Source: Cladochytrium replicatum
Taxonomy: Eukaryota; Chytridiomycota; Chytridiomycetes; Cladochytriales; Cladochytriaceae
Direction: 5' to 3'
Length of the DNA stretch: 64,000 bases
NCBI GenBank assembly: GCA_025526935.1
Contig: JAHLKD010000091.1
Span: forward strand, 124,001 to 188,000
Every line of letters starts with the position of its first letter. Within the stretch, counting starts at the first letter, position 1. The notes beneath the pieces were generated by a model, which worked only from the letters and a program-made list of their open reading frames with translations, was not told the DNA's origin and ran no database searches. Positions 1 to 64,000 of the stretch are shown in pieces. Made by a program: the position numbers and the translations under genes.

Positions 1-329
1 TCCTAGATATCACAAGCGTGAGAACCTTCCAGGGTAAAACTCCATCTGGGGAAGAAGGAAATGTTTCCCTTCCTGCTTGGGAAAGCTTGCGATCCTGTTT
101 GCACTTGCTTCATCAATGGTGGATTCAGAGTACATTCCCTGGAGTGTTGTTGCTCGGAGCAACAACAGGATCTTGGCGATTATTTCTGATGGGAAAAGCA
201 TCGCCTTCCACTGAATAAAATAAGCCCAACTTTAAAAATTAGATGCGATGAACAAAACTACAAGCTTGCGAATATGGTTTTTAACATGAATTTCGCGGGT
301 AGAAGTGTCTGCGCCATTTCGGTCACTCA
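1..329. other. Window edge, no gene recognised
   Basis: Short open frames exist on both strands here, but none shows a recognisable domain or a splice pattern that joins to a neighbour. The stretch probably contains the 5' flank of the TOE1-like gene that starts at 330. I see no repeat or RNA gene. Confidence 0.4.
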
Positions 330-1971
330 ATGCCCATCCCAAAACTGCCGCCCTTCAACGAGGTGACCAGGCACAACCTGGGGATCATGCACCTGGCACT
401 GAGGCACATCCTGGACAGGGCTCACTTCGTTGCTCTCGACACCGAGGTAACCCCGTCACAGCTTGACACAATTGCAGAAGATTTATGTTTTTGAAACCAG
501 TTTACAGGACTAGGTCCTCGGAAAGAAACTCGATCAAGGTAAAATTGCTTAAACTTGAGAAGAGAACCTTTTTAATCTGATTCCTTCCAGTGATATGAAA
601 GATCGATACGACCATCTTGCCAAAGTCGCTCGAACGTACGCTCTCGTCTCTTTCGGTGTCGCAGTGTTCGAGCGCATTCCTTCGGTCACCAACGAAAATG
701 AAGATAGCTCCTCGGCTGGTGATATCACCAACTACGCTGTGCACAATTTCAATTTTACGCTTCTCCGTTCGGACGATTACACAGTGAGCACGTCCAGCCT
801 TTCCTTCCTCCACGACAGCGGATTCGACTTTAATCGACATCTCCGTGAAGGTATCCCATATACGCCTGGAAACGATCCAGTAAGCAAAATGAAGTCCAAG
901 TGACTGAAACATGCTGATCCACTGTTAGGACAAACTCGATCCCACGGACTCTGATACGATCCTTCGATCGCTCTTCCTCCATATCCTGACCCGTCGAGTC
1001 CCAATCGTCCTCCACAACGGCCTCCTGGACTTACTCTTTCTATACCATGCACTGTATGCCTCCCTGCCTTCGACACTTGAGACTTTCGTCCACGATCTTT
1101 CGGATATGGTTGGGTTCGCGGGTGTTTTCGATACCAAACACATCGCCGAAGTCGAGACGCGTGAAAGTGCATCATTCCTCGCCTATCTGTTTCGAAAATA
1201 GTCAGTTTGAAAAGACATACTCATGGGAGAAAAGAAACTTATTCTACCTTTATGATAGCGAACGAGAGCAAGGGAGGAGGAAAGAGGAACATAAACGCTG
1301 TTTCGAATGCGTCATCAAAGACCGACTACCGATACCTTTGAAATCAACAGTCACTCCAAAAGCGGACACAGATGGAACTGGTGAAGGAGCAAGAACAGAG
1401 AATGGTTTAGAGAATGGGAAGAAACGGAAAGGTGTATTTAATACCGGCAAACCATACTGCGAGCAATATGCGGCAAGTGGGAGTCAAAGTGATCTTACAA
1501 GTTCGACTGATTTTCTCTTTGTAGGCACACGGATACTGTAATGCAGGCAAAAACTGTTCACGTCCTCACGATCTTGACTTGATCCTCGACGACGAACTTG
1601 GAGCCTCGTCACGCAATTCCAAGCGCCCAAGACACTCCACCTCCACTCCCGAACGCACACCAGCACATGCGCAGCCATCTCGTCTCCCACTCTCCGTGCC
1701 TCCTCCCGCGCCACCAACAGCCCAAGCTGACTTTGAATCCTACCACTCCGCAACTTTCGACGCCTTCATGACCGGGTACATCTTTGCGCATCAGATCAAC
1801 ACCATCGAAAAGTGGCAGGAGCACAAGAACAGGGTGTACCTTATGGGCAAACAGATCCCGCTTCGGATTGAAAGAAGTGCATTTACGAAAGGGAGTGTGG
1901 ATCATAGGAAGAAGATGGAAGCGCATTTGGCGGCGAATCGGAGGATCCTGGGAGCTAGGGACTCGTATTAG
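330..1971 (+). CDS. TOE1: TOE1-like CAF1-family 3' exonuclease
   Basis: This is a DEDD-family 3'-5' deadenylase/exonuclease. In animals TOE1 trims the 3' ends of snRNAs and other small RNAs in the nucleus. I read six exons: 330-446, 501-538, 591-879, 929-1200, 1259-1472 and 1525-1971, encoding about 458 aa. Catalytic acidic residues are visible as the D-x-E of 'ALDTE' (D37, E39), the Asp of 'HNGLLD' (about 182) and the Asp of 'FDTKH' (about 216). A CCCH zinc finger spaced C-x8-C-x5-C-x3-H follows at the exon 5/6 junction, and the family's C-terminal 'FDAFMTGY' block comes next. Domain order matches animal TOE1. The intron at 1473-1524 reads GC-AG (donor GCAAGT); using it restores the zinc finger in frame. 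The start at 330 is the first ATG in frame with the nuclease domain. Confidence 0.9.
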
Positions 1972-2140
1972 CAATCCGTGAGACAGTCTTCGGCTGGCGG
2001 GTATGATTTGCTCCGAAATGTTTTCCCTTCAATATTGTGAGAATTTCAAGCACACGGGTGCTAAGTTAGAAACAAAAGTGGAACAGTGAAGGTGACAAGC
2101 TTTCCATATATTTTTAAAACAACATGAGAAAAGATGTCTT
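1972..2140. other. Convergent 3' intergenic spacer
   Basis: A short spacer between the 3' ends of the TOE1-like gene and the opposing HPRT gene. It is A/T-rich with no coding signal and probably holds the two 3' UTRs. Confidence 0.5.
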
Positions 2141-3283
2141 CTAAACAGCATAAGCGGTCTTGCCGTGCTGAGAAATGATGCAGATGTGGTCAAGATCACG
2201 GAAATGCTCATTATAGTCCAACTACAGTACAAAAGAGAAATCATCAGCCATCACAACCAATACATGAAGAAGACCACAACGTACCGCATATCTGTTCAAG
2301 CCCAGGAAATTTTACCATTAAACTCTTCATTAGTAAAGTTTCAGGTGATATGTAGTGCCTCTTACCCAACGACAAAGTTGTCCGGAATTGCAAAGCCGAC
2401 GTAGTCCGGAACATATTTGTTGCTCCTTTAATTGCAGTTCGATTATCGTACGGGTTCCCTCACCATAAGAAGCAATTACGTACCTCGAGGTCTTCTTGAG
2501 CAGAAGTGATACGACTCGGATAGAGGCAGGCTCGTACTGCTTTAGCCTTTGGATCAGGTTCACCATTGTTGTGCCAGTGTCAATGATATCTTCGATTATC
2601 AACAGGTCCTTGCCCTACGCCCATCTTTAAGTGACTCTGTAATGTTCTAGGTACGGCGAGCCTGTGAAATACCTTGAACGTTTTCAGATCCTCCTCAGAG
2701 AGTGAAATCGTCACAGTTCCGGTTGAGTTTTCATTCTCGTAGCTCTTCACTTTGATGAACTCAAAACTCAGAGGGACTTGGGAAAGTCAGTGTTCGATAA
2801 TCTACACTGCCATTGATTTGAGTGCTCACTATTGACTCCGTGCTTGTTCTTAAGTTTCTTGAGGTACGAAATCAAGTCTGCAAAGAATACATGCGCACCC
2901 TAAGGCCCAAATCACGAATAAACGAAGCGGTGAGCAAAATTTGCGTATCTCATTACCTTGAGAACGCAACATGCAACCACAGGGTTCTCCGTTTCCGCAG
3001 CAATCTCCTGCGCAAGCTTCTCCACCCTATTTACAACAAACCAGCCCAAAATCCGATCAGCAACTTGAATAAAAAATTCCATTTCTGTGCAACGTGCCTA
3101 TCGAGAATGAAGCCATGAGGGATCAGCACCTTATCGACGTCGTGTTGGTAGTGGGTTGGGATCGAGAAGTGGTGGATGTCGTACCCCGCCGCATCTTCCA
3201 TATCTGAGACGAAAATGAGAACCGGCCCCCAACCCAAACGCACCGTCCTGGCCTATAAACTCACCAATCCATTTTGAGTTCAT
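2141..3283 (-). CDS. HPRT: Hypoxanthine-guanine phosphoribosyltransferase
   Basis: This enzyme salvages purines by converting hypoxanthine or guanine plus PRPP to IMP or GMP. I read nine exons on the minus strand: 3265-3283, 3098-3203, 2957-3026, 2830-2899, 2673-2776, 2484-2614, 2366-2425, 2285-2291 and 2141-2221. They total 648 nt and give 215 aa, close to the 218 aa of human HPRT. Visible landmarks are 'GYDIHHFSIP' near the N terminus, 'FIKVKSYE' in the flexible-loop region, the PRPP-binding motif 'IIEDIIDTGTTM', 'VPDYVGFAIPD' and the C-terminal 'LDYNEHFRDLDHICIIS'. Exon 8 is only 7 nt (ATATGCG). With its flanking introns removed the conserved 'VVGYALDY' is rebuilt exactly. The intron at 3027-3097 has a GC donor. 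Resemblance to animal HPRT is stronger than I would expect for a yeast-type HPT1. Confidence 0.93.
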
Positions 3284-3905
3284 TTTGGGAGGACAAAGTG
3301 CCAGCGCCACAGCGTTCAGCTTTTAGAAAGAAAATTGGAGAAAATCATTTTTGGAGGACAACAGATTGAGTTTGAAAAAGCATCCATCCTAGCACAAGAG
3401 CCGGAAGCTTGAGATCAAAGCAAGCCATCTGATTCCGGAGCTGGTCCGCACGCTTGAATTCCTTGAAGCCTGCCATGGAAGCTGCTTTGCGGGTATTATC
3501 GCTAATACAATGCTGCATTCACAGTCTGTATTTTAGAGACCTCTCGGATACACCAAACTTAGCCTGAGCCATCACACAAATCAGTTGTAAGAGCATTTCC
3601 ACCGGTCAAAATCGCCAAATGGGTCGGAGGCTGGCCAAATTGTCGACGTCGCAAAAAACTAGAACTGCTTCTTTTGCTTTTTGGGCGGAGGAACTGTTTA
3701 ACTGGATCGATCAATATGGACAGGGTAAGGCTGAATTCCGCCCGCAGAATTTAGCCAATGGTTGAATGTCTTAGCCATTCAAGTTGCCTGCAAATAGAAA
3801 TTTAGTCACCCATTCAATGTTCCAAGCGGGTTTGCGGGTCTAAATTTGTGTGTGCATTTCCGAAAAAATTGGTCATTTTTCATAATATTGTGTTCATCAC
3901 TCGCC
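3284..3905. other. Divergent intergenic region, no gene seen
   Basis: This region lies between the divergent HPRT and permease genes. No open frame here carries a recognisable domain. It presumably contains both promoters; I see no clear TATA element or repeat that I would name. Confidence 0.4.
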
Positions 3906-5608
3906 ATGAACTTTCTTTTCTCGCCAAAACCAATCGAAAGCTGCCTGAGCGTCAATCACCAATCGAGCGCTCCCGATTCTCATCGCACCGACGGTTACAA
4001 GAGGGCTCTCAGCTGGTTGGACTTGACCGGTATCGGAGTCGGGGCGGTTGTTGGCGCGAGTATTTTTACTGTAACCGGGAAAGTAGCTCATCTTGACGCT
4101 GGCCCTGCAGTTGTCATCTCGTACCTTCTTAGCGGCGGTAAGCACCTCTTCCTCGGGATGCACACGAATCACACTTACCTTGACCTTGTTTAGCAATGCT
4201 CATGTTGACAGCTTTAAATTACGCGGAGCTTTCATCGATGATCCCTGTCGCTGGATCTGCGTACACCTTCACATTTGCTGCATTTGGTGAAATGGCAGCT
4301 TGGATCACAGGTTGGCTTTTGATGCTTCCGTACCTGTTCACCGCCGCATCCGTCGCTGTTGGATGGGGTGGATACCTTGAGTATGTGGTGAACCTAATAT
4401 CAGGCGGGAGTATAAATTTCCAACCCAAATGGACAGTAAGTTTCTCTGACCATAGTGTTTGCAACGTAACGCCATTCACTGGAAACTGTTTATAGATGGC
4501 TCCACTTTACTGGGACGAGGGGTCGCAATCCATCATCTCCACTGGCGCGTACTTAAACGTTGCCGCACTTGTTGGTCCATTGATTTTTACGTTCATCCTG
4601 ACCACCGGAATCAAACACTCCTCCATCATTCTCAACCTGCTCATGGGAATCGCTGTCATTGCAATCCTCACTTATGTCCTCGCCGCAGTTCAATTCACAA
4701 GGGCCGAAAATTTCCATCCTTTCACGCCGTACGGCCTTGAAGGCATCTTCAATGGCGCAATAGCGGTGTTTATTACCCTCATCGGCTTCGACGCCGTCTC
4801 CACCGCTGCACAGGAATCTCGTAACCCGAGGAAAGACGTTCCAGCCGCCATCATCTCCTCCCTCGTGATCTGCCTGCTTCTTTTCATCTCAACCTGCGTT
4901 GTTCTCGTAGGCTTGCTTCCTTACGACCAGATCCCACACCGAGCCTCCGCCGCTATGGCTTTGCTACTCGCTGGCGGCCCACAGTGGATCCCCAAAGTGA
5001 TTGCATTCGGCCAACTCTGCGCTCTCGCTGCGGTGATGACCGTATGTCTCCTTAGCCAGGCAAGGGTGTTCCAAGCAATCGCGTCAGACGGTCTTCTTCC
5101 CTCCGTCTTTGCAAACATCAGCTCCAAGACAAACGTCCCGGTGTTCTCAACGTTGTTTTCCGGAATCGCTTGTGCCGTCCTCTCGGCTCTCCTACCCATC
5201 GATCTGCTTGCGAACCTCATTGGCGTTGCGACGCTCTTAGGTGAGAGCCAAAATACACCCGCGGATTCATTTTCATTTTGTAATTAACTCCAATCAGTGT
5301 TCATCGTGGTTGCCGTAGCAGTTCCAGTTTTGAGGTGGAGAGAACCTGGACGCGAGCGAGGGTTCATGATCCCGGGTGGACTGCCAGGCACACTTGTTCT
5401 CTCCTTCATCTCGATCACCTTGAATTGCGTGCAAATGTGGTACATTGGTACAGCAGCAATGGCTGTGCGGTTGATTATCTTCATCGTTGTGGGTATCATC
5501 GTGTTCTTCTGCTATGGCTTCCATTTTTCAACTCTCCGCCATTCCGAGAAGGCAATAGTGGAAGAGAGTGAGAGGAGTGCATTGCTCACTCATACGGAGC
5601 ACTCCTGA
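3906..5608 (+). CDS. APC-superfamily cationic amino-acid (CAT-type) permease
   Basis: A multi-pass amino-acid/polyamine/organocation transporter, most like the cationic amino-acid transporter branch. It should import amino acids across the plasma or vacuolar membrane. Four exons (3906-4137, 4194-4435, 4496-5240, 5298-5608) give 509 aa. The N-terminal family signature 'GIGVGAVVGASIFTVTG' in TM1 is clear. It is followed by 'NYAELSSMIPVAGSAYTF', the conserved central segment 'FITLIGFDAVSTAAQESRNP', and 'SQARVFQAIASDGLLP'. At least ten further hydrophobic segments are visible. An upstream in-frame ATG at 3846 would add 20 residues; I prefer 3906 because the upstream part looks like 5' leader. Substrate is inferred from family only. 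Confidence 0.88.
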
Positions 5609-6310
5609 ATTCGTATGTAGTGGCTCCGTTATTTTCTTTATTAATTGTTTGTATGGTTTGGCTGCAAACTTGAATTAGCTTAGCAGATTATTCGTTGGTC
5701 AATGCTCTGAAATATATGTTGCCATTCAAAACCATTTTAACGCTCGTCACCATCATTCGTTCCAGTACGGAAAATGAAACTTTATTGCAGTGTCCAAAGA
5801 AGGTCAAGAATTCAGGATACCCGTTCAGACACAGACACGACCATTGCTGTTAACACTACGGCTTCTCTGCTTCAGTCGGTTCTAGTGGGAGATCCTTGGA
5901 GTAAAAGCGTCTGCCCGCCATTTCGAGGAGCGATTGTGCTTCTGGATATTGTGCCAGAACCGAAGACTTTGCTGAGCAATGAGCTCCTCGAGCTCTTCTT
6001 CAGAGAGCTCCGAACACACCAAACTTCAGCTGAACCAACACGCTTTCAGGAAAACTCGTCACCAGGACAAACCTTTACTCACCGGCATCAATTGGAAACT
6101 CTTCTTCTTTGAATGTGGTGGAGAGATGGGTCGTTTTCGAGTGGCCATTTGTCAAACCTGCTTCCAACCACAATCCAAAGTAGTAAATCTATCAAAAATT
6201 CTGAGTGTTAAAAATTCTGATTGTTGTTTCAAGGTTAGATTGAGAGTTAAACCTGGCCGCCGAATCCCACCTCGTTTGGGTATGTTTTTGTGGCGTGTTT
6301 GGTGTTACAG
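5609..6310. other. Intergenic region with unassigned short frames
   Basis: Several frames of about 110 codons are open on the plus strand (for example 5774-6112 and 5979-6323). On the minus strand a short acidic stretch 'ELSEEELEELIAQQ' is readable near 5960-6040. None forms a recognised domain or joins cleanly to another exon, so I assign no gene. Confidence 0.3.
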
Positions 6311-6561
6311 GATTGCAAAGTAACTGGAAGTGTGGAGCCAGAACGTTTAATGCAGATTGGACACTTTATCTCTCGCTTCGATAAGCACACAATGTCAGGG
6401 AGGATCAGGGTAACGTTAGCTTGGATCAAAAAGGTTGCCAGCCTTGAAGTACGAATCGAATGACTAGCGCAGCTTTTCTGTCTCGGCAGGATCAAATTGC
6501 GAATAGTCTTGCGAATTTGCCGAATCTCCCATCCTTCGTGAGAGTTGTGCCGAGTCTTTAG
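6311..6561 (+). CDS. Uncharacterised 3' exon pair
   Basis: Two blocks join in frame. The block at 6311-6448 begins after an acceptor-like TTACAG. It is followed by a 41 nt GT-AG gap and then by 6490-6561, which ends in TAG. The joined peptide (about 69 aa) is basic and amphipathic, with 'GRIRVTLAWIKKVASLEDQI' spanning the splice. The upstream exon is not clear. This could be the tail of a small gene or a gene remnant, because the next unit downstream is a pseudogene. I do not recognise a family. Confidence 0.3.
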
Positions 6562-6567
6562 GTTGTG

Positions 6568-7246
6568 ATGGAGGAGTCATTCACATTCGAGACGGTGAGA
6601 AGGCATCAAAATGGATATGAAAAACAACACTAAAACTAATGAATGGCACAGGAAACGGGAATAAGTGTCACGGAAGTCGTTGATCTTTCGAAGCCAACAC
6701 ATTATTCTCGGAGGAAAGCTGTGGCCAAATACGCTCCGTATTGGTCCGAGGCCTTAAATTGTCGCTTGGTGGACATGCAGTGATTATTGCAACTGGAAGC
6801 TGCCTCCTTGGCCAGAGGTCGGTGATTTGTCCTCCATATAAGCATACAAAGGATGAGTTTTCGATTCTTTGAAATGTTCGTCTGAACAACTATACGGGCT
6901 AATCTATGAAGATTGGAGGGCATTTACATATAGGTGAAGATTCGGTGGTCGAGGCCGCTCAAATAGGAAACTGCATCATGGTTGGAAAGAATTCTGTGAT
7001 ATTGTGAGTAGGGTTTCGATCGAATTTTGCGGACTTTTACCTAGGGTCGTTGTGCTGTCATCAAATATTGCGTAGTGGAACGGTTATTCCGCCAAACGCA
7101 GTTGTACCTTCATTCTCTGAAAATGGTGAAAATCCAGGTGAGTCATGTTCTTCAGAGTCGACAACCAATATCCTGATCTTCCATGATAACCAGAGCGGCT
7201 AGTCGATCAATTGCCTGAATGTGAACAGGAAATGTTTGACGCTTAA
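6568..7246 (+). pseudogene. DCTN5: Decayed dynactin subunit 5 (p25)-like gene
   Basis: The p25 subunit is a left-handed beta-helix at the pointed end of dynactin. Its fragments appear in the right order but in different frames: 'GNKC', then 'FRSQHIILGGK', then 'LSLGGHAVI' with 'SVICPPYKHTKDEF', then 'GEDSVVEAAQIGNCIMVGKN', then 'GTVIPPNAVVPSF', then 'LPECEQEMFD' before TAA. Frame changes fall near 6680, 6720 and 7073, and a few residues are missing at the last one. Splice-like GT-AG boundaries remain (for example 7003-7044 and 7138-7192). The C terminus is shorter than in animal p25. Frameshifts inside exons suggest a pseudogene rather than a mis-read gene, but clustered sequencing errors are possible. 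Confidence 0.65.
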
Positions 7247-7825
7247 ACATGTTACTAAACCAAATGATAAGATCTGATATGTAGTAGCTCCTCTTCGGAT
7301 TAGAGACTTTAACAAACACGCATTTTTTAAGCTATTGACTAGTTCTTTTCAAATGGCTAAATTCTTGCTAGAAGACAGACAAACTGTTTCAGATTGACGA
7401 TTCGTTATACTCTCAGCTTATACTATGCGTTTGTGTGACTATTACTCAGAATATGAAATAGAGCTCACAAGGAGCTAACTATTTACAGGGCCACTGACAG
7501 TAAGCTATGACTAGTTAAATTTCAAGAAAACACCTAAACGGCCTGAACCACTCCAAAACGCATACAGATACTATTTATTGCACAACTATCTAGCTCAGGA
7601 CTTGAGAGAATGATACAATGGAACCAAGAATCTAAATTCAAGTCCAAATAAAGGGAAGAAACAGCAAACAAATTCGACGGTGACAAAGGAGCCACATTGC
7701 GTTGCGCAAAAATTGTTGAGCAAAAAAGCGGAAAGATGTAAAAACCTAGCACAACTGACAATAGTGAAAACTCACTAAACAAAAAAGACCTATACTTGGC
7801 ATGGTAGGAAAACTGCTAAGCGAAC
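7247..7825. other. A/T-rich intergenic region
   Basis: This lies between the decayed p25 copy and the 3' end of the seven-TM gene. It is A/T-rich with no recognisable coding frame; the right-hand part is probably the 3' UTR of the minus-strand gene. Confidence 0.4.
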
Positions 7826-9271
7826 TCAGACAGCTGCATTAGAGTCGGGTTTGACAAGGGGAGCGAATGGTGATGGACCATATTCTGGTATAATTGGCAT
7901 GATCAGCTCTGTCGGTGGTTGAGGTTTTCGGTTGCCTGTTCCAGTAAATCCTGCGTTGGTGTATAAGTTGGGAGCGGGAGCGGCGTCAACTTTTGGAGGT
8001 TGTACGATCTTTGGGAAATTTGCCGGCGAGTCTGGCAACGAGTTTTCATAGTAAGAAGGAATCAATGGCGATGCGGGTCTCCCGAAGTTGTGACTTGGTA
8101 ATTCTGGATCCTTTTCATCTTCGTCTGTGCTGGGAGCGTTGCGGAATATACGAGACAGCTGGATCTGCGATTCGTGCGAATTCTGTGATCGTTGTTTGGA
8201 ACTGCGAACTTTCCCCTTTGCATTTCGATTGTACGGTTTCGCCGGCGGGACTGTGTCGTTTTGTGTGCTCTTGAACTTTGGCGTTGCCGCTTGGGCACGG
8301 ATGACGGCGCTCGGGATGAGGAGGTTCACAACCATGAGTATGGTTTGTACCCAATCTACGAAGTGCTGAAACCCAAGGTTGCCCATTCCGGCTGGAAGAA
8401 CACCAAACTTTCCGTCGACATCGAAACTGCCCATCGCCTGATCGCATGTTTGAGAAACATGATTTAATTCGCATCGACGATGGAGCAAACCAACCTTATA
8501 GACAACGATGACATAGACGATGGAGAATATCACGGTATCAGATGCCAGGATGACGAGGTACAGGAAGGATTGCCCTGGTAGGGAAGCTCGCTGATTTGTT
8601 TTGACCCGGACGTAAGTGGCGATCACAGTACCAATCCAAGTAAAGAAGCATAATGCGATCTCTGTGGAATACACCATGACTTTCGATTCGAACAAGAAGG
8701 GTCCATTCCTCGTTTTGTATCCACCGTCAGACGTATTGTAGGCGTAGATCACTGAAAGAATCGTCAACAGCAGGAAGGACGCACTAGATTGTAAAGGGAT
8801 TAAAGTCAGATCGCATTCTCGTTGATAACGTTGGCGTAGCGTACAAGAATAGACCCATTATGATGTACATTCCGATCCGAATAATCTGAGCGACGTTTCT
8901 CTGAAACTGTTGGGACACGAAGATGTGCAGTCGGACCTCATACAGATAGAAGAGGATAAGATGTGGAAGGTACAACATGAACCAAACTCCAACTGAGATG
9001 TTAAGGTCAGCCACACACAATATTCAGCGGTGTACATGATGCCATTCTCACCATATCGCGGCTGTGGAGGAAGCCATGCTACCAGTCCGTAAACAAGTGG
9101 GGTAACGGTCTTCAATACGTAGATTGCAGCTGCCGCGATGATGAGCTTATGGGTAATCGAGGGTTTTTCTGTCCGAATAAAGACAAAAACCGTGAAGGCA
9201 AGGGACAGCAGTGATAGCACCACCACGACCGCCCAGTATATGGTGTTAATCTGCAGCTCAGTCAGAGCCAT
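7826..9271 (-). CDS. Orphan seven-TM membrane protein with long polar C-tail
   Basis: Three exons, 9052-9271, 8845-8992 and 7826-8783, give 441 aa. Both introns (59 and 61 nt) are GT-AG, and removing them keeps hydrophobic segments continuous. About seven hydrophobic helices occupy the first 270 residues, starting with 'TIYWAVVVVLSLLSLAFTVF'. Residues after about 300 form a Ser/Pro/Asn-rich cytoplasmic tail. The topology resembles fungal GPCR-like proteins. I see no DRY, NPxxY or PTH11 signature, so a receptor role is inference only. I do not recognise the family. Confidence 0.7.
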
Positions 9272-9654
9272 CTCCTTCCAATGAGGTGAAACGGTAAAGG
9301 TGACAGCTACTGAAAACTAAGGAGACACCACATCTCACTTCTCGGAGATTAATATAATTGCGAGCATGAATATGGGGCGAATTAGGGTCTGAACAAATTT
9401 ACCGAGACCTTTTCTTCGGACCGATGGGGGACACTTCCACCTTTCAACAGAATGAATCCTTCGAGCAATAAACAATAGTAGGTGATTCAGCTTCTTTGGC
9501 TGATTGATGGAAAATCCTCCGAATGTAATGAGAAGCCAATTCTTTGGTGGATCCATGCGTGAAAAATTAAACATGCTCATATTCTTAGTGGCTGTGAGAC
9601 AGCGAGAAAAATACACTTCCGAGAATGTGCAGGAGTTCGGAGTTGGCTGGCTCT
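9272..9654. other. Intergenic region, no gene seen
   Basis: A short spacer between REC8 (3' end) and the start of the seven-TM gene, both on the minus strand. Overlapping open frames on the two strands show no domain. It likely holds the seven-TM gene's promoter and the REC8 3' UTR. Confidence 0.4.
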
Positions 9655-12538
9655 TCAGTGCCGGAAATGCAACACAATATCTCCATATGCTGTTTCCTGC
9701 CTTGGTTTGATATAGTGCTTTGACGCAATTGCGAGAACCGCGTAAAATCGACGCGCTGCATCGGTCCGGCTACGATGCTTCACAAAGTCGTCAAAATAGA
9801 CTGTTAAAGTTTCAGTTGTGTGCATTGATGGAGCATTCGATCCCATATGTACCGTGATCTGTTTCAGCTTTCGCAGCGACTTCCTGAATTTCACTGTTTG
9901 GTGGGGATTTCAATTAGGTTTACACAAAGATTTCGCGGTGTACCTCCAGAACAAATTGGTCGACACTACGACGCTCTCATTGGCTGTTAGACTCTGGTGC
10001 TCTTCGTCGATCTTATCTTCCTGGCGAAAACTTCCAAAGCGCATATATCCGTCTTGGACAAAAATCGAGAAAAGAAATGTCCATAACATCTTTGAATACT
10101 CATACATACCATCGTCGGGAACGATTTCCTCACGGCCCAGCATTCCGTGATCGAAATCTGCCACACCAGGAACAGACCTATCAAATTTATGAATAGAAGC
10201 TCAAACGTACAAATAATTCGAGACCGTCGCATAGATTTCTGTGTTTCGACACGTTCAAGTTCACCGCAAATCTGTCCTCGGAGCGACGCTATTTTTCTTT
10301 TAATGTCTCTTATTGTAATGCAAAGATCGAATCCACTCACGAGTACGCCTCAGAGATCCACCAGTACGAAAGGTTGCGCCGCCTGAGGATGAAGGTGGCC
10401 CGCCTCCAAATCCCAGCGACTTGAATGATCTCGAGAAAAGACTTTCCCGTGTGCTTCCTTTACGTCCGCTCGACGGGCGAAAGTTCTCATTCTCATTTGG
10501 AAATTGATCAAGATTGAACCCGGATTCGATTTCAAACCCGCCGTGGTAACCAAATTCAATGTCTAACATTTCCACGAGTTGAGTTGTTAAAAAGAGCGAG
10601 TAGAAATTGTACCATCCGACTGCGACATCGAGTTTAAACCGGAGGTATCTATGAGGCGGCGACGCTTAAAAAGTCGGTTGTCGATTTCTAAGAACATAAA
10701 AGAAGACGAACTCCATATAATGTCATCCTGAACTACCTTCGGCACCATGTCTTCCCATAGCTGATATCCACAAAGAACTTAGCCCCTTCGGAAGTTCTGT
10801 GACGTTCAGTAAGCTGTGTGATAGAAACAGCGCTTTCTCAACTCACCAACGCAAGGACGCATTCGATCAACCGCGACGTTGGCTTTGATCTACAAAAAGA
10901 CAACATCTGAGTGCACAGACTTCGTTAGAGATCATTGTTGTCTGGAGCTAACGCGAAGTTCGATTTCACTTCCAAGCAAGGCATGTTCTGGATTAGCCAC
11001 GTTGTTAGCAAGCTCGTTGTTGCTCATCTCGATTGCCTCGTCCACGAGTTTGCGAATTCGGGTGCGTCGGGTTCGGCGAGGTGCTGCCAATGCATCGACT
11101 TGACTGTCTAGCATTGTCTGATCAGCGACTCCTGTGCCACCGATATCATCTGTCAGACGTGACGCTGGTCCAAACATTTCTTCGGCGGCATTTGCAGCAG
11201 CGTAGTCTTTGCCCTCAGGTGGCTCGATTCCACTGTCCATTGGAAGCTCAAAGGATATCAGAGAGTTTGATCCCATGTTCGCGGGGTTCTCGATCGACGA
11301 TATGGAAACATCGGCGAAGTTGATAGGAGGCTGGATTTTGCTCAAATCTTGAGCTTTGCCGTCCATCAGAGTCAGCTTTGCAAAGTCATGTATTAACTGA
11401 GCTTTAGTTTGTTAGATATAACTCACCCTCCGACGCTTAGATGATCGCTCCCCGCTTGAAGACGGGCGGTTCACTTCATCGTAGCCTCCGATACCAAGGT
11501 CAACGAAGCTATCTGCCCCGAAATCATGATCTATCGCAAATCTTTGCAAAGATATATGTGTCAGGTTCGACTTGATTCTCCAATGGCTTTTGCACTTACG
11601 TGTTAAAGGTGTCGTGGATGTGTGGATCAGGTAAGGTGATCTCTTGAGCGGATGCAAGGATGCCGCGCTGTGCACTCGCTCTAGAGGTGTTGAGATTGGA
11701 CTGGCCCCCTGCCAAAGGAAAGCCAGTTACGCTCCCGGCAATGCTTGCGGCAAGATCTTCCGGAACAAGGCTGTGCGAGCCACTGTCAGAAACAGTTCCC
11801 GCAAATAATAGACCGCCACCTGCTACTGGGATATTATCTGAGTTACGTTGTGCGAAACAATATCATACCCGAAGTTGCTGAGACTGCCGACCGGCTTTGA
11901 CTGAAAGAATCGTTCCAGTCCTAAAGATTTATTCATATTTATGTACTGGAGTAGCTCTGCGAGTCACTTTGGTCACCTGGACTATGTCCAACGACTTCGG
12001 AATGCCCATAGCGAGAAGATCCAGATCTTCAACAATTGCCAAAGTAATTTGCTCAAATCTGCATATAAAACCTGAGTATCTCTAACAACCTCTGAAGATA
12101 TGAAACTAGTACCTCGCGGATGCGCTGGGCATCGTGAGATCGGTGTTGGCCCGACGAAGCTGGTTGAGGACTTGCTGAACCTCCGCATGGCAGAACGTGC
12201 ACTGCTCACTGAAAATCTTTGTTGCACCAACCAGAAGACAAGCCGAGAGTCGAAGCGCGTGGGGGGTCTTTGGGGCAACGATAGACTTGCTTTAAGTAGG
12301 AAGTACTCAACACGCGCAGCGCAGATAACCTGACTGCTACGCACCATGCCTTGACTATATTCACGGCAAGAAGCTGTGATTTTGTTAGCTTCTTTCCATA
12401 AGAGCGCAAACCCAGCGTCCCGGCGAGCCTAATGGTCAAATGTTGGACCTCAGTGCACTTGTTGCGGACACACGATTACCAGAAGATGCTCAGGCTCTGA
12501 TCGCCTCTCTTTAGCTGAAGATCTTGGGAGAAGAACAT
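9655..12538 (-). CDS. REC8: REC8-like meiotic cohesin kleisin
   Basis: Kleisins close the cohesin ring; REC8 replaces RAD21/SCC1 in meiosis. The first exons read 12480-12538, 12341-12428, 12113-12267 and 12058 downward. They encode 'MFFSQDLQ' then 'IFWLAGTLG', 'KKLTKSQLLAVNIVKA' and 'HALRLSACLLVGATKIFSEQC'. That pattern is closer to fission yeast and animal Rec8 than to Rad21. A middle block contains 'RRTRRTRIRKLVDEAIEM', a segment conserved before the kleisin C-terminal domain. The C-terminal winged helix is readable at 9655-9800 as 'AARRFYAVLAIASKHYI' and 'TAYGDIVLHF'. I could not resolve every intron between 12000 and 9900. One junction near 11850-11960 does not join in frame by simple GT-AG choice, so the middle of the model is approximate. 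A basic 'SSKRRR' segment near 11440 may be a cleavage or nuclear-localisation site. Confidence 0.82.
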
Positions 12539-12982
12539 GGAAAAGAACCTTGAATTGTTGCCTTGCCACCAAGCAAGCCAACATTATCTTGCTCACGAGC
12601 TTATTTTGACCAGCGGCTGGAGTAATTCTCACGGGTCAACGCGTGGCTGGAGTTGCTCGCTTGGTGATTGGCTGATCGCACTATTACATAATGCCTTCTC
12701 AATGTTTTCAAAACGTGTGCAGCGCAGTGCAGATTGGCGGGGATGTTTGGGTGGTTTCAACTCTGAGCAACTCGTATCAATATTAGGTGGTGTCCTCCGA
12801 GCGCAGTCTGTGACTTTCACACCACAAGGTTTTGGGGTTAATTTGGGTTAATTTACCCGTTTTGGCAAGCGCAAGAAAAGCAGACGCGTTTGCGGGTGGC
12901 CGTGAAGATCTCTGTTCATTAAAAGGAAACGAGCCCTGCAAATCCGAGAAGTCCAACCCCACATCCTAACACAGCAGCAATA
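12539..12982. promoter_or_regulatory. Divergent promoter region, REC8 / AHCY
   Basis: This 444 nt gap separates the divergent start codons of REC8 and S-adenosylhomocysteinase. It should contain both promoters. I see no recognisable gene in it and no motif I can name with confidence. Confidence 0.45.
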
Positions 12983-14459
12983 ATGGTCGCACACAAGTAC
13001 AAAGTCGGTACGGTATATGATGAAATGAAAGCGAATTACACGGAATGTGTGCTGATCTGCTTGCCTGTTTGCAGCTGACATCACTCTCGCTGACTTCGGT
13101 CGCAAGGAGATCGAAATCGCTGAGAACGAGATGCCCGGTCTCATGCAGCTTCGTCAGAAGTACGGTCCCCAGAAGGTCCTTAAAGGTGCCCGCATTGCCG
13201 GCTGCCTCCACATGACCATCCAAACCGCCGTTCTCATCGAGACCCTCGTTGTCCTCGGAGCTGAGGTCACCTGGTCTTCTTGCAACATCTTCTCGACCCA
13301 GGACCACGCCGCAGCTGCTATCGCTGCCGCTGGTGTCCCCGTGTTCGCATGGAAGGGTGAGACGGACGAGGAGTACATCTGGTGCATTGAGCAGCAGCTC
13401 GCCGCGTTCAAGGATGGAAAGTCCCTGAACATGATCCTCGACGACGGTGGAGACTTGACTGGCATCGTCCATGAGAAGTACCCCCACTTGCTCGCTGGTA
13501 AGCTCCAGCTAGGAATTATTAATTGATTGAGACTGATTTTTTGATCTAGACATTCGTGGTGTTTCGGAGGAGACCACCACCGGTGTCCACGGTCTCTACA
13601 AGATGTTGAAGGACGGCAAGCTGAAGATCCCCGCCATCAACGTAAACGACTCCGTCACCAAGTCAAAGTTCGACAACTTGTACGGTTGCCGTGAGTCTCT
13701 CATTGACGGTATCAAGCGTGCTACCGATGTCATGATCGCCGGAAAGGTGTCTGTTGTCGCTGGTTACGGTGATGTCGGAAAGGGTTGCGCTTTCGCTCTC
13801 CGTGGCATGGGTTCCCGTGTCATTGTTACTGAGGTCGATCCCATCAACGCCCTCCAGGCTGCTATGGAGGGTTTCGAGGTCACCACCATGGAGGCCGCTG
13901 TCCCTGAGGCTAACATTTTCGTCACCACCACTGGTTGCCGTGACATTATCCGTGGCGAGCACTTCAGCAACATGAAGGACGACTCCATCGTGTGCAAGTG
14001 AGTTTTTGTAACCAAATTTTACTTTTTCAATATCTGAACGACCCTTTCAACAGCATTGGTCACTTCGATATTGAAGTCGACGTTGCATGGCTCAAGACCA
14101 ATGCCGTGAAGAAGGTCAACATCAAGCCTCAGGTGGACCGCTACACTCTCCCCAGCGGCCGCCGCGTCATCCTCCTCGCCGAAGGCCGTCTCGTCAACCT
14201 TGGATGCGCCACCGGTCACCCCAGCTTCGTCATGAGCAACTCGTTCTCCAACCAGGTTCTTGCCCAGATTGCCCTCTGGACCGACACAAAGGCGTACCCA
14301 ATTGGTGTCCACATGCTCCCCAAGAAGCTCGACGAGGAGGTCGCCGCTGCCCACCTCGACAAGCTCGGCGTTAAGCTCACCACCCTCACCCCCGTCCAGT
14401 CATCGTACCTCGGCGTCAACCCCGCTGGTCCCTTCAAGCCTGAGCACTACCGTTACTAA
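12983..14459 (+). CDS. SAH1/AHCY: S-adenosyl-L-homocysteine hydrolase
   Basis: This enzyme hydrolyses S-adenosylhomocysteine to adenosine and homocysteine, relieving product inhibition of methyltransferases. Four exons (12983-13007, 13075-13497, 13550-13997, 14054-14459) give 433 aa, the usual eukaryotic length. Visible landmarks are '[20 protein letters not shown]', '[16 protein letters not shown]' in the substrate domain, the NAD-binding Rossmann motif '[11 protein letters not shown]', 'GHFDIEVD', and the conserved C-terminal 'FKPEHYRY'. Codon use is strongly biased to C-ending codons compared with neighbours, as expected for a highly expressed gene. Exon 1 encodes only 8 residues, and a 67 nt intron follows. 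Confidence 0.97.
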
Positions 14460-15388
14460 GCGGTTTGTGCATATGGCATGCGCACAGTTTGCTAGCGAAA
14501 TGAGTTTGACAAAGTTCTGCTTGCTCAAGTCGATCCCTTTGGGTCATTGTACTATCACTGTTTCGAAGTCCTATGTTTTTTCAGCACTTTGGTTTGTTCA
14601 ACCAACATTAAATACATAATATTTTTATAAAGATCCGCGGCAGTGTGAGACCGTTTCATTGCTGCTATCATATCGTTTCTCTGGTCTGCGTCTTGCTGCT
14701 ATCATATCGTTTCTCTGGTCTGCGTCCCGATCTCTTGTGCCATCAACGACATAGCTATTGTGTGCCTTCTGATTTGTCTTTTCGTTAAGTTTGCTGGGCC
14801 AATTTGCTTTCACTTACCGACGCTGCGCTCCTGTGAACTGGGCAGTGCAACCAACCGTCCCTGCGAACACTTCCGCAAGGCCACAGGATGGAGGATACAG
14901 CAAGCTTGTTTCCAGCGAAATCGTTGTCATCTATGAAAACGCAAAACTCAGGAGGTGGGCGATTGAGAACGATGGCGTTTGTATCACTGATGGCATGCAA
15001 AGATAGAGGAATGCGTTTCAGTTAGTTTCGGATCCATCGACTATTTTTGTTTGAATAATCCGGTTGTGGACAGCAAGGTGAGGGAAGACCGGGGCGTGCC
15101 CGCCGAGTGGGAGCTCCATGCTCGGCTTTTGTTTGGTGCACGACTTGCGGAATGTGAAGATCCTCGTGTGACTTCACGAGATGTGAACTGTCGGAATGTT
15201 GATGGAGTCTAATGTGTGAAAGTTAGCGGTTGATTTAACAGATGAATAGACTTTGCCAAACGAAGCCTGGTCAATGCAATGGATTTGGTGCGTGCTTCCA
15301 TCCATCCCTTCACAAATTTTCGCGATTGCCAAATTTTTCGTTTTCATTCTGACTCTGAACCTGCGCCATAGAATCTCATTAACACAGC
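14460..15388. other. Intergenic region with a short tandem repeat
   Basis: This lies between AHCY and the glycosyltransferase. It holds the AHCY 3' UTR, a two-copy 34 bp tandem repeat (14659-14726), and small open frames (for example 14791-15006) without any recognisable domain. The right-hand part should include the glycosyltransferase promoter. Confidence 0.45.
14659..14726. repeat. Perfect 34 bp direct tandem repeat, two copies
   Basis: A 34 bp unit beginning TTGCTGCTATCATATCG occupies 14659-14692 and repeats exactly at 14693-14726. It lies about 200 bp downstream of the AHCY stop codon. Function is unknown; perfect identity suggests recent slippage or duplication. Confidence 0.85.
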
Positions 15389-17324
15389 ATGCCGGCTACC
15401 TCGATCACCAGCGTGCTCGCCGACGGGAAGAAGAAGCGCTTTCTCGTGCTTTCAATTCCGTTTTTGGGTTAGTATTCCGTCGTGATCGCATTCCATCTCC
15501 TGTGCTGAACATTCAACAACATTTAGGCCACTTGTAAGTTTGCAGTTCTGTAGGTTCACAAATTCTGACAACTACCGTGGATAAAGGAACCCTACCATCA
15601 TTTTCGCTCGCAGACTCGCGGCACATGGCCACGACGTCACCTTTGCCCTTCCTGATGGGTTCGCACCGCCGTACACCCACGGGACGTGGGAAGACATGAA
15701 GGTACTTCGCATTGTCGAATACGCATTTCCAAATTCTAAACTGTAAATTCGATAGATCAAGCATCTTAACACTGGAAAGTCGGGCCTTGATGAGGCAGGC
15801 ATGCGTCATGTTGAGTGGGAATGCACTGAGTACTGGGACAAGAATCCGCTTCGCGCATTCGATGTCCTCGCCAAGATGATTTCAGCTTTCCATCGCCAGA
15901 CTTCCGCCGCTTTGCTTAAAGGATTGCCTGACAGCAATGGGCCTCTGATTAACAAGGGCGAGTACGACATGGTGGTAAGGTTCTTGACGAACAATGTGAG
16001 AAGATGATAAGTAATGTGCTCAAAAACAAGTTTTAGATTGGAGAGTTCTTCAGTGTTGCTGCTTACGATGTCGCCGAGGCCATGGAAATTCCGCAAGCGG
16101 TCATTGTTCACTGCTATGTCGTCGCATTCCTGAGACACTATTTGCAAGTTGACCTCCCGTGGAACATTCCCATGGGCTTCGCAGAAGTCCCTGCGAAAAC
16201 CACGGTGTCAACCGCTCTCTCTAACTTCTTCTGGGTGGGTTTGGCAAAGTAGGTTCTAATACTAGTTTCAACGATCACTCTTCGCCAAATCTAACTATGA
16301 ATGTTTTCAGGTTTGTTCTGTGTCCAATTTTGGAGTCCCACAGCGATGCCGTGCGCAAGGAGGTCGGCGTCCTCAAGCGCTCTCTCTTCAAATCCATTTG
16401 GGAACCTCCGCGAGCTCCTCCGTTGGTGTTGATGCCTACAGCCATTGGCCCCGGTCTCGAGAACCCGCGCTCTCTTCCGCCCCACGTGCACTTCATGGGC
16501 CCCATCGTCCCCGCAGCGCAAGCGATGCCCTCGGAACTTGGCCACTGGCTCGACGGGTACAAAGCCGGCAAGACGCGCGACAGCGTCGCAGACGAACGCC
16601 CGATCGTGTACGTCTCAATGGGTACCGTCGTGGTCCTCGAGGAAGCGGACATCAAAAACTTCCTTGTCGGGATCGCGCACAAGCGGTTCCGCGTGCTCTG
16701 GAGTCTGCGTGTGCAGGGCCACGATGCCGCGAAGAGGTTCCACAAGATGACCGCCGAGTCGTTTGGAATGGAGGAGCTGGATGTGCGCATTGAGAGCTAT
16801 TTGCCTCAGGCGGCGGTGCTGGCTCACCCGAACGTGAAGCTGTTTGTTTCGCATGGAGGGTTCAACTCAACCAATGAGGCGTTGTTGAACGGGAAGCCGA
16901 TCGTGGGTGTGCCGTTCTTTGGTGATCAGGTAGCGTGACTGTTATCAACATCTTGTTTGGATAGCTCACTCGTCACGATCAGATGTACAACATTGGCCAA
17001 GCTGTGTACGGCGGCGCCTGTGTTAAGGTCTCTCGTCGAGACTCACAGATGCAGAACCAGCTCCGCGACGCGATTTTGGGTATGCTCGACAACTATGCGC
17101 AGTACAAGGCTGCCGCAATGCGTATGTCCGCGCTCTTGAAGCACGGAAACGGCGGTCTCGACTACGGTGTGAAAATGTGCGAGTTTGTGGCCGAGGTTGG
17201 AACGACCGAGCACTGGATCGTGCACCACAACACAGTTTCGACCATGACTGCCATTGGCCTGATCGGTTCTGTTGTCACTGCAGCTGCGGTTGGACTTGCT
17301 TACTGGATTAGAAAGAGGTTGTAA
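15389..17324 (+). CDS. UDP-glycosyltransferase (GT1) with C-terminal membrane anchor
   Basis: A GT1-family enzyme that would transfer a sugar from a UDP-sugar to a small lipophilic or sterol-like acceptor. Seven exons are read: 15389-15467, 15527-15533, 15587-15701, 15756-15974, 16037-16248, 16311-16929 and 16983-17324, giving 530 aa. Exon 2 is 7 nt (GCCACTT). Including it rebuilds the conserved N-terminal 'FLGHLNPTIIFARRL', where the His is the expected catalytic base. The donor-binding UGT signature is clear as 'LAHPNVKLFVSHGGFNSTNE' followed by 'GVPFFGDQ'. The last 30 residues contain a hydrophobic helix ending 'YWIRKRL', like the type I anchor of animal UGTs. I see no N-terminal signal peptide. 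The acceptor is unknown. Confidence 0.93.
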
Positions 17325-17777
17325 TCGCACTTTTGGGAGTGGTTTCCACACCATTAGAACAAGATCCAATTTTCCTTTTGTTTTTCTTCCTCATACATGA
17401 TTATGCTTCGTTCCCTCATATATCACCCCCTTGTTTGGACACTTGTGCGGTACATCTTCTACCTCAGTGTCATGCACTCCTTTTCTGGTTCTGCCATAGT
17501 CTTGCTGATAATTCGCTTGCAGTAACCAGCTTTTTCCTGCAAATATTCTCCTCTTTTTGGACTGGAGATTTTAGATGGTTTCCCACTTCTATGCCACGTC
17601 GAGCATGTTTTGGCTCTTTACAACTGCAGAAGTGTAATGCACCAGATGAAACAATAAACTGATGCCATACAATGCTCTGATTGACGGGGCTCAATCTGTT
17701 CAGTTGAAGCGAGGAAACGGAGGGTATATGAACCCTCGAAATAGTAATATTCACAATAAATATCAACAAACGAGAAT
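17325..17777. other. Convergent 3' intergenic region
   Basis: This lies between the convergent glycosyltransferase and bromodomain genes. It is T-rich near 17370-17570 and has no recognisable gene. It likely contains the two 3' UTRs. Confidence 0.45.
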
Positions 17778-18875
17778 CTATTCTGTTTTTGGCGATGCTG
17801 TTCCAGCCAGACCATCTTCGACCACCACCGGCAGTGCCTTCTCGGCGGCAGTAGACACGATTTCGTACGCGCCGCCGGTGAGTTCGTTCGCGATCCGACG
17901 AGCTTTTCTGCGAAGCTTTGGGTGGAGGTCCCTCGCGAACTCGCCAAGCGACAGCAGGTAAGCTTCACCTTTGGGGTTTCCGAAAGCATTGAAAAGCACA
18001 AACGGGTGGGTTGTTTTAACTTGTGGGAGGTTTAGGAATGCACCGTAGTAGAGGTATGAAAGTCCTAAACAAAGATGAACGCTGGTGATTGAGAGCAACG
18101 TTAATTCAGGTCACCTTTGCGGTCGATGGTGGAATCCTCCAGAGAATCACGAAATAAAGTGCTGGAGAGGATTAATGGATCGGCTGGAGGTGGTAGGATT
18201 TTGGAAGCCTCTTCAAATGTCATGCCAGCAGCTGAGTCAAAGAAAAATCATCAATGACGTATGATCACCTTTAGTATTTATGCTTAACTCACGGAATTTC
18301 GCTGATCCATCTGGATGAAAACTAGCCGTAAAAGATTCCTCAATGGCTCTTCTAACTACACCCACTTTTCGACGCTTAGTTTCACGGCCTTCGCTACTAT
18401 CAACCACACGCTGACGGCTACTGCTCTGCGGTACGGACTGATTGTTTTCCTCTGCAGATCCCGCTGCAGTATCTCTGGAGAACAATTTATTCGCCAGCGT
18501 TTCCAGCCTGTCTGCTTCTCGATGGTAGAGCGTGTCCGGTGCATTGTACCGTTTTGCATTTTGGACAACGAGCATCACGTCTGCCTGGAAGGAGAGCGAG
18601 CGTTAACTAGTCGTGATGAGTTTCTAGATCCAAGAGGTCTTGCCTGGAATGCCTGTGCGGACGCATATTCACCCTTTGATAGTTTAGTTTCTATTGTGCC
18701 AAAATCCATGGGCTGGTCCACTGGTTTCAGCGGTGTCAGCTGTGGATCAAGGGTAATTTGATATTTTGAGAGCGGTACCGAAGGAGAGGTAGTCTGTGAC
18801 GACGTTTGTGTCGACTGGGTGCAGGAACAGGCCGTAGCGGTCTCCCAGTCTGAGTTGCTGTAGGTGAGATTCCAT
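17778..18875 (-). CDS. BRD7/BRD9-like single bromodomain protein
   Basis: This protein would bind acetyl-lysine through one bromodomain, probably as a SWI/SNF-type remodeller subunit by analogy with BRD7/9. Five exons are read: 18779-18875, 18644-18720, 18293-18584, 18115-18231 and 17778-18064, giving 289 aa. The bromodomain starts almost at the N terminus: 'DRYGLFLHPV', the ZA-loop 'PMDFGTIETKLS', and 'NAKRYNAPDTLYHREA' with the acetyl-lysine-binding Asn. A Lys/Arg patch 'ETKRRKVG' follows. The C-terminal third matches no motif I can name with certainty but resembles the BRD7/9 downstream domain in position. The intron at 18585-18643 uses a GC donor. The start ATG at 18875 is the first after an in-frame stop, so the N terminus is shorter than in animal homologues; an upstream exon cannot be excluded. 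Confidence 0.82.
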
Positions 18876-19198
18876 GTCTCACTGTTAACAAGCCACTGAA
18901 AGGCGGCTTCCCCAAAGGTTGTAATTTGGACACTTTAAAAGATCACTTTATTTCAATGCCCCAGAGCTAACACCAGCGTAATATCGCTAACATTCAGTAG
19001 CTTTTCGTCCGTATTTTCCATTGGCATTCTCCAATTTTTCAGTCCTCGGATCTTCACGATCTTTGGGTTTCGCAAACGTGTGGCTGCCAATTCAACCCAA
19101 CGAAATCGAAATCGAATCCTCAAATCTCTCCGAGCAGCGAAAAACCAACCTCTTCCTCATCGACTTCTCATTTCGCTCCCATATTCTCGTCTCGTACC
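18876..19198. promoter_or_regulatory. Divergent promoter region, BRD-like / PDH E2
   Basis: About 320 nt separates divergent start codons and should carry both promoters. It has no recognisable gene. I see no defined operator or TATA motif that I would name. Confidence 0.4.
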
Positions 19199-21242
19199 AT
19201 GCTGTCAATGAGATCAACGGGCACTCTCCGTGCGGTGCTTCCAAGACGGATCCCTGCCGTTCGTTCTGTGAGCTCGCTTGTTGCTGCCACTTCAAATTCG
19301 AGGACTCTGTTTTCGCGAGCGGCATCTCCATCGGCACCTCGTATGAACTTCCGGTATTTGTGTGCTTCACAACGTGAATTTTGTGCTTTTAGGCTGATCA
19401 TATGGGTCAATTTTAGCGTGTCGATGCCTTCTATCCGCTCTCGAAAAGTTGTCTTTGGTGTTAGGGAATACTCTTCTGATGGTCAGTGGAGCTCATGATA
19501 TTTTCCGATGACCGTCGATTCGAATCCTGATGATTTAGCAGCTCTCCCACCTCACACAATCGTCTCGATGCCTGCCCTTTCACCAACAATGACCCAGGGT
19601 AACATCGGAAAGTGGCAAAAAAAGATTGGTGACCAGATTAACCCCGGCGACATCCTCTGCGAGATTGAGACGGACAAGGCCCAAATGGACTTTGAGTGCC
19701 AGGAGGAAGGCTACCTTGCCCAGATTTTGATCCAGTCGGGAGAAAAGGATGTGCCCGTAAACAAGGTGGGGATTTTACCCGTATTGTAGTTGCAGTGATC
19801 TCACACCATTTGGTGCAGCCCATTGCGGTTTTTGTTGAGAGCCAGGACCTCGTCAGCGCTTTCGCCAACTTCACTGCCGCAGATGCTGGAGGAACCGTAG
19901 CTGCTCCCAGTCTCACCGCGAATACACCTGCTTCCACTCCTGCCCCTGCTGCTGCAGCGGCTCCATCTGTTGCAGCGCCATCCTCTTCTGCATCAGAGTC
20001 CACCGGTAGATTTCTTATCCATTTTACTCAGTACGTCACTTAACGGTGATCTATTTCAGATCGGGTTTTCGCCAGCCCTGTTGCAAAGGTCCTTGCTGCT
20101 GAGAAGGGTATTCCTCTTGACAAAATTGTTGGTACCGGCCCAGGTGGTCGCATCACCAAGTCGGATGTGGAGAACTACAAGCGTATGTCGGGATAGTATC
20201 AACAATTTTGTTGTAATGCTGATCTTCTTAACCAGCTTCCGCAACTGCTGCTCCTACCATTGCAGCTGCACCGGCACTTGTTAGTGCACCAACACCGGTT
20301 GCGTCCAGCTCTTCTCTCTACGAAGACATTCCCGTCACCCAAATGCGCAAGGTTGGTGTGAATGGCAACAGCTTATGTATTAACCGATATATGATGAATT
20401 CCGGAATTTAGATCATCGCTTCGCGTCTCCTCCAGTCAAAGCAAACCGTGCCTCACTACTACTTGACTGCCGAGATCAAGGTTGACCGTCTTCTCAAGTA
20501 AGTAACCCTGATCGGGTGGAGAGCGGATTGATTGACCAAATGCTGCAGGCTTCGCGAACTGCTCAACGCTCAGGCGAACGGGAAGTACAAGCTCTCTGTA
20601 AACGACTTTGTGATCAAGGCTTCGAGTCTGGCTCTTGTTAGCGTTCCAGAGGTCAACAGCGCATGGCAGGACACATTTATTCGCAGGTAAGCAAGGGTTC
20701 AGTTTCGGGATATGAGCAGCAGTTCTGATCACCTTTTACGTAGGTTCAAATCTGCTGACATTGCCGTGGCCGTTGCGACAGAGTCTGGCCTGATTACCCC
20801 GATCGTTTCTGCAGCTGAAAGCAAAGGCTTATCTTCAATCTCGAACTCAATGAAAGACCTGGCTGCTCGTGCAAAGTTGAACAAGCTTGCTCCCAATGAG
20901 TACCAGGTAAATTTGCGCTCCAATTTTTAAGTGTGTATATTTGTTTGTGCTTATTTAGCTATTGTTTTCAAGGGTGGTTCGTTCACAATCTCCAACCTCG
21001 GCATGTTTGGCATCGACCACTTCACTGCGATCATCAACCAGCCCCACGCCGCCATCCTTGCCGTCGGATCCACCTCGGACAAACTTGTTTTGGACCCGTC
21101 GTCGGAGAAGGGCTTTGCGGTTGAAAAGGTGATGAAGGTGACGCTCAGCTGCGACCACCGTGTTGTGGATGGAGCAGTGGGTGCGACATGGCTTGGAAAG
21201 TTCAAGGGGTACCTAGAGGAGCCATTGAGCATGTTGCTGTGA
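19199..21242 (+). CDS. LAT1/DLAT: Pyruvate dehydrogenase E2 (dihydrolipoyl acetyltransferase)
   Basis: This is the mitochondrial core subunit of the pyruvate dehydrogenase complex; it moves the acetyl group from lipoate to CoA. The N terminus is Arg/Ser-rich ('[19 protein letters not shown]'), a typical matrix-targeting peptide. The lipoyl domain follows with '[15 protein letters not shown]' and the lipoylated Lys in '[12 protein letters not shown]'. An Ala/Pro linker comes next, then the E1/E3-binding domain '[14 protein letters not shown]' with '[13 protein letters not shown]'. The catalytic domain contains '[12 protein letters not shown]' and ends with the active site '[12 protein letters not shown]'. 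About ten exons; clear boundaries include 19539-19765, 19819-20005, 20236-20351 and 20973-21242. The first intron could be 19354-19416 (63 nt) or may be retained, since the frame stays open. It appears to have one lipoyl domain. Confidence 0.95.
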
Positions 21243-21485
21243 GCTGTAGAATGGCGTTGGCGGTTTGGAAGGACACGGCGAAAAACTTTTTTGTTTTGCG
21301 GTTTGTTTTTGTTGAGATAAAACGCTATCCTTTTCCGTTGTTTGATTTGTGCCAGTAATTTGTGAGATTGGGGTTGGGGTCGTATGTTGCCAAATATATA
21401 TTGGGGAGAAACATTGGAAATTTGCTAACCACATCAACGGCAATTTGTTTTGTATTTGTCGATGGTCGAAGTCGATCTGCGAAAA
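21243..21485. other. Intergenic region, no gene seen
   Basis: This holds the 3' flank of the E2 gene up to the last recognisable fragment of the phosphoserine phosphatase relic on the opposite strand. No separate gene is visible. Confidence 0.4.
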
Positions 21486-22050
21486 GGAGAAAAGCAAAAG
21501 TTGCTGAATCTCAACGTCAGTGTACCCAAGCAAGAACAGTGCGTTCAGCAAGCTCGGCTGGTTGATCCTAGTCTTCGCCTAGAGCCAGCACGAGAACAAG
21601 AATAAAATCGACACATATCAAACAAAAGATCCAGCAGTTCTTCCTCACGTGCTTCTGGACTTTGGCTTTTGCATTGTAAGCTATTCCCAACCCCGCTCTA
21701 ACCAACATCAGCAAATCATTTGCGCCGTCGCCGACTGCCTTAATCTGTCTTCGATCATGGACGGCTTGCGCGATAACGTCCAGCAGCTCGGCTTTGCACG
21801 TGTGATTTCGTCGATCACCTCTTGCTCGATCAAGGTAGAGTCCATGTCGAATACCACGAGTCTCTTTGCCTTTCTGAACACGCTGTCACTTTGAAGGATA
21901 GCGTCGAGTCTTGCATGTGCTTTCTCGAGAAGTCATGTAGAGCATTGTGTACTTTTGACTCCTCAATTTCATCTGGTAGAATGGCTCCGAGCTCGAATGC
22001 AGATGAACCGAGGCGTTTCAAGTTTGGTGATGGTTAACCCCACCGTGACG
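21486..22050 (-). pseudogene. SER2/SerB: Internally deleted phosphoserine phosphatase relic
   Basis: Phosphoserine phosphatase is a HAD-family enzyme that ends serine biosynthesis. Reading right to left, an N-terminal stretch changes frame near 21930. It then gives the nucleophile motif 'LVVFDMDSTLIEQEVIDEIT' at about 21800-21880. The sequence then jumps, with a frame change, straight to 'KAELLDVIAQ' and the Mg-binding motif 'AVGDGANDLLML'. A C-terminal exon 'LNALFLLGYTDVEI' lies near 21490-21550. Roughly 90-100 residues that normally hold the cap domain and HAD motif II are absent, and the deletion point is inside what should be one exon. This copy cannot encode a normal enzyme. Confidence 0.75.
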
Positions 22051-22067
22051 AAGGAAAAAAAGCAAGC

Positions 22068-22914
22068 TTGTCCGATGGTGGAGCCGAAGACCCGATCAAG
22101 GTGATGAGTGTGTCGGCTTATCTTCTATCCTTAATCGGTGAGCGCAATGGAACGTTTGTGGATGCGAATGCAGTTTCGGCGGGTGAGCTTGCGAGCGGTG
22201 ACAAAGAAACGATGGTGAAGGAAGGCATGCGGACTGAGGTTGTGCTGAAGGTACTCGAACGGAAGAATGCGGCCCAAGATGAAACCGAATTGGTAGATAC
22301 TGAGGAACCCGCATCTTCGAGCGCGCAGCCATCCAACGCATCTTACCTCTCATCTTCGCTGCGGTACATTGAAGATGATGCGAGATTGCTGGACGCTGAG
22401 GATAATGGCGTGATGATGGGATGGGAGCGCGTGAAGCCGAAGGTGCATGTAATCATGGAGTCGCATCCAGACGTCGTGCGTCGTATGAAGGAAACGGGGT
22501 GGGCTGAAAAAAGGGAGTAGTGATCTTGGTAGGACGATGGCAGGAGGTTTTGAAGACGGACGCAGGTGCCACTCAAGACGGAGGTATTGGTAAGTGAAAC
22601 TTACGCAGAATGTCCCAAGCATAATCTTATGACTAACTGTGCTGGGTAGATTTCATCTCCTTTGACACTTTCGGTGAATATTATACGGACTTGCGTGGTA
22701 TGTCATCATATACTTGAACAAAATTGCAGTGCCCCTGATGGACGTTACGTTTGCAGAATTCAACAACCTTGTTCCCAACTACCTCTCACAGGAAGGGTTG
22801 TACTCCTTCTTTAACGGACTGAGTGGCACAAATTCGTTCTTCCACGATGCTTGCTGCCGCATTGCAGAAGGTGATCTGCTTAAAGCGGGGTTGGACACTC
22901 GATGGGTGATTTAG
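22068..22914 (+). pseudogene. RMT2: RMT2-like arginine N-methyltransferase lacking SAM motif I
   Basis: Fungal RMT2 methylates the delta-N of an arginine in ribosomal protein L12. The order of family blocks is clear: an ankyrin-like stretch ending 'GMRTEVVLKVLERK', then 'SSLRYIEDDARL', 'GVMMGWE', 'HVIMESHPDVVRRMKETGW', 'GRWQEV', 'DFISFDTFGEYYTDLR' and 'LYSFFNGLSGTN'. Two faults are visible. 'MMGWE' runs directly into the 'HVIMESHPD' block, so the 40-odd residues with the SAM-binding glycine motif are missing without any intron signal. At an A6 run (22507-22512) the frame shifts into a stop at 22518. The last two introns (GT-AG) remain splice-competent. I judge it a pseudogene; a homopolymer error could explain the shift but not the deletion. 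Confidence 0.72.
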
Positions 22915-23475
22915 ATCTCACCACTCGGGATCAAGACGTACGGAAGGGAATCCGGAGAGCTTTTCGGACACTTCCTGTTTATCACATCCCACTATGTACA
23001 TTCTCGCTTTAAGAAAATCGATTTGCAAAACTGATGTCAGTGTCAGCAGGGTATTGGTTAGCCGAATGTCGGAACTTGATCGCGTGTGTCCTCATAACCA
23101 GTGCGGGCCTACCAGGGGACATATCATTTGTCGATGGCCAAAGTAATGTTCGATGTTCGCCTGCTGAAAATTATGGGCCAGTTTTGGATCATGCCGCTAG
23201 AAATAGGGTCTCAATTTAAATTCACCCACACCATCACTGCTGCAATGAATTCCCGCCTATATTTGTCTGGTAAAATATTTGGATATACATCTGAATGGAG
23301 GAGGATAAGTTCCGCAAAGGCAGCCCACTATATCGGCTCACATAAATTCAAATGAGGTATCTTGAAACAACAAAATGAACATCATCTTAATGAGAAATTT
23401 TGTTGCTGTCGGCTCGGACTTCCCATCAACCAGCAAAAATTTCATATTCCCACATCGCGAAACTCCAACAGCAAG
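22915..23475. other. Intergenic region, no gene seen
   Basis: This lies between the RMT2 relic and the P450 start codon. Short frames exist but none shows a domain. It presumably includes the P450 promoter. Confidence 0.4.
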
Positions 23476-25239
23476 ATGGATATCCCGTTTCTTCTCGGAA
23501 CATGCGTCGTCGGTTTCCTTCTGGCAGTTGTACTCGGGTCGATCTTCCAGCAGCGATCCTCGAAAGGACCTCTTCAACTCCCACTGATAGGTCATATCTA
23601 CCTCATTACTGACCCCGACAACATGCACGTCATATTCTCCAAACTCGCCGAAAAATACGGCGATGTCCTCTATCTGAACCTCATCGGGCAATCCTGGACT
23701 TTCATCTCGAATCCAGCCATTGCAAAAAAGACAACTGTGGATGGTCGGTCGAGTATCTACTCCATTAGACCGGTCAACGCGGTGGGTGCATTCTTAACTT
23801 CTACAACTCATCTAAAACTGAAGATTGTTTTGTGAAGTTCATGAGAGATTTCTTGTCTATCGATGGCTATGAGGACCTCGTGTTTGGAACTGACGTCGAA
23901 GTGTGGAAGCGCTCGAGGAGATTGATGCACCCTCTGTTGTCGGCTACTGCTGTAAAAGAATACGACTCTCTCATCATGTCTGGCGTGTCTAAGTTCATCG
24001 AGGGGTTGAAACCTAATGCTAATGGCAAACCTGTAAGCAAGATTCCAACTCACTTCTCATGATAAACTTTTTAATCCCTGTTCAGTTCGATCCCGAATAC
24101 TTGGCTCGAAGCTACCCTTTCAACTTCATTGTCAAAACGTTGTTCGGAACAGAGTATGGCTTGACCGACCCAAAATTCGTAGATCTCGTTACGATCATGA
24201 AAGGCGTCCTTGACGGAATGATGTTTGGCCAAGTAACCGATTTCGCTCCATTCCTGAGATACCTTCCCTTGCCTGCGTGGTCCAACACGAGAAAATGGGC
24301 AAAGCGTCGCAATGAGTGGTTTGCACATGAAGCAGAAGGTGTGAAGGCACGCATGAAGTCACCGGACCCCGCTGTTGCGCAGAAGGCAAGCGATTCGTTC
24401 CTTGGTAAGCTTCTTCTGCAGATGGAGCGAGAAGGGGCAAATTTGCACGAGTCGCAGGTTCTTTTGATATTGATCGACTTGGTTGTTGCTGGTGTCGGTG
24501 AGTATGCGATCGAAAAAGGGTTCATAATTTTAAAATCTATTTATGCATGCACTTATTAGATACATCCTCAACGGTGCTTATGTTCTTCTTTTGCTTCATG
24601 GCAAACCACCCAAATGTGTTGAAACGAATGCAGGAAGAGATTGCCCAAGCGATCCCGGATGGACGCCCGCCAAGGACGGAAGATGAAAGTAACTTGCCTT
24701 ACGCCAAGGCAGTTTTCAACGAAGTATTTCTCCAGCCTGTATACATCGAGCAATCGTAACCGTCTTGTCAATTTTCACAGCTTCTTCGATTGCGACCCCC
24801 GGCTCCCCTCGGAATCCCACACTCAGTAACAGAAGACGATGTCCTCGAGGGTGTGCATATAAGCAAAGGTTCCCAGGTCTGGTACAACGCCTGGCGCATG
24901 AACCGTCACCCGCAGTTCTGGTCCGAGCCCATTGAGTCCTTCGATCCCGACCGATTCATCCGTTTCGCTGAGAAACAAAAGATCGCGCCAGACGGTGATG
25001 TGACTGACTTGAAAGACAACCCGGCAAATCTCACAACTTTCGGCGTCGGACGCCGGCTGTGCCCTGGCCAGTTCCTTGCACAAAGGGAGATTGTGGTTGC
25101 ACTTGCATCGATTGCTTACTATTTCGACATCGAGAAGCCGGCGGGTGTAGAACACGTTCCTGACGGGGGCAAATTTGGAATGGCGTTGAACAACTTTCCG
25201 TTTGAGATTGTCATTCGAGAAAGGATTCACTCAAAGTGA
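23476..25239 (+). CDS. Cytochrome P450 monooxygenase
   Basis: A microsomal-type heme monooxygenase. Five exons (23476-23781, 23838-24032, 24086-24497, 24560-24723, 24781-25239) give 511 aa. A single N-terminal hydrophobic anchor 'FLLGTCVVGFLLAVVLG' is followed by a proline-containing hinge. The I-helix oxygen-activation motif is 'VVAGVDTSST', rebuilt across intron 3. The K-helix ExxR is 'NELLRLRP', rebuilt across intron 4. The heme loop is 'FGVGRRLCPGQ', with the axial Cys. All structural motifs are intact, so the gene looks functional. Substrate and CYP family are unknown; it is not recognisably CYP51 or CYP61. Confidence 0.94.
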
Positions 25240-25535
25240 TAAATTGCTAGGATATTTCCAGGAAATTTCCTTTCCGTAAACCTTGTTTTCTATGCACTGC
25301 ATCTTTGATGTTGGATTGAATAAAGTGTGATTGTTCAACCTAAGTTTCCTGGCTCTCACATGTGTTTTATGCCCCAGTAGAGCGTGATCGACTTGGACGG
25401 GTTTCACATTCAGCCTTCATCCACAGAGTTTAAATATGCAACCACCGCAAAAAATCTGCAGTCAAGCCTAATTTGTCAGATGACATGCATTACGGTATTC
25501 AAAACCAAGATCAAAGACTATATAAGCATCCCATT
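25240..25535. other. Intergenic spacer
   Basis: This is the 3' flank of the P450 gene up to the ABC pseudogene. No gene is recognised. Confidence 0.4.
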
Positions 25536-28660
<3,125 letters not shown>

Positions 28661-28880
28661 GTAGATAGGCATTTGGCAGTGCGTTGAACACGAGATCCCG
28701 GTTATAGCAATTCCAAACCACTCACCGGAACCTCACAAGCTGTTGGTGTAACTTTCTTAAATCCTTGCTGTCAATGTACTTCATGTTGAATTAAAATGAT
28801 CATTCAACTGTATGAGGAGAAGACTATCTCGTCAGCCAGCAGAAACAGCTCTGGTTTCTTTTTCTTAAACAGGCTTCACT
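28661..28880. other. Intergenic spacer
   Basis: A short gap between the ABC pseudogene and the VPS51 stop codon. No gene is seen. Confidence 0.4.
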
Positions 28881-31800
28881 CTATCTTGCAAGCCCCTTCC
28901 TCAAAGGACTCACACTCCCTTCTTCACCGATTCCTCTCCGTCTCCCTCCAACTACAACCTCCAGCTTCCTCTCAACAACCTACAAAAATACGAACCAGTT
29001 ACCAAAAACCTCAGACTTCAAACACCCGTGACAAAAAAATACTCACGGCGGCATCTAAAGGTTGTATGACAACGCCGTCTCTGTCAACTGTACGCCTAAA
29101 TGCCGACGCGACGACCTCATCAAGCAAAGAATTCAGAAGCCTGGACTTTATTTGTTTAGTGCTTCGGAAGGCAGCTGTTTTGTGGCAAACCTGTCATCAT
29201 AGATGTAGCGTGGGAGGACCCGGCGAAGCAGTTCGACATCAAGGTGGAGCTGCTGGAATCCGTACAAATTGAACGTTAATGTCCTAATTTCCTCCATGTA
29301 TGCCTTCAAACAAAATGTCAAATCCGCTTATCAGAAAATGCAAAACTAACTCCCACCTTCACCAAAATCTTCACAATGCTCGACTCCACCCCTCCCCGGC
29401 TCACATCCACAATCCGTGTTACAAAGTCGATCCGTTCCGCAAAAAGCTTATCGATGGTTTTCCACATCGGATCATACGCACCCGTCACCGCACCCGTCGG
29501 GGCGATCGACGACGCGCGAGACCTGTATGTCGAGGACGCCCCACCGCTACCCCCGAGCGCCGCTGAACCCGCGCGCGAGTGTCGCGGCATCGCGGAAGTG
29601 TTGCGACGTACGGGCGATTCGTCGTCGTAGAGCTTGCCGAGGTCGCTGTGGATCGTCGCGAGGGTCGCCAGCAGTGCGTCCCAGATCAGCGATGGTCGCT
29701 CGGGTTCGGATTGGGGTCGGGCCAGAGTGGGCAGGGCGACGCGGAGGTGTTGGGTCAATTCGGAGGTGGAGAGCTCGACGTAGCGAGTCAGGAGCGTCTA
29801 CAAAACAACGAATGGGAATCTGTGAGATGCGAGGATTGGTGTGTTCAACATACCTGTGCACCACGTCGGCATGCCACACCGGCCTCTTTAGCTCCGTCGT
29901 TCCCGGATCCGTCCCCGTCGCCAGTGACGATTTTCAAAGGAATACCACCCGACATCCGCTTTGATAGCGTCCCACGTTTTCCGGCCACCTCTTTGACTTG
30001 CTCCTCTGTAGTTCGGTAGACAGGTTCAATCGCCTTCGAGGCGAGCTCGAGAAGTACGCGGGACCACAGAAGTACGTCAAGTTTCGATGAATTCAAGTCC
30101 TCCGACTGCGTCTGAAGCAAGACGAATATAAGAGCAGAGAACATGACATTGTTAATACTAAACGTACGACGCAATGAGACACCAAGGAGGGCCAGAAATC
30201 GTTGATTCGGGTATACATTGATGCGACGAGGTTCGGAATTACCCCTGGCGACGATTTCCCATAGTTCGAGTCCGGTTGGACAAGTTGCTAGAAGCCAAAG
30301 GTTTCAGTTACCCAGATTGCAACATGGAATTTGTGAATTGCCATACCAACATTTGAGGAACACATGCTCCTGTCAGCTCTGTGACTAACGCAGGACCCAT
30401 TCCCGCGGCGAAGTTCCTGGTATCCGGCTCAGAGGAATCGATCTTCACTCGATCTGCCATAATCAAATCAGTTCCGCTACAAAATATCGACGGTGCTTTC
30501 GTGTACCGATGAAAGCTATCCTGGAGCGTTCTGCAAGATTGTCAAAGACCTCTGAAATCCAACTGTCAATCAAGCGCTTCGTGTGTCCGCCAATGAGCGT
30601 TGCAGCCATCGACGAAAGGGCCAGTGATTGTATGTCATGGTAGACAAGATCTAGGACAGAGAAGTACTCTGCATAATTCTGTGCATTCTAGAACAAAAGA
30701 AATTGTGAGGAGAACCCTAAACCCATGTATCAGGAAATTACAGGTGGTCTACGAACGAGGTCTCGAATGATGTCCATGTACGAAACTATGAAAGAATTAA
30801 GCACCCCATCGATCGCCTTGACAGCTTCAGCCCGTTGCTAGTCATAAGGAATTCAATCAATGGATCAATTTAACTTCAGAATTTCAACTATCAAATCACC
30901 TCCGGAGATGCCGAGGCAGCTGAAACAAATCCCTCCTCATACACGCTGACTAGTTGAGCAAGAGGTATAAGCACGGATTTATCCAAATATGCAGCACGAT
31001 CCGATGCCAGCTGATATTCGGAGTCTCCTGACATGGTTGCGACGTGAGCAACGGCGTTCATCTTGATTTTGTTAAGCTGGAGCTGTATTCTAAGAAATCG
31101 TCAATGAGTTGCAGATTCAGATCGTTCTGGATGGTTCGTTGTTCGTTACGTTTTGAGGTATGTTTTTTGGAGTTGTATGTCGTCGTGATGCGTGTTGAGC
31201 GCCAAGAGCAAACCGACGCTATTCACACACTGTTCGACAGTTGACTGGAAGAAAAGTAGGTTAATGATTAATACTGTAAACACATACAGCCCAACGCACC
31301 TTTCCATCCTCGACTCGTTTCCTCAGCCTTCCCTCCATCTCCTCCACTATAACCCCACACTCCCTCTCCACCCTCGCAAAAGCCGCGATCCGGTCTCTGT
31401 ACCTCCTCACGACCTCCCTCGTCTTCTTAACCCACTTCACCGCGCCAGCGTCGTCGCCCTTCTTCACGCACGCCTCCAGCCTCGATGGCAGATCATACAC
31501 GAACGACAGCTGGGTCAGGAGCGCGCGCGTGGCCGACAGCGTCGCGGTCTGAGAGCGCGATGCGGAGAGTGTGGAGTGGAGTTTGGAAGATGTGGAGGTA
31601 AGGTGGGCGGTGTTGGTTGTGAGGTGCGAGAGCTCGAGCTCCATGTTTGTCACGCTCTCGCGCATCTTGCGGATCGAGTCTGTGGCGCTGATGAAGCGGT
31701 TGTAGTTTTCGTAGACGAGGGTTTTCATCTCGCCGTCGAGATCGCGGATGTCTTGTTTCAGAACATGAGCAAAGAAGGGATTTGAGGGGACCGCCGCCAG

Positions 31801-32134
31801 GATTTTTACCGGAAACGAGATCATTGTCTTTTGCGATCAGCTCTGCTAGAGTGTCCTCGTTGAGAGACTTGTTGACGTAGAGCTCCGGGTTCAATGCATG
31901 GCTGTCTGATCACAATTAATCCAGAATTACATGTTCAGTTCACCCCACAGCTCCCTGTGAATGCTCACCGAGATCCAGCGGATCTGCCTTTGCTTTGGGT
32001 GTTTCTTTCTGGCCCTGGTCGTTGTTTCCTAGGTAGTATGCCTGCAGCAGCGTGCGCGCCTTCCTCGGCTGCGAGTTCAGTGTGCCAGAAGAGGACGGCG
32101 ACACCCGCAGATTTTGGAGGTTTGGGGAGTACAT
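28881..32134 (-). CDS. VPS51: VPS51, GARP/EARP tethering subunit
   Basis: VPS51 joins VPS52-54 in the GARP complex that tethers endosome-derived vesicles at the Golgi. The first exons are 31969-32134, 31810-31905 and 31751 downward. They encode 'LLQAYYLG', 'LNPELYVNKSLNEDTLAELI', and the hallmark 'KTLVYENYNRFISATDSIRK' with 'YDLPSRLEACVKKGD'. Several short introns interrupt 31250-29300. Recognisable segments include 'LIPLAQLVSVYEEGFV' and 'LTRYVELSTSELTQHL'. The C-terminal exons fall at 29191-29300 ('YGFQQLHLDVELLRRVLPRY') and from 29140 downward ('LNSLLDEVVASAFRR'), matching the end of animal VPS51. The final intron (donor GTGAGT near 29044, acceptor near 28981) and stop at 28881 are my best reading; without that intron the stop is at 29011. 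A Ser/Ala-rich insert is present near 29510-29640. Confidence 0.85.
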
Positions 32135-32539
32135 GCGATCACGTGGGGTTAAGCGGTGTTTTTTAAGAAACCCAAAACAAAATAAGCATATGACGCCTCC
32201 AAAACATAACAGGACGGTGGAAATCGCGGGGGTGTGTATTGGAAAGAAAAATATCACGCAAAAAGTGAGAGAAAACGAATGGGTGAGCACAGGGATAACG
32301 ATAGCGAGCAAAATCAGAGGGAAAACAAAAGGGAAAAACAAAGAGGAAACAAAACAAATAAACACCCCCATCACACGAAAGAAACCCCTATTTTACATGT
32401 AGCAACGGGCGGAGAGGGAATGGCGACTCCTCGTGGTCACAGATGTATCAACTGCACCCATGGTCTTGCTCACTGTTCCGCAAGATCATCCGCCCATCAC
32501 GACATGACCGGACGTCCCTCTGCAATCAGCCGAGTCTCT
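32135..32539. other. Upstream region of VPS51
   Basis: This lies between the start of VPS51 and the stop of the Nudix gene, both minus strand. A long purine-rich stretch (32230-32400) is present. The long open frame through it on the minus strand is T-rich and hydrophobic by composition only, so I do not call it. It probably holds the VPS51 promoter. Confidence 0.4.
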
Positions 32540-34527
32540 TCACTCCTGGGCAAACATGTCGTTGAGCTGGGCGGTCGAGTCTGCGATGGGCGAAGGGTCG
32601 ATGCACGCCCACTTGTCCTTCTCGCTCTGAGGAAGACTCTCAAACCATTGCTAGATAAACAAAAAGCCCTTATCAATTAATCATGCAAAACCGTCAAACA
32701 TGGAACTTCTTATACCTTAAACTCCAAGATAATGCTCGAATGGTCGAACGCAAAGGCACGTTTCAGTCCCTCCTTGAGCTTCTTGGCTCCGCTCGCGGCC
32801 TGGAATACTGTCTCGAGGTCATACCACCCCGCACCCTTCGCGTCGTCCGCGCCAACAATCTTGTTTACTTTGTCGCTGTCCGCGCGCACCACAAACACGC
32901 AGGTGACAGTGTGCTGCCTCGGGTCACGCTCGAGGCTGCCGTGCATCGTCAAAAAGTGTCCCTTGTCACGGATCTCCTCGAGATGCGACTCCTCGTCCGC
33001 CTGTCCGGACGACGTGTCCAGCATCGTCTCCTCTTTAAGCTCTCGCCAAGCGCCGTGTACAGGGTCCTCGTTGTAGTTGACAAAGCCGCCGGGAAGGGCG
33101 AGGTGGTCTTTGAAGGGGGCGTTGCCACGCTGGATCAGGGCGATCTGGAACTTGCGGCCGGTCGGGGTAGACGCGTCTAGGACCTGGCGGGTGATGATGA
33201 TGTCGGTGGTGAGGGAGGAGTTGCCGAGGTTGCGCGGCTGCTTGTACTCGTCGCCGGTGACGACGGTGTACAGGTCACTGAGGTTGCGCTCCTGGGACTC
33301 CTGCAATTTCCACCAGGTCCGGAAGCGCTTGATGAAGTCGACTTGGTGAGGGACTACGGGGGCAAGACGGAGCGAGTCCTCGATTCCGGGCTTGGCAAAG
33401 TGCGCGTAGAATTTCTGCTCGTCGATACGGCGTTGGGAAGCAGTTGACTTTTTGGGTAGGGCTTCCTCGAGAAGCTTTTCGTGCTTCTCGGAACCGCCGG
33501 GGAGCTCGGTGAACTTAAACCAGTATGCGTGGCGGGGATCTTTGCGAAGGTCCACTGGAGCAAGATGAGCCTCTTTCAAGTGGGCGTCATCGTCTGCCTC
33601 AGGATCCTCATTCAGAATGCTGACCTTTTGCAACGCAAGGGCCGAGGGAGCCAATTTAACCACGTAGATAAAGTGTACGACGTGATCGCGCGCGTCGCCG
33701 CCAAACTTTTCAGGTTTTCCAGAGACGTCGATCAGCTCGGCGCCTACGGTTTCCATGTTCGTTTCGAGTGTGAACAGGCGGGCTGCTTCATTTTCCGGAG
33801 GCTGCTGGGCGATCATGCCACCCGGGAAGCGGAAGAGACCCTTGGAGGGATTGATCCAAGTCCGGTACATGTACACTTCAAGATCCTCAAAGCTGGCATT
33901 CTCCTTGTTGGCACGGAGGGCCAAGACGGAAACTGCAATGCGTGGGTTCTGGTAGGGAGAAGCAGGGGGCCCTAGCGGGGGGTTCGGGACTTGCTTCCCT
34001 CTGACCTCAATCTTGTTTTCAGGTTTGTACTTTTCAAACAGGGCTTTGAGTTCCGGCGACTCCTCTGTTGGGACGATGACTGCAGGAGTCGCAGGCGCGG
34101 CGCGTGCAGGTTGAGCAGCGGCAGCCTTAACTGCAGTCGCTGCGGCTTTGCCCGTCGCTTTCGAAGCTGAGCCTGGACGCGGAGGCGGGGAGGATTGCGA
34201 GGATTTGTCTGCAGCTGAGTTCTTTCGCGCAGCCGGAGGAGAAGTCACTTTCGGTGTTGCAGGAGCCGGGGGTGATCGAGTGCCCCCGGCGGCGGCTCGA
34301 GTAGCAGCGGCGGGAGCAGCCTTTTTGCGACCACCAGCAGCAGAAGTGGGCGTAGTTGGAGACTTCGGCGCAGGGTCTGACATTTGTTTGTCTGATTTCT
34401 CGGCAGCAGCAGCGGCGGCGGTAGTGGATTCCGGAGTGGGGGATCTCGCTTGGGGGTGAAAGATCTTCTCAGTTACACGCCTGAAGACACTGGAACGTTT
34501 GGGCAAACTAGGCGATTGGTCGGCCAT
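32540..34527 (-). CDS. Tandem double-Nudix protein with long Ala/Pro-rich N terminus
   Basis: Two exons, 32716-34527 and 32540-32650, give about 640 aa. The first 150-170 residues are low-complexity Ala/Pro/Ser/Lys and contain no fold I recognise. A first Nudix-like domain follows, with 'GLFRFPGGMIAQQ', but its box is degenerate: the REUxEE core reads 'RLFTLETN'. The second domain has a canonical box: 'LPGGFVNYNED' followed by 'RELKEETML'. Nudix proteins hydrolyse nucleoside diphosphates linked to another moiety (ADP-ribose, NADH, mRNA caps). Here only the second domain should be catalytic. Substrate cannot be told from sequence. The tail exon 'QWFESLPQSEKDKWACIDP' is outside the Nudix fold. 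Confidence 0.85.
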
Positions 34528-35008
34528 GGTTGATTGGAGCTAGCTAGTCAGTCAATCAGACAAGTCGAGCACGCAGAGACAGCATTCAACCGACCTGCGC
34601 GCAACAGTCGGTCTTTAGCTGGATGTGGTGTAAAAGGCGCCACTCAAAATCGACACAAAGACAGATACTTTATTGAAGTACATTATTGCTAACGAATCTG
34701 TATCAAATCGACAACGTGATGCAGACTGATACTGTCCGTACCAGATATCAAATTGATCGGTGGCATAACAACAGCGAAACAGCTGAAGATGAAGAATTCA
34801 TGCAAACCATATTGGAATGCAACTCATTCGCGTAAATAGTTAAACTGTTCTTTGATATTACCAAGTTTGAGGAATAGCAATTGCAACCAAAGGATGTTAT
34901 TAGTGGTATAAGGAATAGCACGTCTCAGGCCCAACCAAGCAAGCAACAGGTGCCAAAAAGCGAGCAAACCAAAGCAGAACGCAGAGAATGCCAGAAAAGA
35001 GAACGCCA
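34528..35008. other. Intergenic region
   Basis: This lies between the double-Nudix gene start and the stop of the single-pass membrane protein. The open frame at 34824-35057 (minus strand) is hydrophobic but shows no start or splice support. I assign nothing. Confidence 0.4.
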
Positions 35009-36159
35009 TCACAAGGTGCATCCAGCTGCGTGTGACATAGATACGACGAACGAGCAAGGAACCGGCTCGATGTAGTTGATATTTGGTGGCACACCAGTGA
35101 TCAATTTGTCACACTGGATTAGCAGGGTTGTGAATCCCGGTTGACATGGCGACACTCTATAAGCCAGACCACCTGTAGCAAAATAAACCGATCGTGAGTC
35201 ACAATATTCAGAACATTCGAATAGCCTCACAAGCAACGCACCGTAGTGAATCTGAAGCCCATTGGTTTTCTCGATGGGAAATGGCGCATATGTTACCGGC
35301 GCCGTAATGTTCCCAACCGCCAGCTTGAACCCTCCATAGTCAACCTGACATCCAGTTCGCTCCTCATAATCCGCGCACGAACCACCAAAGAACTTTCTCT
35401 CGTCGGTATTCAAACCCCTCTGCACCGCAAAAATGAAGCTTGTAGAGTTTGCTGGACTGGCGGGGTTCGTGTATGCCACCAGGCGGGTCATGTCCTGTAG
35501 CGCTTCGACGTTATAGCGGACCGTGCCGCCCGTAAGAGGCTGGTTGACTCTGATGTCAACCGGGAGCGTGAGACTCGGTGCGCTACCACCTGAGGACGTG
35601 GGTGAAGCTGTTGCTGTTGCGTTGGATTCGGAACAGGAAGCCGCTTTTGCATTGAGGAGCGGGACGGTGACACCCGCGGCGATACCGGCGGTGATGAGCA
35701 CTGAGACCAGGGCAACGAGGACGACGAGTCGCCATGGGAAGGGTCGGGGTTTTGGTTCACTTTTGGGGTTCTCGGGTGGCGCGATGTATCCGCCTGTTGG
35801 GGCAAACTGTGTGTTCGGGCTCGGGAACATGACGTTCGGGGGGACTGCGAATGGGGGATGGAAGAGTCCGGCATTTGCATCTTGGTTTTGAGATGAGAGC
35901 CAGATGACGCCTGTAGGCGGCGAGCGATCGCCGAGATATGAGGGTCTGTTCGAAAGGTATTAGTAAAGAGAAGAACGGGGCTGTAGTGTCAATAAACTCA
36001 CCCGTCACTCAAAGTCTCGTTCTATGTGGAGGTTTGGAGGTTTGTGTTGGGAGTGGTTGCACGACCGCTGGATGAATGGCTTGCATTCAACGTTTCAAGG
36101 TGAGCGGAGCTTGCAGTGCTCCTTTGGGGAGCTACCGGGACAAAGGATGAATCTGCCAT
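35009..36159 (-). CDS. Orphan single-pass membrane protein
   Basis: The clearly coding part runs from about 35940 to 35009, with an intron at 35173-35241. A Pro-rich N-terminal segment is followed by one hydrophobic helix ('WRLVVLVALVSVLITAGIA') and a Ser/Thr-rich, Cys-containing region of about 190 residues. That region contains 'LTLPVDIRVNQPLTGGTVRY', 'CADYEERTGCQVDYGG' and paired Cys near the end. The layout suggests a type II protein with an extracellular or lumenal C-terminal domain. An upstream ATG at 36159 can be joined through a short exon ending 'NETLSDG' (donor GTGAGT at about 36000); that gives a good protein but needs a weak donor. A truncated paralogue lies at 36431-36778. I do not recognise the family. 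Confidence 0.62.
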
Positions 36160-36430
36160 TGCTTGTTTAGTGGTAAAGATCGGGGGTTGTCAAAAAATGG
36201 AAAGGGTAAATTTTGTTTGTTTTTGTCCCACGGACAGGTTGGGGTTTTGGAGACAACTTTGATAGCTAGCAGGCACCGGAAATAATCACTGCCCTGCTCA
36301 CACGTCACTGCAGTCCTGGAATCTAGCATACCTGCTTAGGAGTGTAGCTGTGGTTACTGTTGTAAGCTCTCAGTTCAGCTAACTGCCAAGTGCAACTGCC
36401 TGTTGCATGATTCTCTCATCCACCCCTATG
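36160..36430. other. Intergenic spacer
   Basis: This separates the orphan membrane gene from its truncated paralogue. No gene is seen; it is the probable promoter of the minus-strand gene. Confidence 0.35.
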
Positions 36431-36778
36431 CTACCGTAAACTCTGCTGTCTCCACTGACTCAGAGCCATCAGGTGATCCAATTCCTGTAAGCCTTTGAGG
36501 TTGAAGCAGAGAGTTCCGCCAGAAATAAGTTGTTTAATATTGATATCAGTGGGCAGCGTGAGGCGCTGTGTTTGAGAATTGGATGCGGAAAAGCTAGAAG
36601 CATTGGAGATCATGATCGGAACGGACGCACCAGAGGAGGTAGCGGCACCGATGAGCATTGCAACGACCCAAACCAGGATACCGAGTCTGTATGGAATGGT
36701 CGGGGTAGGGACCTGAGTTTGGGATGTAAGCAGAGGGGGGGGGTGGCAATCGTCGGTATTCGCGTCTCTTAAGATCAA
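36431..36778 (-). pseudogene. Truncated paralogue of the orphan single-pass protein
   Basis: The frame encodes a Pro-rich N terminus, one hydrophobic helix ('LGILVWVVAMLIGAATSSG') and then 'LTLPTDINIKQLISGGTLCF', which aligns with 'LTLPVDIRVNQPLTGGTVRY' of the neighbour. It stops after about 115 residues, before the Cys-rich part. No continuation is visible downstream. I read it as a partial tandem duplicate. Confidence 0.6.
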
Positions 36779-37356
36779 GTGGTCGCTGGAGCGAACAGAA
36801 ATACTTCTATGGACCTAACACAAAGCGCATGTAAGTTCCAATGGGATGACGATATTTGTACGGTTGAACTTATCTAGCTACCACAAATAGCGGCGATTAG
36901 CTTCCGCTCAACGAATCCTGCGGGTGGGAGCAGCCGTGATCCAAGGAGACTCACGAGGAACAGGGAATTTGAAGATGGCGAAAGAAAAAGACACAGCTCC
37001 AGCAGTCGTTCGGGTGTTGCTCCGCAGGTCTCCTACAATCCAAAAGTATCAATGAAGACTAGAACAACCCCAGGAAGAAATATGGTCGATTAAACATGGA
37101 AAACTCGCACTATGCACACACATGCACATGGGCGGTGTCGAGTCTTCACATACCAAAAAAGTTGGGAAATATTTACGATCTGCATAAGATTTGTACCGTA
37201 GCCTGGGTGCTGCAGATACCAGATGATTAATGCCCGTACGGTGACATGAAATGATAAATGGAATAGCAGAAAGACCAACTCTCACCGACTCATTATAATT
37301 ATTTCATTATTAAAACCAACATCGAAAATTTGCTACCCATGGGACCAAACTGAAAA
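36779..37356. other. Intergenic region, no gene seen
   Basis: This lies between the truncated paralogue and the esterase. It includes a homopurine run near 36730-36745 and otherwise no feature I can name. It likely carries the esterase promoter. Confidence 0.4.
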
Positions 37357-38352
37357 ATGGTTACAACCGCAACGCACAAATCTGTGTTGAACTGTGTTGC
37401 TTATCTCCTGTATCTGACAGCATCTGTATCGATTCGGCGCATACTCAGGCGGAACAAGGGAAGCTCTTTGTCAGATCTGCCATGGTTGAGTGAAATTGCT
37501 GTGCGATACCTTCGTTACAGCGTGACCAACACACTCGAAGGAGCCCGCAAGATCGAGAGTGTAACGGCAAAAGTAGCGAACCTTACCATCAGCGAGAAAC
37601 CGACACATTTCCGAGGGGATGGATTTCATGGACACTGGATCGGTGCAGACAACCCTGAACATGCGCTTGTGTTGTATCTCCACGGAGGAGGTTACTCGTT
37701 CTGCACTTCTTTGACGTACGTGGAGTCTTTGATCGAGCTGCGAAAACTCGTCGGTGCTCGCGTCTTCTCGCTGGAATACGAACGTGCTCCTGAGAGCAAG
37801 TTCCCGGGACAACTGAACGAGGCTCTTGCAGCAATGAGGTTTCTAGTGAGCATCCGGAGGCAGGGACAGGCTCTGTTCGTCATGGGTGATTCTGCCGGTG
37901 GAAATCTTGTCCTGGCGCTCCTGCAACGACTTGAAGATAAAGAGCGGAAACAGCTCGCCGGAGCCATCCTTGTTTCTCCATGGGTGGACATGAGCCATCC
38001 TGCAACGTCGGAGCTTAATGCTGTGTACGACTTGGTTAACCAGGAACAGTTGGACGCCCACGTCGAGCGGTACATTCCAGCGGGTGCATCCCTAACCGAC
38101 CCACTCGTCTCACCAGTGTATGCCGATCTGGCGGGTCTTTGTCCATTGTTCATCCACTACGGTGGCCGGGAGCTATTTGCGGCTGATATTGAGAGATTCA
38201 TCGAACGTGCACGAGCCACGACTGGTCTAGAAGTCGAAGTATTTCGTGAGCCGCTGGCACCACACATCACAGTGATGCTACCGAAGTTTTTTCCGACAAT
38301 GGCACAACCAGGGTTATCTGCCATTGCTTCTTTCGTAGACCAAAAAAGTTGA
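37357..38352 (+). CDS. HSL-type alpha/beta hydrolase (esterase/lipase)
   Basis: A single exon encodes 331 aa. The oxyanion-hole motif is 'YLHGGGYSF' and the nucleophile elbow is 'FVMGDSAGGNL', the pattern of the hormone-sensitive-lipase family. The likely acid lies in the region following 'PLFIHYGGRE', and the catalytic His is in 'LAPHITVML'. An N-terminal hydrophobic stretch 'SVLNCVAYLLYLTASVSI' may be a membrane anchor. The gene is intronless, unlike most neighbours. A broken tandem copy follows at 39597. The substrate is probably a short-chain or sterol ester. Confidence 0.9.
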   Translation: MVTTATHKSVLNCVAYLLYLTASVSIRRILRRNKGSSLSDLPWLSEIAVRYLRYSVTNTLEGARKIESVTAKVANLTISEKPTHFRGDGFHGHWIGADNPEHALVLYLHGGGYSFCTSLTYVESLIELRKLVGARVFSLEYERAPESKFPGQLNEALAAMRFLVSIRRQGQALFVMGDSAGGNLVLALLQRLEDKERKQLAGAILVSPWVDMSHPATSELNAVYDLVNQEQLDAHVERYIPAGASLTDPLVSPVYADLAGLCPLFIHYGGRELFAADIERFIERARATTGLEVEVFREPLAPHITVMLPKFFPTMAQPGLSAIASFVDQKS

Positions 38353-39147
38353 TGTCGTGCTACTTCAGGAAGATGGGATGCGTCACAATAAGGAGTGTGA
38401 AAATTCTTGTAGAATGTGAATGACATAAAGATAAAACCGGTCCAATTTTCCCTCAGAATAAAAACAAACCATGCAGATGTTGGGCATTTGTCTCGCATTT
38501 CTCTCGCTTTCCTTCAGTATCGCCTCGGCTGACCCGCTTCAACGTCATAATTGACTCATCAGGTTCGAAGGCATACCCCGTCTCCGTCTTCCAAACCTGG
38601 TTCTTCCGCGCCTTCAACTCAAATCGCACCGATGTCAAAGACTCGAGAACACAAACTTTGTGCACATCTGAACGGGGATTTAATATCACTCTGAATCGAA
38701 AAGCAAGAATCCGAATCGTGGTGTCGAAGCAGCCGCTATTGCGTTTCAGGTCATACTTATTCGAGTCTGCAAAAGATGGAATGCAGCCGTGAGGACCAGA
38801 TTTCGAGCGATGAATGCTCCAGAACATTTGGCAGCGACTCCACATGGTTTTTGTGTCTCTGCTTTGTACATTCCTTTGGATCGATGTTCACTCCCAGAAA
38901 CAAAAACAGAAAAATACAGGAGCAATGATATCACTTTCCAATGGTCATACCAAAACCTGTCAAACATTCGTATGCCACGAAACTCTACATATTGATCTGG
39001 AGCACGGCATTGCGGCGTTGAGGGGATGGCTGCATCTGCGAGAGTCGAAGAAGAGAGGTGGAGATGTTGCAGGAAGCACTTGTTGGAACAGCATCGGAAC
39101 CCCGGGCTAGATCGAGCCAGTATAAAGTTCCATGAGACACGACATCA
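38353..39147. other. Intergenic region with an unassigned minus-strand frame
   Basis: An open frame of 130 codons on the minus strand (38453-38845) contains a plausible segment 'VCVLESLTSVRFELKARKNQ'. A second frame (38746-38967) overlaps it. I cannot join them by splice sites or assign a family, so I list them as possible coding only. Confidence 0.3.
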
Positions 39148-39221
39148 ATCTTCAACGGGCGTAGAGGAGCTGAATGGTTGGAAAATCTTCAACGGGCGTA
39201 GAGGAGCTGAATGGTTGGAAA
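39148..39221. repeat. 37 bp direct tandem repeat, two copies
   Basis: The unit beginning ATCTTCAACGGGCGTAGAGG occupies 39148-39184 and repeats at 39185-39221. It lies between the intact esterase and its broken copy. It may be a footprint of the same local duplication activity. Confidence 0.85.
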
Positions 39222-39596
39222 TTTAGCGATTTTGGATGTCACAATGTTCCCAGAGCGGATGTACGTTGCGGATCTGAAGCCAAACATGACGAACTTGTCT
39301 TTGCTGGGATTTGTCACGTACTTTGCATAATGTGCGGCAGCCCAGTTGAATTGGCACGTGTAGCTTCATATGTTCTTCAGAATCGACCGGATGAGTTGGT
39401 CAGAATTGGGATCAGATTAACCGACACTACATGTATATCAGATTCTAATGGTCCTCAGAGTTGTCGATATTCATCTTTTCTATGAAATAGATTCATGCGG
39501 TGTGACGCTGTGTGACGCTGTTGGGACACTTGCGGTTCAAAGCATTGAGATTGGGCAGCTTGTTTTCATGTACTAGCACTAACCCTAATCACTGGG

Positions 39597-40353
39597 TTGT
39601 TGATGAAACCCCCGGACCGACCCCTCCTATTATATTTCCACGGAGGAGCCCACTCGTTCTGTTCATCGCTAACCTATGTTGAAACGTTGGGTCAGCTTGG
39701 TAGACTGGCTGGCATTCGCATAATTTCGCTTGAATATGGACTTGCTCCAGCGACCAAGTTCCCAGGCAAGCTGAACGAGGCTCTTGCTGCATTCAGGTTC
39801 CTTCTGAAAAGCCGGAAGCCAGGGCAGGCTGTGTTCGTCATGGGCGACTCGGCTGGTGGAAATCTTGTCCTCGCACTTCTGCAAACAAGTTGACGATAGC
39901 GAGTGGAAACTGCTGGTAGGAGCCATCCTCATCGCTCCGTGGGTTGACCTGAGCCGCCCACCATGACAGCACAGAATACTCGTACGATTCTGTCGAACAG
40001 GAATAGATTACGCCTCATGTCGAGGACTTCGTTCCATAAGGAGTTTCTTTTGCCGACCGCTCATCTCGCCCGTATACGCCGACCTCAAAGGATTTTGCCC
40101 GTTGCTCGCATACTACGGTGGCCGTGAAGTGCTTGCAGGGGACATTGAGCGCCGCACATCGAACGTGCCAGCGAAAGCCCGCGAAACACCAGCTTTGGAA
40201 GTCCAAGTATTTCGCGACCCCGTGGCACCACACGTAGCCGTGATGTTGCCACAGGTTCTCCCCAACACTTTCTGGCCCAGGTACAGCCGCCTTTTCATCA
40301 TTTGTCAAACGCAAGGCAGTTTGATGTGCAACGCACCATGTGTACCGACTTGA
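39597..40353 (+). pseudogene. Frameshifted tandem copy of the HSL-type esterase
   Basis: The first block (39597-39893) matches the neighbour's central part, including 'LEYGLAPATKFPGKLNEAL' and 'FVMGDSAGGNLVLALLQ', but the oxyanion motif is HGGA rather than HGGG. The frame then breaks near 39890 with a stop. Further blocks are readable in other frames: 'APWVDLSRP' near 39945, 'YADLKGFCPLLAYYGGRE' near 40080-40130, and 'DPVAPHVAVMLPQ' near 40220. The N-terminal 80-odd residues are absent. Confidence 0.8.
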
Positions 40354-40557
40354 TAACCGAGAATAAGTGATCCTCTGTGTTTCGATACAATGTCTACACT
40401 GCTTCCCTTAAGTCCTAGTGCTCCTTAGTACAACGATGCAAGCATGTCGCAGTTCGCAGTTCCCCCAACCTTCTTTTCTTAAAATGCAGAATTAGTCCCC
40501 TTTTTCCTTGTGTGTCTCAAGTGAAAAATTTCAGATGCGCCTTCCCCAGCTTTGTGA
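40354..40557. other. Intergenic spacer
   Basis: A short gap between the esterase pseudogene and the receptor gene. It should contain the receptor promoter; no motif can be named. Confidence 0.35.
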
Positions 40558-43266
40558 ATGTATTTTGGAGGATTAATGGGTGCTGTGGGTCGAAGCCGCT
40601 ACGTACGGCAACCTTCGTTGCTGATGGCTGCCATGCTCGCTCTGTCGTCTGCGCGTGCGACTGAGTCAATGGGGCCAGTCCCCGGACTAGCAAACGCACT
40701 CATTACCGATAATCAACAACCCGTCACAACATGCACCCCCGCCAGCGAGGCAATATCGATATGCAAGCCTTACGTTACCTGGTCGACCACTCCGGAAGAT
40801 GCGATAGTAGGGCTGACACTAGGGAAATACAAAAGGGAACACAAGGACCTTGTTGCCAAGTACGACGCAGACTGCGACATCGCTTGGACAAGATACATGT
40901 GTACTTGGATGTACCCTGTTTGTACGACTCTTAATAATGGTGAGCTCTTGTTTTGCAGCTCGGTGTGAATTGATTGATGCTTCCAAACAGGATCAATAAA
41001 CGTGGAGTCTACTGTGTGTCCGTCACTAATGAATGATACATACAACCGATGCTACAGAACATTCACCAGTTTTCACGACAAGCACCTCGAGGAATTCCTT
41101 CAATTAACAATCCCCTTGAACACCAGCGTATCGAACTGCCATGGCGATATTGCGAACCCACTCAAAACAATTTCGCAAACCTTCACTTGCTTTGACCCTC
41201 TCAAGACCAAGCTTCCAAATCACACAGACGAAACTTCGCTAACAAGCTGCTTAGCGGAGTCTGGGTGCTGTCTGAGGTATCAATGAACGGTCATTTGCTC
41301 ATTCATCATTGATCGTGCTCACTTTCAGCTGCCCTCCGGCTTATTACTTCTACCCGAATGGCTACGCTGCCATTTTTGTGGCGGTTACTGGAGCTTTCAA
41401 GCTGATATCCCTCCTTTTGGTGTTAGCAACTGCCATCACCTACATTGTTCTCCCGACCAAGCGATCGCACCCACGAAAAGTTGTGCTGTTCATAAGTATT
41501 TCGATGGCTCTTTGGATTCTGCCAGCATCCATTGGGTTCATGTCACCATCCAAGGTTTTCTGCAAAGATGAGATTACTTTGGCTAGTCAGAGCAATAACT
41601 GGCTGTGTGGAATTACGGGTGCCTTCTTTATATTTGGTATGCTGAGTACTGCGACGTGGTCGACTTTTATGTTGGTCAACATTCATGTGGTATGCCATTT
41701 CAGCTTCAATGTTAAATCATCTAATGTTCTTCAAAACGTAACAGCAAGCGGTGTGGCAGTCTTCTATACTGGGACATTACTATTTGGTTCACCACGTCAT
41801 ATGTTGGGGAGTTCCGCTCCTCCTCACAATCTCTACGGTGTTCACTGGCTCAATCAGATATGACTTCGGCCCAGTCTGCTTTGCTTCCGAAGAAACGGCT
41901 ACGTTCATCATCTTCATCCCAATTTTCTTAATCGTGCTCCCCGGGATGCTTTTACATATCTACACAACGATCTGGTTGACCAGTCGAGTTCGCGAACAGA
42001 GAGCCAATCCAGATATACATCGCCAGTCGATGCCCTCCACCCGCAATTTCTCAAGCGTGCAACTCGCACGGGTCGAGAGCGGTGTCAGTATCTCAGCACT
42101 TGCACCACCAACTCCACCACAGCATCCTGTCTTAGGGAATCCTGTGTCGTCGTCACCAACGCCGCCAAACTTCTTAATGATCAGAAACATATCTGATACA
42201 AACGTGGCGGCAAGCCCGTTCGGTCCCACCGTCCCCCAGGAGCAAGTCAATACACCGATTGGAACACCGTACAGCCAGAGCCACCTGACCACAACAACCA
42301 TGTCTACCGGCTCAAGTGGCGGGCCACGGCGAGCAGCTGGACGCCGAGTGAGTCGTGGGGATGTCACAGCAGCTGTTGGAAATATTGCTGTGCCAGCAAC
42401 GCCCCCACTTGCGCCAACGTATCCTCCACCGCAACCGGGGCCAACAACGCCAACGAGGGCAAAGAGGTCGCCGTCAACTTTGGCACATGAGAGGTCGACC
42501 ACTCCAATTCTTCCTCCCCCCACGCCTGCACAAACACCAGCACCACCACGACCGAGGCCGCTGATCATTGGAGCGAGAACCGTTCAATGGCGAACGTGGG
42601 GCTTGTTTCTGTCTTATGTACTATGCCCCGTTCTCGTACTGGTAAGTAAATTTTGTTCACATCACAAAGTCGGGGCTGAAAATTCTTGTTCAGTTCTTCT
42701 TCGAGTACAACATCAAGGGAGTAAGCTCATTGGTGGATTACAAAAATCCCTTCGACAGTGACGTAATGCACGACTATCTTCTCTGCATGGCGAAGGATGG
42801 GCAGGATGCATGTGCCATCGACTTCATTCGAGGGGGTCGGATCCCCCACCTGTGGGTGACCGTCGTCATCGACTTTATAATATCTATATCGGGGATCTAC
42901 CCATTCTTCGCGTTCACCTTCCGCAGTGAGGTCGGGAAAGAGTGGAAGGATGTTCTGCAGCGAAAGGGGGTTTGGAAGAAGGATGAAAGGATGGGTTCAG
43001 CTGGGGAGAGATGGAAGAATAGGTTTGGATGGTTCAGGTCGCTCAAACGGATGGCTGGGAACGCGACGCGGAAAAAGAAGGACCCTCCAAAAGCGGATTC
43101 AGAGACGGAGGCGGAGATGGTCGTGGGGCCGGCTTTGACACCAAATCCTGCCGACACTACTTTGCCGCCTGTACCGCGTTCGTCCATTTCTCCGGCGCAA
43201 CAGCAGGAAATGAGAGCTTATTTGGAGGAAATGAGATGGGGCAGGAATATGAGCGATAGAAAGTGA
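40558..43266 (+). CDS. Frizzled/Smoothened-like seven-TM receptor with cysteine-rich domain
   Basis: Five exons (40558-40939, 40991-41276, 41329-41689, 41760-42641, 42694-43266) give 827 aa. An N-terminal signal peptide ('LLMAAMLALSSARA') is followed by an extracellular region with about a dozen Cys. Its core 'CDIAWTRYMCTWMYPVC' and 'CPSLMNDTYNRC' have the spacing of a Frizzled CRD. A second Cys cluster follows, 'ESGCCLRSCPPAYYF'. The seven helices begin at 'AAIFVAVTGAFKLISLLLVL' and include 'WGVPLLLTISTVF' and 'FIIFIPIFLIVLPGMLL'. The loop between helices 5 and 6 is about 200 residues and very Pro/Thr/Ser-rich. The tail after helix 7 is charged and lacks the KTxxxW Dishevelled-binding motif of animal Frizzled. 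Ligand and partner are unknown; an intact Wnt pathway is not expected in fungi. Confidence 0.86.
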
Positions 43267-43752
43267 GTTTTTCTTTGATGATTGGTGTCACCTGAGCTGT
43301 TGTTCTTTTGTTCGTTTGGTTCTTGACATTTCTTTGATCTAGCAAAGGAAACGCCTTTTCTGTTTGTTAGTTTTTTTGTGTTTCTTGGATGCGTTTTGTT
43401 TGCATGTTAGCTAATCTTCCGCACATTTGTGCTCTGACACTTCACTCGCAGCGTCCCTTTTTTTTAAGTTTTTTTCGTCGATTGTTCTCTTACATACCCA
43501 ATTGTATCACTAGTGTTCATTTGGTTTAGTGCTCTTTTTCTTATTACAAATAGGAAATCAGTTTAATCCCACGAATCTGCATGAATTTTGAGTCACTTTA
43601 AAGTGACCCTTTCTGGGTCACACCGTCCATATCAGGACAATGTGTCACATCACCCACAAAACGACCAGTTGAAAACCCCCGCCTGCCCGGCTATTTGACC
43701 CATCAGAACTTTTCAACAGGATCGTAACCAAGAATTAAACGCTCAACACAAG
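43267..43752. other. Intergenic region, T-rich
   Basis: This lies between the receptor and PEX11. The first 300 nt are T-rich, probably receptor 3' UTR. No gene is seen. Confidence 0.4.
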
Positions 43753-44820
43753 ATGGTGGCTGCCAGCAACGGATCTCGTCCACAAGCGGACGCTGTCGCT
43801 CTCCCCTCAAAGCCTGTCCCCGCGATGACATCCAGCGACGAAGAGCTCCACGCGCACCACGGCCCAATAGTTGGCCGCGTTCTAGCAATGCACCATGCCT
43901 TGATCCTGACAGATGGCCGCGACAAGATGTTCAAGGTATTTCTCAGTCATAACGACCACTATGCGTCTAATCTCACCATTCTCTTTATTGATGGATCACA
44001 TAGCTTACACAATTTTCCGCACGAATGATTTTGTGGTCTGCCGCAACCCTTCGGCCACAACTGCAGCAATTCCTTGAATCCTATGGAAAGGATGTCGAGG
44101 TTCCAGATCTACCTGTTCCGCTCCAGAAACGACTGAACTCGATCGTCGCGGCCATGTCGCTTACACGGAAAGTCATCCGCACTTTCCACTGGCTCGAGCC
44201 CATCGAGAAGATGGTCGAGGTCGATCCAGCCGTTTACCCAGACGACCGTGTCCGACACAACATGCTGGTGATCAACCACATTGTTGGGTAAACCTCAACA
44301 TTATTTGATTTTCTTTTCTCACATGCCTCAATTCAGCACTGCGTGTAACGTCGCAGACGACATCAACTGCCTCGCCAAGATCGGCGTCCTCAGCTCAAAG
44401 ACCGGAAAGCTCTGGGGTCCGCGCGCTTCCCAGCTTTGGTTCACCTGCATCTGGCTCGACCTCTACGAAAACACAATGTCGTTCTTGGACGTCTACACAC
44501 TCAAGAAAACCGCGCTCCGACGCAATCTCCGAAAGGCAGAGTCGCCCGTCCCGCTCCACAAGCGCCAGCCGACGACAATGTCGGTGCTCCTGCCATCGAA
44601 AAGCAGCACGGGCACCGTCCAGCAGCTCGACACACGTCTACGAGCCATCTACACGATCTATTTCAAGCTGTTGATGGATCTGATTTACTGCTCGTACGAC
44701 GTGTTCCACCTCGAAGGGAAGGGGTGGGATCAGGGGTGGCAGGTGTGGACGGGATTGATTTCGGCATGGATCGGTGCACATAAGCTCTATGGAAAGCTTC
44801 GTGACCGCATGTTTAACTGA
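43753..44820 (+). CDS. PEX11: PEX11-family peroxisome proliferation protein
   Basis: PEX11 proteins bend and elongate the peroxisomal membrane before division. Three exons (43753-43935, 44004-44287, 44337-44820) give 316 aa. Family landmarks are 'DGRDKMFKLTQFSARMILW' in the N-terminal amphipathic helix, 'SLTRKVIRTFHWLEP', and the C-terminal 'DLIYCSYDVFHLEGKGWDQG' before the final helix. A Ser/Ala-rich stretch precedes the domain. A downstream insert near residue 240 ('KRQPTTMSVLLPSKSSTG') is polar. Confidence 0.85.
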
Positions 44821-45093
44821 GGGCCTCATGTGTTATATATCCCTTGTTTTCCTCGTATACGTATAGCAATAATATACCATGTTGGATTGATTGAGTTTGA
44901 AAGGAAGTATATTTGAAAATCACCACTGGTACTCCTTCACAATTGAAACGTTGCTGACATTTTTTCTCTCGGAAGTTGTAATTCACTCATCAAACAAGGA
45001 TCGAGCATGGAAGAAACGCAAGCAAAAAGTTTCGTGAAACCGGCAACAAAACGCTGCACGCCATTTTACCATTTTTTGAGATACCAACATCTT
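44821..45093. other. Convergent 3' intergenic spacer
   Basis: This lies between convergent PEX11 and PCF11. It is A/T-rich, with 3' UTRs likely and no gene seen. Confidence 0.4.
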
Positions 45094-48036
45094 TTAAAAT
45101 GAAGCCAAATGAATCAAAATCGTCGGTCTGAATAGTGCAATCAACTGCCTCTTCGCATCCCTATACCCATCACCCCCATTCCCGCTACTTGAACTTCCAT
45201 CCGCCAGAGGCACGATCCCGCTACTCCCCAGACTTCCACTCGCACGCGGCACCATAATCGCCGACGAAACGGCTTCCAGAGTCGCCGGAGAGAGCAACGG
45301 AAGGCCTTGCGACGACAAATTTTTCGTGTAGGGGCCGCTTGTCGTTATGGGCAGCATTGAAGGGGCATCTTCCCTCCTAGTGTCTCCATCCGGATCGGGT
45401 TTCACAAATCCAAAGGGCCTCGCATCCGAACCGAAAGGTGACGCACCTCGTTGAGATGACAGATTAGCAACGTCATCTTCTCCATCACGTTTCCGCTTGC
45501 CAGCGTTCGAACCAGAAATGGGCGGAGTTGACGTCGCAGAAGTTGGGGGCTTCAGACCTGGGGGCGACGTAATCGCTACACCGTCCGGGAGCGACTGGTG
45601 ATCGCGGTGACAAGTGCAGTGAAACAGCTTAACGATTTTAAAATGTCAGAGAATGAATTTTCAAAAAAAGGAGGGGGAAGGTGAGGTTGTTTCGGGATAT
45701 TGGTAGAAGAGTAGGTTAATTCAGTAAAGCCCGTTTAGATTTTTTTGTTTTGTTTGTTTTAAAGTTATGACGATAGTTTGGCGAGGGCAAAAACAATATC
45801 CAAATTGACCGTGTCGGTTGCAAGTGAGCGACGAGCACGGAGTATGGAGAAGAAGCAGTCTCAGTCAATATACCACAGAAATACAAAGACCCCCGCCCAG
45901 ATTTACCTTATTGTTTACTCTGACAGCATTGCGGAACATCCACTCTTCCTGATCTTCATCGAAAAACGTCTTGAGCGTCTCATTGCAGATACCGCAAGTC
46001 GCATTTTGTAACCCATCCGTGGGAACATCGTGTGATTTCTCTTCAACTGGCTTTTCGGTGACCTTCTCTTTGTTTTCGAAGAAGGAGGTTGGGGCTGTTC
46101 AATCATAGTTAAGTACAATCAACTAACAAGGGAACCCGTTCTTACTTACCATGAGAGCTCTTGACAAGAAAGTCAGTCTCAAGTTCCGTAACCCACGCCT
46201 CCCCGGCAAGGTACCACTCCCTCGACATCGCCCTCTTGTCCTTCTCCTTAATCCTCTTGTTTTGCCTAAAATGCCAATCCAAGTGCTCCGAATTTCGTTC
46301 TTTGCCAGTATCTGTGCGGGCGTATCGTGAACCACATTGTGCGCACTGAATCTCGAGACTCTCGTACAAAAATGCCACCAATCCAGTCACCTTTTGGTTC
46401 ACACCTTGGTTTGTGAGCAAAATGCGTGGGAACGAGGAGGAAGGAACGGTAGGCATCCGCGGAGCAACTATTGGGTTCGGAGGCGTGGTGGTTACGGTAC
46501 CAGAAAGGAGGCCAAGGCCGATCAAACTGTCGAGGGATACCGGCGCATTGGTCCCGTATACTTGCGAAATGGGGGGGAGAATGCCGAACGCTCCTGCAGA
46601 GAAGGCGGGTTGGACCAGCGGGTTAACCAGTGGTGGAATCGAGACTGCTGCGGCAAACGGATTAGCGAGCGGTGGGATGGATAAAGGAACAGATAGGGGC
46701 GTTTCAGGTGTTGGGATCGGCAGAACAGGTGCATTTGGTGGTGAGATTTGCAGCAACTTCTCCTTGATCCGCTCGACTGTCAGAGCATCCAACGCAGTAC
46801 TCTGGACTACTTTGAGAAGCTTCCCCGACGATAAACAACGTAAATGAATGGAATACTTGGTTTGTGATTCCGCTTACCTGAGAACAAATTACTACTTGTT
46901 CGTTATCGACACGACTGAGAGGGTTAAGTGCAGCCATTTGCTGTTTCTGAAGTAGGAGCATCTGGATTTGCTGCTCAATCGCAATTGTCGCGGCGTTCAT
47001 GACCGGCACGACTGGAGGTAATGGACGGGTAACAACCAGTTCTGTTCCTATGTGCGGCCGAGGAGCTTCACGGTAATGGCTTTGATAGTCCGTCTGTGAT
47101 TAGAAACTCTTAATACCTGTTTTGTGGTTTTGGGCATATGTAAATTAAAAGCTTACTCGAGCTTGACTCCTTTCCGCGGGGTAATTACGGTCGTGCTGGG
47201 ATGAAAAGGGCTCTTTGTGCTCTCTGAAAAAGATCGATGTGTCATTAGCTTTGTGATATCGCAGAAATTGTATTCTTACACACATTGATGATTGTGGATA
47301 TTGTCCATTTCGTCTTGGCTGTTGTGACAACGTCGTGAGAATTTATGACTAAGAACATAGCAAAACCATACCACAAAGATTGGATTGACATGGATATGCT
47401 GTCCTACGGCTCCTCGTCCCAGGGAAAGTTGCTTTACCGCAGAGTCCAGCTGATGCAGAAGCGTAGGTGGGAAGAGCGGTCCGCCCGGGTGGTTCCACCA
47501 AGTCATGAGCACTTTCTGCAAACGTTGTTTTTCCTCATTCTCCATAGCGTCAAATGCGACCAGGTATGTTCGGATTAAATTTTGCGAGAACTGCTTAGTG
47601 TAAACAGCGCCCAAGTTTTTGCAAATAGAATCGAGCAGGTAGAATACCGGAAGTTTCTGTTTCGGCGGAGCCTAAATTTGGAGATGGGAAAGTTGTAAGT
47701 TTAAACTGAACCAAAAAATTATTGGATAACACAGAAGACGAGGGAAGCCCGAATAAGGTTGTCCCAAACCCATGTACAAAATTGAAGGACAAAGGGGTAA
47801 TGTTGGTTGAGTTCTCATTCCAAATTACAAAGATACAGAAATCAACTCAACCAGATTGTCCATACATTTCGAATTTGATCTTCTATCACTTGAACAATGA
47901 CCGAAGCGGCATGAGAGTTTTCTTGAGCAATGATGGTGAGATTTGTGATAATGGACCTGCAGTTGAACGTTAGATCTCCAACAGACGCTCGATACTCTTG
48001 TCGAAGGGTCTCGAGCTCAGCATCCGTTGGCGCCAT
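45094..48036 (-). CDS. PCF11: PCF11, pre-mRNA cleavage factor with CID
   Basis: PCF11 binds the RNA polymerase II C-terminal domain and bridges it to the mRNA 3'-end cleavage machinery; it also promotes termination. The start is at 48036 ('MAPTDAELETLRQEY'). The CID continues through exons to 'YLLDSICKNLGAVYTKQFSQ' and 'LQKVLMTWWNHPGGPLFP' near 47420-47600. The middle is Gln/Pro/Ile-rich. The C-terminal part holds a zinc finger 'IQCAQCGSRY' followed by 'HLDWHFRQNKRIKEKDKR' (46200-46360), a hallmark of PCF11, and a second Cys pair 'CGICNETLKTFFDED' near 45980. A Pro/Ser-rich tail ends at 45094. Several short introns are present; exact middle boundaries are not resolved. Confidence 0.9.
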
Positions 48037-48535
48037 TCTGGTATTATTCGCACCAGCGTCGGTTGGACAATAGCACTTGGTGAGAAGGTCCGGCAGGGAG
48101 AGTTTGTCTGGCGTGAAAGCGGATTAGTAACCGCACCCAAACACATTTCCAGCACATACCTGAGGGAAAATATAGGGTGGCGAAGAGGAGAGGGATGTGA
48201 GCAAACTACAGAGACACGGGATGTCTTTGATATTGGCGGTAAAACAGCGCCAAATCTACTATCGTTTTGCGAGCTAGTTTCGCAACTGAAACCGACAGGA
48301 GACACACAGACAGCAATTTATTCCGAAAGGTTGGTACCACCTCTCCAGACACAATAACTATGAACGCCAGCAAGTAACAACAAGTAAAGAGGGGGAAGGG
48401 TTGGTTTCGAGAGGTGACCGAGACACAGCCTCTCGAGGGACTTCTTATGATTTAGCGTGAGAAAGTAATATTGAGAATAAACGAGCGTGTTTGTTTTTTG
48501 GAATGTGAGCGTCGCAACATTAAGTGTATACACAT
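48037..48535. other. Intergenic region
   Basis: This lies between the PCF11 start and the RPL9 stop, both minus strand. The open frame at 47998-48357 (plus strand) has no recognisable domain. It probably carries the PCF11 promoter and the RPL9 3' UTR. Confidence 0.4.
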
Positions 48536-49273
48536 TTACTCCTTGACAACAGTGCTGCGGTCAGAAACGTAGATACCCTGAAGAAAGAAAACGTCGTCAG
48601 GTGGAACTATAAACCCGCACACCGGAATGAAAGTCTTACATCCAAGAACTTTCGGATATCCTTGTTCTTGACAGCGCACGATTGCTGGATCGAGGCGGCT
48701 AATTAAATAGTCAATTTCTGAAACAGCAGATTCAACGCCCGGTACGACATACCCGACTGCGAGACGTTCTGGATGTCGTTGCCGATAAGAATAATCTCAT
48801 CTTTCTGTCCAGTGGAGTGGGTGACCTTGACACCATCGAGCATTTTTACCCTTCGGATGACCTTCTCACCCAAGAAATTCCTGACTTCGACAAGGGTGTC
48901 GCCCTCGCTGATGTTGACGTTGATGGGAAAGTGGGCGTAAACAAAGCGCATCTTGTACTCGAAGCCCTAACAAAAATAATTAATAAATCACGTAAAATTC
49001 TACACTATAATGGCCGCACACCTTGGTGACACCAGTGATCATGTTCTCAATGTGGGAGCAGATGGTACGGATGCAAGCAATGTGCTTGCGGGTGCCCTGC
49101 CAGACCTTCACACGGACGGTGTCGGGTGCAACACGAACCATCTCGAGGTTGACGTGGGTGAAGCTCTTCTTCAAGGTACCACGGGGACCCTTCACGCGAA
49201 CCGTGCGGGCCCTGAAGTCCAAGGACACACCTTCGGGGATTTTGACGTCGCGGTCTTGAACAATCGGCCTCAT
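48536..49273 (-). CDS. RPL9: 60S ribosomal protein L9 (uL6)
   Basis: A structural protein of the large ribosomal subunit. The N-terminal exon encodes '[20 protein letters not shown]' and '[15 protein letters not shown]', typical of eukaryotic L9. The middle exon carries '[17 protein letters not shown]' and '[16 protein letters not shown]'. Two short C-terminal exons give '[19 protein letters not shown]' and '[12 protein letters not shown]'. Introns are GT-AG (for example the one separating 'VTK' from 'GFEYKMRF'). All blocks are intact. Confidence 0.95.
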
Positions 49274-49824
49274 GGTCGTCTAGTGTGTGGGCGAAGTTGT
49301 CTATGTATGCAGAAAACGGCGAGTGAGATATGGAAATCGATTCTCATGCCACAGTCCCTTCAGTGTTTCGAAACCTGTTTTCCCTCCAACGATAGTCCAA
49401 CATAGAATTCAAAATAGCCACACCCTTTTCCGACGCAAGCTCTTCCATGGGTGGCGAGCACCCATCCATCCAACATCCATCCATCCGAATCCATGCCATC
49501 CGCACCATCATCCGTTATTCTACTTGTTTCAGATACTTCCAGATTCCCCTGCAGTCCATCCTCGTGTTGCCTCGGCCGTATTCTCCACTCACCGGCGAGT
49601 TTCCCTCAAATCCAAACAGTGTGGCTGTGCACTTCCACCAACCAATGGCACGTGTTCTAGATCCGTGGGAAATTTTTTGAACACAATAGTGAGTGGGAAG
49701 TGCAAAATAATTTTTACAGGCTATTGGTGGCCATGGATTTTTCTCGGAAAAATAAGCAACGCAGTTGGTGTTGATGAAATTCACTTTAAGTTTGCCATTG
49801 TATTGGGCTGAAATTCTGACAGTG
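49274..49824. other. RPL9 upstream region
   Basis: This is the 5' flank of RPL9 and the 3' flank of the zinc-finger Nudix gene. A short CATC microsatellite (several copies near 49465-49490) is present. Short plus-strand frames show no domain. Confidence 0.45.
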
Positions 49825-51564
49825 TCAATCATTATCACCATCATCGCCATTTCCGTCAATTGCTGCATATCTGTAATCCCTTTCTTCGTCCTCTTCTTCG
49901 TCTTCAACTCCTCGGTCGTCCTCCTCTTCATTTTCTTCGTTTCTTTCTTTCCCTCCATTCCTACCCCCCTTTATTTGCCGCTGCGACATTCCAGAGCTTC
50001 TCTTGTCACGGTTGTTTCTATTTGCCCCCTCCGCGTACACCGAAAACCCGACCCCAAATCCTGCCCCCGGCGCTCCAGTGCCCGGTACAAATACCACATC
50101 ATCCCGCTCCATGCCGAGCACATTCAGTGGCCAAATTGCTCCGCCTTTAGCGACATAAGGAAACCAGATCAATGGCTCGCGTCCTCGCAAAGGAAGATGC
50201 TCCCCGAAATGTTCAAGTGCAACCCAGCATGCACCGGCTGAATGCACGTCCGGAACGTGCTTTGGTGGCGAAGGGATCGTGATCATGAATGCTGGGAGTT
50301 GTGGAACTGCTTGGAAGAGGGCTTCGGCGGATCGTGTTGGCGATGGATTCGATTCAGGTGCAGGCTGCAAATTTGGTGTTTGAGTATTCAGAAGCTGCTG
50401 CTTGAGTGACGTGGATGTACATTACCTCCGCATAGAATATAACACGGATCCTAAACCCGTATTCGGACGGTGTGTATTCCATTCGAAGGATTCCTTTGAT
50501 TAGAACCACCACACCGGCCTCTTCGAGCGTCTCGCGCTCCGCTGCGCTGACAAGATCCTCCCCAACTTCTACACCTCCCCCTGGGAGCCACCAGCCCTGA
50601 TGAAAACATAGATTGTTTATAAAACTATCGTAGATGTTTGCCGAGTGCAAAATACCTGAGATGACACCTCGTCAACCATCAAGAACCTTCCATCCGAAGG
50701 TCGTCGACACACCACCAACGCAAACACAGGTTGACGATGGTTCACTGGCTTTCTTCTCAGTACGCCCGCACTTCCTCCCTCTGTTCCATCTCCATGTGCT
50801 TTGTCAAGATGCTTCGGGAGCCCCGCGACACTCTCCTTGCACACTGAGCAGACAGTTCCACCTGGTTCTTGTGTATGGTACAGAGGCACATGTACTCTAA
50901 GCTTTGATATCGTAAATTCCAGGCCGCAGTATGGACAGCTGTACTCAGCGTCACCATCTACTCCCGGTGTGTGTTTTGAAATCCTGGATCCGGGTCTCCC
51001 GCCTCGCGTAGGGGACGATGAAGACTTTGTGTCAAATATGGATCGGGTGGCTCGTTGAGCGTGGATGGATGTGAGGATACTATACAGTGCTGGGAAGTAA
51101 TCCGTCACCATGTTGACTCCTTTCCTGATAGAAGGAGTTGAGCCATGAAAGCAATGCAATCAGTTGTCTGTTGTTTTGAACCTTGACCAGTAACTTCTTT
51201 CTCTCGCATCAACGCTTGCCCGACTACTCCACAACACAACAAACGCTCGCTTTCCTATCGGTGCGCCCAATGCCCTCAGCCGTCCAATGACCTCTTTCAC
51301 TTGCTTCCTCGCCCCATCCTCGCCACCTTCATGCTCCACGACCAGCACTGCTGGGCTGACGCTCAGGAGCAACGTCAAGACGTCCTCTGCAGTGGTTAGG
51401 ACATGGAAACCAAATGTGCGTGCGGGAAGGACCGATGGTAGAACTGCACTTGGAGGGATAACCTTGGATTGTGATCCGAGAACACGACGGGGGGCTGCGG
51501 TTAAGGCGTCCATGGAGTCAGCTGTGAAAATCACAAGATGCGGAAGGGTGGTAGGTGTGGTCAT
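49825..51564 (-). CDS. Zinc-finger Nudix hydrolase
   Basis: The start at 51564 ('MTTPTTLPHLVIFTADSMDA') leads into an N-terminal domain of about 120 residues. An intron (donor after 'RSYW', acceptor near 51125) joins it to 'KGVNMVTDYFPALYSIL'. Two Cys-rich fingers follow: 'YSCPYCGLEF' with a distal His pair, and 'TVCSVCKESV' with 'HLDKAH'. The Nudix domain runs from 'QPVFALVVCRRPSDGRFLMV' to the full box: 'LPGGGVEVGED' followed by 'RETLEEAGV', rebuilt over an intron near 50640. The C-terminal tail is strongly acidic (Glu/Asp-rich near 49830-49950). The finger-Nudix combination suggests a nucleic-acid-linked substrate, but the reaction is not determined by sequence. Confidence 0.8.
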
Positions 51565-51706
51565 GGAGATGATTCGGTTTGTTTGAGATCGTGAATGGTT
51601 GGGGTCGCATATCAACAACCAATCACTACACAATTTAACTTCTAAATTTCAAAAAAATTAATTTGCATTTCAGGAACACAAATTCCAGTACAAGGAAACA
51701 AAGTTT
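51565..51706. other. Short spacer
   Basis: A 140 nt gap between the zinc-finger Nudix start and the gamma-tubulin stop. No gene is present. Confidence 0.4.
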
Positions 51707-53635
51707 CTAAGTTAATTTCGATGGTCTGTAATCCAAATAGTTCTCGCTTTCTGCAGCTTCGTATTCGTTGATCAGATCTTGCACCACTTCCCTGTTGAAG
51801 TCAAAATGAATCAATAAACCTCATTCTTTAGTGTACTTTTAGTACCTGGAAATATCAAACTCCTCCAAACCGTCCGCGAAAATCGTCTCCCTCTTATACT
51901 GCTCCAGGAAAGCATTCCGCTTCCTGAGACGGTCGAATTGGTCACAAGTCCGTTTGAACATCTATTTTAACGAAATGTTAAAAACAAATCTACGGACTGT
52001 TTTCCCGAACGTTACCGTAGAAATACTTGTGTGATTTGCAAGCATGAGTCCCGAAACTTTGTGGCCAGCCTGGATGTACGGACTCTTCTTCGAAAGTGCT
52101 ACTTGAATACTCGCGGGACCCCACGGAATGAATTGTGCGAGTCTCCTTTCACGTATTCTCATGAGTGACTTGTGAACCTACTCAAAAGGTTGGTGATCGC
52201 CTGCAAACTCCTTAATCTTCTTCGTACCTCAGTGGGATCCACATCGCCCTGAATGATATTGAGGATGGAGATATAGCAACTGTTCTTCGACACTGTCGTT
52301 GAGACCAACTTATTCTTCGCCTGCAACAAACGCCTCATCACATCGAGGACAGTTGTTTTGCGGACGCCTTTTGCCTGATCATTGGTTTAGTGTCTCTTCT
52401 TTTGAGGCACGAACTAAACTATCAAAGCTGTCTTACTGATTCAACTTGATCGCTGCTATATGGTGTATAACTAGTCGTTAGATAGTGGCACCGAGGAGTT
52501 GGGATCAAAGATGCAACCAGTCCCACAAGATCGTTGTTCATGTAGCCGGGGTATCGAAGTGTAGTTGTGCTGGCACTCATGACTGTCGAAACCTGTTTGA
52601 ATATATAACAGGATGATCGAGTTCCAATCGCATTTAAAAGTTCCAATCCCATAAAGTACCAATTGATTTGTCTGAGCGAAAGTTGGGTTAGAGATGTGAA
52701 GCCTGTCGGCAGCTATCCGATTTAGCGCGGCGTTATCAAGTACCACCTAGAATATTTATGTTAAATTCTGGAGTGCACATCGAAGCATTCGATCCATCTT
52801 ACCACTGAGTCGGCGCATGTTGTGAGACGCTTCAGTGTAAGCATAGAGTTATACGGCTGCACAACAACATCACTGGTTTCTTCGCTGTTTGGAAACACCG
52901 AGTACGTCTGAATAAGCTTCTTTGGATACCGATCGTTCAGTGTCTCGAGCAAGTAAGATCCCAATCCAGAGCCCGTTCCGCCAGCAATAGAGTGCAAAAG
53001 CATGAATCCCTAAGAACCGCGAAACCTTACGTCGGACGCAGAATGGAGCTTCTTCAAAACCCACCTCCAAACTATCACTGCCGTCTGCTTCTCTGTCAAT
53101 CATTTCAATTATCTCTTCATGGACTTTCTCTCCTTGGGAATATCCATATGCCCAGTTGTTTCCAGCACCACCTCCGTCCTGAGACATGAACACATTTTCT
53201 GGATTGAACAAGTTTGCGTAAGGCGAGGCCATGATGTTGTTTATGACCTGCAATTAAAACAGATTTTTAGGTAATTCTCGAAAAGCAATCTTAATAGCTC
53301 GCTTACTCTTGGTTCCAGATCCAGCAGGATCGATCGAGGTATGTAGTGTTCATCATCCGCCTATTACAAACGTGGTTCACGATGTTGTCGTCCCAATTGA
53401 CACACTAGAACATACTTGATAGAAGAAAACATCTTTTCTGTCTCCGGTCTCGGTTGCAAAGTCTTCCAAAATGCCATCTGGTCGGATCCCGTGTTCGGCA
53501 CACAACTGTTGCCAAAACACTTGTCCAACTGACAGTACAATGTTCGCACAGTTAGAATTTGTAGATAAATCGCAGCTCCGACTCACTCTGGTTCCCGCAC
53601 TGGCCAACTTGCAAAGTGATGAGCTCGCGTGGCAT
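51707..53635 (-). CDS. TUBG: Gamma-tubulin
   Basis: Gamma-tubulin nucleates microtubules at the spindle pole or centriole. The start at 53635 gives '[16 protein letters not shown]' and joins over an intron to '[18 protein letters not shown]'. Next come '[17 protein letters not shown]', '[20 protein letters not shown]', the nucleotide-binding loop '[15 protein letters not shown]', '[20 protein letters not shown]', '[15 protein letters not shown]', and '[18 protein letters not shown]'. The gamma-specific '[10 protein letters not shown]' is present. The last exon ends '[10 protein letters not shown]' at 51707. At least nine short introns interrupt it. All conserved blocks are in order, so I expect it to be functional. 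Confidence 0.95.
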
Positions 53636-53719
53636 TTCGCAGACCAGAAGCTGTCCAAATTTGGGGGTGGGGCTTGTCGGTTGTTGGTGACCTCAGCGCA
53701 CACGAGGAGGGCAAAATCA

Positions 53720-54357
53720 GCAATCAGCACACCGATGTGCAACTGGACGCTGCAGTCACCAGCATGAGCATTAGCCCTTGGGGCAGGGACGAAGTTGCAT
53801 TGGCCGCGACAGCATTTTTACCCCAGTGCTGGCCGAACTTCCTGACTTTCTCAAATTTATAGCAAGATGGGTCTTTGGATCATCGATTTGGAGAGAACCC
53901 ATTTGATCGACCTCGAGTTATGCAGCACGTAACAAAGTGGGAAGTCAGCGATGTGCAGTGGAATACACACAAGTCTTGCATCTACAGACACAATCTCGAT
54001 CAAAAACTCTGCCGGGACTTGAAAGGATACGAAAAAATTTTCTAGTCGAATCAAAGTACTCTGAAATATCACACCAAGTGGGGCGGTGGTGAGGCAGAGA
54101 GTCCAACGACTTCGCTCGGCCGTTCTTCGAGCGTCGACGTTGATTACGCCAAGAGCTTTTCATATCATCAGATGGTTCAGAGTGACGCTCGGAAGATGCT
54201 CTCGGGAACGTGAGCTCGAAGAACGTTGCCTTCATCTTGAACATCACAAGACAGCTCTGTCTGATCTGAGCTGGAGTCCCATTGATTCATACCTGTTGGC
54301 AACATGCTCGAATGACACCATCGTGTGCATATGGGATATGCGGACGCTCCCCAATTA
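53720..54357 (+). pseudogene. Decayed WDR59-like WD40 gene fragment
   Basis: WDR59 (Sea3/Mtc5) is a TORC1-regulating SEA/GATOR2 subunit. Fragments in order but in shifting frames are '[19 protein letters not shown]', then 'KMGLWIIDLERTHLIDLE', 'KWEVSDVQWN', and finally a well-preserved WD repeat 'TALSDLSWSPIDSYLLATCS' with 'CIWDMRT' before a stop at 54357. The best match in style is WDR59, but other WD40 proteins such as WDR24 are possible. Frame breaks near 53840, 53930 and 54060 mark it as dead. It lies head-to-head with gamma-tubulin. Confidence 0.6.
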
Positions 54358-54519
54358 AATGGGTTACGTCCTTTCAAACTGGACAGGTAGGCATATAAAC
54401 TTTTGTTGAAAGATAAACTCTGAATTATATCCGATATAATCATTGAAGCTGTCAAGCTTTATCATACAACACGTCAAAAGAAGAAAGTGTCTCACCGGCT
54501 CAGATGGCATCGCAGAGGT

Positions 54520-54714
54520 CTATGATTTTCTCGGATAAAATTCGGTAGTCTTCTGCAGGCCAGGAATCAATTCCCGATAAAACTCGGCTGGACCCCAAAA
54601 CATCCAAAATTCGGCAACTGTCCGTGGTGGCAATAAATTCTTAACTGATCTTAACTTGGTTGGGTCAGGCTTCCTGCCTTCTTGATCAAATACAAATCCA
54701 AGTGCGTTGCGCAT
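54520..54714 (-). mobile_element. Ty3/Gypsy reverse-transcriptase/RNase H fragment
   Basis: The peptide 'LGFVFDQEGRKPDPTKLRSV' followed by 'LPPRTVAEFWMFWGPAEFYR' and 'ELIPGLQK' is the linker between reverse transcriptase and RNase H of Ty3/Gypsy retrotransposons. Only about 65 codons remain, and no gag, protease or integrase is seen nearby. It is a dead fragment. Confidence 0.75.
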
Positions 54715-55337
54715 TACAACCTAAAAGAATGACTTTGCCGTCTTCAAAGTCCATCCAAACTGAACAGTTCATCGTAACCAATGGATCTGCATCAACATGC
54801 TTGAATGCAGTTGTTTGTGACAGGTTCTGATCATCAGCATATTTAACTATTATCTTCCGTACAAGTCCTTTGTTTGAGAATCTGAGCATTTTTTTAAGTG
54901 AGCTGGAACATTCTTTGGACCCTATGGCATATGTGATGGAGCAATCACTTGCCCAGATCCAGGCATTTGTATTGCTAATAAACGCTTTGCTCTCTCTGTG
55001 CACACAATTTGATGGAAAGCCTTATTTTGATCACCTCCTGATGCAACAGCAAATGAAGGATTTTGTAACCACCATAGTACCAAGTGCATTGAAACCCGGA
55101 CCCGACCCGCCGAACCTTACTCTATCTTCATCAGGAGCAGAACTGATTGCACTCAATGAATTGACCAGGTAAATGGTATGGATCAGTCTTATGCTCGATG
55201 ATTTCATGGTCAATCTCAGAAGTTATGTATCAGGACAATAAGTTCACTGAGGCAATGGCAAAGGATATGACTAATAATGGACATATCAAACACTTGGATA
55301 CTTGAGAAGGTTTGTTTCTCAATGTATCAAAAAACTA

Positions 55338-55367
55338 GGAGACATGGTTCAAATCCACCATGTCTCC
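55338..55367. repeat. Perfect 10 bp inverted repeat (hairpin)
   Basis: GGAGACATGG (55338-55347) pairs exactly with CCATGTCTCC (55358-55367) across a 10 nt loop. The sequence GGTTCAAATCC spanning the loop looks like a pol III B box, but no tRNA can be folded around it. Confidence 0.7.
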
Positions 55368-55417
55368 ACAACAGATTGGATACTTTCACAAAACGACTTC
55401 AGTACAAGTAATATGTT

Positions 55418-55527
55418 AGGATTAGTCAGTCAATCTTGTCTTAAGATAAAGAGAAGCTGAACTAGTGACACGGTAATACATTGGGATTAGTCAGTCAATG
55501 TTGTCTTAAAATAGAAGCTGAACTAGT
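55418..55527. repeat. Imperfect direct repeat, about 47 bp, LTR-like
   Basis: The two copies are at 55418-55466 and 55483-55527. Both start with GGATTAGTCAGTCAAT and end with GAAGCTGAACTAGT, with a few mismatches and a 4 nt indel. Composition and position next to the Ty3/Gypsy scrap suggest old LTR material; this is inference. Confidence 0.6.
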
Positions 55528-55764
55528 TATATTGTTCAGCTGACGTTTACTCAGGAAGAGTAATATGTATTTATGATTGTGGAAACGAACTTACATGTCT
55601 TCTATGATGTTACCACATATGGAATATTATGTGTTACTTCAGTCAAGGGTATTTTTTGTTAAAGAATTCATGGTCTGATACAGCACTATTTAGTCTGAAT
55701 TTTCAATTTTTGGTTATCCTTATCACAACTTGAAAATGACAAATGAGGACTTAGACATTGCAGA

Positions 55765-57452
55765 TCAGGCACTAGCAATAGGGCTCCAAACCAAAAACTC
55801 TCCGCTCTGTGGATGCACGTAAACAAAATCAACCAAAGCGAGATCTTGCGGAGGCAGCTGCAGCTTTTCATTTTCAGGAAGCTGAAGCGGCAAATATCCC
55901 ATCGAATTCGCCGTGCCTCCAACGTAGGACCTCACACTCGCATCCCACCATGCCTGGAACTCTGCCTCGCTGGACGCACGCACTCCACTCTGATTTTCCG
56001 CGTTACTTAAAAACTCAACTCTGAGCTTTGACTTTAACTGTTCAACTTCCAATCGTTTGCTCCGCGCATTTCGTACAGCCTCCAAAAGCGACGCACCGCA
56101 CGCAATAAAGAATCCGCCGCCAGAAGCGCCGATCAGTGCGCTCGACACGGCCATCACGATCTCGGGCGGGACTGCTACTACTGCAGGAGCAGCAGCGGCA
56201 CCCCCTGCACCAAACTCTGGGCCAATGTAAGCATTGTTTGGGTTAGCTATGTGATGGAATGCGGCTTCTTGTCCTCCGACGCCCGGTGTCCCTTGGAACC
56301 CCTGCACTTGATACGCGTTGTTCGGATTCATGATGTGGTGATAGACAGCATCGTGCCCACTAACACCAGGTGTAGCCTGGAATCCCTGGGCGGGGAGAGG
56401 AGCCTGTGCGGGATATTGTAGCTGTTGATTCGAGATTTGCTGAGTAAGTTGTGGATCTGGTTGAGGAAACTTGTTGGGAGAGTCCTGCCCCAACAACCCG
56501 TTAGGCTGCCCCGCTTGCTGATCTGCACCGACACTCCGCGGTTGCTGATTATGTTGCCCTTTTCCACGGTTGCGAGTGTGTTTGCCTCCCTTTCCGGCCA
56601 CCTTTTTGTACAAGACGTAACCAGGGAAAGCAAGTAAAAGAACGAGAGCAGCGACTGCAATGCCCGCTATGGCACCGCCACTGAGTCCGCCTTCATTACC
56701 GCCCGTATTGGAGTTGGAGACTACTCCTGGTGAAGGTGAGACTGACGGGTTTGTGGAACTCGCAGCCAAAGCGGCTGGAACAGAGCGTTTAAACCACATA
56801 ATTTTTCGCAGTATTTAGGTGCATACCCTGCGGACTAGAAACTAGCGATTGGATGGAACTTGTTGAGGTAGTTAACAGTTCGGATGACGAAGGAGATAGC
56901 AAAGGAGAGGGACTTGGCGAGGGAGACGGGGATGGTTCGGGAGACGGAGATCGAGGCGACGGTGACGGCGACCTGCTGGGCGAAGGGGAAGGCGATGTTC
57001 TTGTAGTGGTCGTTGTCGTTGTTGTGGTGGTGCTCTAAAAGTGGATCGATTCAGTTGATTTGATAATGATCTGTGTTGGGATCAAAATTCGATACCCCTC
57101 TGCAATTTTGGATTGTCAACGTGAAGGCACGAGTGGTTGTAGAACAGGAAGCACAGTTTTCCCGTCCAATGCACCCATCCGAGCTGAGATCATTTCCAGT
57201 AAGTGCTAAGTTTCTCAAACATGTCCTCAGATCAACAAACCATAATAAGTTAGAAACTGTGACGATGGAGGCGCCCTGCGATGTTGTATAGGTGTACGTA
57301 TTACAGCTCAAACCGGGGTCCTGTCGTTTAGATAGTTCGTTCACCAACGGGAAGCTAGCCTGTGGACCATTTGCAGATACGAGGAATATCAATAGAGTAA
57401 GGAAGGTTGCACCGAAAACCAAAACTCCGCCGTCGTTCCTTGGTCGCGCCAT
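55765..57452 (-). CDS. Type I membrane protein with Ser-Pro linker, paralogue A
   Basis: The start at 57452 gives 'MARPRNDGGVLVFGATFLTL', a signal peptide. A Cys-containing ectodomain follows, including 'LSCNTYTYTTSQGASIVTV', 'TCLRNLALTGNDLSSDGC' and 'GRENCASCSTTT'. An intron near 57090-57033 leads into an extended Thr then Ser-Pro repeat (about 56990-56880). A second intron (near 56816-56768) leads to 'SGGAIAGIAVAALVLLLAFP', the transmembrane helix. The cytoplasmic part has Gln/Pro-rich repeats ('GFQGTPGVGGQEAAFHHIAN' type, twice). It ends with a folded-looking domain containing 'AEFQAWWDASVRSYVGGTA' and 'FVYVHPQSGEFLVWSP'. I do not recognise the family. It is divergent from, and homologous to, the next gene. 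Confidence 0.7.
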
Positions 57453-57840
57453 CAGATAAGTTGGAGAAAATGTGCTGAGGAAGGGGGAAATGTTGGAAGG
57501 GAAGAAAATGTTCGACTCCACCACCAAATATTCTTCGATGTCTCGGTGGGTCACGAGTCTTTGTGTGCAGATAAAGAACGAGGAGTAGTGAGATTTTATA
57601 TTAATGGGCAATCGGGCTCTTGACATAGGTGCATAGGTCCTTTTCGATTAAGCTCTGTAGATGTCGAATGAACAACTCCTCGATCTCCCCTTTCACTGGG
57701 TACAACGGCATGATCCCTGCTGATTTCTCCTGAAGTACCATTTTTTTGCAGCGCCATCGCAAATTTTCAACGCCGAGGGGCGGTGATGAGAGACACTGGT
57801 GATTTGTGGAACGAAATTGAGTTTTGTAGCAAGGGTCGGA
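57453..57840. promoter_or_regulatory. Shared divergent promoter of the membrane-protein pair
   Basis: This 388 nt gap lies between the divergent ATGs of paralogues A and B. No other gene is seen. It likely drives both, but no motif is clear. Confidence 0.4.
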
Positions 57841-59216
57841 ATGCAGGGAGCAAAGAAGCGACACGATCGTGGCCTAGCTGTATTCGGTGCCGCATTGCTC
57901 ATGTTTCTACTCTACACAGCTTTTCTGGACATATCAACAAGGTAGCGGGAACAGCAGAGCCTTGGGCACTAACTTCCCGACTCGTGCTGGCCTTGGAAAA
58001 AGATAAGAATCTTCAATAACGTGCAAAACATACACCCATGAAGAATTCGTCATTGAAGCTGTTGTCACATTCTCGACCTATCTGTGGTAACGAATCTGGC
58101 ACATTTTTTAGCTCATCCCGAAGTTTTGAGTAACTTTTCTTGCAGTAATGATGGATGTTTTGGGAGAGAGGTGTGTGGACCTTGCACTACAATCTCTTTG
58201 GATTTTCTGCGGACTGCAATCACTTATCTTGGAAGGGTGAGTGCTCCCCATTGCTTCTGTGATAATTGCTTTGTTGATTGATTTGGTATTGTTAGCCTTC
58301 GCTGTCTCCATCCCCAAGTCCTTCCCTTTCACCTTCCCTGTCGCCGTCACCGTCTCCAAGTCCTTCTCCATCCCCGTCACCATCTGCACGGTCGCCATTC
58401 CAATCTACGTCATCGTCTCCTTCACCGTCCCTGTCTAGTTCACCATCATCTTCACCATCATCTTCACCATCACCTTGTCCATCACGCTCTCCTTCTCCAT
58501 GTCCTTCACCTTTACCATCGCCCCCTCAACCTTGTCTCAACTTTCCTCGCCAAAGCTGATTCAACGACGGGCGGTGGGCTCAGCGAGGTACCATAGCTGG
58601 AATCACGATTGGTGCACTGTTTGTCCCGCTACTGTTGGCGTATACTGCTTACCCTCTCTTCAAGAAAACACCCACGCCAGGTCGAAAACCACAGTCGGGA
58701 CGCCCATAAAGGAAATTATCAACCTGCACCTACACATTCCGAGCATGACGGTCATGGTGGGAATGGACAGCACGGAACCCCTCGAAACGTTGGGGAGGAA
58801 TACAAATCGCCTGGTTCCGGCCAGCACACAGGTCCAGGCCAACCGCAACAAATTCCAGATTCTGGATACAACCACCTTCAGTCGCCCTCCGCGGGTTTGG
58901 ATGGCCACGGTTCGAATGGACAATTCGTGCAGCAACCGAATTCATACGGAATCGATGGTCACGGCGGCCAGGTTGTCCAAAACGTGGGCAGGACGGAGGG
59001 CAATCGGTTGGCCATTCGCTTCAAGGAGGTCTTAACGGGTACCCCTCGAATGCATACGTGGACTCCGGAGGCTACGGAGTCGGCATGCAACCTGGCGCAC
59101 ATTTGGGTGGGACGCCTATTCAACCAGAGATCATAATGGTAGTCTCGAGCGCGATCATTGGACTCTTCTGGAAGTGTAATATTCTTGGTGTGCGGTATCT
59201 CCCTGAATCTTGCTAG
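57841..59216 (+). CDS. Type I membrane protein with Ser-Pro linker, paralogue B
   Basis: The layout is that of paralogue A on the opposite strand. The ATG at 57841 starts a signal anchor with 'GLAVFGAALLMFLLYTAFL'. The ectodomain has 'CKTYTHEEFVIEAVVTF', then 'FSCSNDGCFGREVCGPC', matching A's Cys pattern. A long Ser-Pro(-Ser) repeat follows at about 58300-58520. Next is a transmembrane helix 'TIAGITIGALFVPLLLAYTA', then Gly/His/Gln-rich cytoplasmic repeats. A final segment 'PEIIMVVSSAIIGLFW' aligns with A's 'PEIVMAVSSALIGASG' and stops at 59214-59216. It lacks A's C-terminal domain. A stop near 58560 and a frame change near 59035 must be introns or lesions; I could not find clean splice sites for both, so it may be partly decayed. 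Confidence 0.5.
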
Positions 59217-59844
59217 CTCTTCATCCTCGCCGTGCTGAATCGATGCACCCGCCCTGCGCCGAATTCATCAATGAGAGCCTTCTCTCGCACTTCTGCTCCG
59301 ATGGGGTCCTTCTCTCGTTCATTGCCGTCTCTTCAAGATCTTTTGTCATGTTCAACAGTCGTTCTGACTGTTTGAGGACCTGTTTTGTCCTTTCACGGTC
59401 CTCATCTGCGTGTTTGATAGTCACTTGGAACTCTTCAACCTTTGCAGTGACAGGCATTCCTCTGTAAATGCCGTACTTGTGTCCCTGCCGCCTGTAAAAG
59501 TCCAGAAATGTTGTTTCCTTCTGAAAGGAAGAGCTTTTCAAGCACTCCATACGATAGGCATTGTGTCATTATACACCACATACAAGTACGTACTGAACGA
59601 ATTGCATGCATTTGAGAATTTTGGGGCTTTTTATGTTGCTGAATGAAGAATCAGATATATTCTTCATAGTAATGAACACGGGAAGCGTGATAGTTGCAAC
59701 AAGATGTCCAAGCTTTGTTAGAATAGATGTGGTTCAAAAATTGAAGTTAACATTCTGTTGTGGTGAGGGGAAAAAATAAGACATGGTGTTCAAAACCATC
59801 GAGTCCTTTTCAAATTGGTCGGCTTCGATGCTACGGGATACATT
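59217..59844. other. Intergenic region with a minus-strand charged frame
   Basis: The open frame 59221-59550 (minus) encodes a charged, helix-favouring peptide ('EDRERTKQVLKQSERLLNMT'). It could be a coiled-coil exon fragment. I see no splice partner or family and do not call a gene. Confidence 0.35.
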
Positions 59845-62800
59845 TCAGCATTCGTCAGTGGTCAACCCTTTCGCTGCACGAGCAAGAGAGAGCAACTCGT
59901 CGAATTCACCGGTCTCGAGACACATGGAGCGGAAGATACTGTCCTCCCTGGTCATCAAATCATACGGATGGGCGAACTCTGCAATCGCACCGCTGTCCAT
60001 GACCGCAACCAAATCGTAGTCAGCGATAGTTTTCAACCGATGCGCGATTGTCAGCACTGTTGCACCGGCCATCTCTGTGCGGATTGTCTGCTGGATTCTC
60101 GTGTCGGTCTCGTGATCGACCGACGCAGTCGCCTCGTCCAAGATGATCACCTTGGACTGTCGGATCAACGCCCTCGCGAGACAGAGAAGCTGCTTCTGAC
60201 CGTGGGAGAAGTTGCCACCACCATCTTTCACTTCCGTATCCAGAGTGATTTTGACAGCGCCGGCGCGCAAAGTTGCTGCGTCATCGGTGCGAGACTCTTC
60301 GTCGGACTCTGAGCTCGTAATGGTTCCGCTTTCACGAACAACGTGGGCACGTTGAAGCGAGTTGTTGAGCGTTGCGTCGTCGACGGTGCCGAAGGGATCG
60401 AGGTTGCTACGGACCGTCCCAGTGAAGAGGACTGCGTCCTGCGGAAGCATTACCAATTTGGAACGAAGGTCGCGTAGCCCGATGGCCCCAATGTCCACTC
60501 CATCGATCACAATTCGACCACTGTCCGCCTCAACCAATCTGTTTTGAATTGCATTGCGTCAACAAAAGAAATGTACTGCAAGTCAAATGTTATTACCTGA
60601 AGAAAGCGGTAGCGAGGGATGACTTCCCAGCACCAGTACGACCAACAACACCAACTGCGGAATATCACTCAGTATGTGCATAGACAAACTATTAAGTTTT
60701 ATCACTTACCCTTCGATTTCGCAGGGATGTCCATGGTAACCTCCTTGAGAACCAAAGGCAGATCCTTTGCATACTTCATAGAAAGCTTGTCCACGAACAC
60801 ATGTCCCGCAGTGGGCCACTGGATAAACAGATAATAAGCTAAACACTCACACTACAACAAATCTTCTTACCCCTTCAGGCGGCCTGTTGTCCTCGATGAC
60901 ATCCGGCTTCTCATGGTCGATCTCCAAGTACTCCCTAATACGCTCCACCGAGTTGAATCCAGTCTCAAACATGGCAACCATGTACACCAACTGTCCCAAA
61001 CTGAAGTTGAGGGACATAGTGTATGTCAAACACAGACCGATGGTTCCGGCGGACAGTTTGGCGGCAATAAGACTAATTCCGGTGGCAAGGACGACAAGCT
61101 GAGAGATAAACTGGATGCGAGTCGACAGCCACTGCTGAGCAACGCTCATGTTGTACGTGGAGCGGTTGTAGATATCCGTGCGTTTGTAGAACTCTGACGT
61201 GAACCGGGCCTCGGCAGAATAGGCTCGAACAGTCACAACACCACTTACGGAAAAAAAATTTAGTGTTTAAGGAGAGGCATTCGGGCACTAACGAACTTGA
61301 GAGTTTCGGTAAACAACGAAAACAGAGGGCTCCGAGTCACCGATTCCAAGCGCCTAAGCGTTCGAGCAGTGCCAATGTAGTACGCTCCAATCTTGTAATA
61401 CATATATCCTGTCATGTAGACTGATCAGAACTATCCCACACGTGAATGCAAGAAAATCTTACCGATAGGGAAGATCGCAATGATCAATCCGGGAATGAAC
61501 AGGGACACCATTATCAACACAAACAGACAGTACAGAATTGCATGGACAGAGTTGGCAACAACCGTGCTGACCATCCAATCCACACCCCTGGTATCCTTAG
61601 TGACACGGTTCATGATCTGCCCGATGGGCGTGGTCTCGAAGAACCGAATCGGCGCACGGAGCAACGAATCCAGGAACCTCTCATGGACACGGCGACCCGC
61701 ATTCACGCTCGCGTGGATAAGGTAGATCAGACGGAAAGAGATGGCGCACATAGTTCCGATACCAAGCAGTCCGTAGACGGTTAGATAGTAGTTCACATCG
61801 ACCTCGGGTTGATCGTCGCTCGATATAAATCCAGATGATTGTTGGAACACCAAAGGAGCGGGCGATGTGCTCCCGTTGAACGAAAGGTAGGGGTTCTGCA
61901 TCGACGGGGGATAGAATGCCTGGGAAGCGTCCGTGAAAGCGGAAGTGCTGAAGAGATCGGCGCTCGGTTTTGAATATTGGTCAGACCAAATGCGAACCCA
62001 CTGTCGGAACGTTTAGAATAACAAAGGACACAGGATAAATCACTCACGTAGTCCATAAGAAGTGTGAAAACGTGGTTTGTCGAGTACCCAGCAATAAGGA
62101 TCAAAAGGGCGGGAATTCCTCCGAAGGCCGAGAGATAGAACTTGTACACTTTCATGTCCACCTTTTTTTTACACTATGAGTTCAAAGAATCCAATTTCAA
62201 TTCAGATAGAATTTACCTTTCCTTCCTCAACTTTCTCTTCCTTAGTCAGCTTTCCCTTCTTCGCCTTGTCGCCGTCTGCTTCCTCTTCACCTGACTTTGC
62301 TTCCGCCTGCTCCTCAGACACAAATCCTTTGTTCCTCTCGAGATACAAGAGCTCCTTTGAGGCGACAATGGACGCGGAGAATGCATCGGCCGCCTCAAGC
62401 GTCGCTACCTTGTCGTCGGCGAACAGCTCGTCAAGACTTCCCTGTACTGCGACAGTGCCTTCGACGAGAACGACAATGTGATCGGCACGCGGGAGGCAGA
62501 GCGATGTAGCGTTTGTCACAAGGACTCTGGTGCGAGATGCCATCAAGCCGAGAATGCAGTGTTGAAGGAGGTGGCGTGCGGTGGGTGCGTCGACAGCAGA
62601 GAGACAGTCATCGAGGAAAATGTATTGGCAGTCACTGTATGCCGCACGAGCGAGCGAGATGCGCTGTTTTAAGATAAAGCATAAGGATGACGGAACAGCT
62701 ACTAGATAAATAAATTCAAACCTGTTTCTGACCACCAGAAAGGTTGATTCCTTTCTCTCCAATTTCGGTCATATCACCGCCCTCGAGTGTTTCCAGGTCC

Positions 62801-64000
62801 TTCTCCAAACTGCAAGCAAACAGCACTTTGCGGTATCGTTCTTCGTCGTAATCTTTGCCGAACAGAATGTTGTCTCGCACTGTCGCGTTCAAGAGCCACG
62901 CCTGCTGCGAAACAAAAGCAACCGGTCCGTTCGCGCTGAGTCCAGCGCTCTCCTTCAAGTTGGCGTAGTTGATTCCGAAGGAGGGAACCTCTTCGTTAGG
63001 TGTGAAGTAGTCACCTGCGACTCGGTACATTTCTCCAAGAATAGCCATGAGAACCGACGATTTTCCAGAGGCAGTCGCACCGCACACAACGGTGAGCTTG
63101 GAAAGTGGGACGGTGATGTCCACTCCGCTGAGTTCGAAACCCTTTGCTTCTTCCTCGACAACCACAGCGGACGACGTCTCAGCGGCAGCGGTAGCCGGAG
63201 TCTTAACAAACCAAGACTTGACTCGCTGCGTGATTGACAGAGGCTTTGCCACTTTCGCCGCACCGTTAGTCTCCTTCTCTGCCTCTTTCTCCTTCCATGC
63301 AAACGTGCCGTCCTTCAATCCAACAACCGGCAGGGCTTCGCCATTCTCACGTCTACGAGCAAGTTTGGCGCGGTATTGCTTGTGCGATTCCGAGTATTTA
63401 TCCAGATCAGGCTCGTCGAGGTACGTGATGATACGCTTGAACGATACCCAGGCGTCGATCAACTGAACGAGGGTTTCGGGGAAAGCCTGAAGAGGCTCGC
63501 GAAGGAGTGCGAACAAGCTGAGAGCCGTGAAAGCTGTCGTGGCGGTGAGTTCTCCACCAGCGAGTTTGGTGAACGTGAAAAACGTAACGAAAGACACAAT
63601 GATTGGCGCACAAACCCAGAAGATACGGGTAGCAGTTGAGATGTAGCGAGCGGTGATGAGCATATTGAGTTCGTTTTTGCGGAGGTTGTCGATACGATTG
63701 CGGAATTGTGGTTCCCATGCATAGAACTTGACAATGCGCATCGCCTAAACAGTAGGCTGGTGAGCCTTTGTCATCGGGATTTGGAGTTTTCATCGCACCT
63801 GTAGCATTTCGTTGACTGCGGTAGCACGGTCGTCGGTTGCAGAGCTGAGCTTCTGGAAGTAGTTATTCATTTGCTGAGCCAAAGGAGTTCCAGCGAACAT
63901 CAAGGCAACCATTGTAAAGACGCCAGTCAGGGCAGCTGGACCCAACAAAATCAGCAGATAGATAACGCAGAGAACAATCTGTACGCCTGTAGCGACAGGG
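59845..64000 (-). CDS. ABCC (MRP-type) ABC transporter, C-terminal three quarters
   Basis: A full-size ABC exporter of the multidrug-resistance-associated (ABCC) type, cut by the right edge of the window. From right to left: membrane domain 1 ('MRIVKFYAWEPQFRNRIDNL', 'SLFALLREPLQAFPETLVQL') and a charged linker. NBD1 follows (62202-63170) with Walker A 'GATASGKSS', signature 'NLSGGQ' and Walker B 'YIFLDDCLSAVD' with Asp in place of the catalytic Glu. Membrane domain 2 (about 60850-62160) comes next. NBD2 (59845-60660) has '[15 protein letters not shown]' and Walker B '[12 protein letters not shown]' with the catalytic Glu intact. The Asp in NBD1 is the usual asymmetry of ABCC proteins. Several short introns occur. 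Likely substrates are organic anions or glutathione conjugates. A scrambled paralogue lies at 25536-28660. Confidence 0.93.

Follow-up and report, generated by a model that had tools for sequence, protein, structure and literature searches.

A probable 7-nt microexon on the G-H-x-N-P motif of a UDP-glycosyltransferase gene in Cladochytrium replicatum

Introduction

Microexons with lengths of 1 and 6 nt have already been published for fungi (PMC12940212, PMC1184071). The 1-nt exon was reported for Fusarium CYP621A, where RNA reads and 20 orthologous genes document it; Figure 2 of that paper comprises 24 sequences (PMC12940212). The 6-bp exon is the shortest one described for the P450 genes of Phanerochaete chrysosporium, in which microexons of 2-10 aa are reported from nearly one-third of the family (PMC1184071). 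In Trichoderma virens, inclusion of a microexon in Xlr2 has been reported to depend on glucose, and the introduction of the same paper names fission yeast as a further fungus in which microexons were tested (PMC11121469). Outside the fungi, the human MPC1 gene carries a constitutive 4-bp microexon that is reported to need signals for exon definition located in the proximal introns (PMC9929638), and constitutively included short microexons have been reported from plants (PMC8831610). Within one literature collection and with that exact wording, no account of a UDP-glycosyltransferase with a micro-exon was found. A search on mushroom microexons and introns yielded nothing on fungi by title, a separate one on Coprinopsis led to a paper on NOD-like receptors, and the retrieved text on Rhizoctonia AG8 and Cryptococcus names microexons merely as an aligner setting.

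The UDP-glycosyltransferase (UGT) gene of C. replicatum analysed here shares features with each of these systems. As in the P450 genes of the white rot basidiomycete P. chrysosporium, very short exons lie between small introns of a fungal gene (PMC1184071); unlike in that family, the gene encodes a GT1 UDP-glycosyltransferase and the exon falls on a conserved active-site motif. With Fusarium CYP621A it shares that a conserved motif is rebuilt solely by a tiny exon between introns, the omission of which breaks the frame (PMC12940212). However, the UGT exon measures 7 nt rather than 1 nt and is predicted here from genome sequence, whereas CYP621A is backed by orthologues and RNA reads. With Xlr2 it has in common that omission of a fungal microexon alters the protein made (PMC11121469), but glucose dependence is a feature of Xlr2 and the UGT microexon is probably constitutive. 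Likewise, a very short length that is not divisible by three and constitutive inclusion are features of MPC1 (PMC9929638) that the UGT exon would share, although the human exon depends on exon-definition signals and both introns next to the UGT microexon are shorter than 60 nt. The plant microexons are very short like the UGT exon, but belong to plant genes (PMC8831610). In combination, these comparisons place the UGT exon probably within a known kind, the always-included tiny exon.

Results and discussion

Structure of the UGT gene

The window, i.e. the whole stretch of 64,000 nt that was analysed, lies on contig C91. It contains a UGT gene of seven exons at positions 15389-17324 on the forward strand, encoding 530 aa in an open frame without internal stop. 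A gene at 12983-14459, upstream of UGT, was named by eye from its translation as S-adenosylhomocysteine hydrolase (SAHH). The Pfam model UDPGT (PF00201) matches residues 28-487 of the 530-aa product with a score of 100 bits (curated cut-off 19.5; E 2e-28). The features of the gene are as follows.

UGT exon 1, 15389..15467, + strand: 79 nt, from the start codon to the first base of the Gly27 codon; gene finder agrees
UGT intron 1, 15468..15526, + strand: 59 nt, GTTAGT...TTTAG
UGT exon 2 (microexon), 15527..15533, + strand: 7 nt, GCCACTT
UGT intron 2, 15534..15586, + strand: 53 nt, GTAAGT...AAAG (ends ATAAAG)
UGT exon 3, 15587..15701, + strand: 115 nt; gene finder agrees
UGT exon 4, 15756..15974, + strand: 219 nt; gene finder agrees
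UGT exon 5, 16037..16248, + strand: 212 nt; gene finder agrees
UGT exon 6, 16311..16929, + strand: 619 nt; C-terminal nucleotide-sugar half
UGT exon 7, 16983..17324, + strand: 342 nt; hydrophobic, membrane-anchor-like end (by eye), then stop; gene finder agrees

The microexon is a very short internal exon preceded by AG and followed by GT (TTTAG/GCCACTT/GTAAGT). A preliminary description had proposed that GCCACTT, between introns of 59 and 53 nt, restores FLGHLNP with the His codon entirely inside the microexon. Its coordinates proved exact, and the motif is rebuilt in an open frame: joining GCCACTT gives ...LSIPFLGHLNPTIIF... in the 530-aa protein. At the joins, G (15467) and GC together encode Gly27, CAC (15529-15531) encodes His28 wholly within the microexon, and TT with G (15587) encodes Leu29, followed by Asn-Pro. 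The best branch-point-like match in intron 1, CTGAA, is imperfect, and its A is located 19 nt from the exon. In intron 2 a branch-point-like CTGAC lies 19 nt from the exon, and the next AG downstream is that of the AAG at 15586.

The rebuilt N-terminus was compared with solved structures by searching with the first 82 residues alone, which listed 45 chains at E up to 1. In the five alignments shown of these 45, the sequence runs ungapped across both microexon joins: residues 14-61 on the UDP-glycosyltransferases 7vlb, 6kqw and 6kqx (GHVNPT; E 8e-6 to 1e-5), and residues 19-56 on the oleandomycin glycosyltransferase chains 7xx4 and 4m60 (GHVNPS; E 5e-4). His28 is aligned with the His of GHVNP in all five of these bacterial-type chains. 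When the full-length protein was used, the best-matching stretch fell in the C-terminal half for most of the 60 chains listed, and at UGT residues 14-62 for two YjiC rows among them. GH stands against GH in three of the five full-length alignments shown (8inh, 9khu and 9uce). The remaining two, 8i8z and 8ie4, carry GN and GV, respectively, opposite the UGT GH, and consequently His at this position is not universal in that set. The His of the N-terminal motif is the catalytic base in GT1 enzymes generally. On the basis of the alignments and this general property, His28 would be the catalytic base of the UGT.

Support for the microexon

For the route from the start codon into UGT exon 3, all GT-AG combinations of one or two introns, each ≥45 nt long, were enumerated. 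This gave 24 open paths for the 5' end of the gene, a single one of which produces GHLNP (as FLGHLNP). None of the other 23 gives GHxNP. The 119-nt gap between exons 1 and 3 was furthermore shuffled with its dinucleotide composition kept, and the GHxNP join was restored in 75 of 50,000 shuffled gaps. With the motif ignored, an in-frame exon of ≤10 nt was possible in 31% of them.

A small gene finder of our own picked the seven-exon UGT model with the microexon unprompted. Its training set consisted of 18 open stretches from the window; UGT exons 6 and 7 were two of these, and none of exons 1-5 was among them. Barring internal acceptors costs the finder 6.1 log units and leads to an N-terminally truncated UGT model; the advantage of the microexon model over the truncated form is modest. 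With either parameter set, trained or untrained, 2 of 2,000 shuffled gaps attained the score of the real gene model. The number of these gaps in which an exon of ≤10 nt was predicted was 429 with the trained and 29 with the untrained set. Ab initio prediction was rejected as sufficient proof of the microexon. Shuffled gaps often yield short exons too, and the strong evidence for the microexon comes more from the protein motif than from the ab initio score. The splice-site scores around the microexon are ordinary: relative to 142 predicted introns, the donors of the two introns rank at the 51st and 77th percentiles and the acceptors at the 56th and 30th.

The acceptor of intron 2 is AAG rather than CAG or TAG, a point absent from the preliminary description. 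AAG acceptors are also present in two of the eight introns of the HPRT gene model, the protein of which was aligned through both AAG joins with a solved enzyme (240.7 bits). The ab initio scans contain them in 16 of 142 introns (untrained) and 47 of 300 (trained). Because of the HPRT introns and these frequencies, AAG is no warning sign in this genome. The acceptor was considered as a disproof of the microexon, and this was rejected on account of its recurrence in the homology-fitting HPRT introns and in both scans.

Splicing of the microexon and alternative readings

Taken together, the 7-nt exon is very probably real and constitutively spliced, and the GT1-family UDP-glycosyltransferase gene that contains it is apparently functional. 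Two ordinary short introns of 59 and 53 nt, separated by 7 nt, lie around the conserved G-H-x-N-P motif. In the scheme that we infer for microexon splicing, for the order of intron removal and for constitutive inclusion, each could be recognised alone by intron definition, via its donor, its branch point and the first AG downstream. With short introns recognised individually, there would be no need for recognition of the microexon as a whole. The introns would be removed one after another, the seven bases then belonging to an exon of normal length. Sequential removal appears most likely because both splice sites of a 7-nt exon can hardly be occupied together.

If the gene had no microexon, the UGT would either begin at ATG 15696, inside exon 3, and be N-terminally truncated, or follow another path, e.g. 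from the donor GTTTTT at 15460 to the acceptor at 15586. Both alternatives are open, the 15460 to 15586 path is in frame, and the truncated model scores just 6.1 log units lower. The motif is nevertheless gone in both, as the 15460 to 15586 path lacks FLGHL and the truncated form also lacks the whole first strand. Moreover, RFLVLSIPFLG of exon 1 can be aligned to the N-terminal end of solved enzymes, the exon 1 donor is average-scoring, and GTTTTT is a poor fit to the donor consensus, which counts against a donor at 15460. The absence of a microexon is consequently regarded as very improbable. Hardly credible at all is a gene that uses the microexon with the acceptor CAG at 15613 in place of AAG at 15586, which gives an in-frame protein without NPTIIFARR. 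The frame of this form is open and its acceptor canonical, and the gene finder scores it at 83.7 compared to 87.8 for the AAG form; it loses, however, the NP of the motif together with some of the stretch aligned to the solved enzymes, and the CTGAC match is followed by the AG at 15586 first.

A different reading accepts the exon as real and makes its inclusion controlled, such that skipping yields a frameshifted, decay-prone mRNA and the enzyme level follows splicing. The preliminary description had pointed out that skipping both shifts the frame and removes the His. This arithmetic is correct: the product ends after 63 residues and, being followed by a stop at that length, would be non-functional. 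The proposal built on it, that the microexon serves as an on/off switch, found no support, the site scores being unremarkable and no sign of skipping in use having been seen. Besides the frameshift, a switch has a fungal precedent in the glucose-dependent microexon of T. virens Xlr2 (PMC11121469), and alternative splicing has been proposed for the microexon-bearing Phanerochaete P450 genes (PMC1184071). Against this stand the average splice-site scores, the commonness of AAG acceptors in this genome, and the fact that the UGT microexon is in no way set apart from a microexon in HPRT (see below). HPRT is a housekeeping gene and, similarly arranged as it is, not an obvious switch candidate. In addition, short microexons of the constitutive type are known from plants (PMC8831610) and, at 4 bp, from human MPC1 (PMC9929638). 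A regulated switch is on balance unlikely. We give still less weight to its extended form, in which a regulated gate acts on the catalytic-His microexon, skipped transcripts are destroyed, and the gate is one element of a broader programme in a lineage with many exons of <16 nt. Were skipping regulated, the UGT would join Xlr2, a regulated microexon of a filamentous fungus in print (PMC11121469).

With the exon read as real and constitutively spliced, the UGT represents a clean case of a conserved active-site residue on an exon that is easily missed by automatic annotation. Missing the microexon here would lead to a truncated or frame-broken UGT model.

Other very short exons

The preliminary description had also reported a second, independent 7-nt exon in the window, and this is borne out for ATATGCG in HPRT by homology as well as by shuffling: the join VVGYALDYNE is identical in the solved enzyme 4kn6 and was restored in 6 of 50,000 shuffles. 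Exons of 14 and 15 nt were found in two further kinds of gene.

HPRT microexon ATATGCG, 2285..2291, - strand: 7 nt; supplies YA of VVGYALDYNE; flanking introns of 74 and 63 nt
Coactosin short exons, L022:7085-7098 and 7170-7184, L018:427-440 and 514-528, - strand: two duplicated copies
Protein kinase short exon, L023:6858-6872, - strand: 15 nt, EYCDG segment, inside the Pkinase match

The coactosin gene, which is located outside the window, has consecutive exons of 15 and 14 nt, and all eight exon sizes are equal in its duplicate on contig C83. Its identity is given by a Cofilin_ADF match (E 8.8e-30), and the short-exon part aligns ungapped with the solved coactosin 1tmw. The 15-nt kinase exon was predicted with trained parameters only. 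Homology-supported exons of ≤15 nt are found in these four kinds of gene over 84 kb of C91 and 59 kb of C83, two of them measuring 7 nt. The UGT, HPRT and coactosin cases suggest that gene models built for this genome should be inspected for missed tiny exons.

Among 285 internal exons predicted by the trained finder, 8 have ≤10 nt and 16 have ≤15 nt; homology backs only the UGT, HPRT and kinase exons and the two coactosin pairs among those 16. The untrained finder predicted 110 internal exons, 5 of ≤10 nt and 8 of ≤15 nt, including the UGT and HPRT microexons and one coactosin exon, but no kinase exon. When the interiors of 332 predicted introns were shuffled, the trained finder still predicted 12 exons of ≤10 nt, as compared to 8 in the real sequence, and the trained short-exon count can consequently not be taken as a genome rate. 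As to the suggestion that this lineage commonly splices microexons, very short exons do recur in this genome, in UGT, HPRT, coactosin and the kinase, but an ab initio excess is not seen (8 vs 12 in shuffled sequence).

A GC donor was observed in another HPRT intron, 3027-3097 on the - strand (AG/GCACGT...AATAG).

Copies and duplicated regions

A search of the genome (50.5 Mb, 198 contigs) with the UGT returned eight matches, five of them in the UGT itself and three on contig C83. The C83 copy (L010:3976-4870) is a frame-broken remnant that adjoins a duplicated SAHH gene. No other close UGT copy turned up in the genome, and within the remnant no convincing counterpart of exon 1 or of the microexon could be located. 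Five further PF00201 matches, on contigs C33, C17, C72, C119 and C150, are distant, the first 1.9 kb of each of these loci having been read in three-frame translation, and a scan for a UGT relative in viral contigs found none.

The surroundings of the gene are duplicated as well. C91:104001-188000 (window position 1 being C91:124001) is collinear, up to window position 47482, with C83:27491-80000 (L010, L017-L021). The collinearity extends over tens of kb; identity ranges from 70.6 to 96.6% among the pieces and is about 72-88% in the long ones. On C83 the UGT is broken and a second HPRT was not found, while SAHH and, by eye, acetyltransferase-like and NUDIX-like genes are kept. The C91/C83 pair looks like the product of an ancient duplication, large-scale or of the whole genome, or of a hybrid origin, accompanied by gene loss; two subgenomes have been described in a hybrid Rhizoctonia (PMC7884421).
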